Shown here in pieces: positions 1 through 64,000 of a stretch of DNA of 64,000 nt; positions within the stretch are counted from its first letter, which is position 1; the number at the start of each line of letters is the position of its first letter. The notes below the pieces were generated by a model. It did no database searches. It was not told where the DNA came from and worked only from the letters and a program-made list of their open reading frames with translations. This DNA is from Muribaculaceae bacterium (GTDB lineage: Bacteria > Bacteroidota > Bacteroidia > Bacteroidales > Muribaculaceae). The stretch is taken from positions 124,001 to 188,000 of the forward strand of contig JAFLTS010000002.1 of NCBI GenBank assembly GCA_022509185.1, read 5' to 3'. A program made the translations under genes and the position numbers.

Positions 1-458
1 CTAAGTCTGAAGACACTTTAGTGGTTTTCGACGTAAATCTCCGCCAAGGTTTCTACACCAAGGAGATTCTGTGCAATTCCATGGAGCGTTGCAATATTCT
101 GAAGATCAATGATGAAGAATTGGTCACTGTAAGCCGTATGTTTGGATATCCGGGTATCGATCTTCAAGATAAATGCTGGATTCTCTTAGGTAAATACAAC
201 CTGAAGATGCTTATCCTCACTTGTGGCATCAACGGTAGCTATGTCTTCACTCCGGGTAATGTATCTTTCCTTCCGACCCCTCATGTTGAAGTGCAGGATA
301 CAGTGGGTGCGGGCGATTCTTTCACTGCAGCTTTCATAGCAAGCATTCTGAAAGGCCTATCAGTTCCTGAAGCACATCATAAGGCAGTGGAAACTTCAGC
401 CTATGTATGCACACAGAAAGGAGCCATGCCGGTTCTTCCCAAAAGAATAGTAGATTAA
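1..458 (+). CDS. PfkB-family carbohydrate kinase, 3' part (cut by window edge)
   Basis: C-terminal part of a ribokinase/fructokinase-family (PfkB) sugar kinase, which transfers the gamma-phosphate of ATP to a sugar in the cytoplasm. The frame is open to the first base of the window, so the start lies outside; about 151 codons are visible. The FDVNLR strand is typical of the sugar-binding half. The PfkB signature DTVGAGDSFTAAF contains the anion-hole GAGD with the catalytic Asp and lies where the family has it, about 45 residues before the end. The sugar cannot be read from this part; fructokinase is a reasonable guess because gut Bacteroidales usually carry one. The stop at 456-458 is followed by a hairpin with a T-run, so this is the last gene of its transcript. 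Confidence 0.9.
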   Translation, partial: KSEDTLVVFDVNLRQGFYTKEILCNSMERCNILKINDEELVTVSRMFGYPGIDLQDKCWILLGKYNLKMLILTCGINGSYVFTPGNVSFLPTPHVEVQDTVGAGDSFTAAFIASILKGLSVPEAHHKAVETSAYVCTQKGAMPVLPKRIVD

Positions 459-477
459 TTCCCCTCCCTATATCCTT

Positions 478-515
478 TCCCGGGAAGTTTCATATCGAAA
501 TTTTCCGGGATTTTT
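478..515 (+). terminator. Intrinsic terminator after the PfkB kinase
   Basis: TCCCGG at 478-483 pairs with CCGGGA at 505-510 and is followed directly by five Ts (511-515). The position, 20 bases after the kinase stop codon, fits a rho-independent terminator. The stem is short (6 bp) with a long loop, so strength is uncertain. Confidence 0.6.
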
Positions 516-593
516 ATGCTGTCTTTCTGAAACCTTACCTCACCTGCCTGACACTTCTCTTCCCCGCCTTTTATGTCTCTCCTGGAATATCTT

Positions 594-903
594 CCATGAA
601 TATCCTTAAAATACCAAAATAATTTTACTAATGATTATACCGTCAAACTATAGTGATATAACATACGATATCTGCAAAAACCATTATACTGTCAAAATGT
701 AGGGACATCGCGTGCGATGTCTGCAAAAACCATGATACTGTCAAAATGTAGGGACATCGCGTGCGATGTCTGCAAAACCATTATACTGTCAAAATGTAGG
801 GACATCGCGTGCGATATCTGCAAAAACCAAAGTTTTTTAGAAGACAAGACACGCTATATCTTCACTGGTCTTTTAGGTACTTTTACGGATAATCATTTTT
901 ATC
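594..903 (+). mobile_element. MITE-like interspersed element, copy A (core tandemly expanded)
   Basis: A non-coding element whose left part (ATACCAAAATAATTTTA at 611 followed by ATTATACCGTC) and right part (AAAGTTTTTTAGAAGACA near 828) match a second copy at 55957-56125 and, inverted, a third at 19500-19664. The right end (876-903) contains GGATAATCATTTTTAT, which is the reverse complement of the outer end seen in the third copy, so the element has terminal inverted repeats of roughly 24 bases. The core is a perfect 8-bp inverted repeat, GACATCGC-GT-GCGATGTC. This copy is about 300 bases because the core unit is tandemly repeated; the others are about 165. It encodes nothing credible and would have to be moved by a transposase supplied from elsewhere. 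Confidence 0.6.
681..826. repeat. Three 48-49 bp tandem repeats inside element A
   Basis: Three near-identical units start at 681, 730 and 778. Each contains ACTGTCAAAATGTAGGGAC and the GACATCGCGTGCGAT(G/A)TC palindrome. A more diverged fourth unit lies just upstream (about 634-680). Units differ by one or two bases and by one base in length of the A-run. There are no spacers between units, so this is not a CRISPR array. An open frame through it (717-911) repeats the peptide KCRDIACD only because the DNA repeats. Confidence 0.9.
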
Positions 904-968
904 TATCCTAAAAGGTATTTGTTTCTCTGTCATGACACCGCTTTTAAAATAGGATAGAATATTATTAC

Positions 969-1005
969 AAAAAAAGGGATGCGTATCACTACGTATCCCT
1001 TTTTT
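969..1005. terminator. Bidirectional hairpin terminator
   Basis: An A-run, GGGATGCGTA, a short loop, TACGTATCCC and a T-run form a hairpin that reads as an intrinsic terminator in both directions. It sits between the convergent kinase (plus) and the amidase that ends the neu operon (minus), so it could end read-through from either side. Confidence 0.7.
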
Positions 1006-1339
1006 CCAATGCATCACGAAACACATCGGAATACATTGATGGTCCTAATCCTAATTTTAACTATTAATCCATAACTTTACTAATGCAACAATAAAATTAT
1101 CAATGAAACGATTAATTGGTCTTATGAGAAGAATTTGTTGTTGCGGGTTAATATTATACCTCGTTCGGCATAACAAAGCAAAGGTAATATTATTTTTTCA
1201 TTTTGCAAAAATAAAGGGAAGAAAAAACATGAAATCAAGGTCTTTTTTATCATTTTTCCATCTCATCCCTTTATTTTCTGATTATCCCTGCAAAAGCACT
1301 TTAATATGTACTTCTGCTCTCTATTATACCCGGGTATTA
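1006..1339. other. Non-coding spacer, nothing identified
   Basis: AT-rich spacer between the hairpin at 969-1005 and the stop codon of the minus-strand amidase. A plus-strand frame from 1103 runs into the amidase gene antisense and has no family resemblance, so I do not call it. No tRNA, repeat or convincing promoter is visible. Confidence 0.6.
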
Positions 1340-2383
1340 TCAATACATAGGAGTGAAACCTTTTGATTTCTCTAAGGCATGATTGGCATCTCCCATCAAT
1401 TTGGTTTCCTTAGTAGTGTCAAGCTTCAAAATCGGAGCTTCTTTTTTGAGATCACATTTTTGCAGATCCACATAATAGATTCCGAAATTTGTAACTATAT
1501 CAAAGAAATAACGTCTGTTCTTTATATCGGCGTAAGATCTCCATTGGGTAGATGACACATTGGGTTCTCCTTGAATCAGATAGGTGTAAGGTACGCAAGA
1601 ATTCACCAATACGCTCCTGGCAATGTTCACAGCAAGATCAGGCTCCGACGTTGCTTCCACATGGTGTGCAAAGAAATTGGCACGTACGCAACGGTCAGGG
1701 CTTTTCACAGTGCCCGGGAGCATGTTTGTGCCACCCACATTTCCCCAATAGTCAATGATAGCTCTCATTGACGGCCATTGCGGATCGTTGGTCATTGCCC
1801 AATAATCTCCCATGTCGTTGATCTTTATCTCACCGTTGTCAAACTCTACTATCACGCTCTTGCCCGAAGCATCGGTAATACCCCAGTGTAAGGCTGAAAC
1901 CGTTCCGCCGTCAAAGGTGGCACCACCTATATTGAAATCGTGTTTCTGCAAAATCTCAACACATTCATCCGTGGTGGCGTTAAGATCCAGAAGCCAACCT
2001 ACAAACATTGCCAGTGACATAGGAGGTCTGCCCTCAGTATCAGGATTTGAATAAACGGTACCCTTACAGAAAAGGCCGTTAACCACCAATCCTTTCTCAT
2101 TCATTCCCTCAGTGATACCTCCGTCATAGCCCACTGCGTAAACTGCTCCATATTTGGATGTCCATTTAATAGCACCAGGCTGATCTGAACTTTCCTTCTC
2201 TATACCACGGGGATAAACATAAAGATTAGTGGGTATAGGGGTTTTCCAGTCAAGACATCTTGCTATTACAAATGTTGAGTCGGAGCCATGATAATTCACC
2301 CTGGTACAAGCATCGCTCTCCTGATGTATGCAAAGAAAGCCTGCAAGTAAAGCAGCTCCTGTTAGAATTGATTTAATTTTCAT
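1340..2383 (-). CDS. Choloylglycine hydrolase / penicillin V acylase-family linear amide hydrolase
   Basis: A 347-residue exported Ntn-hydrolase that cleaves linear amide bonds; characterised members deconjugate bile salts or cleave penicillin V and N-acyl amides. A signal peptide ends at SDA, which leaves the nucleophile Cys as the new N-terminus (CTRVNYHG). Other family positions are visible: RCLDW (the Arg and Asp matching BSH Arg18 and Asp21), NLYVYPRG, the oxyanion Asn region AMTNDPQW, and SPDRCVRANFF (matching Arg228). Length and motifs fit the Bacteroides enzymes of the bile salt hydrolase cluster, but substrate (bile salts against other N-acyl amides) cannot be fixed by reading. It starts 7 bases after neuC, so it is probably co-transcribed as the last gene of the neu operon. 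Confidence 0.88.
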   Translation of the reverse strand: MKIKSILTGAALLAGFLCIHQESDACTRVNYHGSDSTFVIARCLDWKTPIPTNLYVYPRGIEKESSDQPGAIKWTSKYGAVYAVGYDGGITEGMNEKGLVVNGLFCKGTVYSNPDTEGRPPMSLAMFVGWLLDLNATTDECVEILQKHDFNIGGATFDGGTVSALHWGITDASGKSVIVEFDNGEIKINDMGDYWAMTNDPQWPSMRAIIDYWGNVGGTNMLPGTVKSPDRCVRANFFAHHVEATSEPDLAVNIARSVLVNSCVPYTYLIQGEPNVSSTQWRSYADIKNRRYFFDIVTNFGIYYVDLQKCDLKKEAPILKLDTTKETKLMGDANHALEKSKGFTPMY

Positions 2384-2390
2384 TTGATTA

Positions 2391-3527
2391 TTAAATTTTG
2401 ATTAATACTTGAGCAATGAATTTAGCTGAATCAGCTTTATAATATGGATTCAACACATGCACCGGCATCCCCATAGTCACAGATTTCATTTCTAAAGAAG
2501 TGGCAGCTTTCAATGCCTGAAGAATTTTTTCCTTTTCGGCCCCAGCATCTATAACAGTGCATCCGTGTGCCCTTCCTTTCTGACGTATACCCACATTCAC
2601 CGCAGGAAGCCTATAGGTGGGAGCTTCAATCAAGGCAGCCGAGGAATTTCCGACTATGGCAGCTGCATGATCCATGGCGAAATGAAACAGTTCCGAACCA
2701 AGTGAAGAAACCATTACCGCTTTTCCGGGATTATTCCTGACCCAGTTTTCAATTAAAGAACTTACAGATTGATTTCCAGGATCGGAATTAGATCCTGTAA
2801 CAAGCACTTTGAATTCATCACCGATAAAATCATCCAAAGCTTTTAAAACCTCCTTAACCTCCTGCTGTCCCTTATCTTCCAGCATTGTGACAGGATGCAT
2901 AGCCAATATCAGATATTTTTCTAAGGGATGAATTCCGGTTTTATTATAAAAAAGCTCAACCAATTTTTTTGAATAATCCTCCTCCAAAGCTTCGGCGCCC
3001 GGTGCTCCTGAATGATACACCCGTTCAGGATTTATACCCATCGACACTATCTTATCCACGTATTGTGGAGTAGCAGCGAAATGATAATCGGCCAGTTGGG
3101 TTATGGCATGGCGGAATTTGTTGTCGATAGCTCCCTCTGTGGTTTCTCCTCCGTGAAGATGAGCCACCGGTATATTAAAGGCTACCGCTGAAGCGGCGGC
3201 TGCCAAAGCTTCATAACGGTCTCCCAGAATCACCACCATATCCGGATCTAACACCGGAAACACTTCAGCCAGACCTTTCTGAACTTTACCCATGGATTCC
3301 ACTGCGGATTCAGCTCCGTCTCCTTCAACTAATGATTCTATCCTGGCATCTATCTTTATTCCATCTTTTTCTATTTCATCAACAGTCATGCCGAACTTTG
3401 GAGACAGGTGCATATTGGTGGCTATCACCTGAAGGGTGGCTTCCCCACTCTTCGCAATTTCTTTCATCACGGGAGAAAGAATCCCGTAATCAGCTCTTGT
3501 TCCCGTGATAAAACAAATTTTCTTCAT
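2391..3527 (-). CDS. neuC: UDP-N-acetylglucosamine 2-epimerase (hydrolysing), NeuC type
   Basis: A 378-residue cytoplasmic enzyme of the NeuC/WecB fold. NeuC enzymes convert UDP-GlcNAc to free ManNAc plus UDP, the first committed step of sialic acid synthesis; LegG enzymes do the same on a diacetamido sugar. Visible family marks are the N-terminal ITGTRADYG, the central DRYEAL, LHGGETTEGAIDNKFRHA and the nucleotide-binding region VGNSSAALIEAPTY. The length matches the family (about 375-390). Its start overlaps the neuB stop by 4 bases (ATGA), so the two are translationally coupled. With neuB and neuD beside it the assignment to nonulosonic acid synthesis is firm; Neu5Ac against legionaminic-type product is open. 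Confidence 0.93.
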   Translation of the reverse strand: MKKICFITGTRADYGILSPVMKEIAKSGEATLQVIATNMHLSPKFGMTVDEIEKDGIKIDARIESLVEGDGAESAVESMGKVQKGLAEVFPVLDPDMVVILGDRYEALAAAASAVAFNIPVAHLHGGETTEGAIDNKFRHAITQLADYHFAATPQYVDKIVSMGINPERVYHSGAPGAEALEEDYSKKLVELFYNKTGIHPLEKYLILAMHPVTMLEDKGQQEVKEVLKALDDFIGDEFKVLVTGSNSDPGNQSVSSLIENWVRNNPGKAVMVSSLGSELFHFAMDHAAAIVGNSSAALIEAPTYRLPAVNVGIRQKGRAHGCTVIDAGAEKEKILQALKAATSLEMKSVTMGMPVHVLNPYYKADSAKFIAQVLIKI

Positions 3528-4516
3528 ATTTCTATCATTTCATCAGGAGCAAAGTCACGTTTAGCTGTTGAGCCGACTACCTTGTCCCAGAACATCGGGC
3601 TCAGACCTGTGGCGGGTCTTTTGGTGCATATATCCTCTTCACGGATAGTCTGTCCTTTGGAAATAGGGTTCCGGGCCACTATACTTCTCCGCGCTGCCGT
3701 GATATTGGCTCTTTCAGAATCTTTCACCTCTTTCACACCATTGCCTAAAGCTATCTCGATGTTTCGGATGGCCTTTACCATTGAAGCCAACTCATCCGCT
3801 TCTAAAGATGCCTTATGGTCAGGACCCTCCATTTCTCTTGAAAGGGTAAAGTGTTTCTCTATCACTGAAGCGCCCAAAGTAGCCGCGGCAATAGGTATCT
3901 CTATTCCTAATGTATGATCGGAATAGCCGGAAGGCAAGCCGAAACTGTCGGATACGGTTTTCATAGCCAGCAGATTCACATCTTCCATAGGAGCGGGATA
4001 TTGTGTGGTACAGTGGAGCAACACTATATCCTCATTTTTATATCCGGCTTTTCTAAACGGAGCAAGAGCCTTGGCTATCTCTTCAGGAGTAGCCATGCCG
4101 GTAGACATTATTACAGGAATTCCTGTTGAAGCCATCTTTCTTAGAAACGGAAGATTGGTGAGCTCTCCGCTGGGCACTTTTATGAAATCCGGATTCAGGG
4201 AAGCGACAAAATCCACGCTTTCCTCATCAAAAGCCGTGGAAAGAAAGCCTATCCCCTTCTTTTCGCAATAATCCTTTAATTTCTGGAAATCCTCATAAGT
4301 CAGCTCGAGATTCTTAAGCATCTCATCCTGCTTTACAGCTCCGGCATTCTCTTTCTGATAGTCTGCAGCCTCACACAGAGCCGTGACCAGCGCATCGGTA
4401 TGGAAAGTCTGGAATTTTATATAATCGGCGCCTGCCTCAACGGCCGCATCCACCATCTTCATTGCCGTTTCCAAAGAACCGTTATGGTTCACACCGGCCT
4501 CTGCTATAATTTTCAT
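3524..4516 (-). CDS. neuB: N-acetylneuraminate / nonulosonate synthase
   Basis: A 330-residue NeuB-family synthase that condenses ManNAc (or a related hexose) with phosphoenolpyruvate to give a nine-carbon acidic sugar. The N-terminal TIM-barrel domain begins EAGVNHNGSLETA and has YIKFQTF and KVPSGELTN; the GYSDHT segment carries metal/PEP-binding residues; CTTQYPAP is also typical. The last 60 residues form the antifreeze-like (SAF) domain, with ARRSIVARNPISKGQ and KRPATGLSP. It lies 6 bases after neuD and overlaps neuC. No CMP-sugar synthetase gene (neuA) is present in this window, so activation of the product must be encoded elsewhere. Confidence 0.95.
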   Translation of the reverse strand: MKIIAEAGVNHNGSLETAMKMVDAAVEAGADYIKFQTFHTDALVTALCEAADYQKENAGAVKQDEMLKNLELTYEDFQKLKDYCEKKGIGFLSTAFDEESVDFVASLNPDFIKVPSGELTNLPFLRKMASTGIPVIMSTGMATPEEIAKALAPFRKAGYKNEDIVLLHCTTQYPAPMEDVNLLAMKTVSDSFGLPSGYSDHTLGIEIPIAAATLGASVIEKHFTLSREMEGPDHKASLEADELASMVKAIRNIEIALGNGVKEVKDSERANITAARRSIVARNPISKGQTIREEDICTKRPATGLSPMFWDKVVGSTAKRDFAPDEMIEI

Positions 4517-4522
4517 ATTTTG

Positions 4523-5152
4523 TCAGTCTTTAAATTTAAAATGTCTTACCGGGCAGCCATGATAAATACCCGGCTCTGTCAGATCTTTGTTTACCACAGC
4601 ACCCATCGCAACAGTGATATTATCTCCTATGGTCAGTCCGTTACCGATTCGGGCACCTAACCCTATGAAACAATCTCTTCCAATGTGAGTGAAGCCTCCT
4701 ATCACTGCTCCCGGCCCTATGAAAGTGTTTTCTCCAATGATACAGTCATGTTCCACTATCGCACCGGAATTCACAACTACATTGGCCTCAAGTTTTGCCC
4801 GGTTTACAATTGCTCCCGCCAATACCGCGCTTCCCTCTCCTATCCGGGAAGATTTTGTTATTATGGCATTAGGGGAAACCAAGGTTATAAACCTGGCCCC
4901 TTTTTCTAAATAACGAGATATCAAGGCCCTTCTTGCCTGCATTCGTGGCCAGCCGGAATAAATGAAAGCCATATGAAATTTATCGCCCTCTTTTATCAAA
5001 GAGATTCCGGTTTCATCATCTCCTAACCATTGACCCGGCATTTCATCATTTTCCTCGGGTGAAATATAGCCAATGATTCTTTCTGCGGAAAATTCTGCCA
5101 GCGACAATGCATGACCTCCGGCTCCGATCATAATCACTTCTTGAGCTTTCAT
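4523..5152 (-). CDS. neuD: NeuD-family sugar O/N-acyltransferase
   Basis: A 209-residue acetyltransferase of the NeuD/PglD type. The N-terminal quarter is a small Rossmann-like sugar-binding domain (IMIGAGGHALSLAEF); the rest is a left-handed beta-helix built of hexapeptide repeats, seen as VLAGAIV, NSGAIVEHDCIIGENTFIGPGA and IGDNITVAMGAVV, with the catalytic-type His in VEHD. Such proteins acetylate sialic acid or its precursors and use acetyl-CoA. It is the first gene of the minus-strand operon neuD-neuB-neuC-amidase, and its start lies about 50 bases from the divergent gene at 5204. Confidence 0.85.
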   Translation of the reverse strand: MKAQEVIMIGAGGHALSLAEFSAERIIGYISPEENDEMPGQWLGDDETGISLIKEGDKFHMAFIYSGWPRMQARRALISRYLEKGARFITLVSPNAIITKSSRIGEGSAVLAGAIVNRAKLEANVVVNSGAIVEHDCIIGENTFIGPGAVIGGFTHIGRDCFIGLGARIGNGLTIGDNITVAMGAVVNKDLTEPGIYHGCPVRHFKFKD

Positions 5153-5177
5153 ATCACAAAAATAATCATTTTTCCAT

Positions 5178-5185
5178 TAACTTTG
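5178..5185 (+). promoter_or_regulatory. Probable -7 promoter element for the DUF1460-like gene
   Basis: TAACTTTG matches the Bacteroidota -7 consensus TAnnTTTG. It lies 18 bases before the ATG at 5204, and this supports that start over in-frame codons further upstream that would overlap neuD. No clear TTG is found at -33, so the call is moderate. Confidence 0.5.
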
Positions 5186-5203
5186 CAGAAACTAAATTTA
5201 AGT

Positions 5204-6061
5204 ATGTCTCAGCTATCAAAAATCCTTATATGTCTGAGTGTTATCGTCTTCAGCATTTTGTCTGCCAAGGCTGAATTGCGCTATCACTGCCCGGAAGATT
5301 CCATAAAAGTGATGGAAATAATCGAGCACGCACGGAAAGGAAACACTTTAGGAGAAAAAATAGTGGCCGCAGCCAAAAGTATGGAGGGAATACCATTTGC
5401 TCCTGCCGCTGACAATGATTCTATCGGCACAATGGTATTGCGCCTTGATTCTCTTAACCAACGTGAATTTATTTATATAGCTTTGGCTGCTGCCAAGACT
5501 GCGGAGAGATCCGTTCCTACTATAAGGGAATTTGAAAACTATCTGGCCTCAGTGAGCCGTCGCAAAGGGCTGGATGAAGGCTTTCCTTCTCAGTTTCTGT
5601 ATGGTGCCGATTGGATCATAGACAATGTTTACCGTGGCAATATAAAAGAAATGACAGAATATCTCGATGGAGGAAGCTACCGTACAAAAACACTTGATTA
5701 TGTGAGCCGTCACCCTGAACAGTTTCCCGCAATGGCAAACCCGGATGTGGCTGATAAAGTGAAGGTGATGGAATATGGCTACAGAAGTCATCGGATTCCA
5801 CATCTTAAAAAACAAAGTATCGGGAATAAAACTGTTAAGGAACTTCTTCAGAACGGAGATATTATCATACTTAGCCCCATGGATTCCGATTTCGATATTT
5901 ATGATATTGGGATAATTTCCATAGAAAACGGAGAGCCAACCTTGATTCACATGCCCAAGGAAGAGGGGAAGGTGATTACAGACCCTTTCCCCGTGACCCG
6001 AAGATTTAAGATCGACGGTCAGTTTTTCTATGGTTACAGATGGCTAAGACCTTTAGAATAA
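5204..6061 (+). CDS. DUF1460-like exported protein lacking the catalytic Cys
   Basis: A 285-residue protein with a signal peptide (about residues 1-24, ending SAKA). The pattern MVLRLDSLNQREFIYIALA, then a segment with SQFLYGADWIIDNVYRG, then a C-terminal TLIHMPKEEGKV resembles DUF1460 proteins, the periplasmic amidase-like NlpC/P60-fold family. In that family the first block normally reads like LDCTTFVE with the nucleophile Cys; here the position is Ser/Leu/Asn. The later His that precedes a VGI strand is replaced by YDIGI. The only mature-form Cys is near the N-terminus (YHCPED). I infer a non-catalytic relative that may bind peptidoglycan. The start at 5204 was preferred because it gives the signal peptide and follows the promoter element. 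Confidence 0.65.
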   Translation: MSQLSKILICLSVIVFSILSAKAELRYHCPEDSIKVMEIIEHARKGNTLGEKIVAAAKSMEGIPFAPAADNDSIGTMVLRLDSLNQREFIYIALAAAKTAERSVPTIREFENYLASVSRRKGLDEGFPSQFLYGADWIIDNVYRGNIKEMTEYLDGGSYRTKTLDYVSRHPEQFPAMANPDVADKVKVMEYGYRSHRIPHLKKQSIGNKTVKELLQNGDIIILSPMDSDFDIYDIGIISIENGEPTLIHMPKEEGKVITDPFPVTRRFKIDGQFFYGYRWLRPLE

Positions 6062-6089
6062 ACCGGTTTTTATACAGGGGAATAAAATT

Positions 6090-6119
6090 TTGATTTTTAA
6101 GCTTTAAAATATATATTTG
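6090..6119 (+). promoter_or_regulatory. Consensus Bacteroidota promoter for ansA
   Basis: TTG at 6090-6092, a 19-base spacer, then TATATTTG at 6112-6119 (TAnnTTTG). Transcription would begin roughly 20 bases before the ansA ATG. The promoter probably serves the whole ansA-DUF3822-rsmD-ribBA run, whose genes overlap or nearly touch. Confidence 0.75.
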
Positions 6120-6145
6120 CACTTAGAAGCCAATACCATTTTTGC

Positions 6146-7186
6146 ATGTCAGAAAAGCCGCGTCCACGCATATTGATGATTTACACCGGGGGTACTATAG
6201 GGATGAAAGAAAACCCGGTGACCAAGGCACTCGAGCCCTTTGATTTCAATCATCTGCTCGACAATGTGCCTAAACTCAAAATGCTTGACTACGACATTTC
6301 CCACCATCAATTTCATACTCCTATAGATTCTTCCGATATGAACCCCAGGCATTGGGGCCAGATTGTGAAGGTGATAGACGATAATTATGATAACTTTGAT
6401 GGCTTTGTGGTGCTCCATGGCACAGATACAATGGCTTACACCGCTTCTGCCCTGAGCTTCATGTTGCAAAATCTCTCCAAGCCGGTTATTATCACGGGAT
6501 CCCAGCTTCCTATCGGTGAAGTCAGAACAGACGGGGAAGAAAATCTCATCACAGCCTTGCAAATAGCGGCGGCACGAGATACCGACGGACGCCCTACTGT
6601 GAGAGAAGTGGCTATACTTTTTGAAAATTACCTTTGGCGCGGCAACCGCAGTACAAAACGCAGTGCCGATAATTTCGATGCTTTCCGTAGCAACAATTAC
6701 CCGGAATTGGCTAAGATAGGTCTGGGGATATCTTTTAACAAAGAGGCCTTGTGGCGTAGCAAGTCTTCATCTCCTCAACTGGAGGTGCATTACGACATGG
6801 ACACTAATCTGTTGTGTCTTGACCTGTTCCCCGGCATGCGTGAGTGTATGGTTAGACATATACTTAATACACCGGGTCTGAAAGCTGTGGTTTTGAAAAC
6901 TTTCGGAGCCGGAAACGCTCCGGCTGAACCTTGGTTTTCAGAAGCGATAAGAGATGCAGTCAACAAGGGAATAATAGTAGTGAATATCACCCAGTGTCCC
7001 AACGGTGAAGTGGATCCTTACAGATATATGACAGGTCTGGAACTTGCGCAGACAGGTGTAGTGCCGGGCCATGACCTCACATTTGAAGCGGCAATTACAA
7101 AATTGATGTATCTTCTGGGCAAAGGACTTAACACTGACGAGGTGAAACGTCTGATGCAATACAATCTCTGCGGAGAAATGTCTTGA
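6146..7186 (+). CDS. ansA: Type I (cytosolic) L-asparaginase
   Basis: A 346-residue asparaginase that hydrolyses L-asparagine to aspartate and ammonia. The first catalytic Thr lies in YTGGTIG near the N-terminus and the second in the HGTDTMAYTASAL block; ITGSQLPIGEVRTDGEEN is a strong type I signature. There is no signal peptide, as expected for the cytosolic form, and length fits (about 340). It is the first gene of a unit that continues with DUF3822, rsmD and ribBA; the neighbours do not suggest a metabolic link. Confidence 0.95.
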   Translation: MSEKPRPRILMIYTGGTIGMKENPVTKALEPFDFNHLLDNVPKLKMLDYDISHHQFHTPIDSSDMNPRHWGQIVKVIDDNYDNFDGFVVLHGTDTMAYTASALSFMLQNLSKPVIITGSQLPIGEVRTDGEENLITALQIAAARDTDGRPTVREVAILFENYLWRGNRSTKRSADNFDAFRSNNYPELAKIGLGISFNKEALWRSKSSSPQLEVHYDMDTNLLCLDLFPGMRECMVRHILNTPGLKAVVLKTFGAGNAPAEPWFSEAIRDAVNKGIIVVNITQCPNGEVDPYRYMTGLELAQTGVVPGHDLTFEAAITKLMYLLGKGLNTDEVKRLMQYNLCGEMS

Positions 7187-7196
7187 AAAAGAGCTA

Positions 7197-7955
7197 ATGT
7201 ATAAACTGACTGCTGCTGATTTCGCTGACACGGGGCAATGGAGGCTTTTCCTCAAAATTGGTTGCGCCGGCCTCGAAGCTTTTCTGGAAAACACTCTGCA
7301 TCCCGAAATAGAACCTCAGTTTCTTTGTTCGGCTTCTTGGGATATAAATAAGGATAACTTAAGAAAGAATATTGAAGAGGCTGTGTATTCCAATCCGCGG
7401 CTCCTTGACGATTTTGCCACCAGAATCATACTGTATGATCCCCGCACTCTTTTTATACCCTCCGAAATTGTGGAAGAGAGACTGGGAGCTGAAGAGCAGA
7501 TCTATAAAAAAGTATATACGGCTGAAGAAACCGATATAATGACCGATTTTGATAAGGATATTACCGCAGCATGGTGTCTGGCTCCGGGTATAAAGAGTTT
7601 TCTTATGAGAACCTTCCCGGGGGCACGAATCACCTGCAACCTTATGGAGAAGGTGAGAAATCTGCGGAAAACAAACCGGGGTATATCTCTTTTTGTTTTT
7701 GCCAGAAAAAATGAAGCCGACCTCATTCTCTTAAAAGGTTCCGACTTGATTTCAGCATCCACTCATGAGTGGCGTCATCCTGATGATCTGGCATTTCTGG
7801 CTTTAAATCTTTTGGATGTATATGGAATTAAGCCGGAAGATACCGGAATCACAACGGTTAATCTCGAAACTGATTCCGAGGCCTGGAAATATATAGCCGA
7901 CAAAGCCGGAAATTTTCTGAAAGAAACTGATAAAAATGAGAATAATCAGCGGTAA
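7197..7955 (+). CDS. DUF3822 family protein
   Basis: A 252-residue protein of the DUF3822 family, which in Bacteroidota regularly sits directly in front of rsmD. Marks include the stretch SNPRLLDDFATRIILYDPRTLFIPSEIVEE and a C-terminal half with HEWRHPDDLAFLALNLLDVYG. The fold is thought to be actin/ASKHA-like, but no biochemical role is established and I do not assign one. Its 3' end overlaps the rsmD start by 20 bases, so the two are translationally coupled, which suggests a link to ribosome modification or only shared expression. Confidence 0.85.
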   Translation: MYKLTAADFADTGQWRLFLKIGCAGLEAFLENTLHPEIEPQFLCSASWDINKDNLRKNIEEAVYSNPRLLDDFATRIILYDPRTLFIPSEIVEERLGAEEQIYKKVYTAEETDIMTDFDKDITAAWCLAPGIKSFLMRTFPGARITCNLMEKVRNLRKTNRGISLFVFARKNEADLILLKGSDLISASTHEWRHPDDLAFLALNLLDVYGIKPEDTGITTVNLETDSEAWKYIADKAGNFLKETDKNENNQR

Positions 7956-8472
7956 ATACGGCAGAAGAAGATTTGATGTGCCGAAAAATATAACGGCTCG
8001 CCCCACTACTGATTTTGCACGTGAAAATATTTTTAATGTGCTTGAAAATCTAGAGGGATTTGAAGATAAAAGCGCCTGCGACCTGTTCGCCGGCACAGGG
8101 GCTGTAAGCTTTGAATTCCTTTCCCGGGGTTGCTCTTATGTCACCGCTGTGGAAAAGGCTCCGGTGCAGTCAGCATTCATAAAAAAAGTGGCCGGGATTC
8201 TGGGAGATGAGAATATTCATGTGGTGAAAGGTGATGTGTTCCGGTTTATTGAGGAAGCATCAAGAGCCTATGATTATGTGTTTGCCGATCCCCCTTACGA
8301 CCATCCCCGATTTGAGGAAATACCTGAACTTATACTTCGTTCGCGGCTTGTGAAACCGGGAACCGTGGTTATTATTGAACATTCTAAAAACAAGGATTTT
8401 TCCATGCTTCCCGGCTTTAATCAACGCCGGGCTTATGGCAGTGTGAATTTCTCTATTTTCTTGATTGAATAA
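7936..8472 (+). CDS. rsmD: 16S rRNA (guanine966-N2)-methyltransferase
   Basis: A 178-residue SAM-dependent methyltransferase that modifies G966 of 16S rRNA in the 30S subunit. The start [11 protein letters not shown] with [15 protein letters not shown] is the classic RsmD N-terminus; [17 protein letters not shown] is the SAM-binding motif I and FADPPYD is the catalytic motif IV of N2-guanine methyltransferases. Length matches the family. It overlaps DUF3822 upstream and stops one base before the ribBA ATG. Confidence 0.95.
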
Positions 8473-8473
8473 A

Positions 8474-9685
8474 ATGGATAAAATAAAGCTGGATACAATA
8501 GTAGAGGCTATTGAAGATTTTAAAAATGGTAAATTCATTATCGTCGTGGATGATGAAGACCGTGAAAATGAGGGAGACCTTATCATAGCAGCTGAAAAGA
8601 TAACACCGGAAGATGTGAATTTCATGCTAAAGAACGCCCGTGGGGTGTTGTGCGCACCTATCACCAATAAAAGATGTGAGGAGCTTAAGTTGCCGAAACA
8701 GGTCAGCGACAATACCTCAATGCTCGGGACTCCTTTCACAGTGACAGTAGACAAGCTTGAAGGATGTTCCACAGGAGTTTCGGCAGACGACCGTGCAGCC
8801 ACAATCAGGGCATTGGCAGATCCGGCCTCCACACCCGAAACTTTCGGACGCCCGGGACATATCAATCCTCTCTATGCTCAAGACCGAGGGGTGATACAAC
8901 GTTGCGGACACACAGAGGCTGCTGTAGATTTTGCTCGTCTGGCAGGCCTCTACCCCGCTGCTGCACTTATGGAAATAATGAGCGATGACGGGTCGATGGC
9001 ACGTCTTCCGGAACTCAGGAGGCTGGCTGATAAATGGGGGTTCAAACTTGTGAGCATCCGTGACCTTATAGCATATCGGATGAAAAACGATTCAATAGTG
9101 GAGAAAGGAGAAGAAGTGAACCTCCCTACAGCCTATGGAGATTTCCGGCTTATTCCCTTCCGCCAGAAGGATAACGGCCTTGAACATATAGCTTTGATAA
9201 AAGGAGACATTTCCGACGGTAAACCGGTATTGGTCAGGATGCATTCTTCCTGTGCCACCGGTGATATTTTCGGATCAAAAAGATGTGAATGTGGCGAACA
9301 ACTCCATAAAGCCATGGAGACCATTGATAAGGAGGGAAAAGGAGTTATCGTATATCTCAATCAGGAAGGAAGAGGAATAGGTCTGATGGACAAGATCAGA
9401 GCCTATAAGCTCCAGGAAAACGGGATGGATACCGTAGATGCCAATCTTCATCTTGGCCATAAGGCCGATGAACGTGATTATGGCGTGGGGGCTAATATCC
9501 TTAACGCTCTCGGAGTTAAAAAAATGAGACTGATGACCAATAATCCCATGAAACGTATAGGATTGGAGGGATACGGACTCGAAGTAACTGAGAATGTGCC
9601 GTTAGAGATAGAGCCTAATGAATACAACAGGTTTTACATGCATACCAAAAAGGAGCGTATGGGACATACCCTCCGGTCTGTATAA
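8474..9685 (+). CDS. ribBA: Bifunctional 3,4-dihydroxy-2-butanone-4-phosphate synthase / GTP cyclohydrolase II
   Basis: A 403-residue fusion that makes both starting intermediates of riboflavin. The RibB half (residues about 1-205) has [16 protein letters not shown], the metal/substrate motif, and RPGHINPL. The RibA half (about 210-400) has the zinc-binding block [19 protein letters not shown] (Cys-x10-Cys-x-Cys) and [14 protein letters not shown], followed by [14 protein letters not shown] chose the ATG at 8474, one base after the rsmD stop, over an in-frame TTG at 8465. A strong hairpin terminator lies about 100 bases after the stop. No other rib genes are adjacent. Confidence 0.96.
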
Positions 9686-9714
9686 AAATCGGGTGACCGG
9701 TTAATTTAAATTTT

Positions 9715-9757
9715 ACGATTATCCCCAATAATACCCAAAAATAATTTTTGATTATAT
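9715..9757 (+). repeat. Remnant of the MITE-like element (left end only)
   Basis: The segment CGATTATCCCCAATAA followed by CCCAAAAATAATTTTTGATTATA resembles the left end of the interspersed element (ATGATTATCCGCAAAA... then CCAAAAATAATTTC). No palindromic core follows, so this looks like a decayed or truncated copy. The similarity is by eye and short. Confidence 0.4.
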
Positions 9758-9787
9758 TTTCCGGCTACTCCGTCTATTTTATGGCAA

Positions 9788-9830
9788 TAAATAAAGGTCT
9801 GATATTATTGAATATCAGACCTTTATTTTA
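9788..9830. terminator. Strong bidirectional terminator between ribBA and the fimbrial operon
   Basis: AAATAAAGGTCTGATATT (from 9788), a loop of four bases, then the exact complement AATATCAGACCTTTATTT ending near 9828. The stem has about 18 bp with A and T runs on its outer arms, so it works for convergent transcripts: ribBA from the left and the fimbrial operon from the right. The fimbrial stop codon lies inside the right arm. Confidence 0.85.
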
Positions 9831-11777
9831 TTTTGCTTTCAAAGAAGCCTTCCAAGTTAAGTCATCTTTTTTCTTCTTTAACCTCGACTTGGCTTGCGGG
9901 AAATAAATATCTTTCGTATAAGAATCTTCTGAAGAGATTATTACATTTTCCCAGGAGTCATCTCCTTTGGTTTGTCCTAATTTAATCCTATAGACATGAT
10001 TTCTGATCAATGGCCAGTTCCGGTGATACACATTAGTGTTTGCTGTGCTCATATATGTCTCATATTCGGAAACACAAGGATTTGACATTGATTGAAAATC
10101 TCCTGTTGATTTCTTATCATATACAGCTGTTGTATTTCTGTTAAGCAGTGCAGTGTTTGCCGTCTGACCATAATCCGCTATCGGGAAACAACGAATGGTT
10201 TTATCATAAATCAGCGCCCAGTAAATCAAGGTCCGACTACCCGGGCCGGTACTTTTTAACTTAGTCTGATTTGAAGGATCGTTGATATTTCTCTCTCCTG
10301 TATAGAGCATGATATGTATGTTTCCATTATCATCTTTACTATAAGCATCGGTATAATCCGGGCCATAACAGTATACACCCACATTTCTTTGAATCAAAGG
10401 ATTAAAGACCTTAGGATAAGGCGTATCAGCACCCGCTGCCTGTACACCGACGCTTGTCTTCAAGGTGCCGAAATCCCAGAAACCGTTGTCTAACCAGGCC
10501 CCGTAAAACCAGCTTAAACGTTTTCTATAGGTATTGAAAGCATCAGTAGAATTATCCACAATTGAGGAATCCGTGCTTTTTACCATAGGACCGAAATTCA
10601 TAATGGATTTCCATTCACATTCCGTATCATGGTCTTTCCAGATCTTTTCGGTAGGAGTCCATATATCCATTGGTTCACAATGTGAATAGATATTGGAATA
10701 CATAAGTATCACCATATCGGGCAGCTTACCGGCCGGAAGTACGAGGTCGAGTTTCACGGCTGAACGTAATAATGATATGGGGTTGTCCGAGTCACGTCCT
10801 AAAGTAAAGGGGATCCCTTTTTCCCAATCTGAAATAGGCTCGAATTCCTGTATTCCATACATTGGTATGGGGTGACCTTTAGAAGGAAGCTGAGCTTTAT
10901 TCATCAACTGTGGTTTGTCAGTGACCTGAACCTTGTTAGGCTGGTCGGCATCATTCTGGCCATGCCAGTTAACCCAGCTTACAAAAGAACTCAGAGTACA
11001 GTTGACAGGATTATTCTCAGTGCCACAGTTTCCCATGATGAAATTATATAATCCCTCTCCGTCCCATCCGCTTGGCTTACCCTTGTTTTGATAAGTCGGT
11101 TCTCTCTGAGCATGATGGATATCAAACACGCGTTTACAATTCGTCTTATCTTCTACTCCGGGTTTGGGGAAACGGGAATCGGCTCTTGTCCATTCCGGAG
11201 AATTATTCGGGAACCATCCCTTTTCACCTCCTACATCCACATCATTCATACCGGCATAGTCGTCACAATATTCATTCAACGGACGATTCACCAGCAAAGC
11301 AATTTTGAAATTCTCAGTCATCAATACATTTCTGATACTTTCGAAATCCCAGTCATATTCTTCAATCACCTTATCATGGTCGGGATCATACTGGGAATCA
11401 TTTCCTCCTCCATAAAGCGGAACCGATACATACCATGTTACATTGTCTGCATCTTCTTCGTCTGTTATATTCTTTACATAACGTTGCCTTGATTCAAAAA
11501 GGAATTTATTGTCACCATCGAAAAACAAAACTCTGAATTTCTGTGGATCTATATAGTTTTCTATTTCCTTGTAAGGATTGTATTTCCCTTTTTCATCCCC
11601 CATTGCATCTAAAGTCACGATGAAATCAAGCGAATATTGTTCACCGGCCGATGGTAGTCCAACATTCTGGTCTTCATTCACCGGATCAAAATCATCTTTA
11701 CATGATGTCAGCCCTGACTGAAGATAAAAACACAGAAAGGTTAGAATTGCAAATCTATATATTATCTTTAATTTCAT
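9828..11777 (-). CDS. Large fimbrillin-like lipoprotein, last gene of the fimbrial operon
   Basis: A 649-residue exported lipoprotein (lipobox SGLTSC, Cys at about residue 26, followed by KDDFD). No family is certain. The placement after fimbrillin and anchor genes, the early acidic segment after the Cys, and a C-terminal RNHVYRIKLGQT, which matches the RNHxYxI strand of Bacteroidetes fimbrillins, support a fimbrial accessory or tip subunit. The middle is rich in aromatic residues, Asn and Asp, without internal repeats. It is 10 bases downstream of the preceding gene, so it is co-transcribed. It could alternatively be a host-adhesion lipoprotein that only shares the operon. Confidence 0.6.
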   Translation of the reverse strand: MKLKIIYRFAILTFLCFYLQSGLTSCKDDFDPVNEDQNVGLPSAGEQYSLDFIVTLDAMGDEKGKYNPYKEIENYIDPQKFRVLFFDGDNKFLFESRQRYVKNITDEEDADNVTWYVSVPLYGGGNDSQYDPDHDKVIEEYDWDFESIRNVLMTENFKIALLVNRPLNEYCDDYAGMNDVDVGGEKGWFPNNSPEWTRADSRFPKPGVEDKTNCKRVFDIHHAQREPTYQNKGKPSGWDGEGLYNFIMGNCGTENNPVNCTLSSFVSWVNWHGQNDADQPNKVQVTDKPQLMNKAQLPSKGHPIPMYGIQEFEPISDWEKGIPFTLGRDSDNPISLLRSAVKLDLVLPAGKLPDMVILMYSNIYSHCEPMDIWTPTEKIWKDHDTECEWKSIMNFGPMVKSTDSSIVDNSTDAFNTYRKRLSWFYGAWLDNGFWDFGTLKTSVGVQAAGADTPYPKVFNPLIQRNVGVYCYGPDYTDAYSKDDNGNIHIMLYTGERNINDPSNQTKLKSTGPGSRTLIYWALIYDKTIRCFPIADYGQTANTALLNRNTTAVYDKKSTGDFQSMSNPCVSEYETYMSTANTNVYHRNWPLIRNHVYRIKLGQTKGDDSWENVIISSEDSYTKDIYFPQAKSRLKKKKDDLTWKASLKAK

Positions 11778-11787
11778 TTTTTGTTTA

Positions 11788-13803
11788 TTAATTTCCTAAA
11801 GTAGCTCCGGGATATGAAGCCTCGAAATGATGCCATCCTAAAATTTCCATCGTGAAATTAATACGGTTTCCTACAGATATTTCAACCGGAACTATAGGTT
11901 GGTCGGGATAATCCACTGAAGTGCCGATTTGCTGAATACCCTCCAGAGAGAAGGAATAATTATGGTTTCTAACCACAGCATTAATACCGGTGCGATGGGT
12001 CACCGGCACGGCATAATACATCTTGCCGTTGGAAAAATGTTGTATCGGTCCCACCCATTCCAGAATGAAAGACTTCAATTCATCCTCGGTTGCAGGATCC
12101 TCACGAGTGTAATGCACATCATTACCATATTCCGTATCAACTTTTATTTCATCGATAATTTTTAAAGGAGTCGGATCACCTTCCTTTTCCGGTTTCTTTA
12201 TAGACAATCCGTCAATCCATAATAATCTTTGTCCGTCGCCTTTTTCTATGGTGGCTTCGATAGAATAAGAGTCCAAATCCAATTTTTCTATGTTTTCGGG
12301 AGTCAAAGGGGTGTTGTAATAATACACCATATAATCTCCTTGAGTTGAAGCCTGAAGGTTTTCTCCATGAGTGAGGCTTGGTTTTTCCCCCCAGGTGTAA
12401 GATTTGAAATACATATCCTCAATTGATTTCAACTGATAATTCAGAGACGTTATTAATGCCATGAAAGCTTCTTTTTCAGTGCGGTAAAAGTTTCCGGCTT
12501 TGTCTCTGTAAACATCGTTTGCCTTATACTCATTGTCATTTAAATCGGTGAGTAATTCAGCTGTCAACAACAAATGTGTCCCGGCTAAAACACTTAGTCT
12601 ATCCTCTAAATTTCTCTTTAGTGTTGAATTATTGAAATCAAATGTGTTTTCATTTGTATATACAAATTCCTTTGTAAAGCTTGACTGCTCTTCAATCTCA
12701 TCATAAGAGTAATTTCTGAGAATATTTGTGTTAGAAGTCGGACTATAATTTTGTTGATAGTAGATTTGATTTTTATCAACGGCCTTTCTGAACTGATGAG
12801 GATAATCTGTGACACTGTAATTATTATCCACGCTCCAATAACACCTCACATTATCGGAATCATACCAATCCTGGAAATAGTTTCCCGAAGCGGATACCTG
12901 TTTAAACAGGAAGGTCTCCCTCTCCAAGGCATTCATACCCCAACCCGTTATTTTAACCTGATAGGAATATTTATTGGTTTCATAAACCGGAATAGTGTCT
13001 TCTCCGATACAAGAAAAAACACTGATTACATTTTTTTGAGGTTGAAAAATTCTTTGCGTAAGATTTTCCACCCGAGTGCCGGTAGAAGGATCAATATTTA
13101 CATCCAGTTGAAATTTTGCCGCCAGTCGTTCCACCTGAGCCAAAACAGCCGCCTCTCCCGCATAAGCTCTTTGAAGAGCCATTATCTGATTATCATATAT
13201 TTTTGACACATCCACCAATGTCTCGATTGTTTTACTTTCTTTTTCATCAATAAAAGTAGAACTCGTCATGGTGAAATACTTTTTCCCGTCTTTTCCTATA
13301 ATATAATAATTATCTATTATTCTTTCCAAAAGAATATCTTTGTTCATTCCGAAAAGATCATCTTTTGAATAGGGAGAGTTTAAAATCACAATACAACTAT
13401 ACAGGCTGTTTAATAATTCCTCATCTTCCACTAAATCTTTACCAAATAAAGTGGCATAAGCTATTGTATAGTTCTCTTTGTACTTATCATTATTTTGTGA
13501 TTCCGCGGTATTGATACTTGCTATATATTTCGGTTTATTTGAATATTGAGTATAAAAGATGGCAAAATGATTCTCCCCGGGAGCTAAACTCAATTCCGAG
13601 GTGTCACCAAAATCGAATCCACCGGCCCTTGTGGTTTCACTTCCGTTTAATTGTAGAAAAAACGGCATATATGCTATAGGAGTATCGCTCAGCACTTGGC
13701 TTTCCTCAACCGTCTCTTCGAAATCTTCATTCACACAACCCGTGAAAGATATCAAAGATACCCCTAAGCATAAAGCGAATATATGTCGTTTAATAAAAGT
13801 CAT
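11788..13803 (-). CDS. Large fimbrillin-like lipoprotein (minor/accessory subunit)
   Basis: A 671-residue lipoprotein with signal sequence and lipobox ISFTGC. After about 60 residues it has SETTRAGGFDFGD; the TRAG motif is common in Bacteroidetes fimbrillins near the site where a trypsin-like protease removes the propeptide in Porphyromonas fimbriae. Near the C-terminus it has THRTGINAVVRNHNYSFSLEGI, the RNHxY(S/T) strand seen in Mfa1-type subunits. It is longer than typical fimbrillins because of a Ser/Asn/Tyr-rich middle section. It follows the anchor gene by 13 bases and is followed by a second large subunit. Its role as a minor or tip-proximal subunit is inferred from order. Confidence 0.65.
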   Translation of the reverse strand: MTFIKRHIFALCLGVSLISFTGCVNEDFEETVEESQVLSDTPIAYMPFFLQLNGSETTRAGGFDFGDTSELSLAPGENHFAIFYTQYSNKPKYIASINTAESQNNDKYKENYTIAYATLFGKDLVEDEELLNSLYSCIVILNSPYSKDDLFGMNKDILLERIIDNYYIIGKDGKKYFTMTSSTFIDEKESKTIETLVDVSKIYDNQIMALQRAYAGEAAVLAQVERLAAKFQLDVNIDPSTGTRVENLTQRIFQPQKNVISVFSCIGEDTIPVYETNKYSYQVKITGWGMNALERETFLFKQVSASGNYFQDWYDSDNVRCYWSVDNNYSVTDYPHQFRKAVDKNQIYYQQNYSPTSNTNILRNYSYDEIEEQSSFTKEFVYTNENTFDFNNSTLKRNLEDRLSVLAGTHLLLTAELLTDLNDNEYKANDVYRDKAGNFYRTEKEAFMALITSLNYQLKSIEDMYFKSYTWGEKPSLTHGENLQASTQGDYMVYYYNTPLTPENIEKLDLDSYSIEATIEKGDGQRLLWIDGLSIKKPEKEGDPTPLKIIDEIKVDTEYGNDVHYTREDPATEDELKSFILEWVGPIQHFSNGKMYYAVPVTHRTGINAVVRNHNYSFSLEGIQQIGTSVDYPDQPIVPVEISVGNRINFTMEILGWHHFEASYPGATLGN

Positions 13804-13816
13804 TTCATTTAATGTT

Positions 13817-14902
13817 TCATATACCTAATTCGGTATTCTGGTCGGGCACTTTCACCCAATTATTTATTATAATACGCAACGGCACCCATGCTCCTTCCTC
13901 CTCTTCCGCTCCCGTAAGATAGAAAGTACAGTTATAGGTATCCTCGCAATCGAGATAATATTGGTTATCTTCAGTCAAATTCTGCATCTGAAGAAGATAT
14001 TTGATAAAGGGGACTGAATACACCGTGTTACCTTCCCTGTTTCTTACTTCCAACTTAGCATCTTCAACATTGCTTTCATGTAATCTGGAGGTCGACAAAT
14101 GAGCTATCAGGGCTCCGGCCTCTACGGTATTACCGTTGTATTCCGAATCGGAGGTCAGTAAGGAAACGGTATGCGGATGATATTCCAATTTATTATCATC
14201 GTTGAGGTTATTGTTTTCAAAATGCATGCTGCCATTGGCATCGGTATACACCACTTCGTAATCTCCATTGGCAAAAGTGGCGTTGGTATGCTGCACCCAG
14301 ACAGTTATATCGTTTGTGTTTTTGGTAAGTTCAATAGGAATGATCTGTGAACTGATATTATTCACAGTGATTTCGACAGATTCTACTATACCATGGTAAA
14401 GCCCGTCGTATTTTTCATGATTTACGGGATATCCCGTTTCCTCATTCATTTTAATCCGGCAATGTGAATATCCGGATCTGGTTCCGTCGGTAAGCCGGAA
14501 CGCATTGTTATTATCCGTCTCATCCAATCCTCCCCAAGCCACCAATTTATAGGTTCCCGGAGCGAGATCTATCGGCAGATAACATTTTTCGGTGCCTGAC
14601 CCTATCTTCAGTTGGGAAGCAGATTTAAGATTGTCGGTTTTTTCCTGTTGTTCAAACACTAATTCTCCGCTCTCCTTGTCATAAATGAAAAGATGCACAC
14701 TTGGCACTGACGCATAGAATGCGTCGGTTTCTTTCCCGGCAATCTGATGTAAGGCCTGACGGTGTTTTTTGAATACAAACTGCACTTTGGTTGAGCAATC
14801 CCCTTCTTCATCAAAAAGAGGTCCGCCGCTTTCGCAAGAAGAAAAAGCGAAAGAAACCAAAGGTAAAGAGAGGGTCAGCAGTATTCTCGAAAATTTTTTC
14901 AT
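13817..14902 (-). CDS. FimB/Mfa2-family fimbrial anchor lipoprotein
   Basis: A 361-residue lipoprotein (lipobox AFSSC, Cys about residue 23). The family marks of FimB/Mfa2 proteins are visible: VHLFIYDKESGELVFEQ early in the protein, then LPIDLAPGTYKLVAWGGLDE about residues 110-130, and a GLYHGIVESVEI segment before the C-terminal domain. Mfa2 in Porphyromonas anchors short fimbriae to the outer membrane and limits their length. It lies directly after the Mfa1-like gene but is separated from it by a 125-base gap holding a strong hairpin, so it is probably made at a lower level. Confidence 0.85.
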   Translation of the reverse strand: MKKFSRILLTLSLPLVSFAFSSCESGGPLFDEEGDCSTKVQFVFKKHRQALHQIAGKETDAFYASVPSVHLFIYDKESGELVFEQQEKTDNLKSASQLKIGSGTEKCYLPIDLAPGTYKLVAWGGLDETDNNNAFRLTDGTRSGYSHCRIKMNEETGYPVNHEKYDGLYHGIVESVEITVNNISSQIIPIELTKNTNDITVWVQHTNATFANGDYEVVYTDANGSMHFENNNLNDDNKLEYHPHTVSLLTSDSEYNGNTVEAGALIAHLSTSRLHESNVEDAKLEVRNREGNTVYSVPFIKYLLQMQNLTEDNQYYLDCEDTYNCTFYLTGAEEEEGAWVPLRIIINNWVKVPDQNTELGI

Positions 14903-14949
14903 TACTAAAGATATTATAGGCTGTAGTAAGTATGGATATTAGTTAAAAG

Positions 14950-14999
14950 AATTGAAGCCGGCGATTGAAGGATTTCGGCTGCAACCGCCGGCTTCAATT
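14950..14999 (-). terminator. Intra-operon terminator/attenuator after the major fimbrillin
   Basis: On the minus strand the 14-base arm AATTGAAGCCGGCG (complement of 14986-14999) pairs exactly with its complement at 14950-14963 across a 22-base loop, then a short T-rich stretch (CTTTTAAC) follows. It lies 28 bases after the Mfa1-like stop and about 50 bases before the anchor gene. Partial termination or 3'-end protection here would give an excess of major subunit over anchor. Confidence 0.75.
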
Positions 15000-15027
15000 T
15001 GATTATGATAATAAAATTCCGATAAGA

Positions 15028-17106
15028 TTAAAGCACTACTTTCTGGGTCGGCACAATTGCCCAGTTAAGAACGATGATTCTTGCACCGATAAAGTTCTTG
15101 TCTGGATCTGTTGGAGGCACGATTGGAACATCAGGATCGGGGATTGCATTTCCGAGACCACCTATGCTTGTAGCTTCAATGGTATAGGAATGGTTACGTA
15201 CCACACCAAAATCTCCTGATTGAACCTCATTCCAATCGAATTCATCATCGTTGATATATTTTCCCGCATTGGGATTATCTTTCCTATAGAATCCGAGATG
15301 TTGGATCGGAACACTGAAATAAGCTTTACCTTCTTGGAAACCACGGGCGATACCGGCAGAACTGAAAATCTGATAGTTTACATAATCGATGCTTACGCCA
15401 CCATCTTCCTCATTTTTTTGAATCTCTTCATATTTGTTGTTCAAAAGAGCATACAAAGTTATATTGCTGTTTTTATATGCATCCTTGTCAATCTGCAGAG
15501 TCACAAAGCGGCTGTCGAGAATCATACCGTTACGAACTGCCGGTTTCGGATGTTCAATAGTAAACAGTTGGTCATACCGAGGATCCAAATATCCATCTTC
15601 ATCGAGGATGGATGCGGTTCCGGAAGCATTTGCGGCAAGAGTGGTTCCCTGGCTGAAGAAATGCCACAACATGTCCCTGTCGTTTGAAACATATCTGTAA
15701 TCATCTTCATTATTACCGATAATATAGAAAGTTTTATCCTTAATTGGTTCTCCGTCAACCATATAAGAACCTACAATAACTACAGATCCTATAGCAGCTT
15801 TCGGACTGGACAGAGGATTGGCAGCAGTCTCCCTCAACACTCTACCGGCAACTGTATTTTCGCGGCAATAAATTGACTGGAATGGGCCTACACTGGTACG
15901 AAGATTTTCATTTACAATTGCTCTTGAACGTGAATTAAGCTCTTCAGTGGCATTTTCTTTCATATTATTATATGAATAATAATTCAAAGCGAAGCCGGCC
16001 TTGTCGGTAGGATCCAACTGATTCGTTCTGTTATCCCAGACATCATCCGCCACCATTGGATATTTTTCTGAGTCAGAATAATAACCCGGAGACTGGCCCC
16101 AGTAGCATCTGTGGGCTTCTTCATTGTTCCAAAACCATGGGTATTTACCTTTCTCTTCTGCTGTTCCTCCGCTTAGGAAATTATCCATCCATGTGAAGGA
16201 AGCCATTGTAGTCTTTTCATTGTCGGTATAGAAACTCTTCACTACATAGGTCTGGTCTTCGTAAGCATTGACTGCCCAATATTCCGGCACAAATTTCAAT
16301 TCTATCTTATTTGCTGATGCATAACCGGAAGTATACGGAGATACCTCTAATTTATTATCCCAGATACCTTCTCCAAGATTTAATGTCACTTTAGCAGCAT
16401 AACGTTCCACATAGATATCCACTATAGAGGTATCATCATTGAGAGCTTGCTCAGCCTGTTCTCTCGTTGAGAAAAGTTGACCCGAGCCGATCGGAGTGGC
16501 TGCGATTCTTACTTTTTCCTGTGAATTACTGTTAGGGTTCACACCGTAATAAGTAGACTTACTCATCGCAAACTTATCATTCTTACTAATAATGGAAGGT
16601 CTGGTGATATTATCCACATCTGAAAGAAGTGCAAAGTCGGGGTTATCTGCAAAGTTTAAACCGGTTATGGGGTTGATGAAGGCAAGAACCTGTTGAGGAA
16701 TACCGTATCCATGGTTAACATCCACTTGCACAACTCCTTTATAAATGGAGTTTTCACTACCTGTACCACTTGTTGGACCGGTTAACTGAGTTTCTCCGTC
16801 ATACATGGCCTGAGTAGTTGATACACGTCGACCCTCGGAATCATAGAAAATCAGATAAACGTTGAAGACTGAATTTTCATAATCATCTTTTTCTCCCCAG
16901 GTACCTTTGTCATAATCCGGCTCTGTAGTACCGTCATATCCGGCACGGGTGTTCTCACCTTCTCCATAGACAGCTACATTTATATAAAATGAAGTGTCTT
17001 CCTGAACAATTTGAGATGAATTGTCCTCGGTCAGGGCATCATCCTTACATGCGGTGAAACCCGCTGCAAGCAAGAGACCTAAACCTAAAAATAAAGATTT
17101 TTTCAT
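15028..17106 (-). CDS. Mfa1-family major fimbrial subunit
   Basis: A 692-residue fimbrillin. It has a signal sequence with lipobox AAGFTAC (Cys at about residue 20) followed by KDDALTED. GENTRAGYDG about residue 50 holds the TRAG motif near which such subunits are proteolytically matured. The central NPITGLNFAD, KVTLNLGE and SFTWMDNFL blocks and the C-terminal VVRNHSYTIEATSIGGLGN plus RIIVLNWAIVP (the VxNW motif) identify the Mfa1/DUF-type major subunit. It sits between the DUF3868 gene and the FimB/Mfa2 anchor, the standard order. It is long for Mfa1 (about 560 residues in Porphyromonas). Confidence 0.88.
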   Translation of the reverse strand: MKKSLFLGLGLLLAAGFTACKDDALTEDNSSQIVQEDTSFYINVAVYGEGENTRAGYDGTTEPDYDKGTWGEKDDYENSVFNVYLIFYDSEGRRVSTTQAMYDGETQLTGPTSGTGSENSIYKGVVQVDVNHGYGIPQQVLAFINPITGLNFADNPDFALLSDVDNITRPSIISKNDKFAMSKSTYYGVNPNSNSQEKVRIAATPIGSGQLFSTREQAEQALNDDTSIVDIYVERYAAKVTLNLGEGIWDNKLEVSPYTSGYASANKIELKFVPEYWAVNAYEDQTYVVKSFYTDNEKTTMASFTWMDNFLSGGTAEEKGKYPWFWNNEEAHRCYWGQSPGYYSDSEKYPMVADDVWDNRTNQLDPTDKAGFALNYYSYNNMKENATEELNSRSRAIVNENLRTSVGPFQSIYCRENTVAGRVLRETAANPLSSPKAAIGSVVIVGSYMVDGEPIKDKTFYIIGNNEDDYRYVSNDRDMLWHFFSQGTTLAANASGTASILDEDGYLDPRYDQLFTIEHPKPAVRNGMILDSRFVTLQIDKDAYKNSNITLYALLNNKYEEIQKNEEDGGVSIDYVNYQIFSSAGIARGFQEGKAYFSVPIQHLGFYRKDNPNAGKYINDDEFDWNEVQSGDFGVVRNHSYTIEATSIGGLGNAIPDPDVPIVPPTDPDKNFIGARIIVLNWAIVPTQKVVL

Positions 17107-17173
17107 TGTGTTTGGTTTGGTTATAGTTTATTTAATTATAATTTTTTCATTTATTTTTTTCGCCGAAACTGAA

Positions 17174-18520
17174 TTATTTATTCTCACGTAGGGCTTTCAG
17201 CTTTTCAAGTATTTCTCTTGCGTGATTGGCTTCCACACTGTTTCCGGCTTTTTGAAGATATCTTTCAGCCGTTTCAAGATTACCTCTCATCATCTCCGAA
17301 TTGGCAGCGTTGATGTTGGCTGTCTCATCGTTGGGATACATTCTCACAGCTGTTTCAAACACTTCGTTGTAAGCATCACTTCCCGGTTCTAACGAACCTG
17401 CCAGAACATACATCTCGTTAAGACTAAGTTTCTGAGGAGCAGTTTTCATCACCTCCGCGATTTCGGCTACATCGGTGAATTGACGTATTTCATACTCTAT
17501 CCTGTAATCGGAATGGCGTAATCCCGGATACACATTGTCCAGCAAAAATTTATATTGCACGGGATATGTGGTTTGAATTTTAGTATTCTTGGGGTCGGGA
17601 GCGAGATCACTGTCGATTATAGAAATAATTCCTTCCTTATTATCAATGTTACTGTTGACAACCCATTCTCTCAAACCCTCCCAGTCTTCAGGTTCATATG
17701 ATGTCTTTATGAAGCCCTCCGGGAACTTATATAACTGTTGCACATAGTTTTTCAAAGCTTCAGTTCTTCCCTTGGCCAGACGGATATTATTGTCGTATGG
17801 TCCTTCCGGAGAAGCGAATCCTTTGATAGATAGAGAAGTAACCGTTATGTCCTTATCATTCTTAACAGAATCTATTGTTGCTATAATCTTTGCCAATTCA
17901 ATGGTGTTACGGCGGTAATCGGGATAAATAACAGTCTGATTAACCGGGAAATCCACATATGCACGGCCGCTCAATTCACGTGTCTTCACAGTTTCAGCGA
18001 CAGCAGCAGCAAACATAAAATCGGGTTCATATTTTATTTCATGATATTGGGCGAGATCATTCTCTATTGTCTCGACATCGCCGCAGCCGGCACATCCATA
18101 GTCCATACGTCTCAAAATCATCTCGCTGCCGTCCATCCAGGGTTCATAAGGATATATGCCTGATAAAGTCACGGGGTCGGAATGTTTACCATTATTGAGA
18201 GTGAGTTCATCCGGGCCCGTTATAGGGAATTCATTTCTTCTCTGAAGCTGGTGCTTTCTTGTCTTACCGTAGACACCTACCCCCGGCATCACTAAAGTAT
18301 CGGTGCCATTTACAATCATAGGCTGGAATACCACAGCACTGTTACCCTTTACTTTCACGTCCGAAAGATCCAAAGTTACAGAGGCTGCGAATTTGGAGCC
18401 TTCCCGTTCCAATTCAGCCGACTTCACTTCAGGAAGCTGAGCCGTGGCCGATGCCTGTATATCTTGTGAGAAAAATGCTGCGAGTATTACTATTCCCAAT
18501 ATTATTCCTGTTCTTTTCAC
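17174..18520 (-). CDS. DUF3868 / OmpA-like outer-membrane protein of the fimbrial operon
   Basis: A 448-residue protein with a cleaved signal peptide (to about residue 25). The N-terminal DUF3868-type beta domain covers about residues 30-190 (VVFQPMIVNG, MPGVGVYGKTRKHQ, Cys pair YGCAGCGD). A peptidoglycan-binding OmpA-like domain follows, about residues 200-290, with SLSIKGFASPEGPYDNN and LAKGRTEALKNYV. The C-terminal 90 residues look like TPR helices (ANINAANSEMMRGNLETAERYLQKAG). Genes of this type precede Mfa1 in many Bacteroidales and are thought to help place fimbriae in the outer membrane. The gap to the next gene is 67 bases. Confidence 0.82.
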   Translation of the reverse strand: MKRTGIILGIVILAAFFSQDIQASATAQLPEVKSAELEREGSKFAASVTLDLSDVKVKGNSAVVFQPMIVNGTDTLVMPGVGVYGKTRKHQLQRRNEFPITGPDELTLNNGKHSDPVTLSGIYPYEPWMDGSEMILRRMDYGCAGCGDVETIENDLAQYHEIKYEPDFMFAAAVAETVKTRELSGRAYVDFPVNQTVIYPDYRRNTIELAKIIATIDSVKNDKDITVTSLSIKGFASPEGPYDNNIRLAKGRTEALKNYVQQLYKFPEGFIKTSYEPEDWEGLREWVVNSNIDNKEGIISIIDSDLAPDPKNTKIQTTYPVQYKFLLDNVYPGLRHSDYRIEYEIRQFTDVAEIAEVMKTAPQKLSLNEMYVLAGSLEPGSDAYNEVFETAVRMYPNDETANINAANSEMMRGNLETAERYLQKAGNSVEANHAREILEKLKALRENK

Positions 18521-18561
18521 TTGATTTTAATTTTTAGATTTACAGTGTTCGGTGGTAGCTC

Positions 18562-19143
18562 TTAGAAAATATATTCTAAAGCGAGGTTAAGCTTTGTAGG
18601 ACCGAAATAATTATGATGAAATTTTCCCGGCACTTTCTTCCCGCAATCGAAGCAATAGTATTTATGAAATTGAGTATAAATCCACCCTATACCGATTTCG
18701 GCCTCAATATTCCAGTGTTTTGCCAGAGTCCAGGCATAACCGTATGCGATACCGGCTCCTACACCCCATCCTTGGAAACGGTAATTGCTCAACTGGGAAA
18801 AATCGCTGCCTAAAAATTTGATATTGTTGTGAATGTTGCCAAAATTATATTGACCTCCGATGGCATGGAAACCTAAGAAATTCCCTGCAAAACGATCACA
18901 GAACCAGTATCTTCCTTCAGGTTGGAAGAGCCAATGTTTCCATTTATGTTGATTGACATCCCATAAGTTGGTTTGCCCGGTAAGGTCTAAGGTCCATTTT
19001 CGAGCTAATCCCACCTCAACTCCCAAGTTAGGGGATAAAAATCCATCTGAAATCAGATTGGTTTTTATACCTACATTCTGAGATTCGGCTATGCCTATCA
19101 TTTGAAGCAAAGACAGGCATACAATGAAAATTCTTTTTTTCAC
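18562..19143 (-). CDS. DUF3575 outer-membrane protein, first gene of the fimbrial operon
   Basis: A 193-residue protein with a signal peptide (to about residue 21). It has the DUF3575 pattern: NVGIKTNLISDGFLSPNLGVEVGLARKWTLD at the start, then KHWLFQPEGRYWFCDRFAGNFLGFH, GWGVGAGIAYGYAWTLAKHWNIEAEIGIGW, and a final aromatic strand LNLALEYIF typical of outer-membrane barrels. Such proteins usually accompany DUF3868 in Mfa operons. Length fits the family. It is 41 bases before the DUF3868 gene. The promoter is likely the consensus site at 19241-19272. Confidence 0.85.
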   Translation of the reverse strand: MKKRIFIVCLSLLQMIGIAESQNVGIKTNLISDGFLSPNLGVEVGLARKWTLDLTGQTNLWDVNQHKWKHWLFQPEGRYWFCDRFAGNFLGFHAIGGQYNFGNIHNNIKFLGSDFSQLSNYRFQGWGVGAGIAYGYAWTLAKHWNIEAEIGIGWIYTQFHKYYCFDCGKKVPGKFHHNYFGPTKLNLALEYIF

Positions 19144-19240
19144 TTCTAAATCTATTATTGTTGCAGGGGAAGGCCTGCCTTGTTTATCTATTCCAGGATT
19201 AACGGTTAAAACCGGACACTTTTTTCGTGTTTTTCAAACG

Positions 19241-19272
19241 CAAATTTACAACTCAATATTTGTAAAAAACAA
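19241..19272 (-). promoter_or_regulatory. Promoter of the fimbrial operon
   Basis: On the minus strand TTG (complement of 19270-19272) is followed after 21 bases by TAAATTTG (complement of 19241-19248), an exact TAnnTTTG. It implies a leader of about 90 bases before the DUF3575 ATG. By eye I found no inverted repeats framing it that would make it an invertible promoter. The rest of the gap (19273-19500) is AT-rich with no other recognisable site. Confidence 0.65.
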
Positions 19273-19499
19273 ATCTTTAACACCTGAATAATTTTTTGTA
19301 ACTTATTAATTTATAATAAGATTCTTCCAAAGCCACGAGCAATTTCCTCCAAATATTTTTTAACAAGTTTCACTGAATCCCGTATTTTATCAATAAAAAA
19401 TCTCCAAAATTTTATCTCTGAATTAGTATTTCTGCAACTGATTGATACATAATCGATAATGAATTTTATATGAAATAATTAATTATTTTTAACATTTTA

Positions 19500-19664
19500 T
19501 CCCTCGAAATTAACAAAATACCTGTGGGTGACATGGCCTGCCATCACATCTAACAGAAAATCTTTAGCTTATGCTGACATCGCACGCGATGTCACTACAA
19601 TTAAACTCTATAATTATAGTGAAATTATTTTTGGTTATTTTTGCGGATAATCATTTTTATTAAT
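19500..19664 (-). mobile_element. MITE-like interspersed element, copy C (inverted)
   Basis: Read on the minus strand it follows the same order as the other copies: outer end with ATGATTATCCGCAAAA, then CCAAAAATAATTTCACTATA (also present at 55975-55994), the perfect hairpin at 19576-19593 (GACATCGC/GCGATGTC), AAAGATTTTCTGTTAGA, and a second hairpin at 19528-19547 (ATGGC/GCCAT). The plus-strand sequence GGATAATCATTTTTAT at the right end also appears at the right end of copy A, although the cores are in opposite orientation, which is the evidence for terminal inverted repeats. It sits between the fimbrial promoter and ispE. Confidence 0.6.
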
Positions 19665-19688
19665 ATTGCACACGATTTTAATTTATAT

Positions 19689-20579
19689 ATGATACGATTT
19701 GTAAATGCCAAGATAAATATAGGTCTGAATGTAGTGGCCAAGCGTGAAGATGGTTATCATGATCTGGAAACGGTTTTTTATCCGGTAGGCCTTGAATGTG
19801 GGTTGCCCCATCAGCCGGGACCTTTCGATGATGTACTGGAGGTGACTTATGACAGTGGAGAAATGAGCGGCTGCCGATTTCAGTTTGTGGGAAGAAGAAT
19901 TGATTGCCCACCGAAAAAGAATCTTGTGGTGAGAGCCGCTTCTCTTTTCTTAGGCAAATACAATGAACGGTTAAGCGACCTGAATAAATTCGGCATGTTT
20001 CAGATCACCCTCGACAAACATCTTCCCGACGGGGCAGGTTTAGGCGGAGGTAGCGCCGATGCCGCATTTACTCTTGCATCGCTCAATGAGATAACCGGAA
20101 ACCATTTCTCGGAATCCGAATTATCCGGAATGGCTGTGAAGTTAGGAGCAGACTGTCCTTTTTTCCTGATAAACTCACCTTGCTTTGCTTCAGGAATAGG
20201 AGAAGACCTGAATAAGATGGATCTTGACTTACATGAATATGTGATATTGATAATTAAGCCCGATGTGTATGTATCGACAGCTGAGGCTTTCGCTGATGTC
20301 ACGCCGCATAAGCCGGATTTTGACCTGCGTTTTCTCCCTTTTCTTCCCATAGAGGAATGGAAAGAAAAAGTGGTGAACGATTTTGAACCCTCCGTGTTCA
20401 GCCGGCATCCGGAACTCTCTGAGATAAAATCGCGTTTATATGATTCGGGAGCCCTGTATGCTTCCATGAGCGGGTCAGGTTCTGCCATTTATGGAATTTA
20501 TCGTGACAAAGACCTTGCCTTTAAAGAAAGAGACCGCATTGAGTCAACCTATCCGGGGGTTTGGTTGTTTGGATTATAA
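19689..20579 (+). CDS. ispE: 4-diphosphocytidyl-2-C-methyl-D-erythritol kinase
   Basis: A 296-residue GHMP-family kinase of the MEP isoprenoid pathway; it phosphorylates the 2-hydroxyl of CDP-ME. Visible are NAKINIGLNVVAKREDGYHDLET at the start, the ATP-binding GAGLGGGSADAAFTL about residues 115-130, LGADCPFF, and SMSGSGSAIYGI near the end. An earlier in-frame ATG exists at 19641, but it lies in the repeat element and adds no conserved residues, so I place the start at 19689. The downstream gap of about 100 bases before grpE contains no strong hairpin. Confidence 0.93.
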   Translation: MIRFVNAKINIGLNVVAKREDGYHDLETVFYPVGLECGLPHQPGPFDDVLEVTYDSGEMSGCRFQFVGRRIDCPPKKNLVVRAASLFLGKYNERLSDLNKFGMFQITLDKHLPDGAGLGGGSADAAFTLASLNEITGNHFSESELSGMAVKLGADCPFFLINSPCFASGIGEDLNKMDLDLHEYVILIIKPDVYVSTAEAFADVTPHKPDFDLRFLPFLPIEEWKEKVVNDFEPSVFSRHPELSEIKSRLYDSGALYASMSGSGSAIYGIYRDKDLAFKERDRIESTYPGVWLFGL

Positions 20580-20685
20580 AGCTGGTTCAATTTTCCTCCC
20601 GCGGGATTTAATCCTTTTTATTTCCCAAAGTCTGAAAAAATTGAAATTTGGCTTAATTTTTGCAAACGATTAAACAAGAGAAACT

Positions 20686-21351
20686 ATGGGAAATAAAAAT
20701 AAATTCCACGGAAACAAATTTCACGGAAATAATTTCAACGGTAAGAAAATGAATCAGGAAGAGAATATCAAACCCGAAGAAGAGCAACCTAAAGCTCCCG
20801 TGGCTGAAGAACCCGAAGTAGAGGAAGTAATCCCCGAAGAGGTTAAAGCTGAAGATTCCAAACCGGAAGAAGAAATGGCCGATGCCTGCAGTGACGCAGA
20901 AAAGAAAATAGCGGAACTCCAGGAACAATTGGACAAGGAAAAGAAGGAGTATCTGTTCCTGATGGCTGAGTTTGATAATTTCCGCAAACGCACCCTTAAA
21001 GAAAAGAGTGAGATTATAAAAAATGCCGGAGAAAATGTATTGAAGGGTCTCTTGCCGATTATGGATGATTTCGAGAGAGGCATCAAGGCTGCCGAAAATA
21101 CCCCGGAAGCTGATTCCGTAAAAGAAGGAGTAAATCTTATCTACAATAAGTTTAAGAAATATCTGAATCAGAACGGAGTGAAGGAAATCGATCCTTCCGA
21201 CGACACATTCGATACTGAAAAACATGAAGCTATCTCCGCAGTGCCGGTGCCCGATGAAACTAAAAAAGGTAAGATTATAGACACTGTGGAAAAAGGATAT
21301 ACAATCAACGATAAAGTGCTACGCCATGCGAAAGTGGTGGTAGGCCAATAA
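20686..21351 (+). CDS. grpE: GrpE nucleotide-exchange factor
   Basis: A 221-residue co-chaperone that releases ADP from DnaK. The long N-terminal helix/coiled coil (about residues 65-115, KIAELQEQLDKEKKEYLFLMAEFDNFRKRT) is followed by the four-helix region LPIMDDFERGIKAAEN and the C-terminal beta domain ending GYTINDKVLRHAKVVVGQ. The first 60 residues are an acidic disordered tail preceded by a curious Asn/His/Lys stretch with two FHGN repeats; a second in-frame ATG at 20749 would remove that stretch. It lies 9 bases before dnaJ. A likely promoter (TTAATTTTTGC near 20652) precedes it. dnaK is not in the window. Confidence 0.94.
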   Translation: MGNKNKFHGNKFHGNNFNGKKMNQEENIKPEEEQPKAPVAEEPEVEEVIPEEVKAEDSKPEEEMADACSDAEKKIAELQEQLDKEKKEYLFLMAEFDNFRKRTLKEKSEIIKNAGENVLKGLLPIMDDFERGIKAAENTPEADSVKEGVNLIYNKFKKYLNQNGVKEIDPSDDTFDTEKHEAISAVPVPDETKKGKIIDTVEKGYTINDKVLRHAKVVVGQ

Positions 21352-21360
21352 TGTAAGGTT

Positions 21361-22563
21361 ATGGCAGAGAAGAGAGATTACTATGAAGTGCTTGGGGTGC
21401 CGAGGAATGCGAGCGCCGATGATATAAAGAAGGCCTACCGCAAACTTGCCATCAAATACCATCCCGACCGAAATCCCGACGACAAGAACGCCGAGGAGAA
21501 ATTCAAGGAGGCTGCCGAGGCCTATGATGTCTTGAGTGATGCCGACAAGAGGGCCAAATATGACCAGTTCGGTCATTCTATGGGTCCGCAAGGATTCGGA
21601 GGCGGCGCTGGCGGATTCAGTGGAGGCGGCATGTCGATGGAAGACATATTCGCCCACTTCGGAGATATATTCGGAGGAAGAATGGGTGGTGGATTCGGTG
21701 GATTCGGCGGTTTTGAAGGTGCAACAGGAGCCGGCCGGCGTGCTCGTAAACAGGTGAATAAAGGCACTGACCTTAGGATTACTGTAAAAGTAAACCTTAA
21801 GGACATAATGAACGGAGTTGACAAGAAACTCAAGATTCCTCGTCTGGTGGCCTGCACATCCTGTCATGGTACAGGTGCAAAAGACGGCACAGCCTATCAT
21901 ACCTGTTCTCGATGCCATGGTTCGGGACATATCTCTCATGTGGAACAATCTATATTCGGCCCGATGCAGACAGAAGCCGTCTGCCCGGATTGCAACGGTG
22001 AAGGCAAGGTGATTTCTCAGGCTTGCAGCTCTTGCGGCGGCTCCGGAGTTGAAAAGAAGGAAGAGATCGTTAGCTTCCACATCCCGGCTGGAGTAACCGA
22101 CGGTATGGTGCTCACTATGAGAGGCCAGGGAAACGCTCCGAGACATGGAGGCGTGAACGGAGACCTGCTTATTGTGATTCAGGAGGAAAAAGATCCTGAA
22201 CTTATCAGAGACGGAAATGATTTGATATATAACCTCATGCTCGATATTCCTACCGCTGCTTTGGGCGGAAGTGCAGAAGTTCCTACTGTGGAAGGAAGAG
22301 CACGCCTCAAGATCGCTCCGGGCACTCAACCGGGAAAGGTATTGAGATTAAGAGGTAAGGGTTTGCCCCAAATGAACAGCAATAATAAGGGAGACCTTTT
22401 GGTGAATGTGATGGTGTATATTCCGGAAAACCTCACTGATACTGAGAAAGCCGCTATTGAAAGCCTTAAGAATGCACCAAACGTTGTTCCGACAGAATCT
22501 ACTTCCAAACGCATATTCTCACGCCTAAGGCATATTTTTAACAAAGAGAACCGCGGGGAATAA
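21361..22563 (+). CDS. dnaJ: Chaperone DnaJ (type I Hsp40)
   Basis: A 400-residue co-chaperone that stimulates DnaK ATPase. The order is complete: J domain with the catalytic HPD ([10 protein letters not shown], about residues 33-42), a Gly/Phe-rich linker (about 75-125), four CxxCxGxG-type zinc motifs ([32 protein letters not shown], about residues 160-230) that bind two Zn ions, then the two C-terminal substrate domains with the [15 protein letters not shown] motif. It is paired with grpE and followed by a clear terminator. Confidence 0.97.
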
Positions 22564-22637
22564 CGTGTAAAATAGCTTGTAGTTTATAATTAAAGATTAA
22601 AGTTTGGAGTTTAATAAACTCCGGTTTAGATAGAAAA

Positions 22638-22661
22638 ATGGCCTCGATTGCTCGAGGCCAT
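22638..22661. terminator. Bidirectional terminator between dnaJ and the amylase gene
   Basis: ATGGCCTCGA, loop TTGC, TCGAGGCCAT: a perfect 10-bp stem, preceded by AAAAA and followed by CCTGTTTTATT. It lies between convergent dnaJ (plus) and the GH13 gene (minus). Confidence 0.85.
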
Positions 22662-22671
22662 TCCTGTTTTA

Positions 22672-24105
22672 TTATTTCTTTACGAATACGAGGTATTCAC
22701 CTTGTTTCATCACTTCAGGAAGTTGTGCGTCTTCTCCTGTGAAGAAGTTCTTCATATAGCGGATGTCAGGATGATTCTTTGATGTGAATTCCAAGGGAAG
22801 ATCACCTGAACCAAGGTTTACCAAAGTTATTACTTTTGAATTTTCTCTTTCACGGCAGAACACATAGAGATCAGGACTGGAAGTCTGGTAGCTTATAAGT
22901 TCTCCACCGTCCATACCGGCTGTGAGAGCGGCCTGAGTGTGTTTGAGTTCGTTGAGTTTCTGATAGAAAGTGAAATATTCGTTACGCGGTTCCCATGTTG
23001 GAGGAACATCTTTTTCGAAGAAAGCCAAAGGACGGTTCATACCTGTTTCCTGACCTGTATAGATCAAAGGCATTCCGGGGAGAGTGTAAGTAAGAACTGC
23101 GAATGCATTTGTAAGATCGCCGAGACGCTCGAATTCTGTGCCTTCCCATGAGTTGAGGTCATGGTTGGTGATCATGTTCATCAGATAAGTGTCTTTCGGG
23201 AAATCTTCAAACTGTTGTGCCAGGAGGTTGTTGATGGCTATAGCATGAGTTTCGGGGAATTCGCGGATCTCGCCGTTCTCTCCTTTGAAATGATATTGGC
23301 CTGAAGTGGCTGCAATTTGATTGAAAAGATCTTTAAGCGGCCAGTTGTAACCCATATCGAAAGCTAGTTCCTGAAGTTCGGGAGATGTTGCCTCGGCCAA
23401 CATGAAGAGTTCCGGCTGAACACCTTGCAATTGTACGCGTGCATCGTTCCAAAAATCAGTGGGCACTTCCATAGCAACATCGCAACGGAAACCGTTAACA
23501 CCTACTTCTGTCAGCCAGAATTTCATGGCGTCGATCATACCCTGACGCATTTCCGGATTATTATAGTCGAATACATAAACATCAGTCCAGTCATAGATAC
23601 CTTTCATGTTGCCTAATGAATCTTTTTCATACCAGTCGGGATGAAGGTCAACCCAAATATTATCACGTCCGGAATGGTTGGGTACCCAGTCAAGAATCAC
23701 TTTCATACCCATTTCCTGAGCTTTCTTTACAGTGGCTTTGAATTCATCCAGTGTACCGAATTCAGGATTGAACTCAGTGTAATTTTTCACTGCATAATAA
23801 CTTCCGAGTGTGCCCTTGCGGTCTTTTTCACTAATAGGATTGATAGGCATAAACCAAAGAATATCGATGCCAAGGTCTTTAAGACGCGGGAGCTGCTCTG
23901 AGAAGGCATTGATGGTGCCTTCATTTGTAAACTGGCGAAGGTTTACCTCATAAATCACTGCATTGCGACTCCATTCGGGATGCTTAACCTGAGTGTAGGT
24001 GGAATCCCGTTCCTCTTTTTGTGCGTCGGTAGCTTTATTTTTGCTGCCACAAGCTGAGCAGAACAATGCTCCGATCAGCCCGAAAATTGAAATAATTTTC
24101 TTCAT
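22672..24105 (-). CDS. GH13 alpha-amylase-family lipoprotein
   Basis: A 477-residue glycoside hydrolase of the alpha-amylase clan. The signal sequence ends in lipobox CSAC (Cys about residue 19), so it is membrane-anchored, probably at the cell surface or periplasm. All four GH13 regions are present: DWVPNHSG, GFRCDVAME (nucleophile Asp), LAEATSPE (acid/base Glu) and MITNHDLNS (third carboxylate). The C-terminal 90 residues form a small beta domain. The substrate should be an alpha-glucan such as starch or maltodextrin. It stands alone: no SusC/SusD pair or regulator is adjacent, so it is not in a classical polysaccharide utilisation locus here. Confidence 0.92.
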   Translation of the reverse strand: MKKIISIFGLIGALFCSACGSKNKATDAQKEERDSTYTQVKHPEWSRNAVIYEVNLRQFTNEGTINAFSEQLPRLKDLGIDILWFMPINPISEKDRKGTLGSYYAVKNYTEFNPEFGTLDEFKATVKKAQEMGMKVILDWVPNHSGRDNIWVDLHPDWYEKDSLGNMKGIYDWTDVYVFDYNNPEMRQGMIDAMKFWLTEVGVNGFRCDVAMEVPTDFWNDARVQLQGVQPELFMLAEATSPELQELAFDMGYNWPLKDLFNQIAATSGQYHFKGENGEIREFPETHAIAINNLLAQQFEDFPKDTYLMNMITNHDLNSWEGTEFERLGDLTNAFAVLTYTLPGMPLIYTGQETGMNRPLAFFEKDVPPTWEPRNEYFTFYQKLNELKHTQAALTAGMDGGELISYQTSSPDLYVFCRERENSKVITLVNLGSGDLPLEFTSKNHPDIRYMKNFFTGEDAQLPEVMKQGEYLVFVKK

Positions 24106-24250
24106 AAAGTTATTTTGTTATTTAGATTTTAAGTTAGTCTTTCCGAGTGGTTTAAACCAGGTTCCGTTACTCCGTTGCGTGGCTTCAGTTTCTATTGGAA
24201 GAGCCGGTTTGTTAAATCACAAAATTAATAAAAACTTTTGCAAAAAATAT

Positions 24251-24258
24251 TAACTTTG
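24251..24258 (+). promoter_or_regulatory. -7 promoter element for the PepC-like peptidase
   Basis: TAACTTTG fits TAnnTTTG and lies 22 bases before the ATG at 24281. A TTG at the usual -33 distance is not obvious. Confidence 0.5.
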
Positions 24259-24280
24259 CAAAAACCTAACACATAATGCT

Positions 24281-25498
24281 ATGAAAAATTTATTCCTTTC
24301 AATATTGCTTCTGCCGGGTATGGCTTTGGCCACCGGAAGAATGGCTCCTGCAGCAGAACCGGAAGTGGTGGTGCCTGATTCCACCGGATTCAAATTCACC
24401 GATGTGAAAGTGAATCCTACAACTTCAGTGAAAGATCAGAATAAATCAGGGACATGCTGGAGTTTTGCCGCAACATCTTTTCTGGAAGAGGACGTGCTCA
24501 GGAGAGGTGGGCCTGAACTTGATCTATCTGAAATGTTTACTGTAAGGAACTGCTATATTGACAAGGCTAAAAAATATGTCCGCACAAACGGTGTCACAAA
24601 TTTTGCACAAGGTGGCGCGGCATCAGATGTTCTTTACGTGGCAGATACTTACGGGATTGTGCCGGATGAAGTTTATCCCGGTCTTAACTATGGCGAAGAG
24701 AAACATATGCATTATGAAATGGAAGGGGTGCTCAAAGCATATCTGGATGCATTGATGAAAAACCCCAACAAACGTCTTTCCACCGCCTGGTTACCCGGAT
24801 TTATCGGCATCCTGGATGCTTATTTAGGAGAAGTGCCGGAAACATTCACGGTAAACGGTAAAACCTACACTCCTCAATCCTATGCTCAGGAACTGGGGAT
24901 AAAAGGAGATGATTTTATTTCGCTGACAAGTTACACCCATCACCCTTTCTACGAAAATTTTGCAATTGAGATACCCGATAACTGGACCTGGGCTGAAAGT
25001 TTTAACGTACCGATGGAGCAAATGAAAGAAGCCGTTGATAATGCACTTGAAAACGGATATACCGTTTGCTGGAGTGCCGATGTGTCGGAAGGTGGATTTC
25101 AGTGGAGAAACGGTTTCGCACTGCTTCCGGAAAAGAAAACCGGTGAGGATCTTGACGGGACTGAGCTCTCTCGCTGGGTACAACTGTCGGATAAAGACCG
25201 AGAAGAAGCCACCTATAAAATAAAGGGGCCGGTGAAGGAACGAACCGTGACTCAGGAAAGCCGTCAGAAAACTTTTGACAATTACGAAACTACCGACGAC
25301 CATGGAATGGTAATAGTGGGTTATGCAAAAGATCAGGAGGGTAACAGATATTATAAAGTGAAAAACTCCTGGGACACTAACCAACTATATGATGGGTATA
25401 TATACGTATCGGAACCCTATTTCCTCGAAAAGACCCTTTCCGTGTTCGTAAATAAAGGCTCCCTCCCTCAATCAATAAGAACCAAACTCAAAAATTGA
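24281..25498 (+). CDS. Exported C1B cysteine peptidase (aminopeptidase C / bleomycin hydrolase type)
   Basis: A 405-residue papain-family peptidase. The catalytic Gln and Cys are in SVKDQNKSGTCWSFAATSFLEE (about residues 47-68), His in DDHGMVIVGYAKD and Asn in YKVKNSWDT near the C-terminus. The long insert between Cys and His and the overall length match the C1B group (PepC, BLMH). Unlike cytosolic PepC it has a signal peptide (cleavage after MALA), so it acts in the periplasm or outside; this is common in Bacteroidales. It is monocistronic, with its own promoter, and converges with the DUF2752 gene 10 bases downstream. Confidence 0.9.
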   Translation: MKNLFLSILLLPGMALATGRMAPAAEPEVVVPDSTGFKFTDVKVNPTTSVKDQNKSGTCWSFAATSFLEEDVLRRGGPELDLSEMFTVRNCYIDKAKKYVRTNGVTNFAQGGAASDVLYVADTYGIVPDEVYPGLNYGEEKHMHYEMEGVLKAYLDALMKNPNKRLSTAWLPGFIGILDAYLGEVPETFTVNGKTYTPQSYAQELGIKGDDFISLTSYTHHPFYENFAIEIPDNWTWAESFNVPMEQMKEAVDNALENGYTVCWSADVSEGGFQWRNGFALLPEKKTGEDLDGTELSRWVQLSDKDREEATYKIKGPVKERTVTQESRQKTFDNYETTDDHGMVIVGYAKDQEGNRYYKVKNSWDTNQLYDGYIYVSEPYFLEKTLSVFVNKGSLPQSIRTKLKN

Positions 25499-25508
25499 GA
25501 CTTAAGAA

Positions 25509-25886
25509 TTACATTCCTAAAATATTTCTCAATATCAGCCAGGCCACAAGCATGGCTGATATTATTATAATGACAGGAACGGAATGTAAGGCAGCATAAA
25601 GACGCTGATATTTCTTTCTGTGAAATTCACTCCATAACAACAAAGCCAGATAAGGCAAACATAGCATAAGAAACCTATTGGCCTCCCAGGCTCCCTTTAT
25701 ATCTCCATGCAAAAGGGAATAGATCATCCTCTGGCTGCCGCAACCCATGCATTGCATTCCCGTGATACGATGGAAAACACATTGCGGCATCCAGGAAAAT
25801 TCAACAGGATTAAAGAAATAATAAAATAGAAGAAGGAATGAAAAAACAATTATCCATATCCATCCTTTATTTAATATCCTGTTCAT
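25509..25886 (-). CDS. DUF2752 small membrane protein
   Basis: A 125-residue membrane protein with about three hydrophobic helices (residues 10-27, 68-85 and 100-122). Between helix 1 and 2 lies the DUF2752 motif, here MQCMGCGSQRMIYSLLHGD (family form CPGCGxxRA), whose Cys pair suggests a metal or redox role, though none is proven. The start is one base after the stop of the CD225 fusion gene, so the two are co-transcribed; DUF2752 next to CD225/DUF4190-type proteins is a recurrent Bacteroidetes pair. Confidence 0.85.
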   Translation of the reverse strand: MNRILNKGWIWIIVFSFLLLFYYFFNPVEFSWMPQCVFHRITGMQCMGCGSQRMIYSLLHGDIKGAWEANRFLMLCLPYLALLLWSEFHRKKYQRLYAALHSVPVIIIISAMLVAWLILRNILGM

Positions 25887-25887
25887 T

Positions 25888-26754
25888 TCACCAGCCTAAA
25901 AGCATAAAAGGGAAATAGAAAGTAGCAGTAATCACTCCCAGTACGAAAGATACAATAATCCATATTTCTGCCATCCTTGAAGCCCTCTTTGCTCCCTCTA
26001 TATCACCCCCATAGTATCGGGAACTGACTTGTGAAGAAAAGATAATGGCAATGATTCCGGGTATAAAGCAACAGAAAACAGTGACTAAAACCGACCATAC
26101 CAGCCAGGTAGATGGCATCGGCTCCTCATGATGACGGTGCTTTTCATTTCTGAATTCATACCTCGGTGCAAAACCGTTTACAACATTTTGAAAAGATGAA
26201 GGCTCCGACATTTTAGGTTCCGGGTTTTCATCATTGGCTTTCGGCACTTCCGGTGGAGTGGTTGGAACTTTAGGGGGTGTATACCGTATTTTCAAAGCAT
26301 CGGCCCATTCATGTTCCGGAGATTTATTCCCTCCCTCTTCTTCAACCGGCTTTTCTTCTGTTGCCACTTCTTCTTCCTTAGGAGCCCTCAGATATGCTTC
26401 CAAAGCTGCTACAACCTCCCGAGGAGCCTGTTCGGGTGAACTTACCCTTATCATTTCTCCACCGGTGGTTTCCATTATTTCATCTGAAAGAGCCAGAGCA
26501 AAATTATCCAGCACAAGAAGACGTATATCCTTATCTTTTAATACTTGAGCAACTTCTTCTGACCTTTCATGCCACTGGGAATCGGGAATATGGATAAATA
26601 TCACATCTTCTCCCTGAAGCCTGTCAGCCAGCCGGGCTGCCGAATCGTCTGCAACTATTACTTCGGTCCTTACCCGGTTGCCTTCATTGAAAAGTTTTAC
26701 AATTCTTTCGGCAGCTTCGCCGTTTCCGGATACAAATATTGCAATCTTCTTCAT
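25888..26754 (-). CDS. Formyltransferase-like (PurN-like) domain fused to a CD225/dispanin membrane domain
   Basis: A 288-residue two-part protein. Residues 1-125 read like the first half of a glycinamide ribonucleotide formyltransferase: KKIAIFVSGNGEAAERIV, then TEVIVADDSAARL, then LVLDNFALALSDEI where PurN has the VLAGFMRIL strand. The catalytic Asn-His-Asp (NIHPSLLP and the later Asp) is absent, so the domain is not an active PurN. A Pro/Glu-rich linker spans about 125-210. Residues 215-288 contain two membrane helices with VFCCFIPGIIAIIFSSQVSSRYYGGDIEGAKRAS, the CD225/dispanin motif. It overlaps the ABC exporter gene by 4 bases. Function unknown. Confidence 0.7.
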   Translation of the reverse strand: MKKIAIFVSGNGEAAERIVKLFNEGNRVRTEVIVADDSAARLADRLQGEDVIFIHIPDSQWHERSEEVAQVLKDKDIRLLVLDNFALALSDEIMETTGGEMIRVSSPEQAPREVVAALEAYLRAPKEEEVATEEKPVEEEGGNKSPEHEWADALKIRYTPPKVPTTPPEVPKANDENPEPKMSEPSSFQNVVNGFAPRYEFRNEKHRHHEEPMPSTWLVWSVLVTVFCCFIPGIIAIIFSSQVSSRYYGGDIEGAKRASRMAEIWIIVSFVLGVITATFYFPFMLLGW

Positions 26755-28592
26755 CCTATATTTTGCATATCCACCAGGTGTTTGTATACACCGGCATTAT
26801 TTATCAGTTCTTTGTGGGTGCCCTTTTCCACTATTCTTCCATCCTGTAGCACACAAATGAGGTCGGCATTTGCTATTGTTGAAAGCCGGTGGGCCACCAC
26901 TATGGTGGTACGGTTTTTCATAAGCCGCTCCAATGCTTCCTGCACAAGACGTTCGCTTTCGGTATCCAAGGCTGATGTAGCCTCGTCAAGTATTAAAATC
27001 GGGGGATTTTTAAGTACGGCCCGGGCAATGCTGATACGTTGCTTCTGTCCCCCGGAAAATCTACTGCCACGATCGCCTGCCATGGTTTCAAATCCCTTTT
27101 CCGTGGCCATGATAAATTCATAGGCATTTGCTATTTTTGCCGCCTCTACCACTTCCTCCATAGTGGCTCCGGGAGTACCGAAAGCTATGTTATTGTATAT
27201 GGTGTCGTTAAACAAGATAGGCTCTTGATTCACTATTCCCATCACGCTTCTCAGATCGTTTACCCTATAACTTTGCACAGGATGAGATTCTACTTCTACA
27301 GTGCCGTGCGCCACATCCCAGAAACGAGGTATAAGGTCTACAAGAGTAGATTTCCCTGATCCCGACTGGCCCACGAGAGCTACAGTCATTCCCGCTTTTA
27401 TTTTCAGATCTATATCCTTAAGAACATAGCGTTCCCCGTCATAACTGAAACTAACATTCTTAAATGCCACACTTCCCCCTCTTTTAAGATTTGAGGGCAT
27501 CTCTTCCGGACTCTCGGGATCTTTAATAGGATTTTCAGCATCGAGTATTTTATCTATCCTTTGTAGGGCTGCCATACCCTTACGCAAGGTATAACCTACT
27601 TTAGTAAGCTCTTTGGCAGGATTTATAAGGCTATAGAATATCACCATGTAATAAATAAAACCGGGAGCATCTATAGCTGTTTCCCCGCTGATAATTATAG
27701 CACCTCCAAACCATAAAACTACGGAGACAGCTATGGTGCCCAGAAACTCACTCATGGGATGAGCCAGACTCCAGCGCCTTTGAATGCCATTGGATAATTT
27801 TTTATATGTATCGGTTTCGCTATCGAATACCTTCTTCATATGCCCCTCGGCATTAAAGGCCTTTATAACTTTCAAACCGCCGATAGTTTCTTCGGCCGTT
27901 GAGAGAATTGTGCCAAGCATGTTCTGTGCCTCAAGCGATGCCGCCTTAAGTTTCTTTCCCACCGAACCCATTATCCAGCCGGCAATCGGAAGAATCACAA
28001 AAACAAACACCGTGAGTTTCCAGCTAAGCACAACCATCACGAAAAGATATCCGATAATCTGAATTGGATTCTTTACCAGACCTGCAAGGCTTGCCGCTAC
28101 CGAAGCCTCTATCTCGCCGACATCGCCAAGCAATCTCGACATTATATCTCCCTTCCTTTCATGTGAATAGAATCCTATCGGCAAAGACACTATCTTGGAA
28201 TACATCTGGTTACGGATATCGGTGACAATACCGTTGCGAAGGGGAATAACACAATAATCGCTCATGTAGGCTGCCATTACTTTCATCAGTGTGGCCACTA
28301 TCAAGGCGCAGGCCATCAGGGCAAGTGTGGCTATAGCGCCCATTCTCCCTATCATCTGGGTGACGTACCAATAGAAATTGTTGATCAGAACATCCTGAAA
28401 CTGCCCCTCCGTCCAGTCTTGCCAAACATAACTTGTGGTGTCAAGATTAAACAGGATCCTCAGGATCGGCATGATGAAAGCAAAGGAGAAAACGGTGAGA
28501 AACATGGTGAGGAAATTAAACAACACACTCCACACTATGTTCCATTTGTACGGGGAGGCAAACCGCCTCATAAACATAAAAAGATCTTTCAT
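26751..28592 (-). CDS. ABC exporter, fused permease and ATPase (MsbA-like)
   Basis: A 613-residue half-transporter that works as a homodimer. The N-terminal six-helix membrane domain spans about residues 15-330; the ATPase domain follows with Walker A VGQSGSGKST, Q-loop VNQEPILF, signature FSGGQKQR, Walker B LILDEATSALD and switch His in VVAHRLST. Architecture and length fit lipid A/lipid exporters of the MsbA class, but substrate cannot be read. It is the first gene of a minus-strand unit with the formyltransferase-like/CD225 protein (4-base overlap) and DUF2752. TAATTTTG at 28667-28674 on the minus strand may be its -7 element. Confidence 0.9.
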   Translation of the reverse strand: MKDLFMFMRRFASPYKWNIVWSVLFNFLTMFLTVFSFAFIMPILRILFNLDTTSYVWQDWTEGQFQDVLINNFYWYVTQMIGRMGAIATLALMACALIVATLMKVMAAYMSDYCVIPLRNGIVTDIRNQMYSKIVSLPIGFYSHERKGDIMSRLLGDVGEIEASVAASLAGLVKNPIQIIGYLFVMVVLSWKLTVFVFVILPIAGWIMGSVGKKLKAASLEAQNMLGTILSTAEETIGGLKVIKAFNAEGHMKKVFDSETDTYKKLSNGIQRRWSLAHPMSEFLGTIAVSVVLWFGGAIIISGETAIDAPGFIYYMVIFYSLINPAKELTKVGYTLRKGMAALQRIDKILDAENPIKDPESPEEMPSNLKRGGSVAFKNVSFSYDGERYVLKDIDLKIKAGMTVALVGQSGSGKSTLVDLIPRFWDVAHGTVEVESHPVQSYRVNDLRSVMGIVNQEPILFNDTIYNNIAFGTPGATMEEVVEAAKIANAYEFIMATEKGFETMAGDRGSRFSGGQKQRISIARAVLKNPPILILDEATSALDTESERLVQEALERLMKNRTTIVVAHRLSTIANADLICVLQDGRIVEKGTHKELINNAGVYKHLVDMQNIG

Positions 28593-28807
28593 CTCTTAAT
28601 CGTGTTGCCCGGACAATATTTGATTGATTCCTTTTATCACCCTCACCGTAATATTGAGTGCAACCACAAAATTAACAAAAAATAAGCAACGTTTACTAAT
28701 GATTTATTACAGAAACCAAAAAGAGAAAGGCTTAGGTGATATGAAAGTAAGCCATAAATATATTTGAAGAAATAATCTCTAAATCTATTTAAGGCAAAAT
28801 ATTGTTA

Positions 28808-28815
28808 TACTTTTG
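28808..28815 (+). promoter_or_regulatory. -7 promoter element of the adenylation-enzyme unit
   Basis: TACTTTTG fits TAnnTTTG and lies 29 bases before the ATG at 28845. The -33 region is AT-rich with no perfect TTG. Confidence 0.5.
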
Positions 28816-28844
28816 AAAATCAACATTAAAAATATTTCTTCCTT

Positions 28845-30287
28845 ATGAACCGCGCCACCATATACAGCACTTTCAAGACCATTGCTGAAAAGTACCCCCA
28901 AAGTCCGGCCATTTTAGAAGATGGTAAATCAGTAACTTTCCTGGAATTAGACGGAATAGTAAATCAGATTCTTTCTAAATTTTATGATTCCGGCGATAAA
29001 TATATAGGCATTGTAATGAGCCATGGAATAATGCAGGTGGCTGCCATGCTGGCAGTGTTGAAAAGCGGCGCTGCTTATGTGCCGGCCGAACCGGCTCTGC
29101 CGGCAGACAGGATTAAATATATGATGAAAAACGCGGGCGTAAAATTGGTGATCGATGATCAATTCTGCAGCAATCTGCCCCGAACTGACAAAGATTTTCC
29201 CGACAGGTCTGTTCCGGATGGAATCGCCTATGTGCTGTATACTTCAGGCACTACAGGCAAGCCAAAAGGTGTGATGGTTGAGAATCATTCGGTGGTGAAT
29301 TATGCTCATGCTTTTGAACAAGAAATGAAAATAGGACCCGGTGACGTAATGTTGCAGTATTCCATTTGCTCTTTTGACATTTTTGTAGAAGAAGTTTTCG
29401 CCACACTTCTTAACGGAGGAGCATTAGCCATACCATCTAAAGAGATTCATTCAGGGAGTATGGAGGGCTTAATGGATTTCTGCAAGCGTCATAAAGTGAC
29501 TATTCTGGATGGATTCCCTTATTTTATCGCAGACATCAATAAAGAACCCCGGTTAATACCCGAATCAGTAAATCTGATTATAAGCGGAGGAGATGTGGTA
29601 AGAGCTAACTATATTTCCCGGTTAAAAGATAAAAACATAAGAATATATAATACTTACGGACCATCGGAAACAACTGTCTGCTCAAATTATTACCGGATAG
29701 ACACGGCAATACCGCTCGAAGACGGAACTTTCCCGATTGGAAAACCTGTGGCCGGTGTAAAAGTGAAAATCCTTGATGAAAATTTCCATGAAGTGCCAAA
29801 AGGAGAATATGGAGAAATATGTATCTTTGGAGAAGGAGTGAGCCATGGTTATCTGGGGAATCCACCGGAACAAGCCAATTTTGTAACTCTTGATGACGGT
29901 ACAAGGTTCTATCGCAGCGGAGATATGGGTTATGAGCTTCCTGACGGGAATATGGTCTTTCTCCATCGAAGAGACGACCAGGTGATGATACTAGGACGAA
30001 GGGTAGAACCTGAAGAAGTGGAAAATGTCTTGAATGAATATCAGGGTATCGACCGCGGAATAGTGAGGGCTTTCCTAGATGAGGCCGGATTGCACTATCT
30101 GGTGGCTTATATCGTGCCTAATTTAGGTTTTACACTTGCAGGCCTTAAAAAATGGCTAAAGTCAAAACTCGCGGATTTCATGATTCCGGAATTCTTCGTA
30201 TCTCTCCACAAGATACCACTCACAGTGAGAGGGAAAGTGGATAATGAACAGCTTCCTGTTGTATTAAAAGAAGGAGAATATAAATGA
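28845..30287 (+). CDS. Stand-alone amino-acid adenylation enzyme (NRPS A-domain / DltA-like)
   Basis: A 480-residue AMP-forming ligase that activates a carboxylic acid, by motif probably an amino acid, as an acyl-adenylate. Core motifs in order: A3 YVLYTSGTTGKPKGVMVEN, A4 SFDIFVEE (the Asp that in NRPS domains binds the alpha-amino group), A5 NTYGPSETTV, A6 GEICIFGEGVSHGYL, A7 FYRSGDMG, A8 GRRVEPEEVE and A10 with the catalytic Lys in RGKVDNEQLP. There is no carrier-protein or condensation domain, and no carrier gene in the window. It leads a three-gene unit with ATGA overlaps to a GNAT and an alpha/beta hydrolase. The substrate is unknown; D-Ala ligase is one alternative, but no dlt partners are present. 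Confidence 0.85.
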   Translation: MNRATIYSTFKTIAEKYPQSPAILEDGKSVTFLELDGIVNQILSKFYDSGDKYIGIVMSHGIMQVAAMLAVLKSGAAYVPAEPALPADRIKYMMKNAGVKLVIDDQFCSNLPRTDKDFPDRSVPDGIAYVLYTSGTTGKPKGVMVENHSVVNYAHAFEQEMKIGPGDVMLQYSICSFDIFVEEVFATLLNGGALAIPSKEIHSGSMEGLMDFCKRHKVTILDGFPYFIADINKEPRLIPESVNLIISGGDVVRANYISRLKDKNIRIYNTYGPSETTVCSNYYRIDTAIPLEDGTFPIGKPVAGVKVKILDENFHEVPKGEYGEICIFGEGVSHGYLGNPPEQANFVTLDDGTRFYRSGDMGYELPDGNMVFLHRRDDQVMILGRRVEPEEVENVLNEYQGIDRGIVRAFLDEAGLHYLVAYIVPNLGFTLAGLKKWLKSKLADFMIPEFFVSLHKIPLTVRGKVDNEQLPVVLKEGEYK

Positions 30288-30733
30288 TTGAACTCAGGCC
30301 TGTGGAAGCGCTGCCTCAACTTTTGAAATGGCGGCGAGAGGTGATTGAAAACGTATTTGACACCTCACCATCCGAGCAACTTATGCTGGAAAACCAAAGT
30401 TTTTACAGGCGGCATCTGGCTGATGGCTCTCATCTGGCTTTTGAGGCTCTGTGTGACAATGAAGAGGCCGGATGCGGTAGTCTTTGTCTTTACGATGAAT
30501 TGCCCTCTCCGGATAATCCAACCGGACGGTGCGGGTATTTAATGAATATTTATGTAAGGAATAAATTCAGGGAAAAGGGCGTGGGACATGCTATTGTGTC
30601 ACGACTAATAGATGAAGCCAAAATAAGGAATTGCCATAAGATATATCTTGAAACTACTCCGATGGGGCGTCATCTTTATGAATCACTGGGGTTCCACGAT
30701 CTGCCCGACATGATGAAACTTTCAGAATTATGA
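30284..30733 (+). CDS. GNAT-family N-acetyltransferase
   Basis: A 149-residue acyl-CoA-dependent acyltransferase. The fold marks are the strand YLMNIYVRNKFREKGVGHAIV (acetyl-CoA pyrophosphate loop R/K-x-x-G-x-G/A is RNKFREKGVG), followed by KIYLETTPMGRHLYESLGFHDLP, typical of the C-terminal GNAT half. It overlaps both neighbours by 4 bases, so its product probably acts with the adenylation enzyme and hydrolase. Acceptor unknown; an amino group of the activated amino acid is one guess. Confidence 0.82.
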   Translation: MIELRPVEALPQLLKWRREVIENVFDTSPSEQLMLENQSFYRRHLADGSHLAFEALCDNEEAGCGSLCLYDELPSPDNPTGRCGYLMNIYVRNKFREKGVGHAIVSRLIDEAKIRNCHKIYLETTPMGRHLYESLGFHDLPDMMKLSEL

Positions 30734-31410
30734 TTAAAAAACACATCGATGGTTATGACTGCCATTGCGTACCTTTCGAAGGGGCCGACACAGTGGCGTA
30801 TATGATTTATCCACAGCTTGCCGAACTTGAAGACAAATGGCTTCAGAGAATGAGCGAGTTGCATAAAGTGAATTTAGTGGCTGTATATGTGCCGGCTGAC
30901 CAATGGAACGATGCCTTGACACCGTGGCCGGAACCCGGAGAGGCTAAGGGATGCCCTCCTTTTGCCGGAGAAAGCCGCAATTTCCTGAAGCTTTTTCAGG
31001 AAAAAATTATCCCTCTTACAGATAGGGCCTTTAACTTAAAAGGAGTAATTCACAGGGATTTGATCGGAGTTTCGCTGGGTGGCCTCTTCACTCTTTGGCA
31101 ATGGATGATGTGCGACACTTTCAGGTCGATAGCCTCGCTTTCGGGTTCTTTCTGGTATGTGGGATTTCTTGAATGGTTTGAAAAGCAATCTGTACCTCCG
31201 AAAAAAGGGAAAGCCTTCTTCCTTCTTGGTGAAGAAGAACCGGCTTCTCATGTAGAAGCTTTCAGAAGCGTGGGTGTAAATACGGAAAAAATTGTAGCAA
31301 TATTTAAAGAAGCGGGAATAGATACCACCTTTGAATGGGTGCCGGGCAATCATTTCTCGCGCCCGGTGCATAGGGCCGAGAAGGCTCTTGAGGCTTTATA
31401 TCCGGCTTGA
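30730..31410 (+). CDS. Alpha/beta hydrolase (esterase-D/Fes-like)
   Basis: A 226-residue serine hydrolase. The nucleophile elbow is GVSLGGLF (GxSxG, about residue 114), preceded by the strand region VIHRDLI and followed by IASLSGSFWY, as in putative esterases related to enterochelin esterase; the probable catalytic His is in VPGNHFSRPVH near the end and the acid in LGEEEPAS. There is no signal peptide, so it is cytoplasmic. It closes the three-gene unit; the next gene has its own promoter. It may hydrolyse or transfer the acyl product of the adenylation enzyme. Confidence 0.75.
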   Translation: MIKKHIDGYDCHCVPFEGADTVAYMIYPQLAELEDKWLQRMSELHKVNLVAVYVPADQWNDALTPWPEPGEAKGCPPFAGESRNFLKLFQEKIIPLTDRAFNLKGVIHRDLIGVSLGGLFTLWQWMMCDTFRSIASLSGSFWYVGFLEWFEKQSVPPKKGKAFFLLGEEEPASHVEAFRSVGVNTEKIVAIFKEAGIDTTFEWVPGNHFSRPVHRAEKALEALYPA

Positions 31411-31435
31411 AATTTCCGTTTTTTAATTAACTTTG
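31407..31435 (+). promoter_or_regulatory. Promoter of the acyltransferase-secG unit
   Basis: TTG at 31407-31409, an 18-base spacer, then TAACTTTG at 31428-31435. It begins inside the stop codon of the hydrolase gene and lies 23 bases before the ATG at 31459, which separates this unit from the adenylation cluster. Confidence 0.65.
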
Positions 31436-31458
31436 CAACTAAGCAGTCTACGTTTTAT

Positions 31459-32313
31459 ATGGCAGAAGAAAACAACGGCGTTCGCAAGGATGTGATTAAC
31501 TATGATGATGTGGTAGAGGCAATACCCGCTTTGAAAAACTATCCCAAGTTAGTGAATGCATTCCTGCGTTTTATCGCTATGGACAAAGTGAATTTCACGC
31601 ATGGAAAATTCAGTAACCGCCTGGGAGTGGATTTTGCCACGGCTCTTGCTGAAGATGAATACAAATGGCAGCTTACTCTTGATAATTATGATGTGCTCGA
31701 TCAATTCAAAACGGGCCCATTTATCACAGTTAGCAACCATCCTATAGGGAGTTACGACGGAATAATCCTTTTGTATCTTGTAGGTAAAAAAAGACCTGAC
31801 TATAAAGTGATGGTGAATCTGATTCTCAACCATCTCCAGGCCATGAGGCCGGGCTTCATTGCTGTAGATCCGCAGAAAAGCCAGGATCATGAAAAACGCA
31901 AAGTGACCATGCATGGCATGAGAGAGGCCATAACCCATGTTAAGGAAGGACATCCTCTGGGGTTCTTCCCGGCCGGAGCTATCTCCGATGTGAAATGGAA
32001 TCTCAAGATTTCCGACCGTCCCTGGCAGGAAGTTATTATACGGCTAATCCGGCAACTTAAAGTGCCTGTCATACCCATTTATTTCCATTGCAAGAATTCC
32101 ACCTTCTGTAATATTTTGGGAATTATCGACTGGAGGCTGCGCACAATGCGCCTTCCGGGAGAACTCTTCGCATCCTATGATAAAAAAATCAGGGTTTCTT
32201 TTGGTGATCCTATTTCTGTGGAAGAACAGAACAAATATCCCACACTTCAGGAATTGGGCGCTTTTCTAAGAGAAAAGACTTATGAATTAAAAGATCGTTA
32301 CGGGAATGGATGA
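31459..32313 (+). CDS. Lysophospholipid acyltransferase-family protein
   Basis: A 284-residue acyltransferase of the PlsC-related LPLAT superfamily. The active-site block is SNHPIGSYDG, the NHPxGxxDG form seen in hemolysin/OlsA-like members, and the substrate block is LGFFPAGAIS. It lacks strong membrane helices and is likely peripheral. Members transfer an acyl chain to a lyso-lipid; in Bacteroides related enzymes act in glycine/ornithine lipid synthesis, but the partner N-acyltransferase is not adjacent, so phospholipid or lipid A roles remain possible. It overlaps the sigma-54 activator gene by 8 bases. Confidence 0.82.
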   Translation: MAEENNGVRKDVINYDDVVEAIPALKNYPKLVNAFLRFIAMDKVNFTHGKFSNRLGVDFATALAEDEYKWQLTLDNYDVLDQFKTGPFITVSNHPIGSYDGIILLYLVGKKRPDYKVMVNLILNHLQAMRPGFIAVDPQKSQDHEKRKVTMHGMREAITHVKEGHPLGFFPAGAISDVKWNLKISDRPWQEVIIRLIRQLKVPVIPIYFHCKNSTFCNILGIIDWRLRTMRLPGELFASYDKKIRVSFGDPISVEEQNKYPTLQELGAFLREKTYELKDRYGNG

Positions 32314-33493
32314 GATAGCAAAAGTGAAACAAAGGTTTTCGATTATCGGAAACTCCCCTGCTCTGTTGGAAGCCATAGGAAGAGCCGTGAAGGTTGCACC
32401 CATAGATCTCTCTGTGCTTGTCACAGGCGAAAGCGGAAGCGGTAAGGAATTTTTTCCAAAAATCATCCATGCCTACGGAGCACGAAAACATAAGAAATAT
32501 ATCGCAGTGAATTGCGGGGCCATACCTGAGGGAACTATAGATTCGGAATTGTTCGGCCACGAAAAAGGTGCGTTTACAGGAGCCATAAGCACACGCAAAG
32601 GTTATTTTGAAGAAGCTGACGGGGGGACTATTTTCCTTGATGAAGTGGCTGAATTACCTCTCACCACTCAGGCGCGCTTGCTAAGGGTGCTTGAAACCGG
32701 GGAATTCCTTAAAGTAGGTTCTTCGGAAGTGCAAAAAACTGATATCAGAATTGTAGCCGCCACAAATGTAAACCTTTTGAAAGCTGTTGAAAAAGGTAAA
32801 TTCCGCGAAGATCTTTATTATCGTCTGTCAACTGTGGTGATAGATGTGCCTGCCCTTCATGACCGTGGGGAAGATGTAGTATTGCTGGCACGCAAATTCG
32901 CCGCTGACTTTTCTGAAAAATATGTCATGCCTCCAATCACTTTCTCGGAGGAGACGCAAAGAGCCATGCTGCTTTACAGATGGCCCGGAAATGTGAGACA
33001 GCTCAAAAATGTGGTGGAACAGCTGGCCTTATTCAATGCCGGAGAAGAAATAAACCGTGATCAGTTTATGGGACTTTTGCCAATAGACTATTCCGCGAAT
33101 GCTTCGCTCGTACCTTCAGGAGCAGAACATAAATATGAGACCGAACGAGAGATGCTTTGGCAATTGATCTATGGCCTTCGCAATGAGTTAAAAGAGCTTA
33201 ATCGCAAAGTGGAGGCTCTTAAAGATTCTAATGAAAATATAATAAAACCCGAAAAAATTCAGTCTCTTATAAAATATCAGCCTCTTGACTCCGACACACA
33301 AGGAGTGACTGTGGTGAAAGAGGTTCCTTCTTCTTTGGAACAAGCTGAGAGAGAAACAATCTCGGCTGCCCTGAAAAGAAACAATGGCAACAAAAAAATC
33401 ACTGCCGAACAATTGAATATTTCACAACGAACTTTATATAGAAAAATTCATGAACTCGGCATAGATCTTAATACTGAATCAATTTCCGGCTAA
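32306..33493 (+). CDS. Sigma-54 interaction-domain transcription activator without a receiver domain
   Basis: A 395-residue bacterial enhancer-binding protein. The AAA+ domain starts almost at the N-terminus (about residues 12-235) with Walker A GESGSGKE, the sigma-54-contacting loop GAFTGA, Walker B GGTIFLDEV, sensor NxR region and the RWPGNVRQLKN block. A linker with a coiled coil follows, then a C-terminal Fis-type helix-turn-helix (residues about 345-390, KITAEQLNISQRTLYRKIHELGI). There is no REC, GAF or PAS domain, so its activity is not controlled by direct phosphorylation. The gene order LPLAT, activator, lptE, small gene, secG is common in Bacteroidales. Target promoters are unknown. 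Confidence 0.93.
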   Translation: MDEIAKVKQRFSIIGNSPALLEAIGRAVKVAPIDLSVLVTGESGSGKEFFPKIIHAYGARKHKKYIAVNCGAIPEGTIDSELFGHEKGAFTGAISTRKGYFEEADGGTIFLDEVAELPLTTQARLLRVLETGEFLKVGSSEVQKTDIRIVAATNVNLLKAVEKGKFREDLYYRLSTVVIDVPALHDRGEDVVLLARKFAADFSEKYVMPPITFSEETQRAMLLYRWPGNVRQLKNVVEQLALFNAGEEINRDQFMGLLPIDYSANASLVPSGAEHKYETEREMLWQLIYGLRNELKELNRKVEALKDSNENIIKPEKIQSLIKYQPLDSDTQGVTVVKEVPSSLEQAERETISAALKRNNGNKKITAEQLNISQRTLYRKIHELGIDLNTESISG

Positions 33494-34042
33494 GTGAAAA
33501 AAAATTTTTTCAATTTTATATCCAGATTACGTATTTCTCCGGTGTGGATGATCTCCCTGCCGATCATAATGTGTGCATTCACAAGCTGTATACCCTCATA
33601 TAAATTCAATGGATCCGCACTCAATTATGATGTATATAAGACAATAGACATAACTGATTTCCCTATCCGCGCAGCATTGGTGTATCCTCCCCTGCAACAG
33701 ATTTTTGAAAACAAGCTTCTCGACACAGTAACCCGCCAGACCAGATTGCAGGAAATAGATGGAAACGCCGACCTGGAAATGACCGGAGAAATAACCGGCT
33801 ACAGCCTCTCCCCTCAGTCGGTGGGGGAAGATGCATATGCCACTGAAACCCGGCTCACAATTACTGTGAGGGTGAAATATACCGATTCAAAGAATTCCAC
33901 CAACGATATAGATCAGACATTCTCTGCCTACCGGCAATTCTCAAGCACTTTAATGCTCACTGATGTGCAAGACGACCTTTGTAACGAAATCTGTGATGAA
34001 TTGGTTAATCTTATTTTTAACGCCACTTTAGGTAACTGGTAA
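33494..34042 (+). CDS. lptE: LptE-family LPS-assembly lipoprotein
   Basis: A 182-residue lipoprotein with signal sequence and lipobox FTSC (about residue 33), followed by IPSYKFNGSALNYDVYKTIDITDFPIRA, the Bacteroidota form of LptE. LptE sits inside the LptD barrel in the outer membrane and helps deliver lipopolysaccharide. The start is a GTG directly after the stop of the activator gene; no ATG is available upstream. The stretch LQEIDGNADLEMTGEITGYSLSPQSV is the conserved strand pair. Confidence is good from placement in front of secG, which is typical. Confidence 0.85.
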   Translation: MKKNFFNFISRLRISPVWMISLPIIMCAFTSCIPSYKFNGSALNYDVYKTIDITDFPIRAALVYPPLQQIFENKLLDTVTRQTRLQEIDGNADLEMTGEITGYSLSPQSVGEDAYATETRLTITVRVKYTDSKNSTNDIDQTFSAYRQFSSTLMLTDVQDDLCNEICDELVNLIFNATLGNW

Positions 34043-34054
34043 TCCTATTTTATC

Positions 34055-34534
34055 TTGAACGCACCTTACTATATATTGCCCTACATAGAGGAATACAAAA
34101 GTCTGGATCCCGAATCTCCGGAGGCCCAGGCCCTAAGCAGGAAGATTGCAGCCAATATCGGCGACTATGCTTCTCTTCGGCTTATATTGGGTATAGATCC
34201 TCCCGAATTTGCCAAATTTTATCCCGACATGGAGACAGCATCTCCATCAACTTTCGACACTATTGATTCCTTTATTCAGAAATTCGGTAAAAACGATACC
34301 GGAACCGGCGCTTATGTTATCGAATCGGAAGAAATAGCCGCCGCTCCTAAGGAAGAAACTCAACCTACGGACTTAAGCAACCTTATAAAACAAAAGAAAT
34401 ATAAGGAGGCTCTGAATTTTATTGAACAACAAAATTTGAATAATCCAAAGAAAAGTATTTATTTTGCACACCAAATCCGCTTCTTAAAGAAACTCATCTA
34501 TATAGAAGCTTTTAGAAATAAACCGAAGAGCTGA
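34055..34534 (+). CDS. Conserved small helical (TPR-like) protein between lptE and secG
   Basis: A 159-residue soluble protein that I recognise only by position: Bacteroidales usually have a short gene here. The start is a TTG (34055), 12 bases after lptE. The N-terminal 50 residues and C-terminal 60 residues look helical (YYILPYIEEYKSLD; LIKQKKYKEALNFIEQQNLNNP resembles one TPR unit); the middle is Pro/Thr/Glu-rich and probably disordered. There is no signal peptide or membrane segment. Role unknown. Confidence 0.7.
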   Translation: MNAPYYILPYIEEYKSLDPESPEAQALSRKIAANIGDYASLRLILGIDPPEFAKFYPDMETASPSTFDTIDSFIQKFGKNDTGTGAYVIESEEIAAAPKEETQPTDLSNLIKQKKYKEALNFIEQQNLNNPKKSIYFAHQIRFLKKLIYIEAFRNKPKS

Positions 34535-34562
34535 AAATCAGCTTTACATAAGATTAACAACA

Positions 34563-34868
34563 ATGTATATTTTTCTAAGCATCCTTATTGTAATCGCATG
34601 CGTATTGCTTATCGGCGCTGTGCTGATTCAAAAGTCAAAAGGGGGTGGCCTTGCATCCGACTATTCTCAAGGTAATCAATTTATGGGTTATCGTAAAACC
34701 ACCGACTTCATAGAGAAAGCAACATGGAGTCTGGCAGTTTTCATCTGTGTGATAAGCATTCTTGCTTCATTCACCATCACCAAACCCACATCAAAGTCAG
34801 CCATCTCAGCATCACCGGTTGAAACTACAATGCCGGCTCCGGCTCCCGTTTCAGCTCCCACTGAATAA
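34563..34868 (+). CDS. secG: Preprotein translocase subunit SecG
   Basis: A 101-residue inner-membrane protein of the SecYEG channel. Two membrane helices (about residues 2-22 and 53-75) flank the conserved cytoplasmic loop LIQKSKGGGLASDYSQGNQFMGYRKTTDFIEKATW. The C-terminal 25 residues are a Pro/Ala/Ser-rich tail, as in other Bacteroidota. It closes the unit that begins at 31459 and is followed by a terminator. Confidence 0.93.
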   Translation: MYIFLSILIVIACVLLIGAVLIQKSKGGGLASDYSQGNQFMGYRKTTDFIEKATWSLAVFICVISILASFTITKPTSKSAISASPVETTMPAPAPVSAPTE

Positions 34869-34891
34869 AAGATTTTAAGGTTTTCCTTTTC

Positions 34892-34920
34892 AAGAGGCAT
34901 ATCCCTAAGATGTGCCTCTT
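34892..34920 (+). terminator. Terminator after secG
   Basis: AAGAGGCA, a 13-base loop, TGCCTCTT, then T. The stem has 8 bp. It separates secG from the next unit, which starts with its own promoter 30 bases downstream. Confidence 0.7.
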
Positions 34921-34950
34921 TAAGTGCTTTACAACCCTGAGGATAAGGAG

Positions 34951-34981
34951 TTGTTTATTAGCATGAATTTCTCTAATTTTG
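34951..34981 (+). promoter_or_regulatory. Consensus promoter of the 5-alpha-reductase unit
   Basis: TTG at 34951-34953, exactly 20 bases of spacer, then TAATTTTG at 34974-34981. The GTG start codon of the next gene is only 5 bases further on, so the message would be leaderless or nearly so if both calls are right. An in-frame stop at 34980 excludes an earlier start. Confidence 0.7.
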
Positions 34982-34985
34982 AATT

Positions 34986-35765
34986 GTGGAAAAATTATTC
35001 ATACCCACCGGTTATTATATAGTTACGGCCACCATGGCTGTGTTAGCCGTAATTGTTTTCATAGCACTGCATAGAATAAACGCCGGCTATGGAATGATGG
35101 GCTCCCGAAAATGGGGTCCGGCAATCAATAATCGAATCGGTTGGATCATTATGGAGCTGCCGGCATTCGCATGTATGGCTGTGATCTGGGCTCTGAGTCC
35201 GCGTGGCGGTAATCCTGCTCCTTGTGTCATGGGGGCTCTCTTCGAGCTTCATTATTTCCAACGCACCTTCATTTTCCCCTTCCTTATTCGAGGAAAAAAT
35301 AAAATGCCATGGGCCATTATTTGCATGGGGATGGTATTTAATGCCATAAACGCTTATATGATAGGAGGATGGCTTTTTTATTTATCTCCTTCATCTTTAT
35401 ATACGGATTCATGGCTCCTTTCTCCGTTATTCTTCCTGGGCACTTTCATTTTCTTTATCGGCATGGCTATCAATCTCCATTCAGACCATGTGATAAGAAA
35501 TCTGAGGACCCCCGGAGATTCAAAACATTACATCCCTAATAAGGGGTTGTATAAATACGTGGCCTCAGCAAATTATTTCGGTGAAACTGTGGAATGGGTA
35601 GGCTATGCTATCCTGACATGGAGTGTGGCCGGGGCAGTGTTCGCTCTTTGGACCTTTGCCAACCTTGCTCCCAGAGCCAGGGCCATTCATTCCAGATATT
35701 GCAATGAATTCGGGGATCAATACTCATCATTGGGTCGTCGTTTCATAATTCCTTTTCTCTATTGA
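34986..35765 (+). CDS. Steroid 5-alpha-reductase (3-oxo-5-alpha-steroid 4-dehydrogenase) family protein
   Basis: A 259-residue membrane enzyme of the SRD5A family, which saturates the C4-C5 double bond of 3-oxo-4-ene steroids to the 5-alpha (allo) form using NADPH. About six hydrophobic segments are seen. Family marks are RIGWIIMELPAF (mammalian form GRxAWFLQELPSF), LFELHYFQRTFIFPFLIRG (HYxxRxxxxPxxxR), and near the C-terminus GLYKYVASANYFGETVEWVGYAI (the N-Y-x-GE-x-x-E-W cofactor block) and YSSLGRRFIIPFLY. The GTG start is forced by an upstream stop. It overlaps the TTG/stop region of the next gene by 4 bases and leads a unit with an OYE reductase and an SDR, the set used for bile acid A-ring reduction in gut Bacteroidetes. 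Confidence 0.9.
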   Translation: MEKLFIPTGYYIVTATMAVLAVIVFIALHRINAGYGMMGSRKWGPAINNRIGWIIMELPAFACMAVIWALSPRGGNPAPCVMGALFELHYFQRTFIFPFLIRGKNKMPWAIICMGMVFNAINAYMIGGWLFYLSPSSLYTDSWLLSPLFFLGTFIFFIGMAINLHSDHVIRNLRTPGDSKHYIPNKGLYKYVASANYFGETVEWVGYAILTWSVAGAVFALWTFANLAPRARAIHSRYCNEFGDQYSSLGRRFIIPFLY

Positions 35766-35773
35766 AAGAATCC

Positions 35774-37009
35774 ATGCCACAAGATAAAAAACTCTTCACT
35801 CCGGCCTCAATCGGGCCAGTCACCTTAAGAAACCGCACCATCAGGAGCGCAGCTTTTGAAGGAATGGGCAAAAACAACAACCCCACACAGGCCCTTAAGG
35901 ATTACCACGTATCGGTGGCTAAAGGTGGAGTTGGTATGACCACAGTGGCCTATGCCGGAATCTGTCGGTCTGCTCTATCATTTGATTCCCAACTTTGGTT
36001 ACGTCCCGAGATAGTGTCTCCCTTGAGAGAGATAACAGATGAGGTGCACGCTAACGGAGCAAAGGCTTCAATACAGATAGGTCATTGCGGAAATATGACC
36101 CATATGGCTACGGCCGGATGTATTCCTGTAGGTGCTTCTTCAGGTCTGAATTTATATTCCCCCACGATAGTGAGAGGCCTTCGTAAAGAAGAAATCAAAG
36201 ACCTTGCAAAAAAATTCGGAGAGGCAGTTGGTATTGCTCGTGATGCCGGCTTTGATTGCGTCGAAGTGCATGCAGGCCATGGATATCTTATTTCTCAATT
36301 CCTGTCTCCTTACACTAACCATCGGCACGATGAATACGGAGGAAACTTGCAAAACCGCATGAAATTCATGCAGGAATGTATGGAGCAGGTGATGAAAGCG
36401 GCCGGTTCCGACATGGGGGTTTTGGTTAAGGTAAATATGAACGATGGCTTTAAGTCAGGTCTGCAGGAAGAAGATTGCATTAAAGTGGCACTGGAACTTG
36501 AAAAATCGGGAGCTCACGCCTTGGTGCTTTCAGGAGGTTTTGTAAGCAAAGCCCCCATGTATGTAATGAGAGGTAAAATGCCTATTTATACCATGACTCA
36601 CTATATGGATCAGCTTTGGCTTAAATATGCCGTAAGAATGTTTGGAGACTTAATGGTGCCAAAACATGAATTCAAACCTCTCTATTTCCTACAGCAGGCA
36701 AGATTGTTTAGGGAAGCTCTCAAGATGCCCTTGGTGTATGTGGGAGGAGTGACAAGCCGTAAAGATGCCGACCGCATAATTGATGAAGAAGGTTTTGAAT
36801 TCCTCCAGATGGGAAGGGCTTTGCTCAATGATCCGGGGTTCGTGAATAAAATGAAAGCTGATGATTGCTATAAGTCCGGGTGTGATCATGTGAACTATTG
36901 TATTGCGAGAATGTATTCACGTGATATGGCATGCTATCAGCATACTCCTGATCTACCAAAAGGAATTAACAAGGAGATAAACCAAATCCTGCAAAGGAAT
37001 GGCAAATAA
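35774..37009 (+). CDS. Old Yellow Enzyme-family NADH:flavin oxidoreductase (BaiCD/BaiH/5-beta-reductase-like)
   Basis: A 411-residue FMN-dependent ene-reductase TIM barrel. It has LFTPASIGPVTLRNRT at the start, QIGHCGNMTH, the active-site HAGHGYLISQFLSPYTNHRHDEYGG with the paired His, and the FMN phosphate region VGGVTSRKDADRI and FLQMGRALLNDP. A Cys-containing tail (SGCDHVNYCIARMY) follows, but the C-terminal FAD/NAD domain of full-length BaiCD/BaiH (about 640-670 residues) is missing. I prefer the ATG at 35774; a TTG at 35762 would overlap the previous stop. Next to a 5-alpha-reductase and an SDR it most likely acts on 3-oxo-4-ene (or 1-ene) bile acids or steroids; reaction direction and stereochemistry are not readable. 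Confidence 0.88.
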   Translation: MPQDKKLFTPASIGPVTLRNRTIRSAAFEGMGKNNNPTQALKDYHVSVAKGGVGMTTVAYAGICRSALSFDSQLWLRPEIVSPLREITDEVHANGAKASIQIGHCGNMTHMATAGCIPVGASSGLNLYSPTIVRGLRKEEIKDLAKKFGEAVGIARDAGFDCVEVHAGHGYLISQFLSPYTNHRHDEYGGNLQNRMKFMQECMEQVMKAAGSDMGVLVKVNMNDGFKSGLQEEDCIKVALELEKSGAHALVLSGGFVSKAPMYVMRGKMPIYTMTHYMDQLWLKYAVRMFGDLMVPKHEFKPLYFLQQARLFREALKMPLVYVGGVTSRKDADRIIDEEGFEFLQMGRALLNDPGFVNKMKADDCYKSGCDHVNYCIARMYSRDMACYQHTPDLPKGINKEINQILQRNGK

Positions 37010-37820
37010 TAAGTCTTTAAAGAATCACCTGGCTTTAGTAACCGGAGCCGCCGGAGGAATAGGCCTTGAATTCTCGAAAGTGCTTGCAGCAAGGGGAGCA
37101 GACCTTATTATTCTTGATCTTAACTTACAACGCCTTCAAAAAGCAAGAGATGAGATTCTTTTAAATTGCAAGCAGGAAGCCGATCCATCAATATTTCTTC
37201 TACAAGCCGATCTTACAGATCCTGATTTCCTCGGTAAGATTGATGATTATTGCACGCAGAACTCTCTTAATCCTGATATTCTTATCAATAACGCGGGAAT
37301 ATTTTCCTTTAATCCGATAGACACAACTGATTCTAAATTGATAGAGACTTTTATAGATCTCCATGTCAGAGCCGTTACTCTACTTTCCCGCTGGTTTACA
37401 ACCAGGAGAAAAGGAGAAGGAAACGGATGGATGCTTAATATGAGCTCAATGTCTTGCTGGATGCCTATGCCCGGGTTGGCCATGTATGCTTCCACCAAAT
37501 CCTATATCAGAGTTTTCACTCGTTCCCTTCATTATGAAATGAAAGACTATGGAGTAGGCGTTACAGTAGCTTGTCCCGGTGGAATTGCTACCGATCTTTT
37601 CGGTCTTCCTCAAAAATGGAAAAGATTTGCCGTGGCTATTGGCGTGCTTCAGACACCTGAAGCTTTTGCTTCCAAAGCTATTGGGAAAATGATGAAAAAA
37701 AGAAAACAATACATCAACGGTTGGCTTAACCGTGTTTCAATCTTCTTTGTGGGAATTCTTCCTACAAAAATAAGAATGATGGTTAAACATCAGATGCTCG
37801 ATAAGGGTATCGCACGTTAG
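36999..37820 (+). CDS. Short-chain dehydrogenase (probable hydroxysteroid dehydrogenase)
   Basis: A 273-residue SDR that uses NAD(P). The nucleotide loop is TGAAGGIGLE, followed by LILDLN (an Asp after strand 2, which favours NAD over NADP), NNAGIF, the Ser of MLNMSSMS and the catalytic YASTK about residue 160; the C-terminal third with PGGIATDLFG and hydrophobic helices resembles the 17-beta-HSD12/ketoacyl-reductase branch. It overlaps the OYE gene by 11 bases. In context it probably interconverts the 3-hydroxyl and 3-oxo group of a sterol or bile acid (3-alpha or 3-beta HSDH). The assignment of position and stereochemistry is inference. Confidence 0.85.
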   Translation: MANNKSLKNHLALVTGAAGGIGLEFSKVLAARGADLIILDLNLQRLQKARDEILLNCKQEADPSIFLLQADLTDPDFLGKIDDYCTQNSLNPDILINNAGIFSFNPIDTTDSKLIETFIDLHVRAVTLLSRWFTTRRKGEGNGWMLNMSSMSCWMPMPGLAMYASTKSYIRVFTRSLHYEMKDYGVGVTVACPGGIATDLFGLPQKWKRFAVAIGVLQTPEAFASKAIGKMMKKRKQYINGWLNRVSIFFVGILPTKIRMMVKHQMLDKGIAR

Positions 37821-37824
37821 AATT

Positions 37825-40800
37825 ATGCCGGCGCCCTTTCTCCGCAGATACCGGCTTCCCTTGGAGATTTCTTCCTGGATTACCTTTGCAGCAGCCCTAA
37901 CCTTATATTGGATCACTCTTGATCCTTCCGTTTCTTACTGGGATTGCCCGGAATATGTCACTGTGGCTTCCCGTATGGAGGTAGGACATCCTCCCGGTAA
38001 TCCTATATGGATGCTGGCAATGAGAGTAGCCACTTCTCCTTTCCCTTCACAACATCACGCTTATATAATAAATCTATGTAGCGCTTTTCTGATGGCCTTC
38101 TCCGCCTTCTTTCTTTGCAGACTGATTTTTGTGCCTTTCAGATATCTGTTTTCAAGAAGACAAGAGAAGTTTTCCATCTCTCCCGGATATCTCGATCTTA
38201 TTATTTCACTTGTTTCAGCAGGTGGAGCTTTATGTTTTGCCTTCTGCGACTCTGCCTGGTTTTCCGCAGTTGAAGCAGAAGTCTACGCTATGTCGGCTTT
38301 CCTGTCATCCCTTTCATTGTGGATAATGATAAGATGGGCTTTGGAGGAAAATCCCGGACGTCAGAATCATTTGCTCATACTTTTGGCTTATATCACCGGT
38401 CTTTCCTTAGGAGTGCACCAACTTAACCTATTGCTGATTCCTGTTTTTGCAGTTATATGGATTTATAAAAGGTTTCCTGAAAAAATAAGTCCCGCCCTGG
38501 TTATAGGAAGTTTGATTTGTTCTTTCATACTTATAGGAATTTTACTTTTCGGATTGATGCCTGGATCTCTTTTTTGGGCTCAGACTTTTGAAATTTTCTT
38601 CGTAAATAATCTTCAGTTTCCCTATGATGGAGGGGTATTGATTTATGCCGGAGCCTTGTTATTCTCCGGACTGTTTTCAATTTTTTTAATAAATTACCGA
38701 ATCCGGATTCTTCCCTATCTTTTTATTTTTATATTTATTTGGCTTTCAGGAATTGTTGTCTTTGATAACAATATTTGGTTCGGAGCCGTCATTTCTTTGT
38801 TGATCACAATTTTTCTTCATTTCAGATCATATTATTACCGAAAAAATTGCCGGGAAGCCATCTGGATGCTTCTATTTATTCTCCTGGGATTTTCATCATT
38901 CGGAGTAATATTAATCCGGGCAAAGGCCGCACCTTCTATGAATCAGGGTGCTCCCGACAATATTTTCTCATTAGCCTCATATATATCAAGAGAACAGTAC
39001 CCTTCCACTCCCCTGCTGTTCGGTGCAACGCCTTACAGTCATCCCCTTTTTGAAGAAGATTTTATAAATCACAAACCTGTTTATCACAAATATTTGCTTG
39101 AGAAAGGTAAGCCGGTATATATCCCGTATTCTGATCAACCTTCCCTTAACTACCGGAGCCGGATGTTTACTTCAAAGGATTCTTTGAAAAATAATGAGGT
39201 AATGTCACGTAAGCATGGTTATCTGCTGGCCGATTATGAGTTCTCTCAGAAACTAACTCCTGAACTTGACATGTGGTTCCCCCGCATCACCTCCCGAAAG
39301 CTACCGGACCGTGAGGCTTATGCAGATTGGGCCGGTATGACGGAAGAAACAATGGATAGGGTCAGTGTTTCTGAAACGATAGACTCTACGGGAAGATTTA
39401 AAACAAGAATATCCCCTATAGGCGGACGTCCGGTAGTTTATTCTTACCGTCCCACCTATATGCAGAATCTAAGATACTTCATAGAATACCAGACTTTCTA
39501 TATGTATTTAAGATACCTGTGCTGGAATTTCATTGGCCGTCAAAACGACTTTGCTTCAACCGGAGAAATAGAACATGGGAATTTTATTTCAGGTATACCG
39601 GCAATCGATAAATTTATGGTAGGGGATACTTCTTCATATCCACTTGAAATTTATAAAGATAATAAAGGCCGGAACATTTATTTTGGTATTCCTTTTATTC
39701 TCGCCGTAGTGGGAATAGCATTTTTATTTGGCAATTCCCGCCTGAGCAGAAGATATCTTACGGTTATAACGGTTTTCTTTATCATGACAGGAATCGCCAT
39801 TGTGGTTTATCTTAATCAGACCCCGGGAGAACCCAGAGAAAGGGATTATACTTTCTTAGGATCTTATATGGCCTTCGCCATATGGATAGCAGCGGGCTCG
39901 CTATTCATATCCCTGAGGGTGTTCAGGATATTATCCCGGCGTTTGAGTCTTTTACTCGCCTTTATAATTTCCATAGGTCCTCCGGCTCTTATGGCTGTTG
40001 AAAATTTTGATGATCATGACAGAAGAGGTCGATATCAACCGGAATTTTTTGCTTCCTCCTTAATTGATCTTGAAATCCCTTCCATAATCTTCACCCAGGG
40101 GGATAATCTAACATTCCCTAATTGGTATGCTTCCGAAGTAATGGATCCCGGTTCGGCTCATACGCCTGCAGATGTTACCTATCTGTCGCTGCCTTCTTAT
40201 ATAATTAATCTTAAAAAACAAGGGAATAAGGGAATAGAAACTATTGCACCTTCCAATAAATTAGCCTATGGAGCTTTTATACTGACCCGGATACCTCCCG
40301 ACAGTGTCTCCTTTGTTATGCCTTTGGAGAAGGCTTTGTCTTTATTATATGAAAGCAATCCGGCTGAACCGGTATGGCCTACATCTCTTGTCAAGATTCC
40401 TGTGGCACCCGGTGATTCAACTGTTATCAATCTTCATAAATTCACCTCTGGAGGATCCTGGCTTCCTTTCAGGCAGTTAATGATGCTTGATTTTTTGGCT
40501 TCCCAATTAAATTCCCCCTCGCCTAAAGCTCTTTATTTTCCGTCGGCTATCGATCATAGATTTTATCATCCTCTTGATCCTTTCTTAAGACCGGCCCTTT
40601 TTGGGAAAATTTATGCCCCCTGGCTTTCTGAACCGCAAACCGACTCTTTAATGGCCGTTTCTTTACTCCGGGAATTAAATAAACTGAATCCTACGCTTCC
40701 TGACACCAGATATCTTGATCCTCTTATTACTGACAGGTCAGGAAGATACAGGGGTGAACTTGTCATGGCTGCCCAACAAAGGTTAAATTCCGGCGATACT

Positions 40801-41088
40801 CTTCTACCTTCATTACTAATAGAAAAAATAGAAAATCATTTGCCTTATACTCAAATACTTCCTCGTGATTTCACAGTGGAAGACTCCACTTTATACGAAG
40901 GAAGAGAATTTGTAAATCTGCTTAATACACTGGCAGATTCCACCCATAACATCAAGTATAAACATAAAGCAAATGCTATTGATTCTCTGATGAAAGAACG
41001 AAAAAAGGAATGGTTGAGATTCTATAATTCTCTGACTCCGGCACAACGTCATACTCTCTCAAACAGATCCAAAAGACTTCTGCGCTAA
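37825..41088 (+). CDS. DUF2723 large membrane protein (TMEM260-like)
   Basis: A 1087-residue polytopic protein. The N-terminal half has about ten membrane helices and starts with the DUF2723 signature TLYWITLDPSVSYWDCPEYVTVASRMEVGHPPGNPIW, with the acidic residues typical of GT-C glycosyltransferases; the human relative TMEM260 is a protein O-mannosyltransferase. NQTPGEPRERDYTF lies in the second membrane block (about residues 665-680). The C-terminal 350 residues are soluble. In Bacteroidota these proteins are plausible protein or lipid glycosyltransferases. It starts 4 bases after the SDR stop, so it shares the transcript of the steroid cluster, although no functional link is evident. Confidence 0.88.
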   Translation: MPAPFLRRYRLPLEISSWITFAAALTLYWITLDPSVSYWDCPEYVTVASRMEVGHPPGNPIWMLAMRVATSPFPSQHHAYIINLCSAFLMAFSAFFLCRLIFVPFRYLFSRRQEKFSISPGYLDLIISLVSAGGALCFAFCDSAWFSAVEAEVYAMSAFLSSLSLWIMIRWALEENPGRQNHLLILLAYITGLSLGVHQLNLLLIPVFAVIWIYKRFPEKISPALVIGSLICSFILIGILLFGLMPGSLFWAQTFEIFFVNNLQFPYDGGVLIYAGALLFSGLFSIFLINYRIRILPYLFIFIFIWLSGIVVFDNNIWFGAVISLLITIFLHFRSYYYRKNCREAIWMLLFILLGFSSFGVILIRAKAAPSMNQGAPDNIFSLASYISREQYPSTPLLFGATPYSHPLFEEDFINHKPVYHKYLLEKGKPVYIPYSDQPSLNYRSRMFTSKDSLKNNEVMSRKHGYLLADYEFSQKLTPELDMWFPRITSRKLPDREAYADWAGMTEETMDRVSVSETIDSTGRFKTRISPIGGRPVVYSYRPTYMQNLRYFIEYQTFYMYLRYLCWNFIGRQNDFASTGEIEHGNFISGIPAIDKFMVGDTSSYPLEIYKDNKGRNIYFGIPFILAVVGIAFLFGNSRLSRRYLTVITVFFIMTGIAIVVYLNQTPGEPRERDYTFLGSYMAFAIWIAAGSLFISLRVFRILSRRLSLLLAFIISIGPPALMAVENFDDHDRRGRYQPEFFASSLIDLEIPSIIFTQGDNLTFPNWYASEVMDPGSAHTPADVTYLSLPSYIINLKKQGNKGIETIAPSNKLAYGAFILTRIPPDSVSFVMPLEKALSLLYESNPAEPVWPTSLVKIPVAPGDSTVINLHKFTSGGSWLPFRQLMMLDFLASQLNSPSPKALYFPSAIDHRFYHPLDPFLRPALFGKIYAPWLSEPQTDSLMAVSLLRELNKLNPTLPDTRYLDPLITDRSGRYRGELVMAAQQRLNSGDTLLPSLLIEKIENHLPYTQILPRDFTVEDSTLYEGREFVNLLNTLADSTHNIKYKHKANAIDSLMKERKKEWLRFYNSLTPAQRHTLSNRSKRLLR

Positions 41089-41168
41089 TAAATTTCTTAA
41101 TATAAATGAGATAAACCTTCAACTGATATTTTTTCTTTAAATTTACAGCCGGAAAAAATAAAATAGAA

Positions 41169-41705
41169 ATGCGCCTATTCATCACCGGATATATGGCTTC
41201 GGGAAAAACTACCTTCGGGAAAGCCCTGGCCAATAAATTAGAGATTCCCTTTATCGATCTTGACTCTTTCGTAGAAGAATTAACGGGCAAATCCATCCCG
41301 GAAATTTTTGCTGAATCGGGAGAACAAACATTCCGTGAAATAGAGCGAGATGCCTTGCGAAAAGTAGTGGAAGAAAACGAGGATATTGTCTTGGCCTGCG
41401 GAGGTGGCACTCCCTGTCATTTCGACAATATGGAATTCTTAAACAACCGGGGTATTACAATTTTCATCGAAACTTCCACACCGGTGTTAATTTCCAGATT
41501 GCAGAAAGAGAGTACAAATCGACCTTTGATGGCTGGTAAATCTGATGAAGAAATCAGGAAGAAAGTCCTGACACAGCTTTGCGAAAGGCTTCCCCATTAT
41601 ATGGAGGCAAAATTGAAATGGCACGGCGATGATCTGGAAAACGAAAAAGAAATTGAAGAAAATGTTTCTTCTTTTGTTTCCTCGTATCCATCCTTGTTCC
41701 GATAA
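41169..41705 (+). CDS. aroK: Shikimate kinase
   Basis: A 178-residue P-loop kinase of the aromatic amino acid pathway. Walker A is GYMASGKTTFGK, shikimate-binding residues are in IDLDSFVEE and the GEQTFREIERDAL block, and ACGGGTPC is the glycine-rich motif that contacts shikimate. Length matches AroK. It stands in its own small unit after an 80-base gap. aroA is also in this window, 12.5 kb away, but they are not in one operon. Confidence 0.95.
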   Translation: MRLFITGYMASGKTTFGKALANKLEIPFIDLDSFVEELTGKSIPEIFAESGEQTFREIERDALRKVVEENEDIVLACGGGTPCHFDNMEFLNNRGITIFIETSTPVLISRLQKESTNRPLMAGKSDEEIRKKVLTQLCERLPHYMEAKLKWHGDDLENEKEIEENVSSFVSSYPSLFR

Positions 41706-41717
41706 TCATCCCTGTTC

Positions 41718-41748
41718 TTGCAATTTAAGTGTCTTTTCCTTACCTTTG
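41718..41748 (+). promoter_or_regulatory. Consensus promoter for the AlaDH/PNT-like gene
   Basis: TTG at 41718-41720, 20 bases, TACCTTTG at 41741-41748. This is a full match to the Bacteroidota consensus, about 60 bases before the ATG at 41809. Confidence 0.75.
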
Positions 41749-41808
41749 CTATATACAAGGAGACAGAAGCATTGAGACGCATCTTCTTTTCCCTCCCTTT
41801 CTGAAACC

Positions 41809-42915
41809 ATGAGCCAGAATACTTCAACCGATTTCGATCTGAAAACAAAACTTCAACCCGTGGAAGTTGAAACCATGGATGCTTCTTTCACCCTGGGTCT
41901 GGTGGCAAACTATGCCGATACAGATGAAACGCGTTTTCTCCTCACACCCGAGGGTTCCGGATTGTTGACTTCTTCCGGCATAAAAGTATTAATGGAAAAA
42001 GGTGCGGCCACAGATATCAGCTTCCCGGATGCAAGCTACCGCGAATTTGGTGTAAATATAGTTACCCGTTCGGAGGCTCTCAAAGCTGATGTGGTTCTGT
42101 CTTATCGCCCTCTGCACGCCAGTGATATCCACAAAATGAAAAAAGGTGCAACTCTTTTCACCATGATGGGCTCCGGGATTTTCGATGTGAATGTCATCAA
42201 GGCTTTGTTGGATAAAGAGATCGCATGTGGAATTTTTGACAATATGCTCAGCCATAATGATGAACCGGTGTTTGCAAATATCATCGATGAAATCGACGGA
42301 CGCGGATCCATCATCTATGCACAGGAATTTCTGTCGTATGTAGGAGGTGGCAAAGGTGTATTATTAGCCGGTGTAGCCGGAATCAATCCTTGCGAAGTAT
42401 TGATAATTGGTGATGGCAACGTGGTTTATTCTGCAGCAAAGGCGGCTATGGCTGCCGGTGCTTTCGTGACTTTAATGAATAACGATATCTCAGCCCTTCA
42501 GACTGCAAAACAGGTTTGTGGAGACAACTTGAATACTATTGCCATTCATCCCCGCGTTCTGTTCAACCGTGTAAAAAGTGCCGACGTAATCCTTATCGGA
42601 GAATGTACCCGGCCGTTTGATTTCCCGAAGAACCTTTCCCCTGCCTTAAAGGATTCAGTATATCTTCTCAATTTCAGAGAAACTCATCCTTCAATTTCTG
42701 TGCCTCGCACAGTAGCTATGGCATTATCCAATGTTATTGTTAATTTCTTTGATGATGTGATCCTGAAAGGCGGAATGCACCATATGCTTGCGGCAACCCC
42801 CGGTGTGCAGGCAGGAATGGTGACCTATAATGGTAAACTTGTGGATAAACTGATAGGTTCTTTCCTCAATCTTCCGAGCGTAGATATTAAAGTGATGCTC
42901 GCAGCTTCCAATTGA
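41809..42915 (+). CDS. Alanine dehydrogenase/PNT-family protein with altered active-site and NAD motifs
   Basis: A 368-residue protein with the two-domain AlaDH / transhydrogenase-alpha fold. The first domain (about residues 25-150) shows LGLVANYADTDETRFLLTPEG and ADVVLSYRPLHASDIHKMKKGATLFTMMGSG; the second has the Rossmann-like VLIIGDGNVVYSAAKAAMAAGA and the GGMHHMLAATPGVQAGMVTYNGKLVD tail typical of AlaDH. The catalytic Lys (KVKEP in AlaDH) reads SYRPL here, the catalytic His (LHLA) reads MMGSG, and the third Gly of GxGxxG is replaced (GDGNVV). It may have another function or bind a different ligand. It is coupled to the glycosyltransferase gene by a 4-base overlap. Confidence 0.8.
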   Translation: MSQNTSTDFDLKTKLQPVEVETMDASFTLGLVANYADTDETRFLLTPEGSGLLTSSGIKVLMEKGAATDISFPDASYREFGVNIVTRSEALKADVVLSYRPLHASDIHKMKKGATLFTMMGSGIFDVNVIKALLDKEIACGIFDNMLSHNDEPVFANIIDEIDGRGSIIYAQEFLSYVGGGKGVLLAGVAGINPCEVLIIGDGNVVYSAAKAAMAAGAFVTLMNNDISALQTAKQVCGDNLNTIAIHPRVLFNRVKSADVILIGECTRPFDFPKNLSPALKDSVYLLNFRETHPSISVPRTVAMALSNVIVNFFDDVILKGGMHHMLAATPGVQAGMVTYNGKLVDKLIGSFLNLPSVDIKVMLAASN

Positions 42916-43994
42916 CCTTAATCCAGATAATAAGTTCAAACCGTTGGGGTGGAATCGAAAGATACGCTCTAGACATTTGCCGTCATTTCATCAAACAGGA
43001 TTGGAATGTCTTTGCCCTTACCATTGATGCAAAGGCAGTGGATGCAATGTTTGAGAAAGAGGGGGTGCCATTGATTCATGCTCCTTTGCAAGGATTCTAC
43101 GATATTTTTTCAATAAGGTTACTCAGCAGGAAATTAAAGGAACTGCCCGGTAAGATTATTATTCATGCCCATGGTTTCCGCAATGTGTTTACTGCTCTTA
43201 TGGCACGAAAAATTTCGGGTAACAAGAATGTTAAGGTCATTATGACGCGCCATAAGGTGAGACGGGCTGTGGATTCATGGTCGCTGCGCCTCCTATACCG
43301 TAATCTCGATGCCCTCATATTCGTTTCCAGGCTTTCACGTGACAGATTCGTGGCAACGTGGCATAACCGACTGATGCCAATCAACCCCGACAGAATGTAT
43401 ATAATTCACAACAGTCTGAATATCGATACTCCCCAATACTCTCCTCCGGATCCATCAGGGCCTATCACAGCCATGTTTCATGGACCTTTGAAAGCAGGGA
43501 AAGGGCTCGATACTCTTATAGATGCCATGTCAATGCTCAAAGGTAAACGTATTCGATTGCGTATTGTCGGCAGTGGCACTCCCGACTATCTCGACCGTAT
43601 ACGCAGAAGGGCAATATCTCGTGGTGTAATGGAAATGATCGACTGGCATAAACATGTTGACGATCCTCTTCCTTTGATTAAGGACTGCGATTTAGGAGTG
43701 CTTCCTTCGGTACAGGAAGAGGCGTTCGGTCTTGCCAATATTGAATACATGGCGATGGGGCGCGCTCAGGTAAGTTCATCCAATGGAGCTCAACCGGAAT
43801 ATCTTACAGACGGTTGGGACGGCCTTCTGGTTCCCCCATCCAATCCCTCTTTTCTCGCAGAAAGTATCAATAAACTGGCATCCGATCAAGAACTAAGAAT
43901 AAAAATGGGAAAGAGAGCCTTTGATACTTTCAATCAAAGACTCTCCTGGAAACATTTTATCGATCCTTTGACCGATATTTATCTTAAGGTATGA
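42912..43994 (+). CDS. GT4-type glycosyltransferase
   Basis: A 360-residue GT-B glycosyltransferase. The N-terminal acceptor domain opens IISSNRWGGIERYALDICRHF (a Gly-Gly-x-E-R motif usual for family 4). The C-terminal nucleotide-sugar domain has FHGPLKAGKGLDTLIDAM, RIVGSGTPDYLDRI and the E-x7-E block around EEAFGLANIEYMAMG followed by GWDGLLVPPSNP. The start is a TTG overlapping the stop of the previous gene (TTGA). Donor and acceptor are unknown; a lipopolysaccharide or cell-surface glycan role is usual. It converges with polA, 18 bases apart. Confidence 0.88.
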   Translation: MTLIQIISSNRWGGIERYALDICRHFIKQDWNVFALTIDAKAVDAMFEKEGVPLIHAPLQGFYDIFSIRLLSRKLKELPGKIIIHAHGFRNVFTALMARKISGNKNVKVIMTRHKVRRAVDSWSLRLLYRNLDALIFVSRLSRDRFVATWHNRLMPINPDRMYIIHNSLNIDTPQYSPPDPSGPITAMFHGPLKAGKGLDTLIDAMSMLKGKRIRLRIVGSGTPDYLDRIRRRAISRGVMEMIDWHKHVDDPLPLIKDCDLGVLPSVQEEAFGLANIEYMAMGRAQVSSSNGAQPEYLTDGWDGLLVPPSNPSFLAESINKLASDQELRIKMGKRAFDTFNQRLSWKHFIDPLTDIYLKV

Positions 43995-44012
43995 TTCAGT
44001 CTTATAAAAGGT

Positions 44013-46751
44013 TTAATGTGCATCCAGCCAGTTAGAGGCTACTCCGCTGGAAGCAGTTAATGTCACATCACCTTTATAGGCATTTTCCATACAACGTGTC
44101 ACAATCTCCTGTACCACCGGGAGTTCTTCCGGTAATACATCGAAATTCAACTCATCGTGCACCTGCATGATCATTCTTGACCTGAGATTTCTCTCTCTGA
44201 ATTCACGGTCGATGTCTACCATGGCCACTTTTATTATATCTGCAGCCGAACCCTGGATAGGAGCATTTATGGCATTTCTTTCTCCGTATCCTCTCACCAC
44301 AGGATTCTTGCTGTTGATATCGGGAAGTCTTCTTTTACGTCCCATTTTTGTGGAAACATATCCATTATCGCGGGCACTCTCCACTGAATCATGCATATAT
44401 CTTTTAATAGTGGGGAAAGTCTCGAAATAGTTATCTATTATTTCCTTGGCCTCGGCTCTTGGAATTCCGAGTCTTTGAGCCAGTCCGAATGCCGAAATAC
44501 CATACAGAATACCAAAGTTGGCTGTCTTTGCATTCCGGCGTTCATTAGCTGTGACCTCCTCAGGTGTCTTATGATATATTTTTGCGGCAGTTATAGCATG
44601 AATGTCATCTCCATTTTTAAAGGCTTCAAGCATGGTTTCGTCCTGAGCGAAATCAGAAACCAGACGCAATTCTATCTGGGAATAATCAGCAGAAAGGAAT
44701 AGATGGCCTTCATCAGCTATGAAAGCCCTTCTTATCTCTCTGCCCTGTTCTTCCCTCACAGGTATGTTCTGCAGATTTGGCGCTGAAGAAGATATACGCC
44801 CTGTGGCAGTCACTGTCTGATTATAAACTGTGTGAACCTTTCCTGTGGCAGGATTTATAGCTGCAGGCAATGCCGTGAGATAGGTAGTGAGCAATTTCTT
44901 TAGCTGCCGGTATTCCAGAATCTTTCCTACTATGGGATTTTTGCCGGCAACTTTCTCCAGAACATCTTCGCTTGTGGAATATTGTCCTGTCTTAGTTTTT
45001 TTAGCCTTAGGATCAAGCGCAAGTTTATCAAACAATATTTCCCCTACTTTTGAAGGAGATCCGATGTTGAACTCTTCGCCGGCAAGTTCAAAAATTTCAT
45101 GTTCCAGTGTAGAGAGTCGGTTTTCCAGTTGAGAGGCAGCTTCGTTTAAAGCATTCACATCAAGACGAACTCCGGCTATTTCCATCTTGGCAAGCACTGA
45201 GGATATTGGGAATTCCACATCATTGAGCAGGTGAGACATACCCTCCTCTTCCACTTCCTTTTCCAGAACCGGACGCAGACGAAGAGCCATGGCAGCTTCA
45301 TGACAACAATATTTTGCTATTTCTTCCAGGGGAGATACAGCACTTCGGGACCCTTTTTTCACAGCCAGCACCGGAAAAGGAGGCATTACATGGCCCAGAT
45401 ATTTAGATGCAAGTGTATCGGCTGCATGTCTCATCTCAGGTTGAATGAGGTAATGGGCTACTGCAACATCAAAATAATTCCGTAGCCCGGGAGCATCATC
45501 TGTACGCAGCCTGCAGGCAAGAACATACGACCTTTTCGCTTCAAATGTAACCTTTGTTATATCAGGTCGAGCCATGAGATCTAAAATCAAACCCATTCCC
45601 TCTTCATATGTGGCCGGAATGTAGCAGGCTTCTGTCTCAGATACCGCTACTGCCGCTCCGAAAATTAAAGCCTCCATGTCGTTTTCTCCTTCTGCAAGAA
45701 AACTTAAACCACAACCACTTTCAATGAGTTTTCCGCTCAGATAATCTAACTCCTCCTTATTTGTGATCACCTTACATTCTATAGGAAGATCTTCCGGCAA
45801 AGGTTTTGCAGATTCTTTATCCTCTTCATCAAAAAGAGATCCTGTAAATCCCTTGTTTCCTGATGCAGAACCGGAAAGCCTTTTTTCCACTCTTTCCCGA
45901 AGTGAACGGAATTCGAGTTCTTTGAATATTGCGAAAAGCTTTTCTTTATCTTCAGGTTTTCTTTCCAGTTCATCAGGATTTATTTCCATTGGCACATCAG
46001 TGCGAATAGTGGCCAGGAAATATGAATCAAGTATTTGCTGACGGTTCTCTTCAACTTTCTTTTTTAAGGCACCTTTTAATTCATCTGTACGTTTCAGAAG
46101 TTCCTCCACACTTCCGAAATCGTTTATGAGTTTCACTGCTGTTTTCTCACCGATTCCCGGGCACCCCGGGATATTGTCGATCTTATCTCCCATCAAAGCC
46201 AGGAGATCTATAACCTGATGAGTGTTTTGAATGCCATAACGTGCACAAACTTCTTCCTCGCCTCTCAATTCAAAATCCTGCCCTCTGTAGGAAGGTTTAT
46301 ATTGAAGCACGGTTGGACTCACCAGTTGCCCGAAGTCTTTGTCGGGGGTCATCATATAGGTGGTGAAACCTTCCTTTTCAGCACGTTTCGACATCGTGCC
46401 TATCACATCATCCGCCTCATAACCCTCCACTTCCAGAATAGGAATGTTGTAAGCTTTGATTATCTCCTTGATGATTGGTATTGAGGTTCGGATATCTTCT
46501 GGCATGGAATCACGCTCAGCCTTGTATGATGCATCAGCTTCACTACGGAAAGTGGGGCCCTGAGGATCGAAACACACTGCTATATGCGTAGGCTTCTCTT
46601 TGCGCAATATCTCCTCCAGAGTATTTACAAAACCGAAGATAGCCGATGTGTTAAACCCTCCCTGAGTGAGTCGGGGCATTTTTATCAAAGCATAATAAGC
46701 ACGGAAAATCAATGCAAATGCATCCAACAGAAATAGTCTTTTTTCTTCCAT
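44013..46751 (-). CDS. polA: DNA polymerase I
   Basis: A 912-residue repair and Okazaki-fragment polymerase. Residues 1-290 are the 5'-3' exonuclease (LLDAFALIFRAYYAL, VEGYEADDVIGTM, GDKIDNIPGCPGIGEKTA). The C-terminal 400 residues are the polymerase with motif A LSADYSQIELRL, the O-helix RRNAKTANFGILYGISAFGLA and motif C MQVHDELNFDV. Between them the 3'-5' proofreading domain is present in length, but the metal ligands look lost: the ExoI DxE position reads LSFLAEGEND, and the ExoIII Tyr-x3-Asp reads YCCHEA. It lies 12 bases after rnhB; both act in RNA-primer removal. Confidence 0.96.
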   Translation of the reverse strand: MEEKRLFLLDAFALIFRAYYALIKMPRLTQGGFNTSAIFGFVNTLEEILRKEKPTHIAVCFDPQGPTFRSEADASYKAERDSMPEDIRTSIPIIKEIIKAYNIPILEVEGYEADDVIGTMSKRAEKEGFTTYMMTPDKDFGQLVSPTVLQYKPSYRGQDFELRGEEEVCARYGIQNTHQVIDLLALMGDKIDNIPGCPGIGEKTAVKLINDFGSVEELLKRTDELKGALKKKVEENRQQILDSYFLATIRTDVPMEINPDELERKPEDKEKLFAIFKELEFRSLRERVEKRLSGSASGNKGFTGSLFDEEDKESAKPLPEDLPIECKVITNKEELDYLSGKLIESGCGLSFLAEGENDMEALIFGAAVAVSETEACYIPATYEEGMGLILDLMARPDITKVTFEAKRSYVLACRLRTDDAPGLRNYFDVAVAHYLIQPEMRHAADTLASKYLGHVMPPFPVLAVKKGSRSAVSPLEEIAKYCCHEAAMALRLRPVLEKEVEEEGMSHLLNDVEFPISSVLAKMEIAGVRLDVNALNEAASQLENRLSTLEHEIFELAGEEFNIGSPSKVGEILFDKLALDPKAKKTKTGQYSTSEDVLEKVAGKNPIVGKILEYRQLKKLLTTYLTALPAAINPATGKVHTVYNQTVTATGRISSSAPNLQNIPVREEQGREIRRAFIADEGHLFLSADYSQIELRLVSDFAQDETMLEAFKNGDDIHAITAAKIYHKTPEEVTANERRNAKTANFGILYGISAFGLAQRLGIPRAEAKEIIDNYFETFPTIKRYMHDSVESARDNGYVSTKMGRKRRLPDINSKNPVVRGYGERNAINAPIQGSAADIIKVAMVDIDREFRERNLRSRMIMQVHDELNFDVLPEELPVVQEIVTRCMENAYKGDVTLTASSGVASNWLDAH

Positions 46752-46763
46752 GGTATGAATATT

Positions 46764-47345
46764 TTAGGCATAACCACAATTAAAACTCTTCCTATGAAGA
46801 GGAGTCAGACCGAGTTTTCTGATAGCTTCCTTATGAGCCTTGGTAGGGTAACCCTTATGTTTTTCCCAACCATAACCCGGATATTTTTCCGACAGCTCCA
46901 CCATCAATTCATCACGATGAGTCTTTGCAAGTATGGAGGCTGCAGCTATCGACATATATTTACTATCACCTTTCACCACGGTGGTATGGGGGATATCTTC
47001 AAACTGGCGGAAACGGTTCCCATCCACTATGATATGTTGAGGCCTTACGGCCAATTGTGTCAAGGCCCTGTGCATCCCTTCTATTGAGGCATTGAGGATA
47101 TTAATCTCATCAATCTCTTCCGGGCCAACCATTACAACTGCCCAGGCCAATGCATTTTCTTCAATAAAAGGACGTAACTCCTCTCTTTTCTTCTCAGAAA
47201 GCTGTTTGCTGTCGTTTAGCCCTTCACATTCAAAATCATCCGGAAGGATCACTGCTGCACAAGCCACAGGCCCGCATAGACATCCACGGCCGGCTTCGTC
47301 ACAACCCGCCTCAATAACTCCCGGATGCATGCTGGCTTCCAACAT
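46764..47345 (-). CDS. rnhB: Ribonuclease HII
   Basis: A 193-residue endonuclease that cuts RNA in RNA-DNA hybrids, including single ribonucleotides. The catalytic acidic residues are in EAGCDEAGRGCLCGPV (Asp-Glu) and IIVDGNRF and the VKGDSKYMSIAAASILAKTHRD block; the C-terminal YGWEKHKGYPTKAH is the substrate-sensing GYPT region. It lies between the prenyl synthase gene (6 bases) and polA (12 bases), so the unit is ispB-like, rnhB, polA. Confidence 0.96.
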   Translation of the reverse strand: MLEASMHPGVIEAGCDEAGRGCLCGPVACAAVILPDDFECEGLNDSKQLSEKKREELRPFIEENALAWAVVMVGPEEIDEINILNASIEGMHRALTQLAVRPQHIIVDGNRFRQFEDIPHTTVVKGDSKYMSIAAASILAKTHRDELMVELSEKYPGYGWEKHKGYPTKAHKEAIRKLGLTPLHRKSFNCGYA

Positions 47346-47351
47346 TAATTT

Positions 47352-48326
47352 CTATTTGTCGCGGGATATTATATAATCGAAAAGCTGACGGAAAGTTTCC
47401 TTCCATTCAGAATCGGGATATCTATCTAAAAGTCGGTCAGCCTCCGATTGCATTTCTCTCATCCTGGAAAAAGAATATTCTATACCGTCGTATTCCTTGG
47501 CGAAATCAATCAGGATTCCTATCTCTTTTTCGTTTAGGTCTCCTTTTTTCAACATATCCTTTACACTCTGAGAAATGGGCTCCGGAGCCGTCTCAATTGC
47601 ATGCAGTAGGGGTAACGTCACTTTTCCCTCTCGTAAATCATTTCCCGTTGGCTTACCGATCAGAGGATTGGAAAAATAATCGAAGATATCGTCGCGTATC
47701 TGGAAACACATCCCCAACAACTCGGCATACTGGGCCAGGGTCTTATATTGTTTTTCATTTTTTCCAACGGCCTCTGCTCCCATTTTGACACAGTTTCTGA
47801 ACAAAGAGGCCGTTTTTTTCCTGATCATAGAGAGATAATGATCTTCATCAAGTCTATGGTCTCTCACATTGCAAATCTGATCTACCTCTCCGGTGGAAAG
47901 CTCTTTGCCTAAATCTGAAAGAGAAGATATAATAGAGAGATTGCCTGTGCGGATACCGGCTGCCAAGGCATTGGCTACAAAGAAATCTCCTACAAGCACG
48001 GCAATATGGTTTCCCCATTGATTGTTAACTGTTGCCTTCCCTCTGCGAAGCGCTGTGTCGTCTACCACGTCATCGTGAATCAATGAAGCATTATGAAGCA
48101 TTTCGAGAGCTGCACCTGCATGAAGCACATGATTGTTTATGTCACCAAAAAATTTGGCACTCAAAATCACCATTATCGGACGTATCTGTTTGCCTTTGGT
48201 AAGCAGGTAATTGCTTACTACAGTATTCATCAGTGCATTGTCAGATTCCAGAGACTCCCGAATTATGGCATTCATTTTTGCCAATTCTGGTTCTATCCTT
48301 TGTTGGATTTTTGCAAGCCGGTCCAT
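47352..48326 (-). CDS. ispB: Long-chain polyprenyl diphosphate synthase (octaprenyl type)
   Basis: A 324-residue trans-prenyltransferase that extends FPP with IPP to make the side chain of menaquinone. The first Asp-rich motif is LIHDDVVDDTALRRG and the second is QIRDDIFDYF; GKQIRP near residue 50 binds IPP. No bulky aromatic is evident right before the first motif (EMLHNASLIHDD), in keeping with a long product. It may have its own promoter in the 3' end of the upstream LRR gene and continues into rnhB and polA. Confidence 0.9.
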   Translation of the reverse strand: MDRLAKIQQRIEPELAKMNAIIRESLESDNALMNTVVSNYLLTKGKQIRPIMVILSAKFFGDINNHVLHAGAALEMLHNASLIHDDVVDDTALRRGKATVNNQWGNHIAVLVGDFFVANALAAGIRTGNLSIISSLSDLGKELSTGEVDQICNVRDHRLDEDHYLSMIRKKTASLFRNCVKMGAEAVGKNEKQYKTLAQYAELLGMCFQIRDDIFDYFSNPLIGKPTGNDLREGKVTLPLLHAIETAPEPISQSVKDMLKKGDLNEKEIGILIDFAKEYDGIEYSFSRMREMQSEADRLLDRYPDSEWKETFRQLFDYIISRDK

Positions 48327-48333
48327 ATGGTTG

Positions 48334-48341
48334 CAAATTTA
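48334..48341 (-). promoter_or_regulatory. Possible -7 element for the prenyl synthase unit
   Basis: On the minus strand TAAATTTG matches TAnnTTTG and lies 7 bases before the ATG at 48326, overlapping the stop of the upstream LRR gene. The very short leader resembles the cases at 34974 and 54250. No -33 TTG is visible. Confidence 0.4.
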
Positions 48342-49196
48342 ATAAATTAATTCGGTTTGAAAGAACATGCTCCAACCGGGCGCATCCTTATACAGATCTT
48401 CGGAAGCTGCAGGAACCACAAGTTGGCATTGTTTCCACAGATCGTTTTCCAAAGGGTCAAAGGGAGGAGTATCACAATCAAAGGTAGGAGGTTCTTCACT
48501 CATGCATATGATTTCGGTGATATTCCTGCAACCTGTGAAAAGGAGCTCCCCTAACATTTTTGAATTAGACGGCAGTTTTGCTCTTTGTAAGTTTTCACAT
48601 CCGGAAAAGGCATATGACTCTAACTCCTCCATGGTATCCGGCACACTGATTTCCTTCAGATCAGTGCAAAAACTGAAAGCATTAGGACCGATATGAATCA
48701 GTAGAGACGGTAAATCTATTTCCTTGAGTCTATAACAGTAGGAAAAGGCATTTCTTTGTATATCCCTTACACTTTCCGGCAAACTTACCTCTTCCAGGTT
48801 TTCATCCCAGGCACACATATAAGCCGGAATTATAGAAACACCTTCAGGAATCTCCAATTTCTTTAAAGAAGAACATTCTCTGAAAGCGCCCTCTCTTATT
48901 TCCCTTAGTGTAGAGGGCAAAATTATTTCTGTAAGATTTTCACATCCCAGAAAGGCATATTCCCCTATAATTTCAACACCCTCTTCAAGCACTATCCTTC
49001 TCAACACCCTGTTATCTTTAAATTCGTACGAAGGCAATTCTTTTACTTCACCGGGCCATATAACTGTAAGACTATCATTAGATACACTGTAAGATAAATC
49101 TACATTATTTAAAGGCACAGGATTCCCGGCACTAATATTTAGTGCAACTAAAATTGACAGAGAAATCCCCAAAAGTCGTATTATGTCTCCTCTCAT
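48339..49196 (-). CDS. BspA-like leucine-rich-repeat exported protein
   Basis: A 285-residue protein with a signal peptide (to about residue 23, ISAG). From about residue 65 to 225 it has seven LRR_5-type repeats of about 23 residues with the pattern AFxxCxxLxxIxLPxxLxxIxxxAF, seen as EYAFLGCENLTEIILPSTL, GAFRECSSLKKLEIPEGV and NAFSYCYRLKEIDLPSLL. The C-terminal 55 residues are a non-repeat cap (CQLVVPAASEDLYKDAPGWSMFF), typical of BspA-family surface proteins that bind host or bacterial partners. There is no lipobox or sorting tail. Its start overlaps the upstream gene by 4 bases. Confidence 0.85.
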   Translation of the reverse strand: MRGDIIRLLGISLSILVALNISAGNPVPLNNVDLSYSVSNDSLTVIWPGEVKELPSYEFKDNRVLRRIVLEEGVEIIGEYAFLGCENLTEIILPSTLREIREGAFRECSSLKKLEIPEGVSIIPAYMCAWDENLEEVSLPESVRDIQRNAFSYCYRLKEIDLPSLLIHIGPNAFSFCTDLKEISVPDTMEELESYAFSGCENLQRAKLPSNSKMLGELLFTGCRNITEIICMSEEPPTFDCDTPPFDPLENDLWKQCQLVVPAASEDLYKDAPGWSMFFQTELIY

Positions 49197-49774
49197 TTTC
49201 TCTGAGGTGCAAATTCCGGAGGTAGAATCAGATCCGGATTTACCGTATCGGCGGAAACCACCACTATTTTACTTGCTCCACGCCATGGTACAGTGGCATA
49301 ATATTTTTTATATCCCACACGTATAGGCTTTGCTTTATAAAGAGCCTCTTTAAGTATGGCAGCTGTCTTATTGTCGGCCACGGAAAATACAAAATCCCGA
49401 TTATAGATCCTTGTAGTATCCATCAGTTCTTTATAGGGAATGAGCGTACCTTCATAAGTCTTGAATACCATTCCCCTCTTTTCTATACTCTCCACATATC
49501 CATATTGGGTGGCATCTTCTACATAGGGAGAAAAATATCTTATCCAGCATCCTACAACGAGCCCAACTACAGCCAGACCACACAATATCCATACCCAGAA
49601 AGGGATCCGGCTACGGCGTTTCAAATGATCCCATTCGGATTCCTCCTGTTCCCAATAGTCGGGATCTTCAGGCTTATACTCCGGCTTCTTCTCTACAGGA
49701 GGCTTTTGAGGCTCGGTGCGTTCATTATCAAAAAGATCCTCATCGCGGTCATCGTCGTTATTTCCGAATCTCAT
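49193..49774 (-). CDS. Single-span membrane protein, conserved Bacteroidales type
   Basis: A 193-residue protein that I do not recognise by name. The first 55 residues are highly charged and disordered (NNDDDRDEDLFDNERTE; Pro/Lys/Glu-rich), then one membrane helix (about 58-82, IPFWVWILCGLAVVGLVVG), then an extracytoplasmic beta-like domain of about 110 residues with YGYVESIEKRGMVFKTYEGTLIPYKELMDTTRIYNRDF. It is coupled to the LRR gene by 4 bases and lies 10 bases after the flippase-like gene. Confidence 0.7.
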   Translation of the reverse strand: MRFGNNDDDRDEDLFDNERTEPQKPPVEKKPEYKPEDPDYWEQEESEWDHLKRRSRIPFWVWILCGLAVVGLVVGCWIRYFSPYVEDATQYGYVESIEKRGMVFKTYEGTLIPYKELMDTTRIYNRDFVFSVADNKTAAILKEALYKAKPIRVGYKKYYATVPWRGASKIVVVSADTVNPDLILPPEFAPQRK

Positions 49775-49784
49775 TACTTATAAT

Positions 49785-50870
49785 TTAATTTTGAATCTTT
49801 TTCGTTTTATTGATTGATATATAGCCCATGGTATAAATTCCCAAAATAATGAGCATCACGGTCTGTCCGCTCCATTGCACCATCGAGAATGCTATGCCTT
49901 GGGCATCAGGCACTCCATAAATTGCCAGTGCAAACATTATGGCTATGTTCCATGGTCCCAGACCACCATTTGATGGGATAGCCATACTTATTGAGCTTAA
50001 AACGAAGGCTACCAGACAAGGAGTGAAGCCGGCTGCAAGACCTGGAGTCTCACATAATTTTTTTGTGAATTCAAATGCATAGAAGGCCACATACAATTGT
50101 ATGAAATAACAACCCCATATGCAAAGTGTAAAGATAAGGAATTTCCACTTACCCTTCATCTTTACTATCACAATAATACCTTCCCATACGTTTTTTCCCA
50201 TCTCCCGAAGCTTCATCATAAAGGGATGGTCCTTGAAGAAAAAATATACCAGCAGGACTAAGATTATTCCACCTGACACAGCTGCCCAAAACCAAAACTG
50301 ACTTATAAGGTGAATGAAGTCTTTTCCTAAAGGATACTTGTCGAGGAAAACATGTATAGCGGGTGCAGCCACAATCAAGGAAAAAACTAATAAGAATGCC
50401 ACCATCAGCGTGTCGGCTGCCCTATCCGCTATCATCGATCCCAGCACAGAGGTGAAAGAATTCTTTTTCATGGTGGAAATATAGGTGCATCGCCATAACT
50501 CTCCAAGGCGGGGAAACACGAGATTCAATGCATAACACCCGAAAATAGAACAACATAGTGCCATGAATGGAACCTTTATATTTAAGGCATTAAGTTGCAG
50601 TTGCCATCTTGCGGCCCGGAAAATATGTGAGAAAATGCTTATTCCCATTGCCAGCAATATCCACCAATAGTCCACTCCGTGACGCAGCAGTGAGATCATT
50701 TCCTCGAAATTCACCTTGTGGAAAAGATACACAAGGAGAAGCACAGTAAAGGCTATGGGAACTATGTAGCGAAGAAAAAAACCTAACCATTTTTTCCATG
50801 CCGGATCTTTCGGGGAAATGGTTTCCTCGAAAGTTTCTTCCAGCAAACGTTCGGAATTTTCCTTTATCAT
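49785..50870 (-). CDS. Lysylphosphatidylglycerol synthase TM/UPF0104-family flippase-like protein
   Basis: A 361-residue inner-membrane protein with about eight helices. The marks of the AglD/LPG_synthase_TM family are visible: RAARWQLQLNAL near residue 88, GCYALNLVFPRLGELWRC at about 112-130, SMIADRAADTLMVAF, and the late SSISMAIPSNGGLGPWNIAIMFAL with its PxGxG motif. It has no C-terminal synthase domain, so a transport or flipping role on lipids is more likely than lysyl transfer. It overlaps birA by 4 bases. Confidence 0.85.
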   Translation of the reverse strand: MIKENSERLLEETFEETISPKDPAWKKWLGFFLRYIVPIAFTVLLLVYLFHKVNFEEMISLLRHGVDYWWILLAMGISIFSHIFRAARWQLQLNALNIKVPFMALCCSIFGCYALNLVFPRLGELWRCTYISTMKKNSFTSVLGSMIADRAADTLMVAFLLVFSLIVAAPAIHVFLDKYPLGKDFIHLISQFWFWAAVSGGIILVLLVYFFFKDHPFMMKLREMGKNVWEGIIVIVKMKGKWKFLIFTLCIWGCYFIQLYVAFYAFEFTKKLCETPGLAAGFTPCLVAFVLSSISMAIPSNGGLGPWNIAIMFALAIYGVPDAQGIAFSMVQWSGQTVMLIILGIYTMGYISINKTKKIQN

Positions 50871-51592
50871 AAAATGTATTCTATCTCCTTAAATGCGTAT
50901 TCCCGCATTTCACCTGAATCTGTAGTCAAAAAAATGATACCGTCTTCTGCCACTGTGGTAATCCTTGCTTTTATCCTTTCTTCTTTTTTACGGTCAAAGA
51001 AATTATAATATTGTCCGTCAGCTCTCCATAATTTGCTTAAAAATTGTGTATGAGTACCACCGGGCTCTTTCAAGCTATATATATTTTTCTCCAAAATGTC
51101 GGCCAATTCTTTAATTTCTTCATCAATATTATAATTTTTCCCGGTAATCATCTTTAATGATATTGGATTAGGAGCATCACTTTTAAATTCTGTCTGATTC
51201 AAATTTATACCGAATCCTGCTATCGTCCGAGTGATATTTCTTCCGGTTACAACATGCTCCACTAAGATTCCACAAATTTTCTTATTTTCCGCATAAATAT
51301 CATTAGGCCATTTGATTTTCACCGACACATCTTTTTTCTGGAGATATTCAGCTATTGACAAGGCCACAATTTCTGATATTAAAAATTGTGCGCTTGCTTT
51401 AAAATCTCCGGGATGAAAAACTACTGAAGCCGTTATATTTTTTCCGGGTTCACTTTCCCAGGAATTGCCACGTTGCCCTCTTCCGGCGGTCTGTTCTTTA
51501 CAATAGACCAACCCGGGAGAAGCCAATTCAGTCTCATGGGCGGCTATCCAGGTATTAGTTGATGTAGTTGAATCTATCTTTAGAATCTGCAT
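50867..51592 (-). CDS. birA: Biotin-[acetyl-CoA carboxylase] ligase
   Basis: A 241-residue ligase that activates biotin as biotinyl-AMP and transfers it to the carrier protein. The biotin/ATP loop TAGRGQRGNSWES (GRGRxG type), STTSTNTW at the start, VKIKWPNDIYAENKKICGILVE and a small C-terminal SH3-like domain are present. It lacks the N-terminal DNA-binding domain, so it is a group I ligase that does not repress biotin genes. It lies 1 base after tsaE and overlaps the flippase-like gene. Confidence 0.93.
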   Translation of the reverse strand: MQILKIDSTTSTNTWIAAHETELASPGLVYCKEQTAGRGQRGNSWESEPGKNITASVVFHPGDFKASAQFLISEIVALSIAEYLQKKDVSVKIKWPNDIYAENKKICGILVEHVVTGRNITRTIAGFGINLNQTEFKSDAPNPISLKMITGKNYNIDEEIKELADILEKNIYSLKEPGGTHTQFLSKLWRADGQYYNFFDRKKEERIKARITTVAEDGIIFLTTDSGEMREYAFKEIEYIL

Positions 51593-51593
51593 T

Positions 51594-52013
51594 TCAAAAA
51601 CCTAGAACCCGGCTACCGTCTTCATTTACCTTTATAGTGACAATTCGTGCATTTTCCGGAACGATATTTTCAAGACGGTCAGGCCATTCCACAAAACAAA
51701 ATTCTCCTGAATCAAAATATTCCTCAGCTCCCATCTCCAAGGCTTCGCGAGGACTCTCGATTCTATAGAGATCGAAATGATAAACCGGATTCCCTTCGGC
51801 ATCGTTGTATTCATTTACCAGACTGAAGGTAGGGCTTCCCAAATGATCGGTAGCTCCAAGCTGTTTGCACACCTCTGTTATAAATGTAGTCTTGCCGGAG
51901 CCCATTTCTCCTTCAAACAGAAAAATTCTGTCGTCTCCTATGGTATCTATGAATTTTTTTGCGGCTTCTGACAGATTCTCTAAAGTAAACTTGATATTGT
52001 GGTTACCAGACAT
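51594..52013 (-). CDS. tsaE: tRNA threonylcarbamoyladenosine biosynthesis ATPase TsaE
   Basis: A 139-residue P-loop protein required with TsaB and TsaD for t6A37 of ANN-decoding tRNAs. Walker A is EGEMGSGKTTFI; SPTFSLVNEYN and VYHFDLYRIES are the family-specific switch and Asp strand; FCVEWPDRL is the Walker-B-like acidic strand (reads FCFVEWPDRL). Length is normal. It is 6 bases after the DUF4956 gene and 1 base before birA. Confidence 0.95.
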   Translation of the reverse strand: MSGNHNIKFTLENLSEAAKKFIDTIGDDRIFLFEGEMGSGKTTFITEVCKQLGATDHLGSPTFSLVNEYNDAEGNPVYHFDLYRIESPREALEMGAEEYFDSGEFCFVEWPDRLENIVPENARIVTIKVNEDGSRVLGF

Positions 52014-52019
52014 TATTTT

Positions 52020-52682
52020 TCACTTTTCGTTTTTAGGAAGTTTCAGCATATGGTCTACAGAACTGGCTTCTTGAAATGCAGTTTCATAATATATTTTAAG
52101 CATTACTGTATCCTGCATGAAATTGATTGCCCCGACATCAACTTTGATTATTTTCAAGCCGGTGCGCCTACGAAGATCTTCAATCAGTTCCTCCCGCTGA
52201 TGTGGATGGATATTGTCTACCCTGTCGTATAAAATTAGTTTTGAAGACATATGGCGCAGCCCTCTGAAACTCTCAACAAGCCACACCGACAAGACATATA
52301 TAATGTTTGTGGCAAATATTTCAGCATAGCTCAGATTCAGAGCTATGGCATTGATGACAGATAGAGAGATAATGACGAAAAGATAAGTCATCTCCCTCAC
52401 AGGCACTGTTTCCGTCCTATATCTTATTATTCCGAAAATAGCGAAAAGACCCAGAGCCATTCCCACCTTTATCTTTACACTTCCCAATAAATATATCAGG
52501 AAAAAAATACTGATACTTATCAGAATAAAGGTGAAATAATAATCCAGACGCCTGCTTTTCCGATAATAGAAAAACTGAATTAAGATGAAAACAAAAAATA
52601 AGTTGAGCACAAACCTAAAAATCATCAGACTTAGGCTTGGGACATCTATTAAGGGGATGTCTAAAATTCCGAATTCTTCCAT
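52020..52682 (-). CDS. DUF4956 membrane protein
   Basis: A 220-residue inner-membrane protein with four or five helices in the first 145 residues and a cytoplasmic tail. The family signature lies around GMALGLFAIFGIIRYRTETVPVREMTYLFVIISLSVINA. DUF4956 genes regularly accompany VTC-type polyphosphate polymerase genes, as here (its start shares one base with the VTC stop). A transport or membrane-tethering role for the polymer or polymerase is plausible but unproven. Confidence 0.85.
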   Translation of the reverse strand: MEEFGILDIPLIDVPSLSLMIFRFVLNLFFVFILIQFFYYRKSRRLDYYFTFILISISIFFLIYLLGSVKIKVGMALGLFAIFGIIRYRTETVPVREMTYLFVIISLSVINAIALNLSYAEIFATNIIYVLSVWLVESFRGLRHMSSKLILYDRVDNIHPHQREELIEDLRRRTGLKIIKVDVGAINFMQDTVMLKIYYETAFQEASSVDHMLKLPKNEK

Positions 52683-53428
52683 TAATAATTCAACTTTTCC
52701 AGCATTCGTAATCTGGGTTTGATTTTGTTATGAGGCAACTCGTCATCCGTTAATGCCATCCCCACTACATACTTACTGAATCCACTTTCCCGGATTTTTA
52801 ATTCCCGCAGCAAAGGTTTCAAGTGAGATTTCATCGAAAGGCCATCCCGTTTCCATTCAATTATCACTATTCCGGGCAAGATTATTTCTCTATCGGTTAC
52901 AAAATTATGAAATTCAATTGAAGTATCAATAGTGATTCTCTCTGTCTTTTCCTTATTGACCAAAGTGATGCGCCTGAACCTGTTTTCTATTTTCGAATCA
53001 AGGTCATTAACAAAGAATTCGGAATGTCGGGAAATGAATTCAGCAAAATCATTTAGGATCAGACCCGTATCCATAGAAACCCTACGTTTTTTTGTACGCC
53101 CCTTGTTGTTTTTATCCTTTATCTCAAGAAAAGGCTGGAGGTCGGAATCAACATATTCCCTTATTCGGATTTTTCTACGTGATTTTTTCCCTCTCTGGTG
53201 ATCGTAATACATTCGCACGTCTTCCGTGTCGTAATATCGCGTATAGTAATTAGCGTTTCTAATACCATTGGATTCCTGTACTAAAAAATGTTCCGAAGCC
53301 TTGCGAAGTAAAGCATCAAGTACCGTCTCCGTAGTGATAAATTTAGTATCAATACGGTTCATCAGCTTCACGGCGCTCATCTCTTCGAGACTTATGCCAT
53401 CCATTTTCATCAAGGTATCCTCTATCAT
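52682..53428 (-). CDS. VTC-domain (polyphosphate polymerase-like) protein
   Basis: A 248-residue protein of the VTC/CYTH (tunnel) fold. Basic and acidic tunnel residues are visible: MNRIDTKFIT near the start, YTRYYDTEDVRMYYDHQRGK, KIRIREY (R-x-R), PFLEIKDKNNKGRTKKRR (E-x-K then basics) and the final SKYVVGMAL. In yeast the Vtc4 domain makes polyphosphate from ATP. Bacterial stand-alone versions next to DUF4956 are common but little characterised. It is the first gene of the run VTC, DUF4956, tsaE, birA, flippase-like. Confidence 0.85.
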   Translation of the reverse strand: MIEDTLMKMDGISLEEMSAVKLMNRIDTKFITTETVLDALLRKASEHFLVQESNGIRNANYYTRYYDTEDVRMYYDHQRGKKSRRKIRIREYVDSDLQPFLEIKDKNNKGRTKKRRVSMDTGLILNDFAEFISRHSEFFVNDLDSKIENRFRRITLVNKEKTERITIDTSIEFHNFVTDREIILPGIVIIEWKRDGLSMKSHLKPLLRELKIRESGFSKYVVGMALTDDELPHNKIKPRLRMLEKLNY

Positions 53429-53563
53429 CTTTTAATTTAGAGTTTAGAGTTCAGAGATCAGAATTCAAAGTTAAACCTTTAAACTTCTACAAACCAAAAA
53501 GCGCAATCCATAACTATAACTACAAACTACAAATCACTACCTCCGCTCTCTGTAAATTTCACT

Positions 53564-53599
53564 AAAAAGGGTGTGCGCTTTTAGCGGCACACCCTTTTA
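53564..53599. terminator. Strong hairpin terminator after the PepSY-like gene
   Basis: AAAAGGGTGTGC, an inner CGC/GCG stem with a TTTTA loop, GCACACCCTTTT. It is symmetric and so works in both directions; on the minus strand it lies 20 bases after the PepSY-like stop. The adjoining 53440-53480 stretch is a low-complexity run of AGAGTT-like repeats with no gene. Confidence 0.85.
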
Positions 53600-53618
53600 T
53601 ATTACGGGTTGGGTTTAT

Positions 53619-54095
53619 TTATTTTTTATCCTTCTTTTTGTCTTTCTTAACCTTTAATCCATAGGTTTTGTCGAATGTAAGTTTCTGACCGTCAGACAAT
53701 TTAATCTTGTATTGATCTTTCTTAAATTTGATTGATTTAATTGAGCAGCCCGGACATTGGTCAGTGATAGTTTTACGAGCATCGTTGGGAAGAAGATCGA
53801 TTGATACAGGAACTGTCGATTTCTTTGCACTTACCTGATACCAGTTGCCTGTGAGGTCGAACCATAGTTTTGTTCCGTTGTCAAGGTTTACACGGTACCA
53901 CATCGGTTCTGTGGTGGGACGCATCATCTTTGCCCATGATTTTGCAACCGCTGCTCCAGGATAATAATCGTTGAGGAAAGTTTGAACCTGAGCCGGCATC
54001 TTTTCTACTGGCATTTCTACTCTCTCAGCTTTTACTGTGGCTGTTCCCAAAGCAAGAATAAGGGCGAGGCCTAAAACTTTAAACAAATTCTTCAT
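53619..54095 (-). CDS. PepSY-like periplasmic protein (PF11396 type)
   Basis: A 158-residue exported protein with a signal peptide cleaved after VKA (about residue 23). Two PepSY-like repeats follow: MPAQVQTFLNDYYPGAAVAKSWAKM with WYRVNLDNGTKLWFDLTGNWYQV, then LPNDARKTITDQCPGCSIKSIKF with YKIKLSDGQKLTFDKTYGL. The family adopts a beta-lactamase-inhibitor-like fold and its function in gut Bacteroidales is unknown. A CPGC pair in the second repeat and a Lys-rich tail (KKDKKKDKK) are notable. It is monocistronic. Confidence 0.82.
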   Translation of the reverse strand: MKNLFKVLGLALILALGTATVKAERVEMPVEKMPAQVQTFLNDYYPGAAVAKSWAKMMRPTTEPMWYRVNLDNGTKLWFDLTGNWYQVSAKKSTVPVSIDLLPNDARKTITDQCPGCSIKSIKFKKDQYKIKLSDGQKLTFDKTYGLKVKKDKKKDKK

Positions 54096-54249
54096 AACCT
54101 TTTTTCTTTTTTATGTTATTATTTAGTTGGTTTTGAGTTCTTACAGAATTATAACGACATAAAATACCAAAAGGTTCAAGACCATGGTAAATATTTTATT
54201 TTTTAACATATCCTCTTTTTTAACCCTATAAAATGGCAGATAAAATTCT

Positions 54250-54257
54250 TAAATTTG
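54250..54257 (+). promoter_or_regulatory. -7 promoter element of aroA, very close to the start codon
   Basis: TAAATTTG is an exact TAnnTTTG. Only four bases separate it from the ATG at 54262, so the transcript would be leaderless or nearly so. The upstream -33 region lacks a perfect TTG. Confidence 0.5.
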
Positions 54258-54261
54258 CAAT

Positions 54262-55506
54262 ATGATAGAACTCCCCGTTTCAAAAAGCATTGGCGCACGA
54301 TATATGGTGGCCACTTATTTTGCAGGAACTTTACCCGCAGACCCTTTCTTTGAAGATAATGATGACCTTATGGTGTTGCAGGAGGCTCTTCTGGAAGTTT
54401 ATTCAGATGAAGAACCCATCGACTATGGTGATTCTCCAATAGATGTGGGAGCCTCGGGAACTGCCCTAAGATTTGTAACTGCTGTCTGCGCATCATCAAA
54501 AGGAGCAGACTATGTGATTGGCGGCACGCCACGCCTGATGGAACGTCCAATGTTGCCTTTGATTGAATTACTAAGAAAAGCAGGTGCCGATATCCAGGCT
54601 TTAGGAGAAAACAATACCGGCCCTTATCGGGTAAAAGGCAATAAACTTGAGGGTGGGGATTTTGAAATAAGAGGGGATATTTCTTCTCAGTTTATTTCAG
54701 CTTTAATGTTGGTAGCTCCTACCTGGGAAAATGGCTTGAATCTTAAATTCTCCACTCCTACAGTATCTAAACCTTATTTGAAAATGACTCAACAACTCAT
54801 GGAAAAATTCGGGATAACTGTAGAGTTAGACAATGAAACAGTTAAAGTTCCCCATGCACCTTATATACAACCTCAGAATTTCACCGTAGAAGCTGATTGG
54901 AGTTCTGCATCTTTTTTCTATGAAGCTTGTGCCATAAGCGGGCAACCCATTGAAATTGCCAATCTTGCAGAGCCTTCCGACTCTCTGCAAGGAGACGCTG
55001 TCTGTGCTTCTCTGTTTGAATTATTAGGGGTATATTCCTCATTTAATTCAAAATCTGCATCTATATCGAGAAAAGAAGAAACAGGAAAAAGTATTACACT
55101 TGATTTCAAAGATTCTCCTGATTTATTGTTGCCTTTTGCCGTGGCTAGTCTTTGCCGGGGCTGTCATTTCCGATTCAACGGTGTGGCTCATCTTAGGCTA
55201 AAAGAAAGCGACAGACTTAAATCATTATACGAAGAAGCATTGAAACTCGGTTGGAAAGTTACTATTGAAGAGGATTCTATATTCTGGGAAGGTGAAACAG
55301 TTGATAAAGTAACGGATCCCGTGATTGATCCTCATGATGACCATAGGGTTGCCATGGCCTTTGCAATGATTGCTTTTAAAACCGGAGAGATAAGAATAGC
55401 TAATCCTCGGGTAGTGGAAAAATCCTTTATCAATTTCTGGAATCAAATAGAGCAGATAGGCCTTTCTTGTTCCGAAACTGACAATATAATGATTGTTAGG
55501 AAATGA
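54262..55506 (+). CDS. aroA: 3-phosphoshikimate 1-carboxyvinyltransferase (EPSP synthase)
   Basis: A 414-residue enzyme of the shikimate pathway that joins shikimate-3-phosphate and PEP. Visible are the N-terminal LPVSKSIGARYM (family PGSKS, with Val in place of Gly), DVGASGTALRF, GGTPRLMERPM, the EIRGDISSQFISALMLVAP block, HLRLKESDRLKSL and the C-terminal DPHDDHRVAMAFAMIAF. Slightly shorter than the usual 430 residues at the N-terminus, as in other Bacteroidetes. The gene at 55503 overlaps its stop by 4 bases. Confidence 0.94.
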   Translation: MIELPVSKSIGARYMVATYFAGTLPADPFFEDNDDLMVLQEALLEVYSDEEPIDYGDSPIDVGASGTALRFVTAVCASSKGADYVIGGTPRLMERPMLPLIELLRKAGADIQALGENNTGPYRVKGNKLEGGDFEIRGDISSQFISALMLVAPTWENGLNLKFSTPTVSKPYLKMTQQLMEKFGITVELDNETVKVPHAPYIQPQNFTVEADWSSASFFYEACAISGQPIEIANLAEPSDSLQGDAVCASLFELLGVYSSFNSKSASISRKEETGKSITLDFKDSPDLLLPFAVASLCRGCHFRFNGVAHLRLKESDRLKSLYEEALKLGWKVTIEEDSIFWEGETVDKVTDPVIDPHDDHRVAMAFAMIAFKTGEIRIANPRVVEKSFINFWNQIEQIGLSCSETDNIMIVRK

Positions 55507-55949
55507 CCGGAGCACTGGTAATTTTAGCTGCAATGGTGATTATAGGAATTCTCCTGTACATAACAGATGTCACTTATTTCCGCCATCATCATGCAGCCGG
55601 AAGTGCAGAAACAGATAATGGTTCGGAAGCTTCAAAGACAGATGAACCACAAAATAATGTTTCAGAAGAAGTTTGTTGCGGGATGCATCTTATATGTGAG
55701 AAAACGTCTCTGGCTGTGGTATCAGATCAAGTGATTTACTATGACGATGAAGAACTTGACCGGTTTATAGGGCGTGATCCGCAAAGTTATACTTATGAAG
55801 AAACAGAAGAATTCCGTGATGTACTTCTCACACTTCTTCCTCAGGATATTGCCGGATGGGCAAAAAGCATTACTCTGAGAAAAATAGAGCTTCCCCCGGA
55901 AGTAAAAGATGAGTTATTGCTTCTTGTTTCCGAACTTCGGTCTGTATAA
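55503..55949 (+). CDS. Single-span protein with Cys-rich segment, unrecognised
   Basis: A 148-residue protein coupled to aroA by an ATGA overlap. It starts with one membrane helix (residues 3-22), followed by a His cluster (FRHHH), an acidic Ser/Thr/Glu-rich linker to about residue 55, then a short EVCCGMHLICEK Cys segment and a soluble C-terminal domain of about 80 residues with DDEELDRFIGRDPQSYTYEE and LPQDIAGWAKSITLRKIELP. I recall no function. Three Cys and nearby His might bind a metal; that is inference only. Confidence 0.65.
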   Translation: MTGALVILAAMVIIGILLYITDVTYFRHHHAAGSAETDNGSEASKTDEPQNNVSEEVCCGMHLICEKTSLAVVSDQVIYYDDEELDRFIGRDPQSYTYEETEEFRDVLLTLLPQDIAGWAKSITLRKIELPPEVKDELLLLVSELRSV

Positions 55950-55956
55950 TTGTTAT

Positions 55957-56125
55957 ATGATCATCGGTAAAAAATACCAAAAATAATTTCACTATAATTA
56001 TACCGTCTAAAGTAATGACATCGTGTGCGATGTCTGCAAAACCAAAGATTTTTTGATAGAAGACATGGCATGGTATGTCTATACGGGTCTTAGGTTCTTT
56101 TGCGTAAAATTTTTTATTTATAATT
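55957..56125 (+). mobile_element. MITE-like interspersed element, copy B
   Basis: The simplest copy. Left end ATGATCATCGGTAAAA, then ATACCAAAAATAATTTCACT (55974 on), hairpin 1 at 56017-56034 (GACATCGTGTGCGATGTC), CAAAACCAAAGATTTTTTGA, hairpin 2 at 56062-56079 (GACATGGCATGGTATGTC), and a right end GGTTCTTTTGCGTAAAAT, the degenerate inverted form of the left end. It lies between the gene at 55503 and the phytase gene and contains no frame worth calling. Confidence 0.6.
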
Positions 56126-56138
56126 ATTTATTTAAAAT

Positions 56139-57419
56139 ATGAAACCTCTTCTTTCCCTGTTTTTCGCTTTTTATACATTTATCTGTTTTGCTCAACCGGA
56201 CTCAATTACTGGGCATCAGCTTGCAGGAAATCTTCTCGCCTACCCTTATCTTGAAACTGCACCTCCAAAGTTGACTCCTGCACCACAAGGTTATGTTCCT
56301 TTCCATATGGAACATTACGGACGTCATGGAAGCCGCTGGCTTCTCGGACCCGAAGATTATCTTGTTCCTGTACAGAATCTTGAAAAGGCTGAAAAAGCCG
56401 GTTTGCTGACTCCTCTGGGCTTAGAAACTTTAGAGGCATTACGACAGATAGAAAAACAGAGTAATGGACGACTGGGTGAACTTTCAGATATCGGAGCTCT
56501 TCAACATCAGGCTATAGGAAAAAGAATGGCTCTTAATTTCCCCGAAATTTTTACCCCGGAAGCTGATCTCACTGCAAAATCAACAACCGTGATACGTTGC
56601 ATCATTTCTATGGCCAATGCCCTTGAAGGAATTCAAAACCAAGTGCCGGGTATTCATTTCGAAAAAGATGCAAGCCAGGCTGACATGTGGTTTATGAATT
56701 TTGATGATAAACCCACATGGGCCATAAAAGACAGCGTTTCCCCTTTAGTTTTGGCGCCTTATCGGGATTCAATAATGATTACCGAGACCTATCTTTCAAG
56801 ATTGGTTTCCGACCCGAAGTTCGCTCAAGATAGTGTTAAACCGGGTCTTCTTCCAAGATTGTATTGGGTTTTGGGAAATACCCAAAGCCATTCCGGACAA
56901 CCTTGGCTTTTTGAGGAGGTTTTCAGCCGTGAGGAACTGATGGAAAACTGGAAAGCCGGAAACGCCGGATGGTTTCTTCATGGAGGGAATTCTAAAATGA
57001 CTGACGGTAAAATGCCTTTTGTGCAAAGAAACCTTCTTAAACGCATAATAGAAAGAACAGATTCCTCTATCTCAACAGGAAAACCCGGTGCCAATCTGCG
57101 TTTTGGTCACGATGGTATTTTAGTATCTATAATAACTCTTATGGAATTAGGAGGATATGGCCGGGAAATCAATTCTTTCGAACAACTTGAGAAATCTGAG
57201 TGGAAGGATTTTGAAATTATTCCTATGGCCGGTAATCTTCAGCTTATTTTTTACAGGCCTGCAGATAATTCCGAAACCATATCTCCCGATGATATTCTTG
57301 TAAAAGCAATGATCAACGAAAGAGAAGTTTCAATGCCGGGAAATCCTGTTACAGGTAATTATTATAATTGGAAAAATCTACGTGATTACTATATTTCTAA
57401 AATAAATCAATACCAATAA
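56139..57419 (+). CDS. Histidine acid phosphatase, MINPP-type phytase
   Basis: A 426-residue exported phosphatase of the multiple inositol polyphosphate phosphatase class; Bacteroides thetaiotaomicron has a characterised relative that degrades phytate. A signal peptide ends at FAQP (about residue 18). The catalytic phospho-His motif is HYGRHGSRWLL (RHGxR), and the distal GHDGILVSIITLMELGG carries the second His-Asp of the branch. The length fits bacterial MINPP. There is no lipobox; the protein is probably periplasmic or packaged in vesicles. It is monocistronic, just downstream of interspersed element B and upstream of a terminator. Confidence 0.88.
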   Translation: MKPLLSLFFAFYTFICFAQPDSITGHQLAGNLLAYPYLETAPPKLTPAPQGYVPFHMEHYGRHGSRWLLGPEDYLVPVQNLEKAEKAGLLTPLGLETLEALRQIEKQSNGRLGELSDIGALQHQAIGKRMALNFPEIFTPEADLTAKSTTVIRCIISMANALEGIQNQVPGIHFEKDASQADMWFMNFDDKPTWAIKDSVSPLVLAPYRDSIMITETYLSRLVSDPKFAQDSVKPGLLPRLYWVLGNTQSHSGQPWLFEEVFSREELMENWKAGNAGWFLHGGNSKMTDGKMPFVQRNLLKRIIERTDSSISTGKPGANLRFGHDGILVSIITLMELGGYGREINSFEQLEKSEWKDFEIIPMAGNLQLIFYRPADNSETISPDDILVKAMINEREVSMPGNPVTGNYYNWKNLRDYYISKINQYQ

Positions 57420-57462
57420 AAGCAATTCCACCAAAGACGATTTTAACTATTTAATATAACAA

Positions 57463-57489
57463 TGGCGGAGATCTAAGCAATCCCCGCCA
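57463..57489 (+). terminator. Terminator after the phytase gene
   Basis: TGGCGG at 57463-57468 pairs with CCGCCA at 57484-57489 and is followed by CTTCTTTTGTT. It lies about 45 bases after the phytase stop and just before the end of the convergent Ig-repeat gene. Confidence 0.6.
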
Positions 57490-57508
57490 CTTCTTTTGTT
57501 AAGAGCTC

Positions 57509-60500
57509 TTATAGCAATATTTTGTATCTTTTCTGGCCGTTTGCTATAATGTATATTCCCTTTTCAAGAGTTCTCAATGTATTCGCATTGCAGTTCTTCC
57601 TCAAAAGAATTCCTTCAGATGTATAAATATCGATTTTAGCGTCTTTGTTGGCTAATATCTCTTCTATACCTGAATATCCGGTCACCATACACGTGGCTGA
57701 AATTTCTTCCTGACCCTGTACTCTGACAGTGATATAAGCAGTGCCTTCGCCTACAATTTTACAGTTGCCGGTCTCATTGACCAAAACTACATCTTCGTTA
57801 CTACTTTCCCAGATTAATGCCGTTTCCGAAGCCTGTTCCGGATAAATAATCGCTATCAAAGTGAATTCCTCACCTACTTCTCCATTGATTTCTGTCTCAT
57901 TAAGGGTAATTTGTTCTACCGAAGGCGTTTCAGTCTTGATATCTTCCACTATAAATTCACATCCGGCACTTTTACCGTTTGATGCAATTGCTGTGACAAT
58001 CGCCTCACCGGGACTGATAGACTTGACTTTTCCTTCATTCACTGTCACTATCTTTAGATCTGATGTTTCCCATATTATACTCTTATCAGTGGCATTTTCC
58101 GGAAATATAGTAGCTACTAATGTAAATTCCTTGCCTACCGGCATAGTCACTTCTTCTACATTAAGTTGCACATAGTTGACTTCTATATATTTCGAGGTGA
58201 CGGTTACTTGACAAGTTGCTTTCAAATTATTTACTGTAGCTACTGTTACAATTGCATTTCCTGGTGTTACAGCATAAACTTTCCCATTGTTTACAGTCAA
58301 CACATCCGGATTAGAGGACGACCAGATTAATGATTTATCTGTTGAATTGTCAGGATTAATCGTGGCCGTAAGAACAGCATTTTCACCTTCTACAAGCTTT
58401 AAAGAAGTTTCACTTAAAGTCACGCTTTGAGGATATATAGGATCGGGGTCCGGTGTCGGTGTCGGATCTGGTGTCGGTGTCGGATCTGGTGTCGGTGTCG
58501 GATCTGGTGTCGGTGTCGGATCTGGTGTCGGTGTCGGATCCGGTGTCGGAGTTGGGTCCGGTGTCGGTGTCGGATCCGGTGTCGGATCCGGTGTCGGTGT
58601 CGGGTCTGGTGTAGGTGTCGGATCCGGTGTCGGAGTCGGATCCGGTGTAGGTGTCGGATCCGGTGTCGGAGTTGGGTCCGGTGTTGGATCGGGATCAGGT
58701 GTTGGATCGGGATCAGGTGTTGGATCGGGATCAGGTACGTATTTAGCTTTAACAGTTATGTCACACTTTGCTGAAACACTTCCGGCCGTAGCTGTAACTA
58801 CTGTTGTGCCGGCTGAAAGTAAAGATACCAATCCGGTTGATGACACATTAGCTATTTCTGGTGAGGATGAGGTCCAGGTCACTGTTTTTTCAGTAGCATT
58901 TGAAGGGGTCACTACTGCGGAAAGTTGTATACTGCTTCCCTCTTCTCCGGCGTATTCTGTTCTGTCTAACTCTATTCCTGAAACCGCTATCACATCAGAT
59001 TTCACCGTTACTAAGCAATGAGCCCAAACACCATTGGAAGCTATGGCTGTAACATAGATTTCCCCTTCACTCTCGGCTGTGATATTTCCCTGTGTGTCTA
59101 CTTTTACCACATTTTCGTTATCTGAGACCCATCTGATTTCAGCCTTGGCATTTTCCGGGAGAATAATAATTTGCAATTGGAAAGTTTCACCGGGTTTAAG
59201 GGCAAGAGTGTTCGGTGTCATAACTATTTCTCTTACTTCCGGTATGTTTACCTCTATCCCACATTCTCCAAACACTGAACCTGAGGTAGCTTTTATAGTT
59301 GCCTTTCCCGGAGCCACCAATTTCACTAATCCATTCTGATCTACTGTAGCCACTTCAGGATTAGTCGAAGTCCATACCACTGTTTGATCCGTTGCATTTG
59401 AAGGGATAAGGGTTGCTTCCAGTTGTAGGTTATCACCTATCTCTCCTATATAATATCCCCAACTCAAGATCACTTGTTCAACATAAATGGGATCCACAGT
59501 TACATTACAGGAAGCACTGACTCCGTTGGATGCTGTCGCTTTGATTACACTTTGGCCTATATTAACAGTTGTGACCAATCCATTCGTCACTGTAGCCACT
59601 TCAGGATTGGAAGATGTCCAGGTCACTGAACGGTCAGTTGCATTATATGGTAATACATCTGCAATTAATACCGAAGTATTACCAGGCTTCATTCTTAACT
59701 CATATGAATTCAGAGACACTTCTGTAACTTCTATCACATCACTTACAACAGTAATATTGCAAGTTGCCTTTACTCCGGTGGCACTTCCTACTGTGATAAT
59801 GGCACTTCCTAAACCTTGCGCTTTTACCCATCCATAATTATCCACTGTGGCTACTGAAGTGTTATCGCTGCTCCATGTTAATTGAGCTTCTGAATCCTCC
59901 GGATATCTTGTTGCTTCCAGTTGAATATTATCCCCAGGCTTTAACGTTGCGGATGTCTGATTTAGAATGATAGTTTGAAGATCCGGCGCTTCTATCACAA
60001 ATTCACAGTCAGCGGCTATATCTCCACATCTGGCATAAACCCAACTGTGGCCTTTCCTATTTAATGTTACCAGACCATTCTGATCAACACTGACATCATC
60101 ATTATAAGTAGTCCAAACCACGGTTTTGTCTGTAGTTTCTTCAGGTGAAACAGTTGCCGTCAACTGAACTGTTTCTCCCGGTTTTCCGGTATATGAAGTT
60201 CTGTTTAGGCTTATCGATTCAGGGGCTACAATTACTTCTCTTACAGCTACTTGTATGGTCTGTGACTTATTACTTACCGTAGCGGTTATGGACGCATCTC
60301 CTTGAGCAATTCCTTTAACATTCACTACATTAGTAACAGTAGTTGGTTCCAACTCGACAATTCCCCCAGGATTGACAGACCATTTCATGCCGCTGTAGTC
60401 GGCATCGTAAGGTTCTATGAATGCTATTAGCTGCTCTGTATCTCCCGGTTTAACTTCTATGGAGTTTTTATTAAAAGTTATCGATTCAACAGATTTTGCC

Positions 60501-61276
60501 AATATAGTGATATCTATTGTCTGATAAATTTCAGGATTATAAACTGAAATGGCTTTCAGAGTGCATACTCCGGGGGACAATGCTTCCAGCGTAATAGTTT
60601 CATCATTTACTGACAGTACTTTAATATATTCTTTACCTTTCTCAAGTCGCCATTCCACTCCCTTCTGATATGTGTTTTCCGGCAGGAGATTTACTCCACA
60701 GGTAAAAGTATCACCTATGTTGATCTTCGTCGCTCCTGAACTCATCTGAATAAAGTCCAATGGCGGGTATATGGCGAAAGAATAATCATTGAGTATATCC
60801 ACCTTTATGTCAGCTCCGGTGGAGGAAGAAAGATAACAGTTACTAAAGGAAGCTGCTCCTGTGGTACGTTCCGGATTTTCAGTTAATGTATAGTTTAACT
60901 TCAACACAGTTAGGTTGGAGCCCTTCAATAAAGTCCCCGAAGACGATGTAAGATCGGTAGCTATTATTTTAACTTTCCTTTCATCATCTTTAGAAGGATT
61001 CCATTGCAATTTGAATGTATCCGGCAAACTACTTCCCAATTCTACTGAATTAAAAGTTAATACCGAATAATAATCCATATCGATTTCAAATCCTCTGACC
61101 CGAGTATTGAAGCTGGAGCTCGTTTTAAGATACACTGTTACATTTACTTCCTCTCCGGGAGCATACCATGCTTTATCATATCGGTATTCCAAAGACACCT
61201 GGGCTCCTAAGGTCTGTCCCATCAGCATGAACAGGAATAATACCACAAGATGCAAATATTTGATAGAGATTTTCAT
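57509..61276 (-). CDS. Giant surface protein: cohesin-like domain, eleven BIG2 Ig-like domains, Pro/Thr/Asp linker, sorting tail
   Basis: A 1255-residue exported protein. The signal peptide ends at LGAQ (about residue 26). Residues about 26-170 are cohesin-like: [33 protein letters not shown], and [16 protein letters not shown]. Then come eight BIG2 domains (about 175-840) with the usual [13 protein letters not shown] and GxAxITA strands, a hexapeptide linker of about 100 residues made of TPDPTP repeats (about 847-946), three more BIG2 domains, and a C-terminal [14 protein letters not shown]...[19 protein letters not shown], which resembles a type 9 secretion (Por) sorting domain. It is 29 bases downstream of the dockerin-bearing gene and in the same direction, so they form one operon. 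Confidence 0.85.
58440..58737 (-). repeat. 18-bp tandem repeats encoding the TPDPTP linker
   Basis: About 300 bases built on the plus-strand unit GGATCTGGTGTCGGTGTC and variants (GGATCCGGTGTCGGAGTC, GGATCGGGATCAGGTGTT). On the coding strand this gives Asp-Pro-Thr-Pro-Thr-Pro with some shortened units (DPDPTP). Synonymous base changes between units show that the array is under protein-level constraint or has diverged after expansion. Such arrays vary in copy number between strains. Confidence 0.95.
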
Positions 61277-61305
61277 TTATCTAAGTTTAATTATTTTTTA
61301 TTCTA

Positions 61306-64000
61306 TTATTTCACTATCACTTTATTTTCGTGATTATCCACAGTCACTATATAAAGACCTTTTGACAGTGAAACGAACTCACGATCATCATTTACTCTTG
61401 TATGGGTAACTAATCTTCCGTCTAAGGCATAAATAAATATCTCCTTGCCTGCTGCATTATATACCATTACTCCACCGGTTTTACCAATTGTCGTTATCGA
61501 TTCGTATCCGATCTGATCCACACCGGTTGTTTCCGGAGCCTCACCTTCTCCTGTTTCTATATAATACCTGTTGGAGAATTCATCCGAAGCCAGCACATTC
61601 TCAAAAGTTATCTTGATTATAGAATCATCCGATCTGCCTCTTATGATAAACAATGGTTGATTAGAGGAGCTAAAAGATTGATTTTCTAAGGAATATACGA
61701 CTATTCTCACGATATTCTCTTCAATCTGATTATAGGAGAGAATATGCGCCCTCGCAGGATCTCCGGCTACTATATCATAGATTTCTACTCCTTCAGGTAT
61801 CACCAGATCAGCCTGCAGATTCACATATTTATATGCGTCTTTTAGGGTAAACCTCAGTTCCGAGCCTTCATAAAGGTTGTCTTCAACTTTTGCATAACCT
61901 CTCATATCTCCCATGCTTCGGGTAGCCACAAGATTATAGGCTTCTTCCTTACCCAATACAATGTTAGTGACAGCGGAGACATCTGATACATCTATAATTC
62001 CATCATCATTTATATCAGCGTTGGCATAACAGAAATTGATATTTTCCTTGTCTTCAAATTTTAAGATATGGTTGGCCACAGTCACAATATCAGAGACAGT
62101 GATTACATCGTTATCGTTGGCATCACCTTTTATCGGCTCTTTTATTCTGAGCTGGTAATTAGAGGATGGCCAGTCGTAATTTTCTGTATTTATTGTAAAT
62201 TTTACAGTTTTACCCGCTGCATTATCCTTGGCTGTAATCCTAATTTCAGAACCATCGCCTTCATCCATTCCTTCGGCTGTTACATAGTCGTCAAATTTCC
62301 ATATTATTTTTCCGTAATCGCATTCCGGAGTAACGGTAACCTTCAGTTTCATGGTCTCTCCGGTTTTCAGAGAATACTTCAGCCCCTCTATCCCATGATA
62401 TTCAGTAGTTATAGAATAATTCGGCCTTTTAACCATTACTTTACATGTTGCTTTCTTCTCGCCACAGCTGGCTGTGATAACAGCGTCGCCAAACCATTTG
62501 GCAGTAAGAGTTCCATCTTCAGAAACTTCCACCACGTCGCTATTGCTGGATTCCCATAGAATTGTTTTGTTGAAGGTATTCAGTGGTTTTATTGTAGCTG
62601 TAAGTTGTTCACTGCTTCCTAAATCCATTGATATACTGGATTTATTCAAAGTAACTGATATGGGCTGTACTACTTCTTTTCTCTCCTGGCAATAGTAAGT
62701 GAGACTATAAATGCAAGGTCTTTCCTGATTTACTCCAATCTTATAAACGGTGCCCGGTGCTTGATATTCTGACGGTATTTCTATAGTATATTCCTTATCA
62801 TTATCCGGATATACTGTAGCCAAAGATTTATTATTAGCATTAAACGTGTAGGATGAACTACTGGTTGGTGCATAAGCACTCACTACAATCTTGGTACAAT
62901 AATAATCTAACGTAAACGACATGTATGCATCACTACGGTTAAAATTAGTTGAGTTCAACCTTAAATATGTGCCGTTTGAATTGTTGGGTTGATAACTGTC
63001 CAGTAAAGTATATTCAATTCCCGTTTTTGTTGATGTATAGGTTTTTGCAGTCTTAGGAATACTGTTTGCATCCGGCATCCCCATGTTTGGTTTACGGAAA
63101 CTCTCGGTAATTGTAAACTCACGTTCCACAAAGGATTCAGCCACTATTACTTTACAGGTGGCATAATCATCTCCATCGCTCACCGTAATATATGCAGTGC
63201 CATAACCTACGGGGATAACAAGTCCCTCTTCTGATACAGTTACCACATCCTCATCATTGCTCTTCCAGGTAAAGGCTGCCTGACTATTGTTTTCACCTAC
63301 ATGATATGCTTCAAGTTGAACTTTTTCTATCATTATAAGTTTCAAAAGCTCCTCGTTGAGTCTAATAGTGGAAGGTTTCCGCTCATAACTATTGAAGACG
63401 AGTTTCGAAAAGGCCATATTACTTGTAAATTCACATAAAGTAAATAAAGTGCCTGTTTTTTGATATTCCTCAGGAATCTCTATTTTAACTGTGAATTCTC
63501 CCGTTTCTTTACCATATTCACCTATATATTTCCCTTCGGCATATAATTTGAAAGAGGTGCTGTTTGGGCCGTCGGTAGAAAGCTCTATCTCACTACATGG
63601 ATAATCAAGCATAAAACTCAAGGATGCATCACGATAATCATAGGTATTTACCCATAAATAATAAGGTGTGCCGTAACCTCCCTGTAGTTGAACACCTTGC
63701 ATCGTATAAGAAATACCTGTAGACTTCGAGGTGTAACGGCCGGTATTGGCTACATCCTGGCTCGTTTTGGGGAAATCAGTTCCATCTGATAAAGAGAAAT
63801 CTTCTTCGAAATCAAAATACTCAGGAATGAAATCCTTTACAGTCACCTTTACTTGTGATTTTATGTTATTATAGGAAGCTGTGATTATTGCATCTCCTGA
63901 TTCTTTGGTAACCACAAATCCATTTTTGTCTACAACCGCTACTTCTTCTCGGCTTGAACTCCATGTTATCATTGATGGGTCGCAATTCCACGGCTCTACG
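61306..64000 (-). CDS. Giant BIG2/dockerin surface protein, C-terminal part (cut by window edge)
   Basis: At least 897 residues; the frame stays open to the window edge (upstream residues VEPWNCDPS), so the start is outside. In order: a partial BIG2 domain, an unassigned beta domain of about 150 residues (63376-63822), BIG2, a second copy of that beta domain (62680-63123), BIG2, another Ig-like domain, then a type I dockerin (61954-62136) with two calcium loops DANDNDVITVSD and DINDDGIIDVSD, then a cohesin-like beta domain (LQADLVIPEGVEIYDI, PLFIIRGRSDDS) and a C-terminal sorting-like tail (MVYNAAGKEIFIYALDGRLV...LSKGLYIVTVDNHENKVIVK). It is the promoter-proximal partner of the cohesin-bearing gene. 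Confidence 0.85.
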   Translation of the reverse strand, partial: VEPWNCDPSMITWSSSREEVAVVDKNGFVVTKESGDAIITASYNNIKSQVKVTVKDFIPEYFDFEEDFSLSDGTDFPKTSQDVANTGRYTSKSTGISYTMQGVQLQGGYGTPYYLWVNTYDYRDASLSFMLDYPCSEIELSTDGPNSTSFKLYAEGKYIGEYGKETGEFTVKIEIPEEYQKTGTLFTLCEFTSNMAFSKLVFNSYERKPSTIRLNEELLKLIMIEKVQLEAYHVGENNSQAAFTWKSNDEDVVTVSEEGLVIPVGYGTAYITVSDGDDYATCKVIVAESFVEREFTITESFRKPNMGMPDANSIPKTAKTYTSTKTGIEYTLLDSYQPNNSNGTYLRLNSTNFNRSDAYMSFTLDYYCTKIVVSAYAPTSSSSYTFNANNKSLATVYPDNDKEYTIEIPSEYQAPGTVYKIGVNQERPCIYSLTYYCQERKEVVQPISVTLNKSSISMDLGSSEQLTATIKPLNTFNKTILWESSNSDVVEVSEDGTLTAKWFGDAVITASCGEKKATCKVMVKRPNYSITTEYHGIEGLKYSLKTGETMKLKVTVTPECDYGKIIWKFDDYVTAEGMDEGDGSEIRITAKDNAAGKTVKFTINTENYDWPSSNYQLRIKEPIKGDANDNDVITVSDIVTVANHILKFEDKENINFCYANADINDDGIIDVSDVSAVTNIVLGKEEAYNLVATRSMGDMRGYAKVEDNLYEGSELRFTLKDAYKYVNLQADLVIPEGVEIYDIVAGDPARAHILSYNQIEENIVRIVVYSLENQSFSSSNQPLFIIRGRSDDSIIKITFENVLASDEFSNRYYIETGEGEAPETTGVDQIGYESITTIGKTGGVMVYNAAGKEIFIYALDGRLVTHTRVNDDREFVSLSKGLYIVTVDNHENKVIVK

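Follow-up and report, generated by a model that had tools for sequence, protein, structure and literature searches.

A probable accessory operon for steroid A/B-ring conversion in gut Muribaculaceae: a homologue of the Bacteroidales 5AR/5BR/HSDH locus whose third enzyme is unlike that of Parabacteroides

Does a compact gene block in a Muribaculaceae genome belong with the steroid-converting 5AR/5BR/HSDH locus of other gut Bacteroidales, and which products would it then yield? The block lies in the window, the whole stretch of 64,000 nucleotides that was analysed, which comes from a metagenome-assembled genome (assembly 88% complete). A sequence-only reading had placed three overlapping genes, for a 5-alpha-reductase (5AR), an Old Yellow Enzyme (OYE) and a short-chain dehydrogenase/reductase (SDR), at 34986-37820 behind a consensus promoter. 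The trio is present (5AR, 34986-35765; OYE open reading frame, 35762-37009; SDR, 36999-37820), and the features assigned here are:

34974..34981, + strand: TAATTTTG, Bacteroidetes -7-like element (pattern match; 4 nt separate it from the GTG of 5AR)
34986..35765, + strand: 5AR, SRD5A-type steroid 5-alpha-reductase (259 aa, GTG start; from Pfam PF02544, structures and residues)
35774..37009, + strand: single-domain OYE, candidate 3-oxo-delta4-steroid 5-beta-reductase/dehydrogenase (5BR; Pfam PF00724)
36999..37820, + strand: classical SDR, subfamily SDR-A, candidate hydroxysteroid dehydrogenase (Pfam PF00106)
37825..41088, + strand: DUF2723/TMEM260-like protein (Pfam PF11028)

The overlap between OYE and SDR is real (11 bp), whereas an overlap between 5AR and OYE requires that OYE begin at the TTG at 35762, from which its frame is open; the ATG at 35774, 8 bp past the 5AR stop, is the better fit to the relatives. 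The DUF2723/TMEM260-like gene starts 4 bp downstream of the SDR and is perhaps co-transcribed with it; when 13 loci of the genus were compared over 7-10 kb, 9 had such a gene close to the trio. The consensus promoter did not survive scrutiny: a sigma-70 scan gave 0 sites against 7.8 in shuffled sequences, and no exact TTTG was found 17-24 nt upstream of TAATTTTG, so that the exact TTTG..TAnnTTTG promoter is absent at 5AR. TAATTTTG itself resembles the Bacteroidetes -7 consensus. TAnnTTTG occurs 4-9 nt upstream of the start at 7 of 19 same-genus loci (window excluded) and at 1 of 103 loci outside the genus (8 nt upstream); across the window the bare pattern is near chance (71 observed, 57.6 expected). 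The start codon position of 5AR is ATG or GTG in 8 of the 9 same-genus relatives aligned. In the window and in several near relatives alike, 4 nt part the element from the start codon, which suggests that the 5AR mRNA is leaderless, with TAATTTTG perhaps serving as a leaderless promoter.

The enzyme identities proposed from the sequence are borne out; all three proteins pass their Pfam cut-offs and have complete motifs. Residues were counted over loci L022-L141 plus the window, dropping proteins with coverage <85%, <100 bits or an internal stop, which left 116 5AR, 100 OYE and 78 SDR-A proteins, with three genomes entered twice (G101/L114, G166/L066, G226/L090); the motifs quoted earlier are conserved in 116/116, 100/100 and 78/78 of these, respectively. 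5AR scored 139.8 bits against Steroid_dh (PF02544; cut-off 22.6), a family that is not steroid-specific in bacteria, with matches in 3 of 14 control genomes and above the cut-off in 2. Only three solved structures matched it at E<=0.001: PbSRD5A (7c83, 1.5e-52), human SRD5A2 (7bw1, 2.5e-43) and the TECR-like enoyl-CoA reductase art-1 (2.5e-8). 5AR thus exceeds the family cut-off and is nearer SRD5A than TECR, and the concern that its closest homologues might be non-steroid enzymes was not borne out against solved structures. E57, H89, Y90 and R93 are conserved in 116/116 aligned proteins, as are G199, E200 and W204 of the G-E-x-x-E-W block (E203, 115/116); we take E57 and Y90 to be the equivalents of the steroid-contacting Glu and Tyr of SRD5A2. 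Identity to three Parabacteroides-type homologues is only 52-54%. A role as an enoyl reductase of lipid synthesis was rejected on the structure ranking and on the absence of the whole block from three near-complete relatives. Judged from its sequence, 5AR would reduce a 3-oxo-4-ene steroid to the 5-alpha product.

The OYE scored 193.9 bits against Oxidored_FMN (PF00724; cut-off 27); among solved structures, YqjM (1z41, 2.1e-36) ranks first. BaiCD (NF041087) is its best NCBIfam match, with residues 9-267 aligned to positions 2-261 of the 642-position profile; membership was rejected at 198.8 bits against an equivalog cut-off of 825, the window protein having 415 aa and no counterpart of the second half of BaiCD, a two-part protein of about 640 aa. 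Matches to the NamA and bilirubin-reductase models are likewise below cut-off. H170, H173, Y175, R188, K223, C374, C380 and C391 are conserved in 100/100 aligned proteins; the three cysteines form a C-terminal C-x5-C-x10-C motif, with no invariant fourth at position 369, and one idea is that this motif could be an Fe-S site. Identity to the three Parabacteroides-type homologues is 60-62%, and a scan of viral contigs with the OYE gave no match.

The SDR scored 122.9 bits against adh_short (PF00106; cut-off 26.6) and has the TGxxxGIG, NNAG and YxxxK motifs of a classical SDR, with Y163 and K167 conserved in 78/78 aligned proteins. Its AlphaFold2 model (pLDDT 90.8) has the alternating strands and helices of a Rossmann-type order, and strand 35-40 ends at D40. 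An Asp at the end of strand 2 marks NAD(H) use in SDRs; in the model, Asp40 closing that strand suggests that the window SDR uses NAD(H). Ser is found at this position in relatives. Among solved structures, generic oxidoreductases rank highest and 7-alpha-HSDHs follow lower down (1ahh, 2.9e-15); structure searches with the SDRs pointed to no particular hydroxyl as their target.

Among the loci listed, two SDR slots, SDR-A and SDR-B, occur beside the homologous 5AR and OYE; the 80 named loci are those that ranked highest among at least 580 relatives confirmed for a Parabacteroides-like 5AR, and they lean to the Parabacteroides-like side. The window SDR scored 370 bits with the SDR-A profile and 68 with the SDR-B profile. 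Profile scores are well separated, except for the second SDR of L140 (104/69), and the split is partly built in, because the training proteins had been pre-sorted by their score against the window SDR (>=130 bits for A, <60 bits for B). Parabacteroides-type loci (L051, L062, L063) have SDR-B adjoining 5AR/OYE and no SDR-A, and the window SDR is thus not of the kind found there. Phocaeicola massiliensis and most Bacteroides-labelled loci listed also have SDR-B without SDR-A; the exceptions, L082 and L127, are metagenome-assembled genomes labelled Bacteroides sp. that have both, and L127 groups inside the clade of the window genus in 2 of 3 trees (the OYE tree took in 13 of 14 same-genus proteins). 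Among the same loci, the Odoribacter-like one and some genera have both kinds, while Alistipes and the window genus mostly have SDR-A alone. No SDR-B was found in the 88% complete genome of the window at E<=1e-15. The earlier assignment to the Bacteroidales steroid locus is supported by 5AR/OYE identity and gene order, whereas the agreement with Parabacteroides does not extend to the SDR.

Among 60 further genomes of the genus, 53 have 5AR, 53 have OYE and 52 have SDR-A. Seven lack all three genes (G018, G020, G026, G028, G032, G041, G047), three of them >=97% complete and four only 60-76% complete; the gene set is inherited all-or-none. 5AR and OYE lie on one contig within about 120 bp in 51 of the 53 carriers, by distances read from tables by eye, and at contig ends in the other two (G002, G019). 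Of 198 Bacteroidales genomes sampled, that of the window included, 23 combined a close 5AR homologue with a close OYE homologue, 1 had 5AR alone and 2 had OYE alone (identity limits 47% and 53%), and the pair was adjacent, meaning on the same contig within about 510 bp, in 20 of the 23. A Fisher test of co-occurrence on hand-read lists of 24 and 25 genomes gave p 1e-26 (uncorrected for relatedness). In a phylum-wide sample, 5AR matched in 3 of 295 other genomes (38-40% identity) and OYE in 9 (33-35%), none of them the three with 5AR. Furthermore, the distances of 5AR, OYE and SDR-A correlate at 0.50-0.65, above the permutations made, and with dN of 0.09-0.30 and dS of 2.5-3.0 or saturated, the trio is under purifying selection.

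We consider it probable that the block is an accessory operon acting on the steroid A/B rings in gut Muribaculaceae and a homologue of the Bacteroidales 5AR/5BR/HSDH locus. We infer the substrates, direction and cofactors of its enzymes as follows. The SDR would interconvert the 3-hydroxyl and the 3-oxo group; the OYE, working by flavin hydride chemistry, would place a hydrogen at the 5-beta position of a 3-oxo steroid or take it away, and so consume or make the 3-oxo-delta4 intermediate; and the membrane 5AR would use NADPH to reduce this intermediate to its flat 5-alpha (allo) form in a practically irreversible step. Overall, bile acids would be flattened, or hormones such as testosterone and progesterone 5-alpha-reduced. 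The genome also has two CBAH-family genes, which prove little: 4 of 14 control genomes match this family, and the copy in the window scores short of the cut-offs for bile-salt hydrolase and for penicillin-V amidase alike. We further infer that SDR-B is the 3-beta-HSDH of the Bacteroidales locus; with none found in the genome of the window, 3-oxo-allo or allo, not isoallo, products would therefore be expected. Twenty other Bacteroidota strains are reported, in the accounts available, to convert 3-oxo-delta4-LCA to 3-oxo-alloLCA, and if these carry SDR-B, its assignment as 3-beta-HSDH weakens.

A very improbable alternative is a housekeeping lipid or polyprenol pathway (an SRD5A3/TECR-like reductase plus further reductases) unrelated to host steroids. 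The SDR and SRD5A superfamilies do contain lipid enzymes, the SDR-A proteins match a mycolate-reductase model (below its cut-off), and PF02544 is present in non-gut control genomes; against this, 5AR is far nearer SRD5A than TECR, and three near-complete relatives lack the block, as do most genomes sampled across the order and nearly all of those sampled across the phylum. Two narrower readings are nested within the steroid operon. That it acts mainly on host steroids, turning testosterone into DHT and progesterone into 5-alpha-dihydroprogesterone, is a real possibility, though short of an even one. Muribaculaceae are a dominant family in the mouse gut, which counts in its favour, and the closest solved relatives of 5AR are steroid 5-alpha-reductases. 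Moreover, the available text of PMC12589954 describes an intestinal DHT/T that is very high in female mice when these are conventional but not when they are germ-free, and reports 5AR genes (K12343) from every mouse examined. However, the literature accounts at hand establish the 5AR/OYE/HSDH combination on bile acids, and no sequence feature separates bile-acid from hormone substrates.

That the three genes suffice for isoallo bile acids, with SDR-A itself as the 3-beta-HSDH, seems unlikely. SDR-A does lie immediately downstream of OYE and occurs in the Odoribacter-like locus, and Odoribacteraceae produce isoalloLCA in the accounts available; yet that locus has SDR-B as well, and Parabacteroides-type, P. 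massiliensis and Bacteroides loci, bar L082 and L127, have SDR-B without SDR-A. In the accessible part of PMC10382948, isoalloLCA is the product that P. merdae, O. laneus and B. dorei form from 3-oxo-delta4-LCA, an activity in relatives that favours the steroid operon as such; production by the first and last speaks against SDR-A as the 3-beta-HSDH, with all three species themselves outside our set. The isoallo production that the sequence-only reading had drawn from the set match thus loses its footing, the window SDR being of the other subfamily and SDR-B not having been found in its genome. A bolder extension of the steroid operon, which we put forward as speculative and rather doubtful, is a modular locus in which the two SDR slots set both entry and product: 3-alpha-hydroxy 5-beta steroids would enter the route through oxidation by SDR-A, whose Asp40 in the subclade of the window is of the NAD type, and SDR-B would close it as 3-beta-HSDH. 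The window genus, mostly with the entry SDR alone, would then release 3-oxo-allo/allo bile acids as well as 5-alpha-reduced hormones; with nearly all its members carrying the locus, it would be one of the main suppliers of luminal 5-alpha-reductase to its hosts.

Gut-made DHT and allo bile acids matter for the host's androgen status and immunity and for its resistance to colonisation. The available literature names Odoribacter, Parabacteroides, Bacteroides and Alistipes as gut carriers; a Muribaculaceae genus with 5AR in most of its genomes is a plausible further contributor and, if it lives there, could add to the 5-alpha-reductase activity of the conventional mouse gut. The two-slot SDR anatomy and the near-universal carriage in one genus are additions to the known locus, and the SDR-A/SDR-B split offers a direct genotype-to-product prediction.

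Compared with known systems, the adjacent, same-strand 5AR and BaiCD-like single-domain OYE are those of an allo-bile-acid cluster, and the order 5AR-OYE-SDR recurs in Odoribacter-like, Parabacteroides, Bacteroides and Barnesiella loci among those listed. The Parabacteroides merdae cluster (Sato et al. 2021, as relayed in reviews) comprises 5AR, an NADH:flavin oxidoreductase (5BR) and a 3-beta-HSDH, and by that account shares with the window a 5AR followed by a single-domain OYE, plus an SDR; disruption of its 5AR abolished alloLCA derivatives, according to the accessible part of PMC10382948. Compared as Parabacteroides-type were P. massiliensis, a Parabacteroides metagenome-assembled genome and G165, with P. 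merdae itself outside the set, and the window differs from this type in its subfamily A SDR, the DUF2723 gene next to it and the leaderless-type start. The Bacteroides-type system (2021, again through reviews) has the same three enzyme classes co-located, whereas Bacteroides-labelled loci among those listed mostly have SDR-B without SDR-A. BaiCD shares its N-terminal OYE domain with the window OYE, a one-domain protein; the Clostridium 5-beta-reductase ci2350, compared with BaiCD in the available text of PMC12238238, is likewise described as an Old Yellow Enzyme. BaiP and BaiJ, the Firmicutes bile-acid 5-alpha-reductases, differ from the membrane-associated 5-alpha-reductases of Bacteroidetes (PMC9645264, in part); the window 5AR would share their reaction class and is itself of the SRD5A kind. 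Its homology to PbSRD5A and human SRD5A2 is nearly full-length, with equivalents of Glu57 and Tyr90 kept, and, unlike those entries, it stands in an operon context with OYE and SDR. By sequence, the gene set is thus of a kind already known from other gut Bacteroidales, with a third enzyme that differs from the Parabacteroides one.

The sequence-only reading had placed an SRD5A-type steroid 5-alpha-reductase (5AR), a single-domain Old Yellow Enzyme (OYE) and a classical short-chain dehydrogenase (SDR) in one compact locus, and all three assignments were borne out, with Pfam scores well above the cut-off and key residues invariant across the aligned relatives. The window corresponds to G000:C12:124001-188000 of the organism's own genome, a 2.19-Mb assembly of 59 contigs that is 88% complete. 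Its family follows from G101, a genome of the same family that matches Heminiphilus faecis strain AM35 letter for letter across the 4 kb compared; NCBI assigns this strain to Muribaculaceae, which makes the window part of a Muribaculaceae MAG.

34986-37820, the trio, all genes on the same strand
First gene: SRD5A-type reductase (5AR), 259 aa
Middle gene: OYE, ORF of 415 codons
Third gene: classical SDR, 273 aa

An OYE start at ATG 35774 is more likely than use of the full ORF. The nearest solved structures to 5AR were PbSRD5A (7c83) and human SRD5A2 (7bw1), and the E-value of the enoyl-CoA reductase art-1 was at least 35 orders of magnitude weaker. 5AR was the only PF02544 match in its own genome; since this family was also found in 3 of 14 control genomes, membership alone is no proof of steroid work.

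We analyzed the carriage of the three genes in 60 other genomes of the same genus. 5AR was present in 53, OYE in 53 and SDR-A (the subfamily of the window's SDR) in 52, the one-genome shortfall being G002, whose OYE match is partial. All three genes were absent from one common set of seven genomes, three of which are at least 97% complete and four 60-76%. 5AR and OYE lay on a single contig with a gap of at most about 120 bp in 51 of the 53 carriers. Across 198 genomes of the order, including the own genome, 23 held close homologues of both, one of 5AR only and two of OYE only (Fisher p 1e-26, uncorrected for kinship); in 20 of these 23 genomes the two genes sat on one contig, no more than about 510 bp apart. 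Of 296 genomes sampled across the phylum, among them the own genome and two or more from the same order, three others carried 5AR (38-40% identity) and nine others an OYE match (33-35%), with no genome in both groups. Furthermore, pairwise distances of the three proteins correlated at 0.50-0.65 (0.55 for OYE-SDR-A), and in 500 permutations, which covered the other two pairs, 5AR-OYE reached at most 0.19 and 5AR-SDR-A at most 0.16. The genus formed a single clade in the 5AR tree, and a single clade together with L127 in the SDR-A tree and the OYE tree (13 of 14 same-genus proteins); L127, a MAG that carries the label Bacteroides sp. ('Mgla') and fell outside the genus in the 5AR tree, is in our reading mislabelled. 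dN was 0.09-0.30 over 12 comparisons, with dS at 2.5-3.0 in three and saturated in nine. Thus, from all-or-none carriage, trees, distances, dN and dS, the trio looks to have passed down vertically in this genus while under strong purifying selection, and to be dispensable en bloc. Its gene identity and co-function are well supported.

Upstream, a TAATTTTG box (window 34974-34986 region) ends 4 nt before the GTG start codon of 5AR. A similar box precedes 5AR in 7 of 19 same-genus loci besides the window and in 1 of 103 loci outside the genus. Its retention so close to the start in several near relatives, amid otherwise diverged upstream DNA, points to a leaderless 5AR mRNA in part of the genus; 5AR is a candidate leaderless gene in Muribaculaceae. 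Downstream, a DUF2723 gene begins 4 bp past the SDR; of the 13 same-genus loci compared, 9 have such a gene by the trio. The window also holds the following features.

1340-2383 (minus strand): CBAH-family hydrolase, of either the bile salt hydrolase or the penicillin V amidase type; its scores of 83.7 and 80.2 bits reach neither NCBIfam cut-off
28845-31410: lone amino-acid adenylation domain (TIGR01733, narrowly over its cut-off), then a GNAT-like ORF (by eye) and a putative esterase
31459-32313: putative GlsA/OlsF-like acyltransferase, after the esterase, below both NCBIfam cut-offs

A second CBAH-family copy lies at G000:C4:3254-4108. A block of acyltransferase, sigma-54 activator, LptE and SecG genes stands upstream of the trio in the window and is inverted relative to it in L029 and L030 (genomes G008 and G040), two of the window's closest relatives.

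The SDRs adjoining 5AR split into two groups, SDR-A and SDR-B. With profiles trained on proteins pre-sorted by score against the window's SDR, this protein is SDR-A, scoring 370 bits versus 68 bits with the SDR-B profile.

Gene arrangements in 80 named loci, the best 80 of at least 580 confirmed relatives of a Parabacteroides-like 5AR
5AR-OYE-A: 27 loci, 21 of them Rikenellaceae
5AR-OYE-A-B: 18 loci (Barnesiella, Coprobacter secundus, Odoribacter MAG, Sanguibacteroides, three Lentimicrobiaceae, Heminiphilus, others)
5AR-OYE-B: 12 loci (7 Bacteroidaceae, 2 Tannerellaceae, 1 each labelled Barnesiellaceae, Marinifilaceae, Rikenellaceae)
5AR-OYE: 8 loci
5AR alone: 6 loci, two ending at a contig edge inside OYE
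5AR-B: 3 loci
5AR-OYE-A-A: 2 loci
Single arrangements: 4 loci, one each

The 13 loci among these 80 that NCBI labels Bacteroidaceae had SDR-B without SDR-A in nine cases and both in four. Within the window's genus, 3 of 60 genomes had an SDR-B, and in 2 of 13 loci (L034, L035) it lay downstream of SDR-A on the DUF2723 side, where the window has its 4-bp SDR-A/DUF2723 junction; no SDR-B was found in the own genome (88% complete) at E<=1e-15. Two loci, in Bacteroidota MAGs that we guess from their titles to be of non-gut source, had no OYE in the stretch examined: 5AR is followed by two SDR-A genes in L073 (885-2545) and by one double-length SDR-A ORF in L076 (5668-7351).

The OYE model (pLDDT 85.2, weak about residues 261-300 and 371-390) alternates strands and helices to about residue 366, followed by a C-terminal segment with Cys374/380/391. 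This C-x5-C-x10-C (codons 374-391) is invariant in 100 of 100 proteins; it resembles, without matching, the Fe-S motif of four Cys in enzymes of the FadH/BaiCD type. In the SDR-A AlphaFold2 model (pLDDT 90.8), D40 sits at the end of strand 2, the usual NAD-determining position. Asp40 marks the window's subclade, nine of the 14 same-genus proteins (the window's and those of L029-L036), and occurs in two proteins outside the genus, while Ser is found in 52 of 78 proteins. According to excerpts of the review PMC7996314, NAD(H) is generally the cofactor of 3-alpha-HSDHs (hydroxysteroid dehydrogenases) and NADP(H) that of 3-beta-HSDHs.

Excerpts of the review PMC10382948 report that 3-oxo-delta4-lithocholic acid (LCA) is converted to isoalloLCA by P. 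merdae, O. laneus and B. dorei and to 3-oxo-alloLCA by twenty other Bacteroidota strains, that disruption of 5AR in P. merdae prevented alloLCA derivatives, that an NADH:flavin oxidoreductase gene and one for a predicted 3-beta-HSDH stand in one cluster with 5AR, and that several strains make isoalloLCA from 3-oxoLCA or isoLCA. They also note that an SRD5A1-like 5AR gene had earlier been found in the chicken microbiome, where Bacteroidota carried it widely, which lowers the novelty of the locus. A 2026 review (PMC12789469, in excerpt) counts Parabacteroides, Odoribacter, Bacteroides and Alistipes among the carriers of 5-alpha-reductase, along with several environmental bacteria. The literature consulted on Muribaculaceae and 5alpha-reductase, a weak guide that covered few subscription papers, held no assignment of the locus to this family. 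The find is real and useful, yet unsurprising: a known gut steroid-modifying locus gains a member in Muribaculaceae, a family absent from the carriers named in the literature consulted.

We infer the probable chemistry of the trio from its relatives. A reversible 3-beta-HSDH would fit, since isoLCA, with its 3-beta-OH, enters the route in several strains, and SDR-B is the likelier candidate for this enzyme because Parabacteroides-type loci have SDR-B as the only SDR beside 5AR and OYE. The SDR-A slot would then hold another HSDH, perhaps for a 3-alpha entry step, and we predict that the window's organism flattens the ring and makes no isoallo acids. SDR-B may also be present in strains reported to make 3-oxo-alloLCA, and a genome may encode an HSDH outside the locus, the own MAG being 88% complete. 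The variant third gene changes the expected product of the locus. The sequence-only reading holds in that a known gut steroid locus has a further member, and departs from the data in its third gene: the window carries SDR-A, whereas the Parabacteroides-type loci, from a set that P. merdae itself falls outside, carry only SDR-B beside 5AR and OYE.
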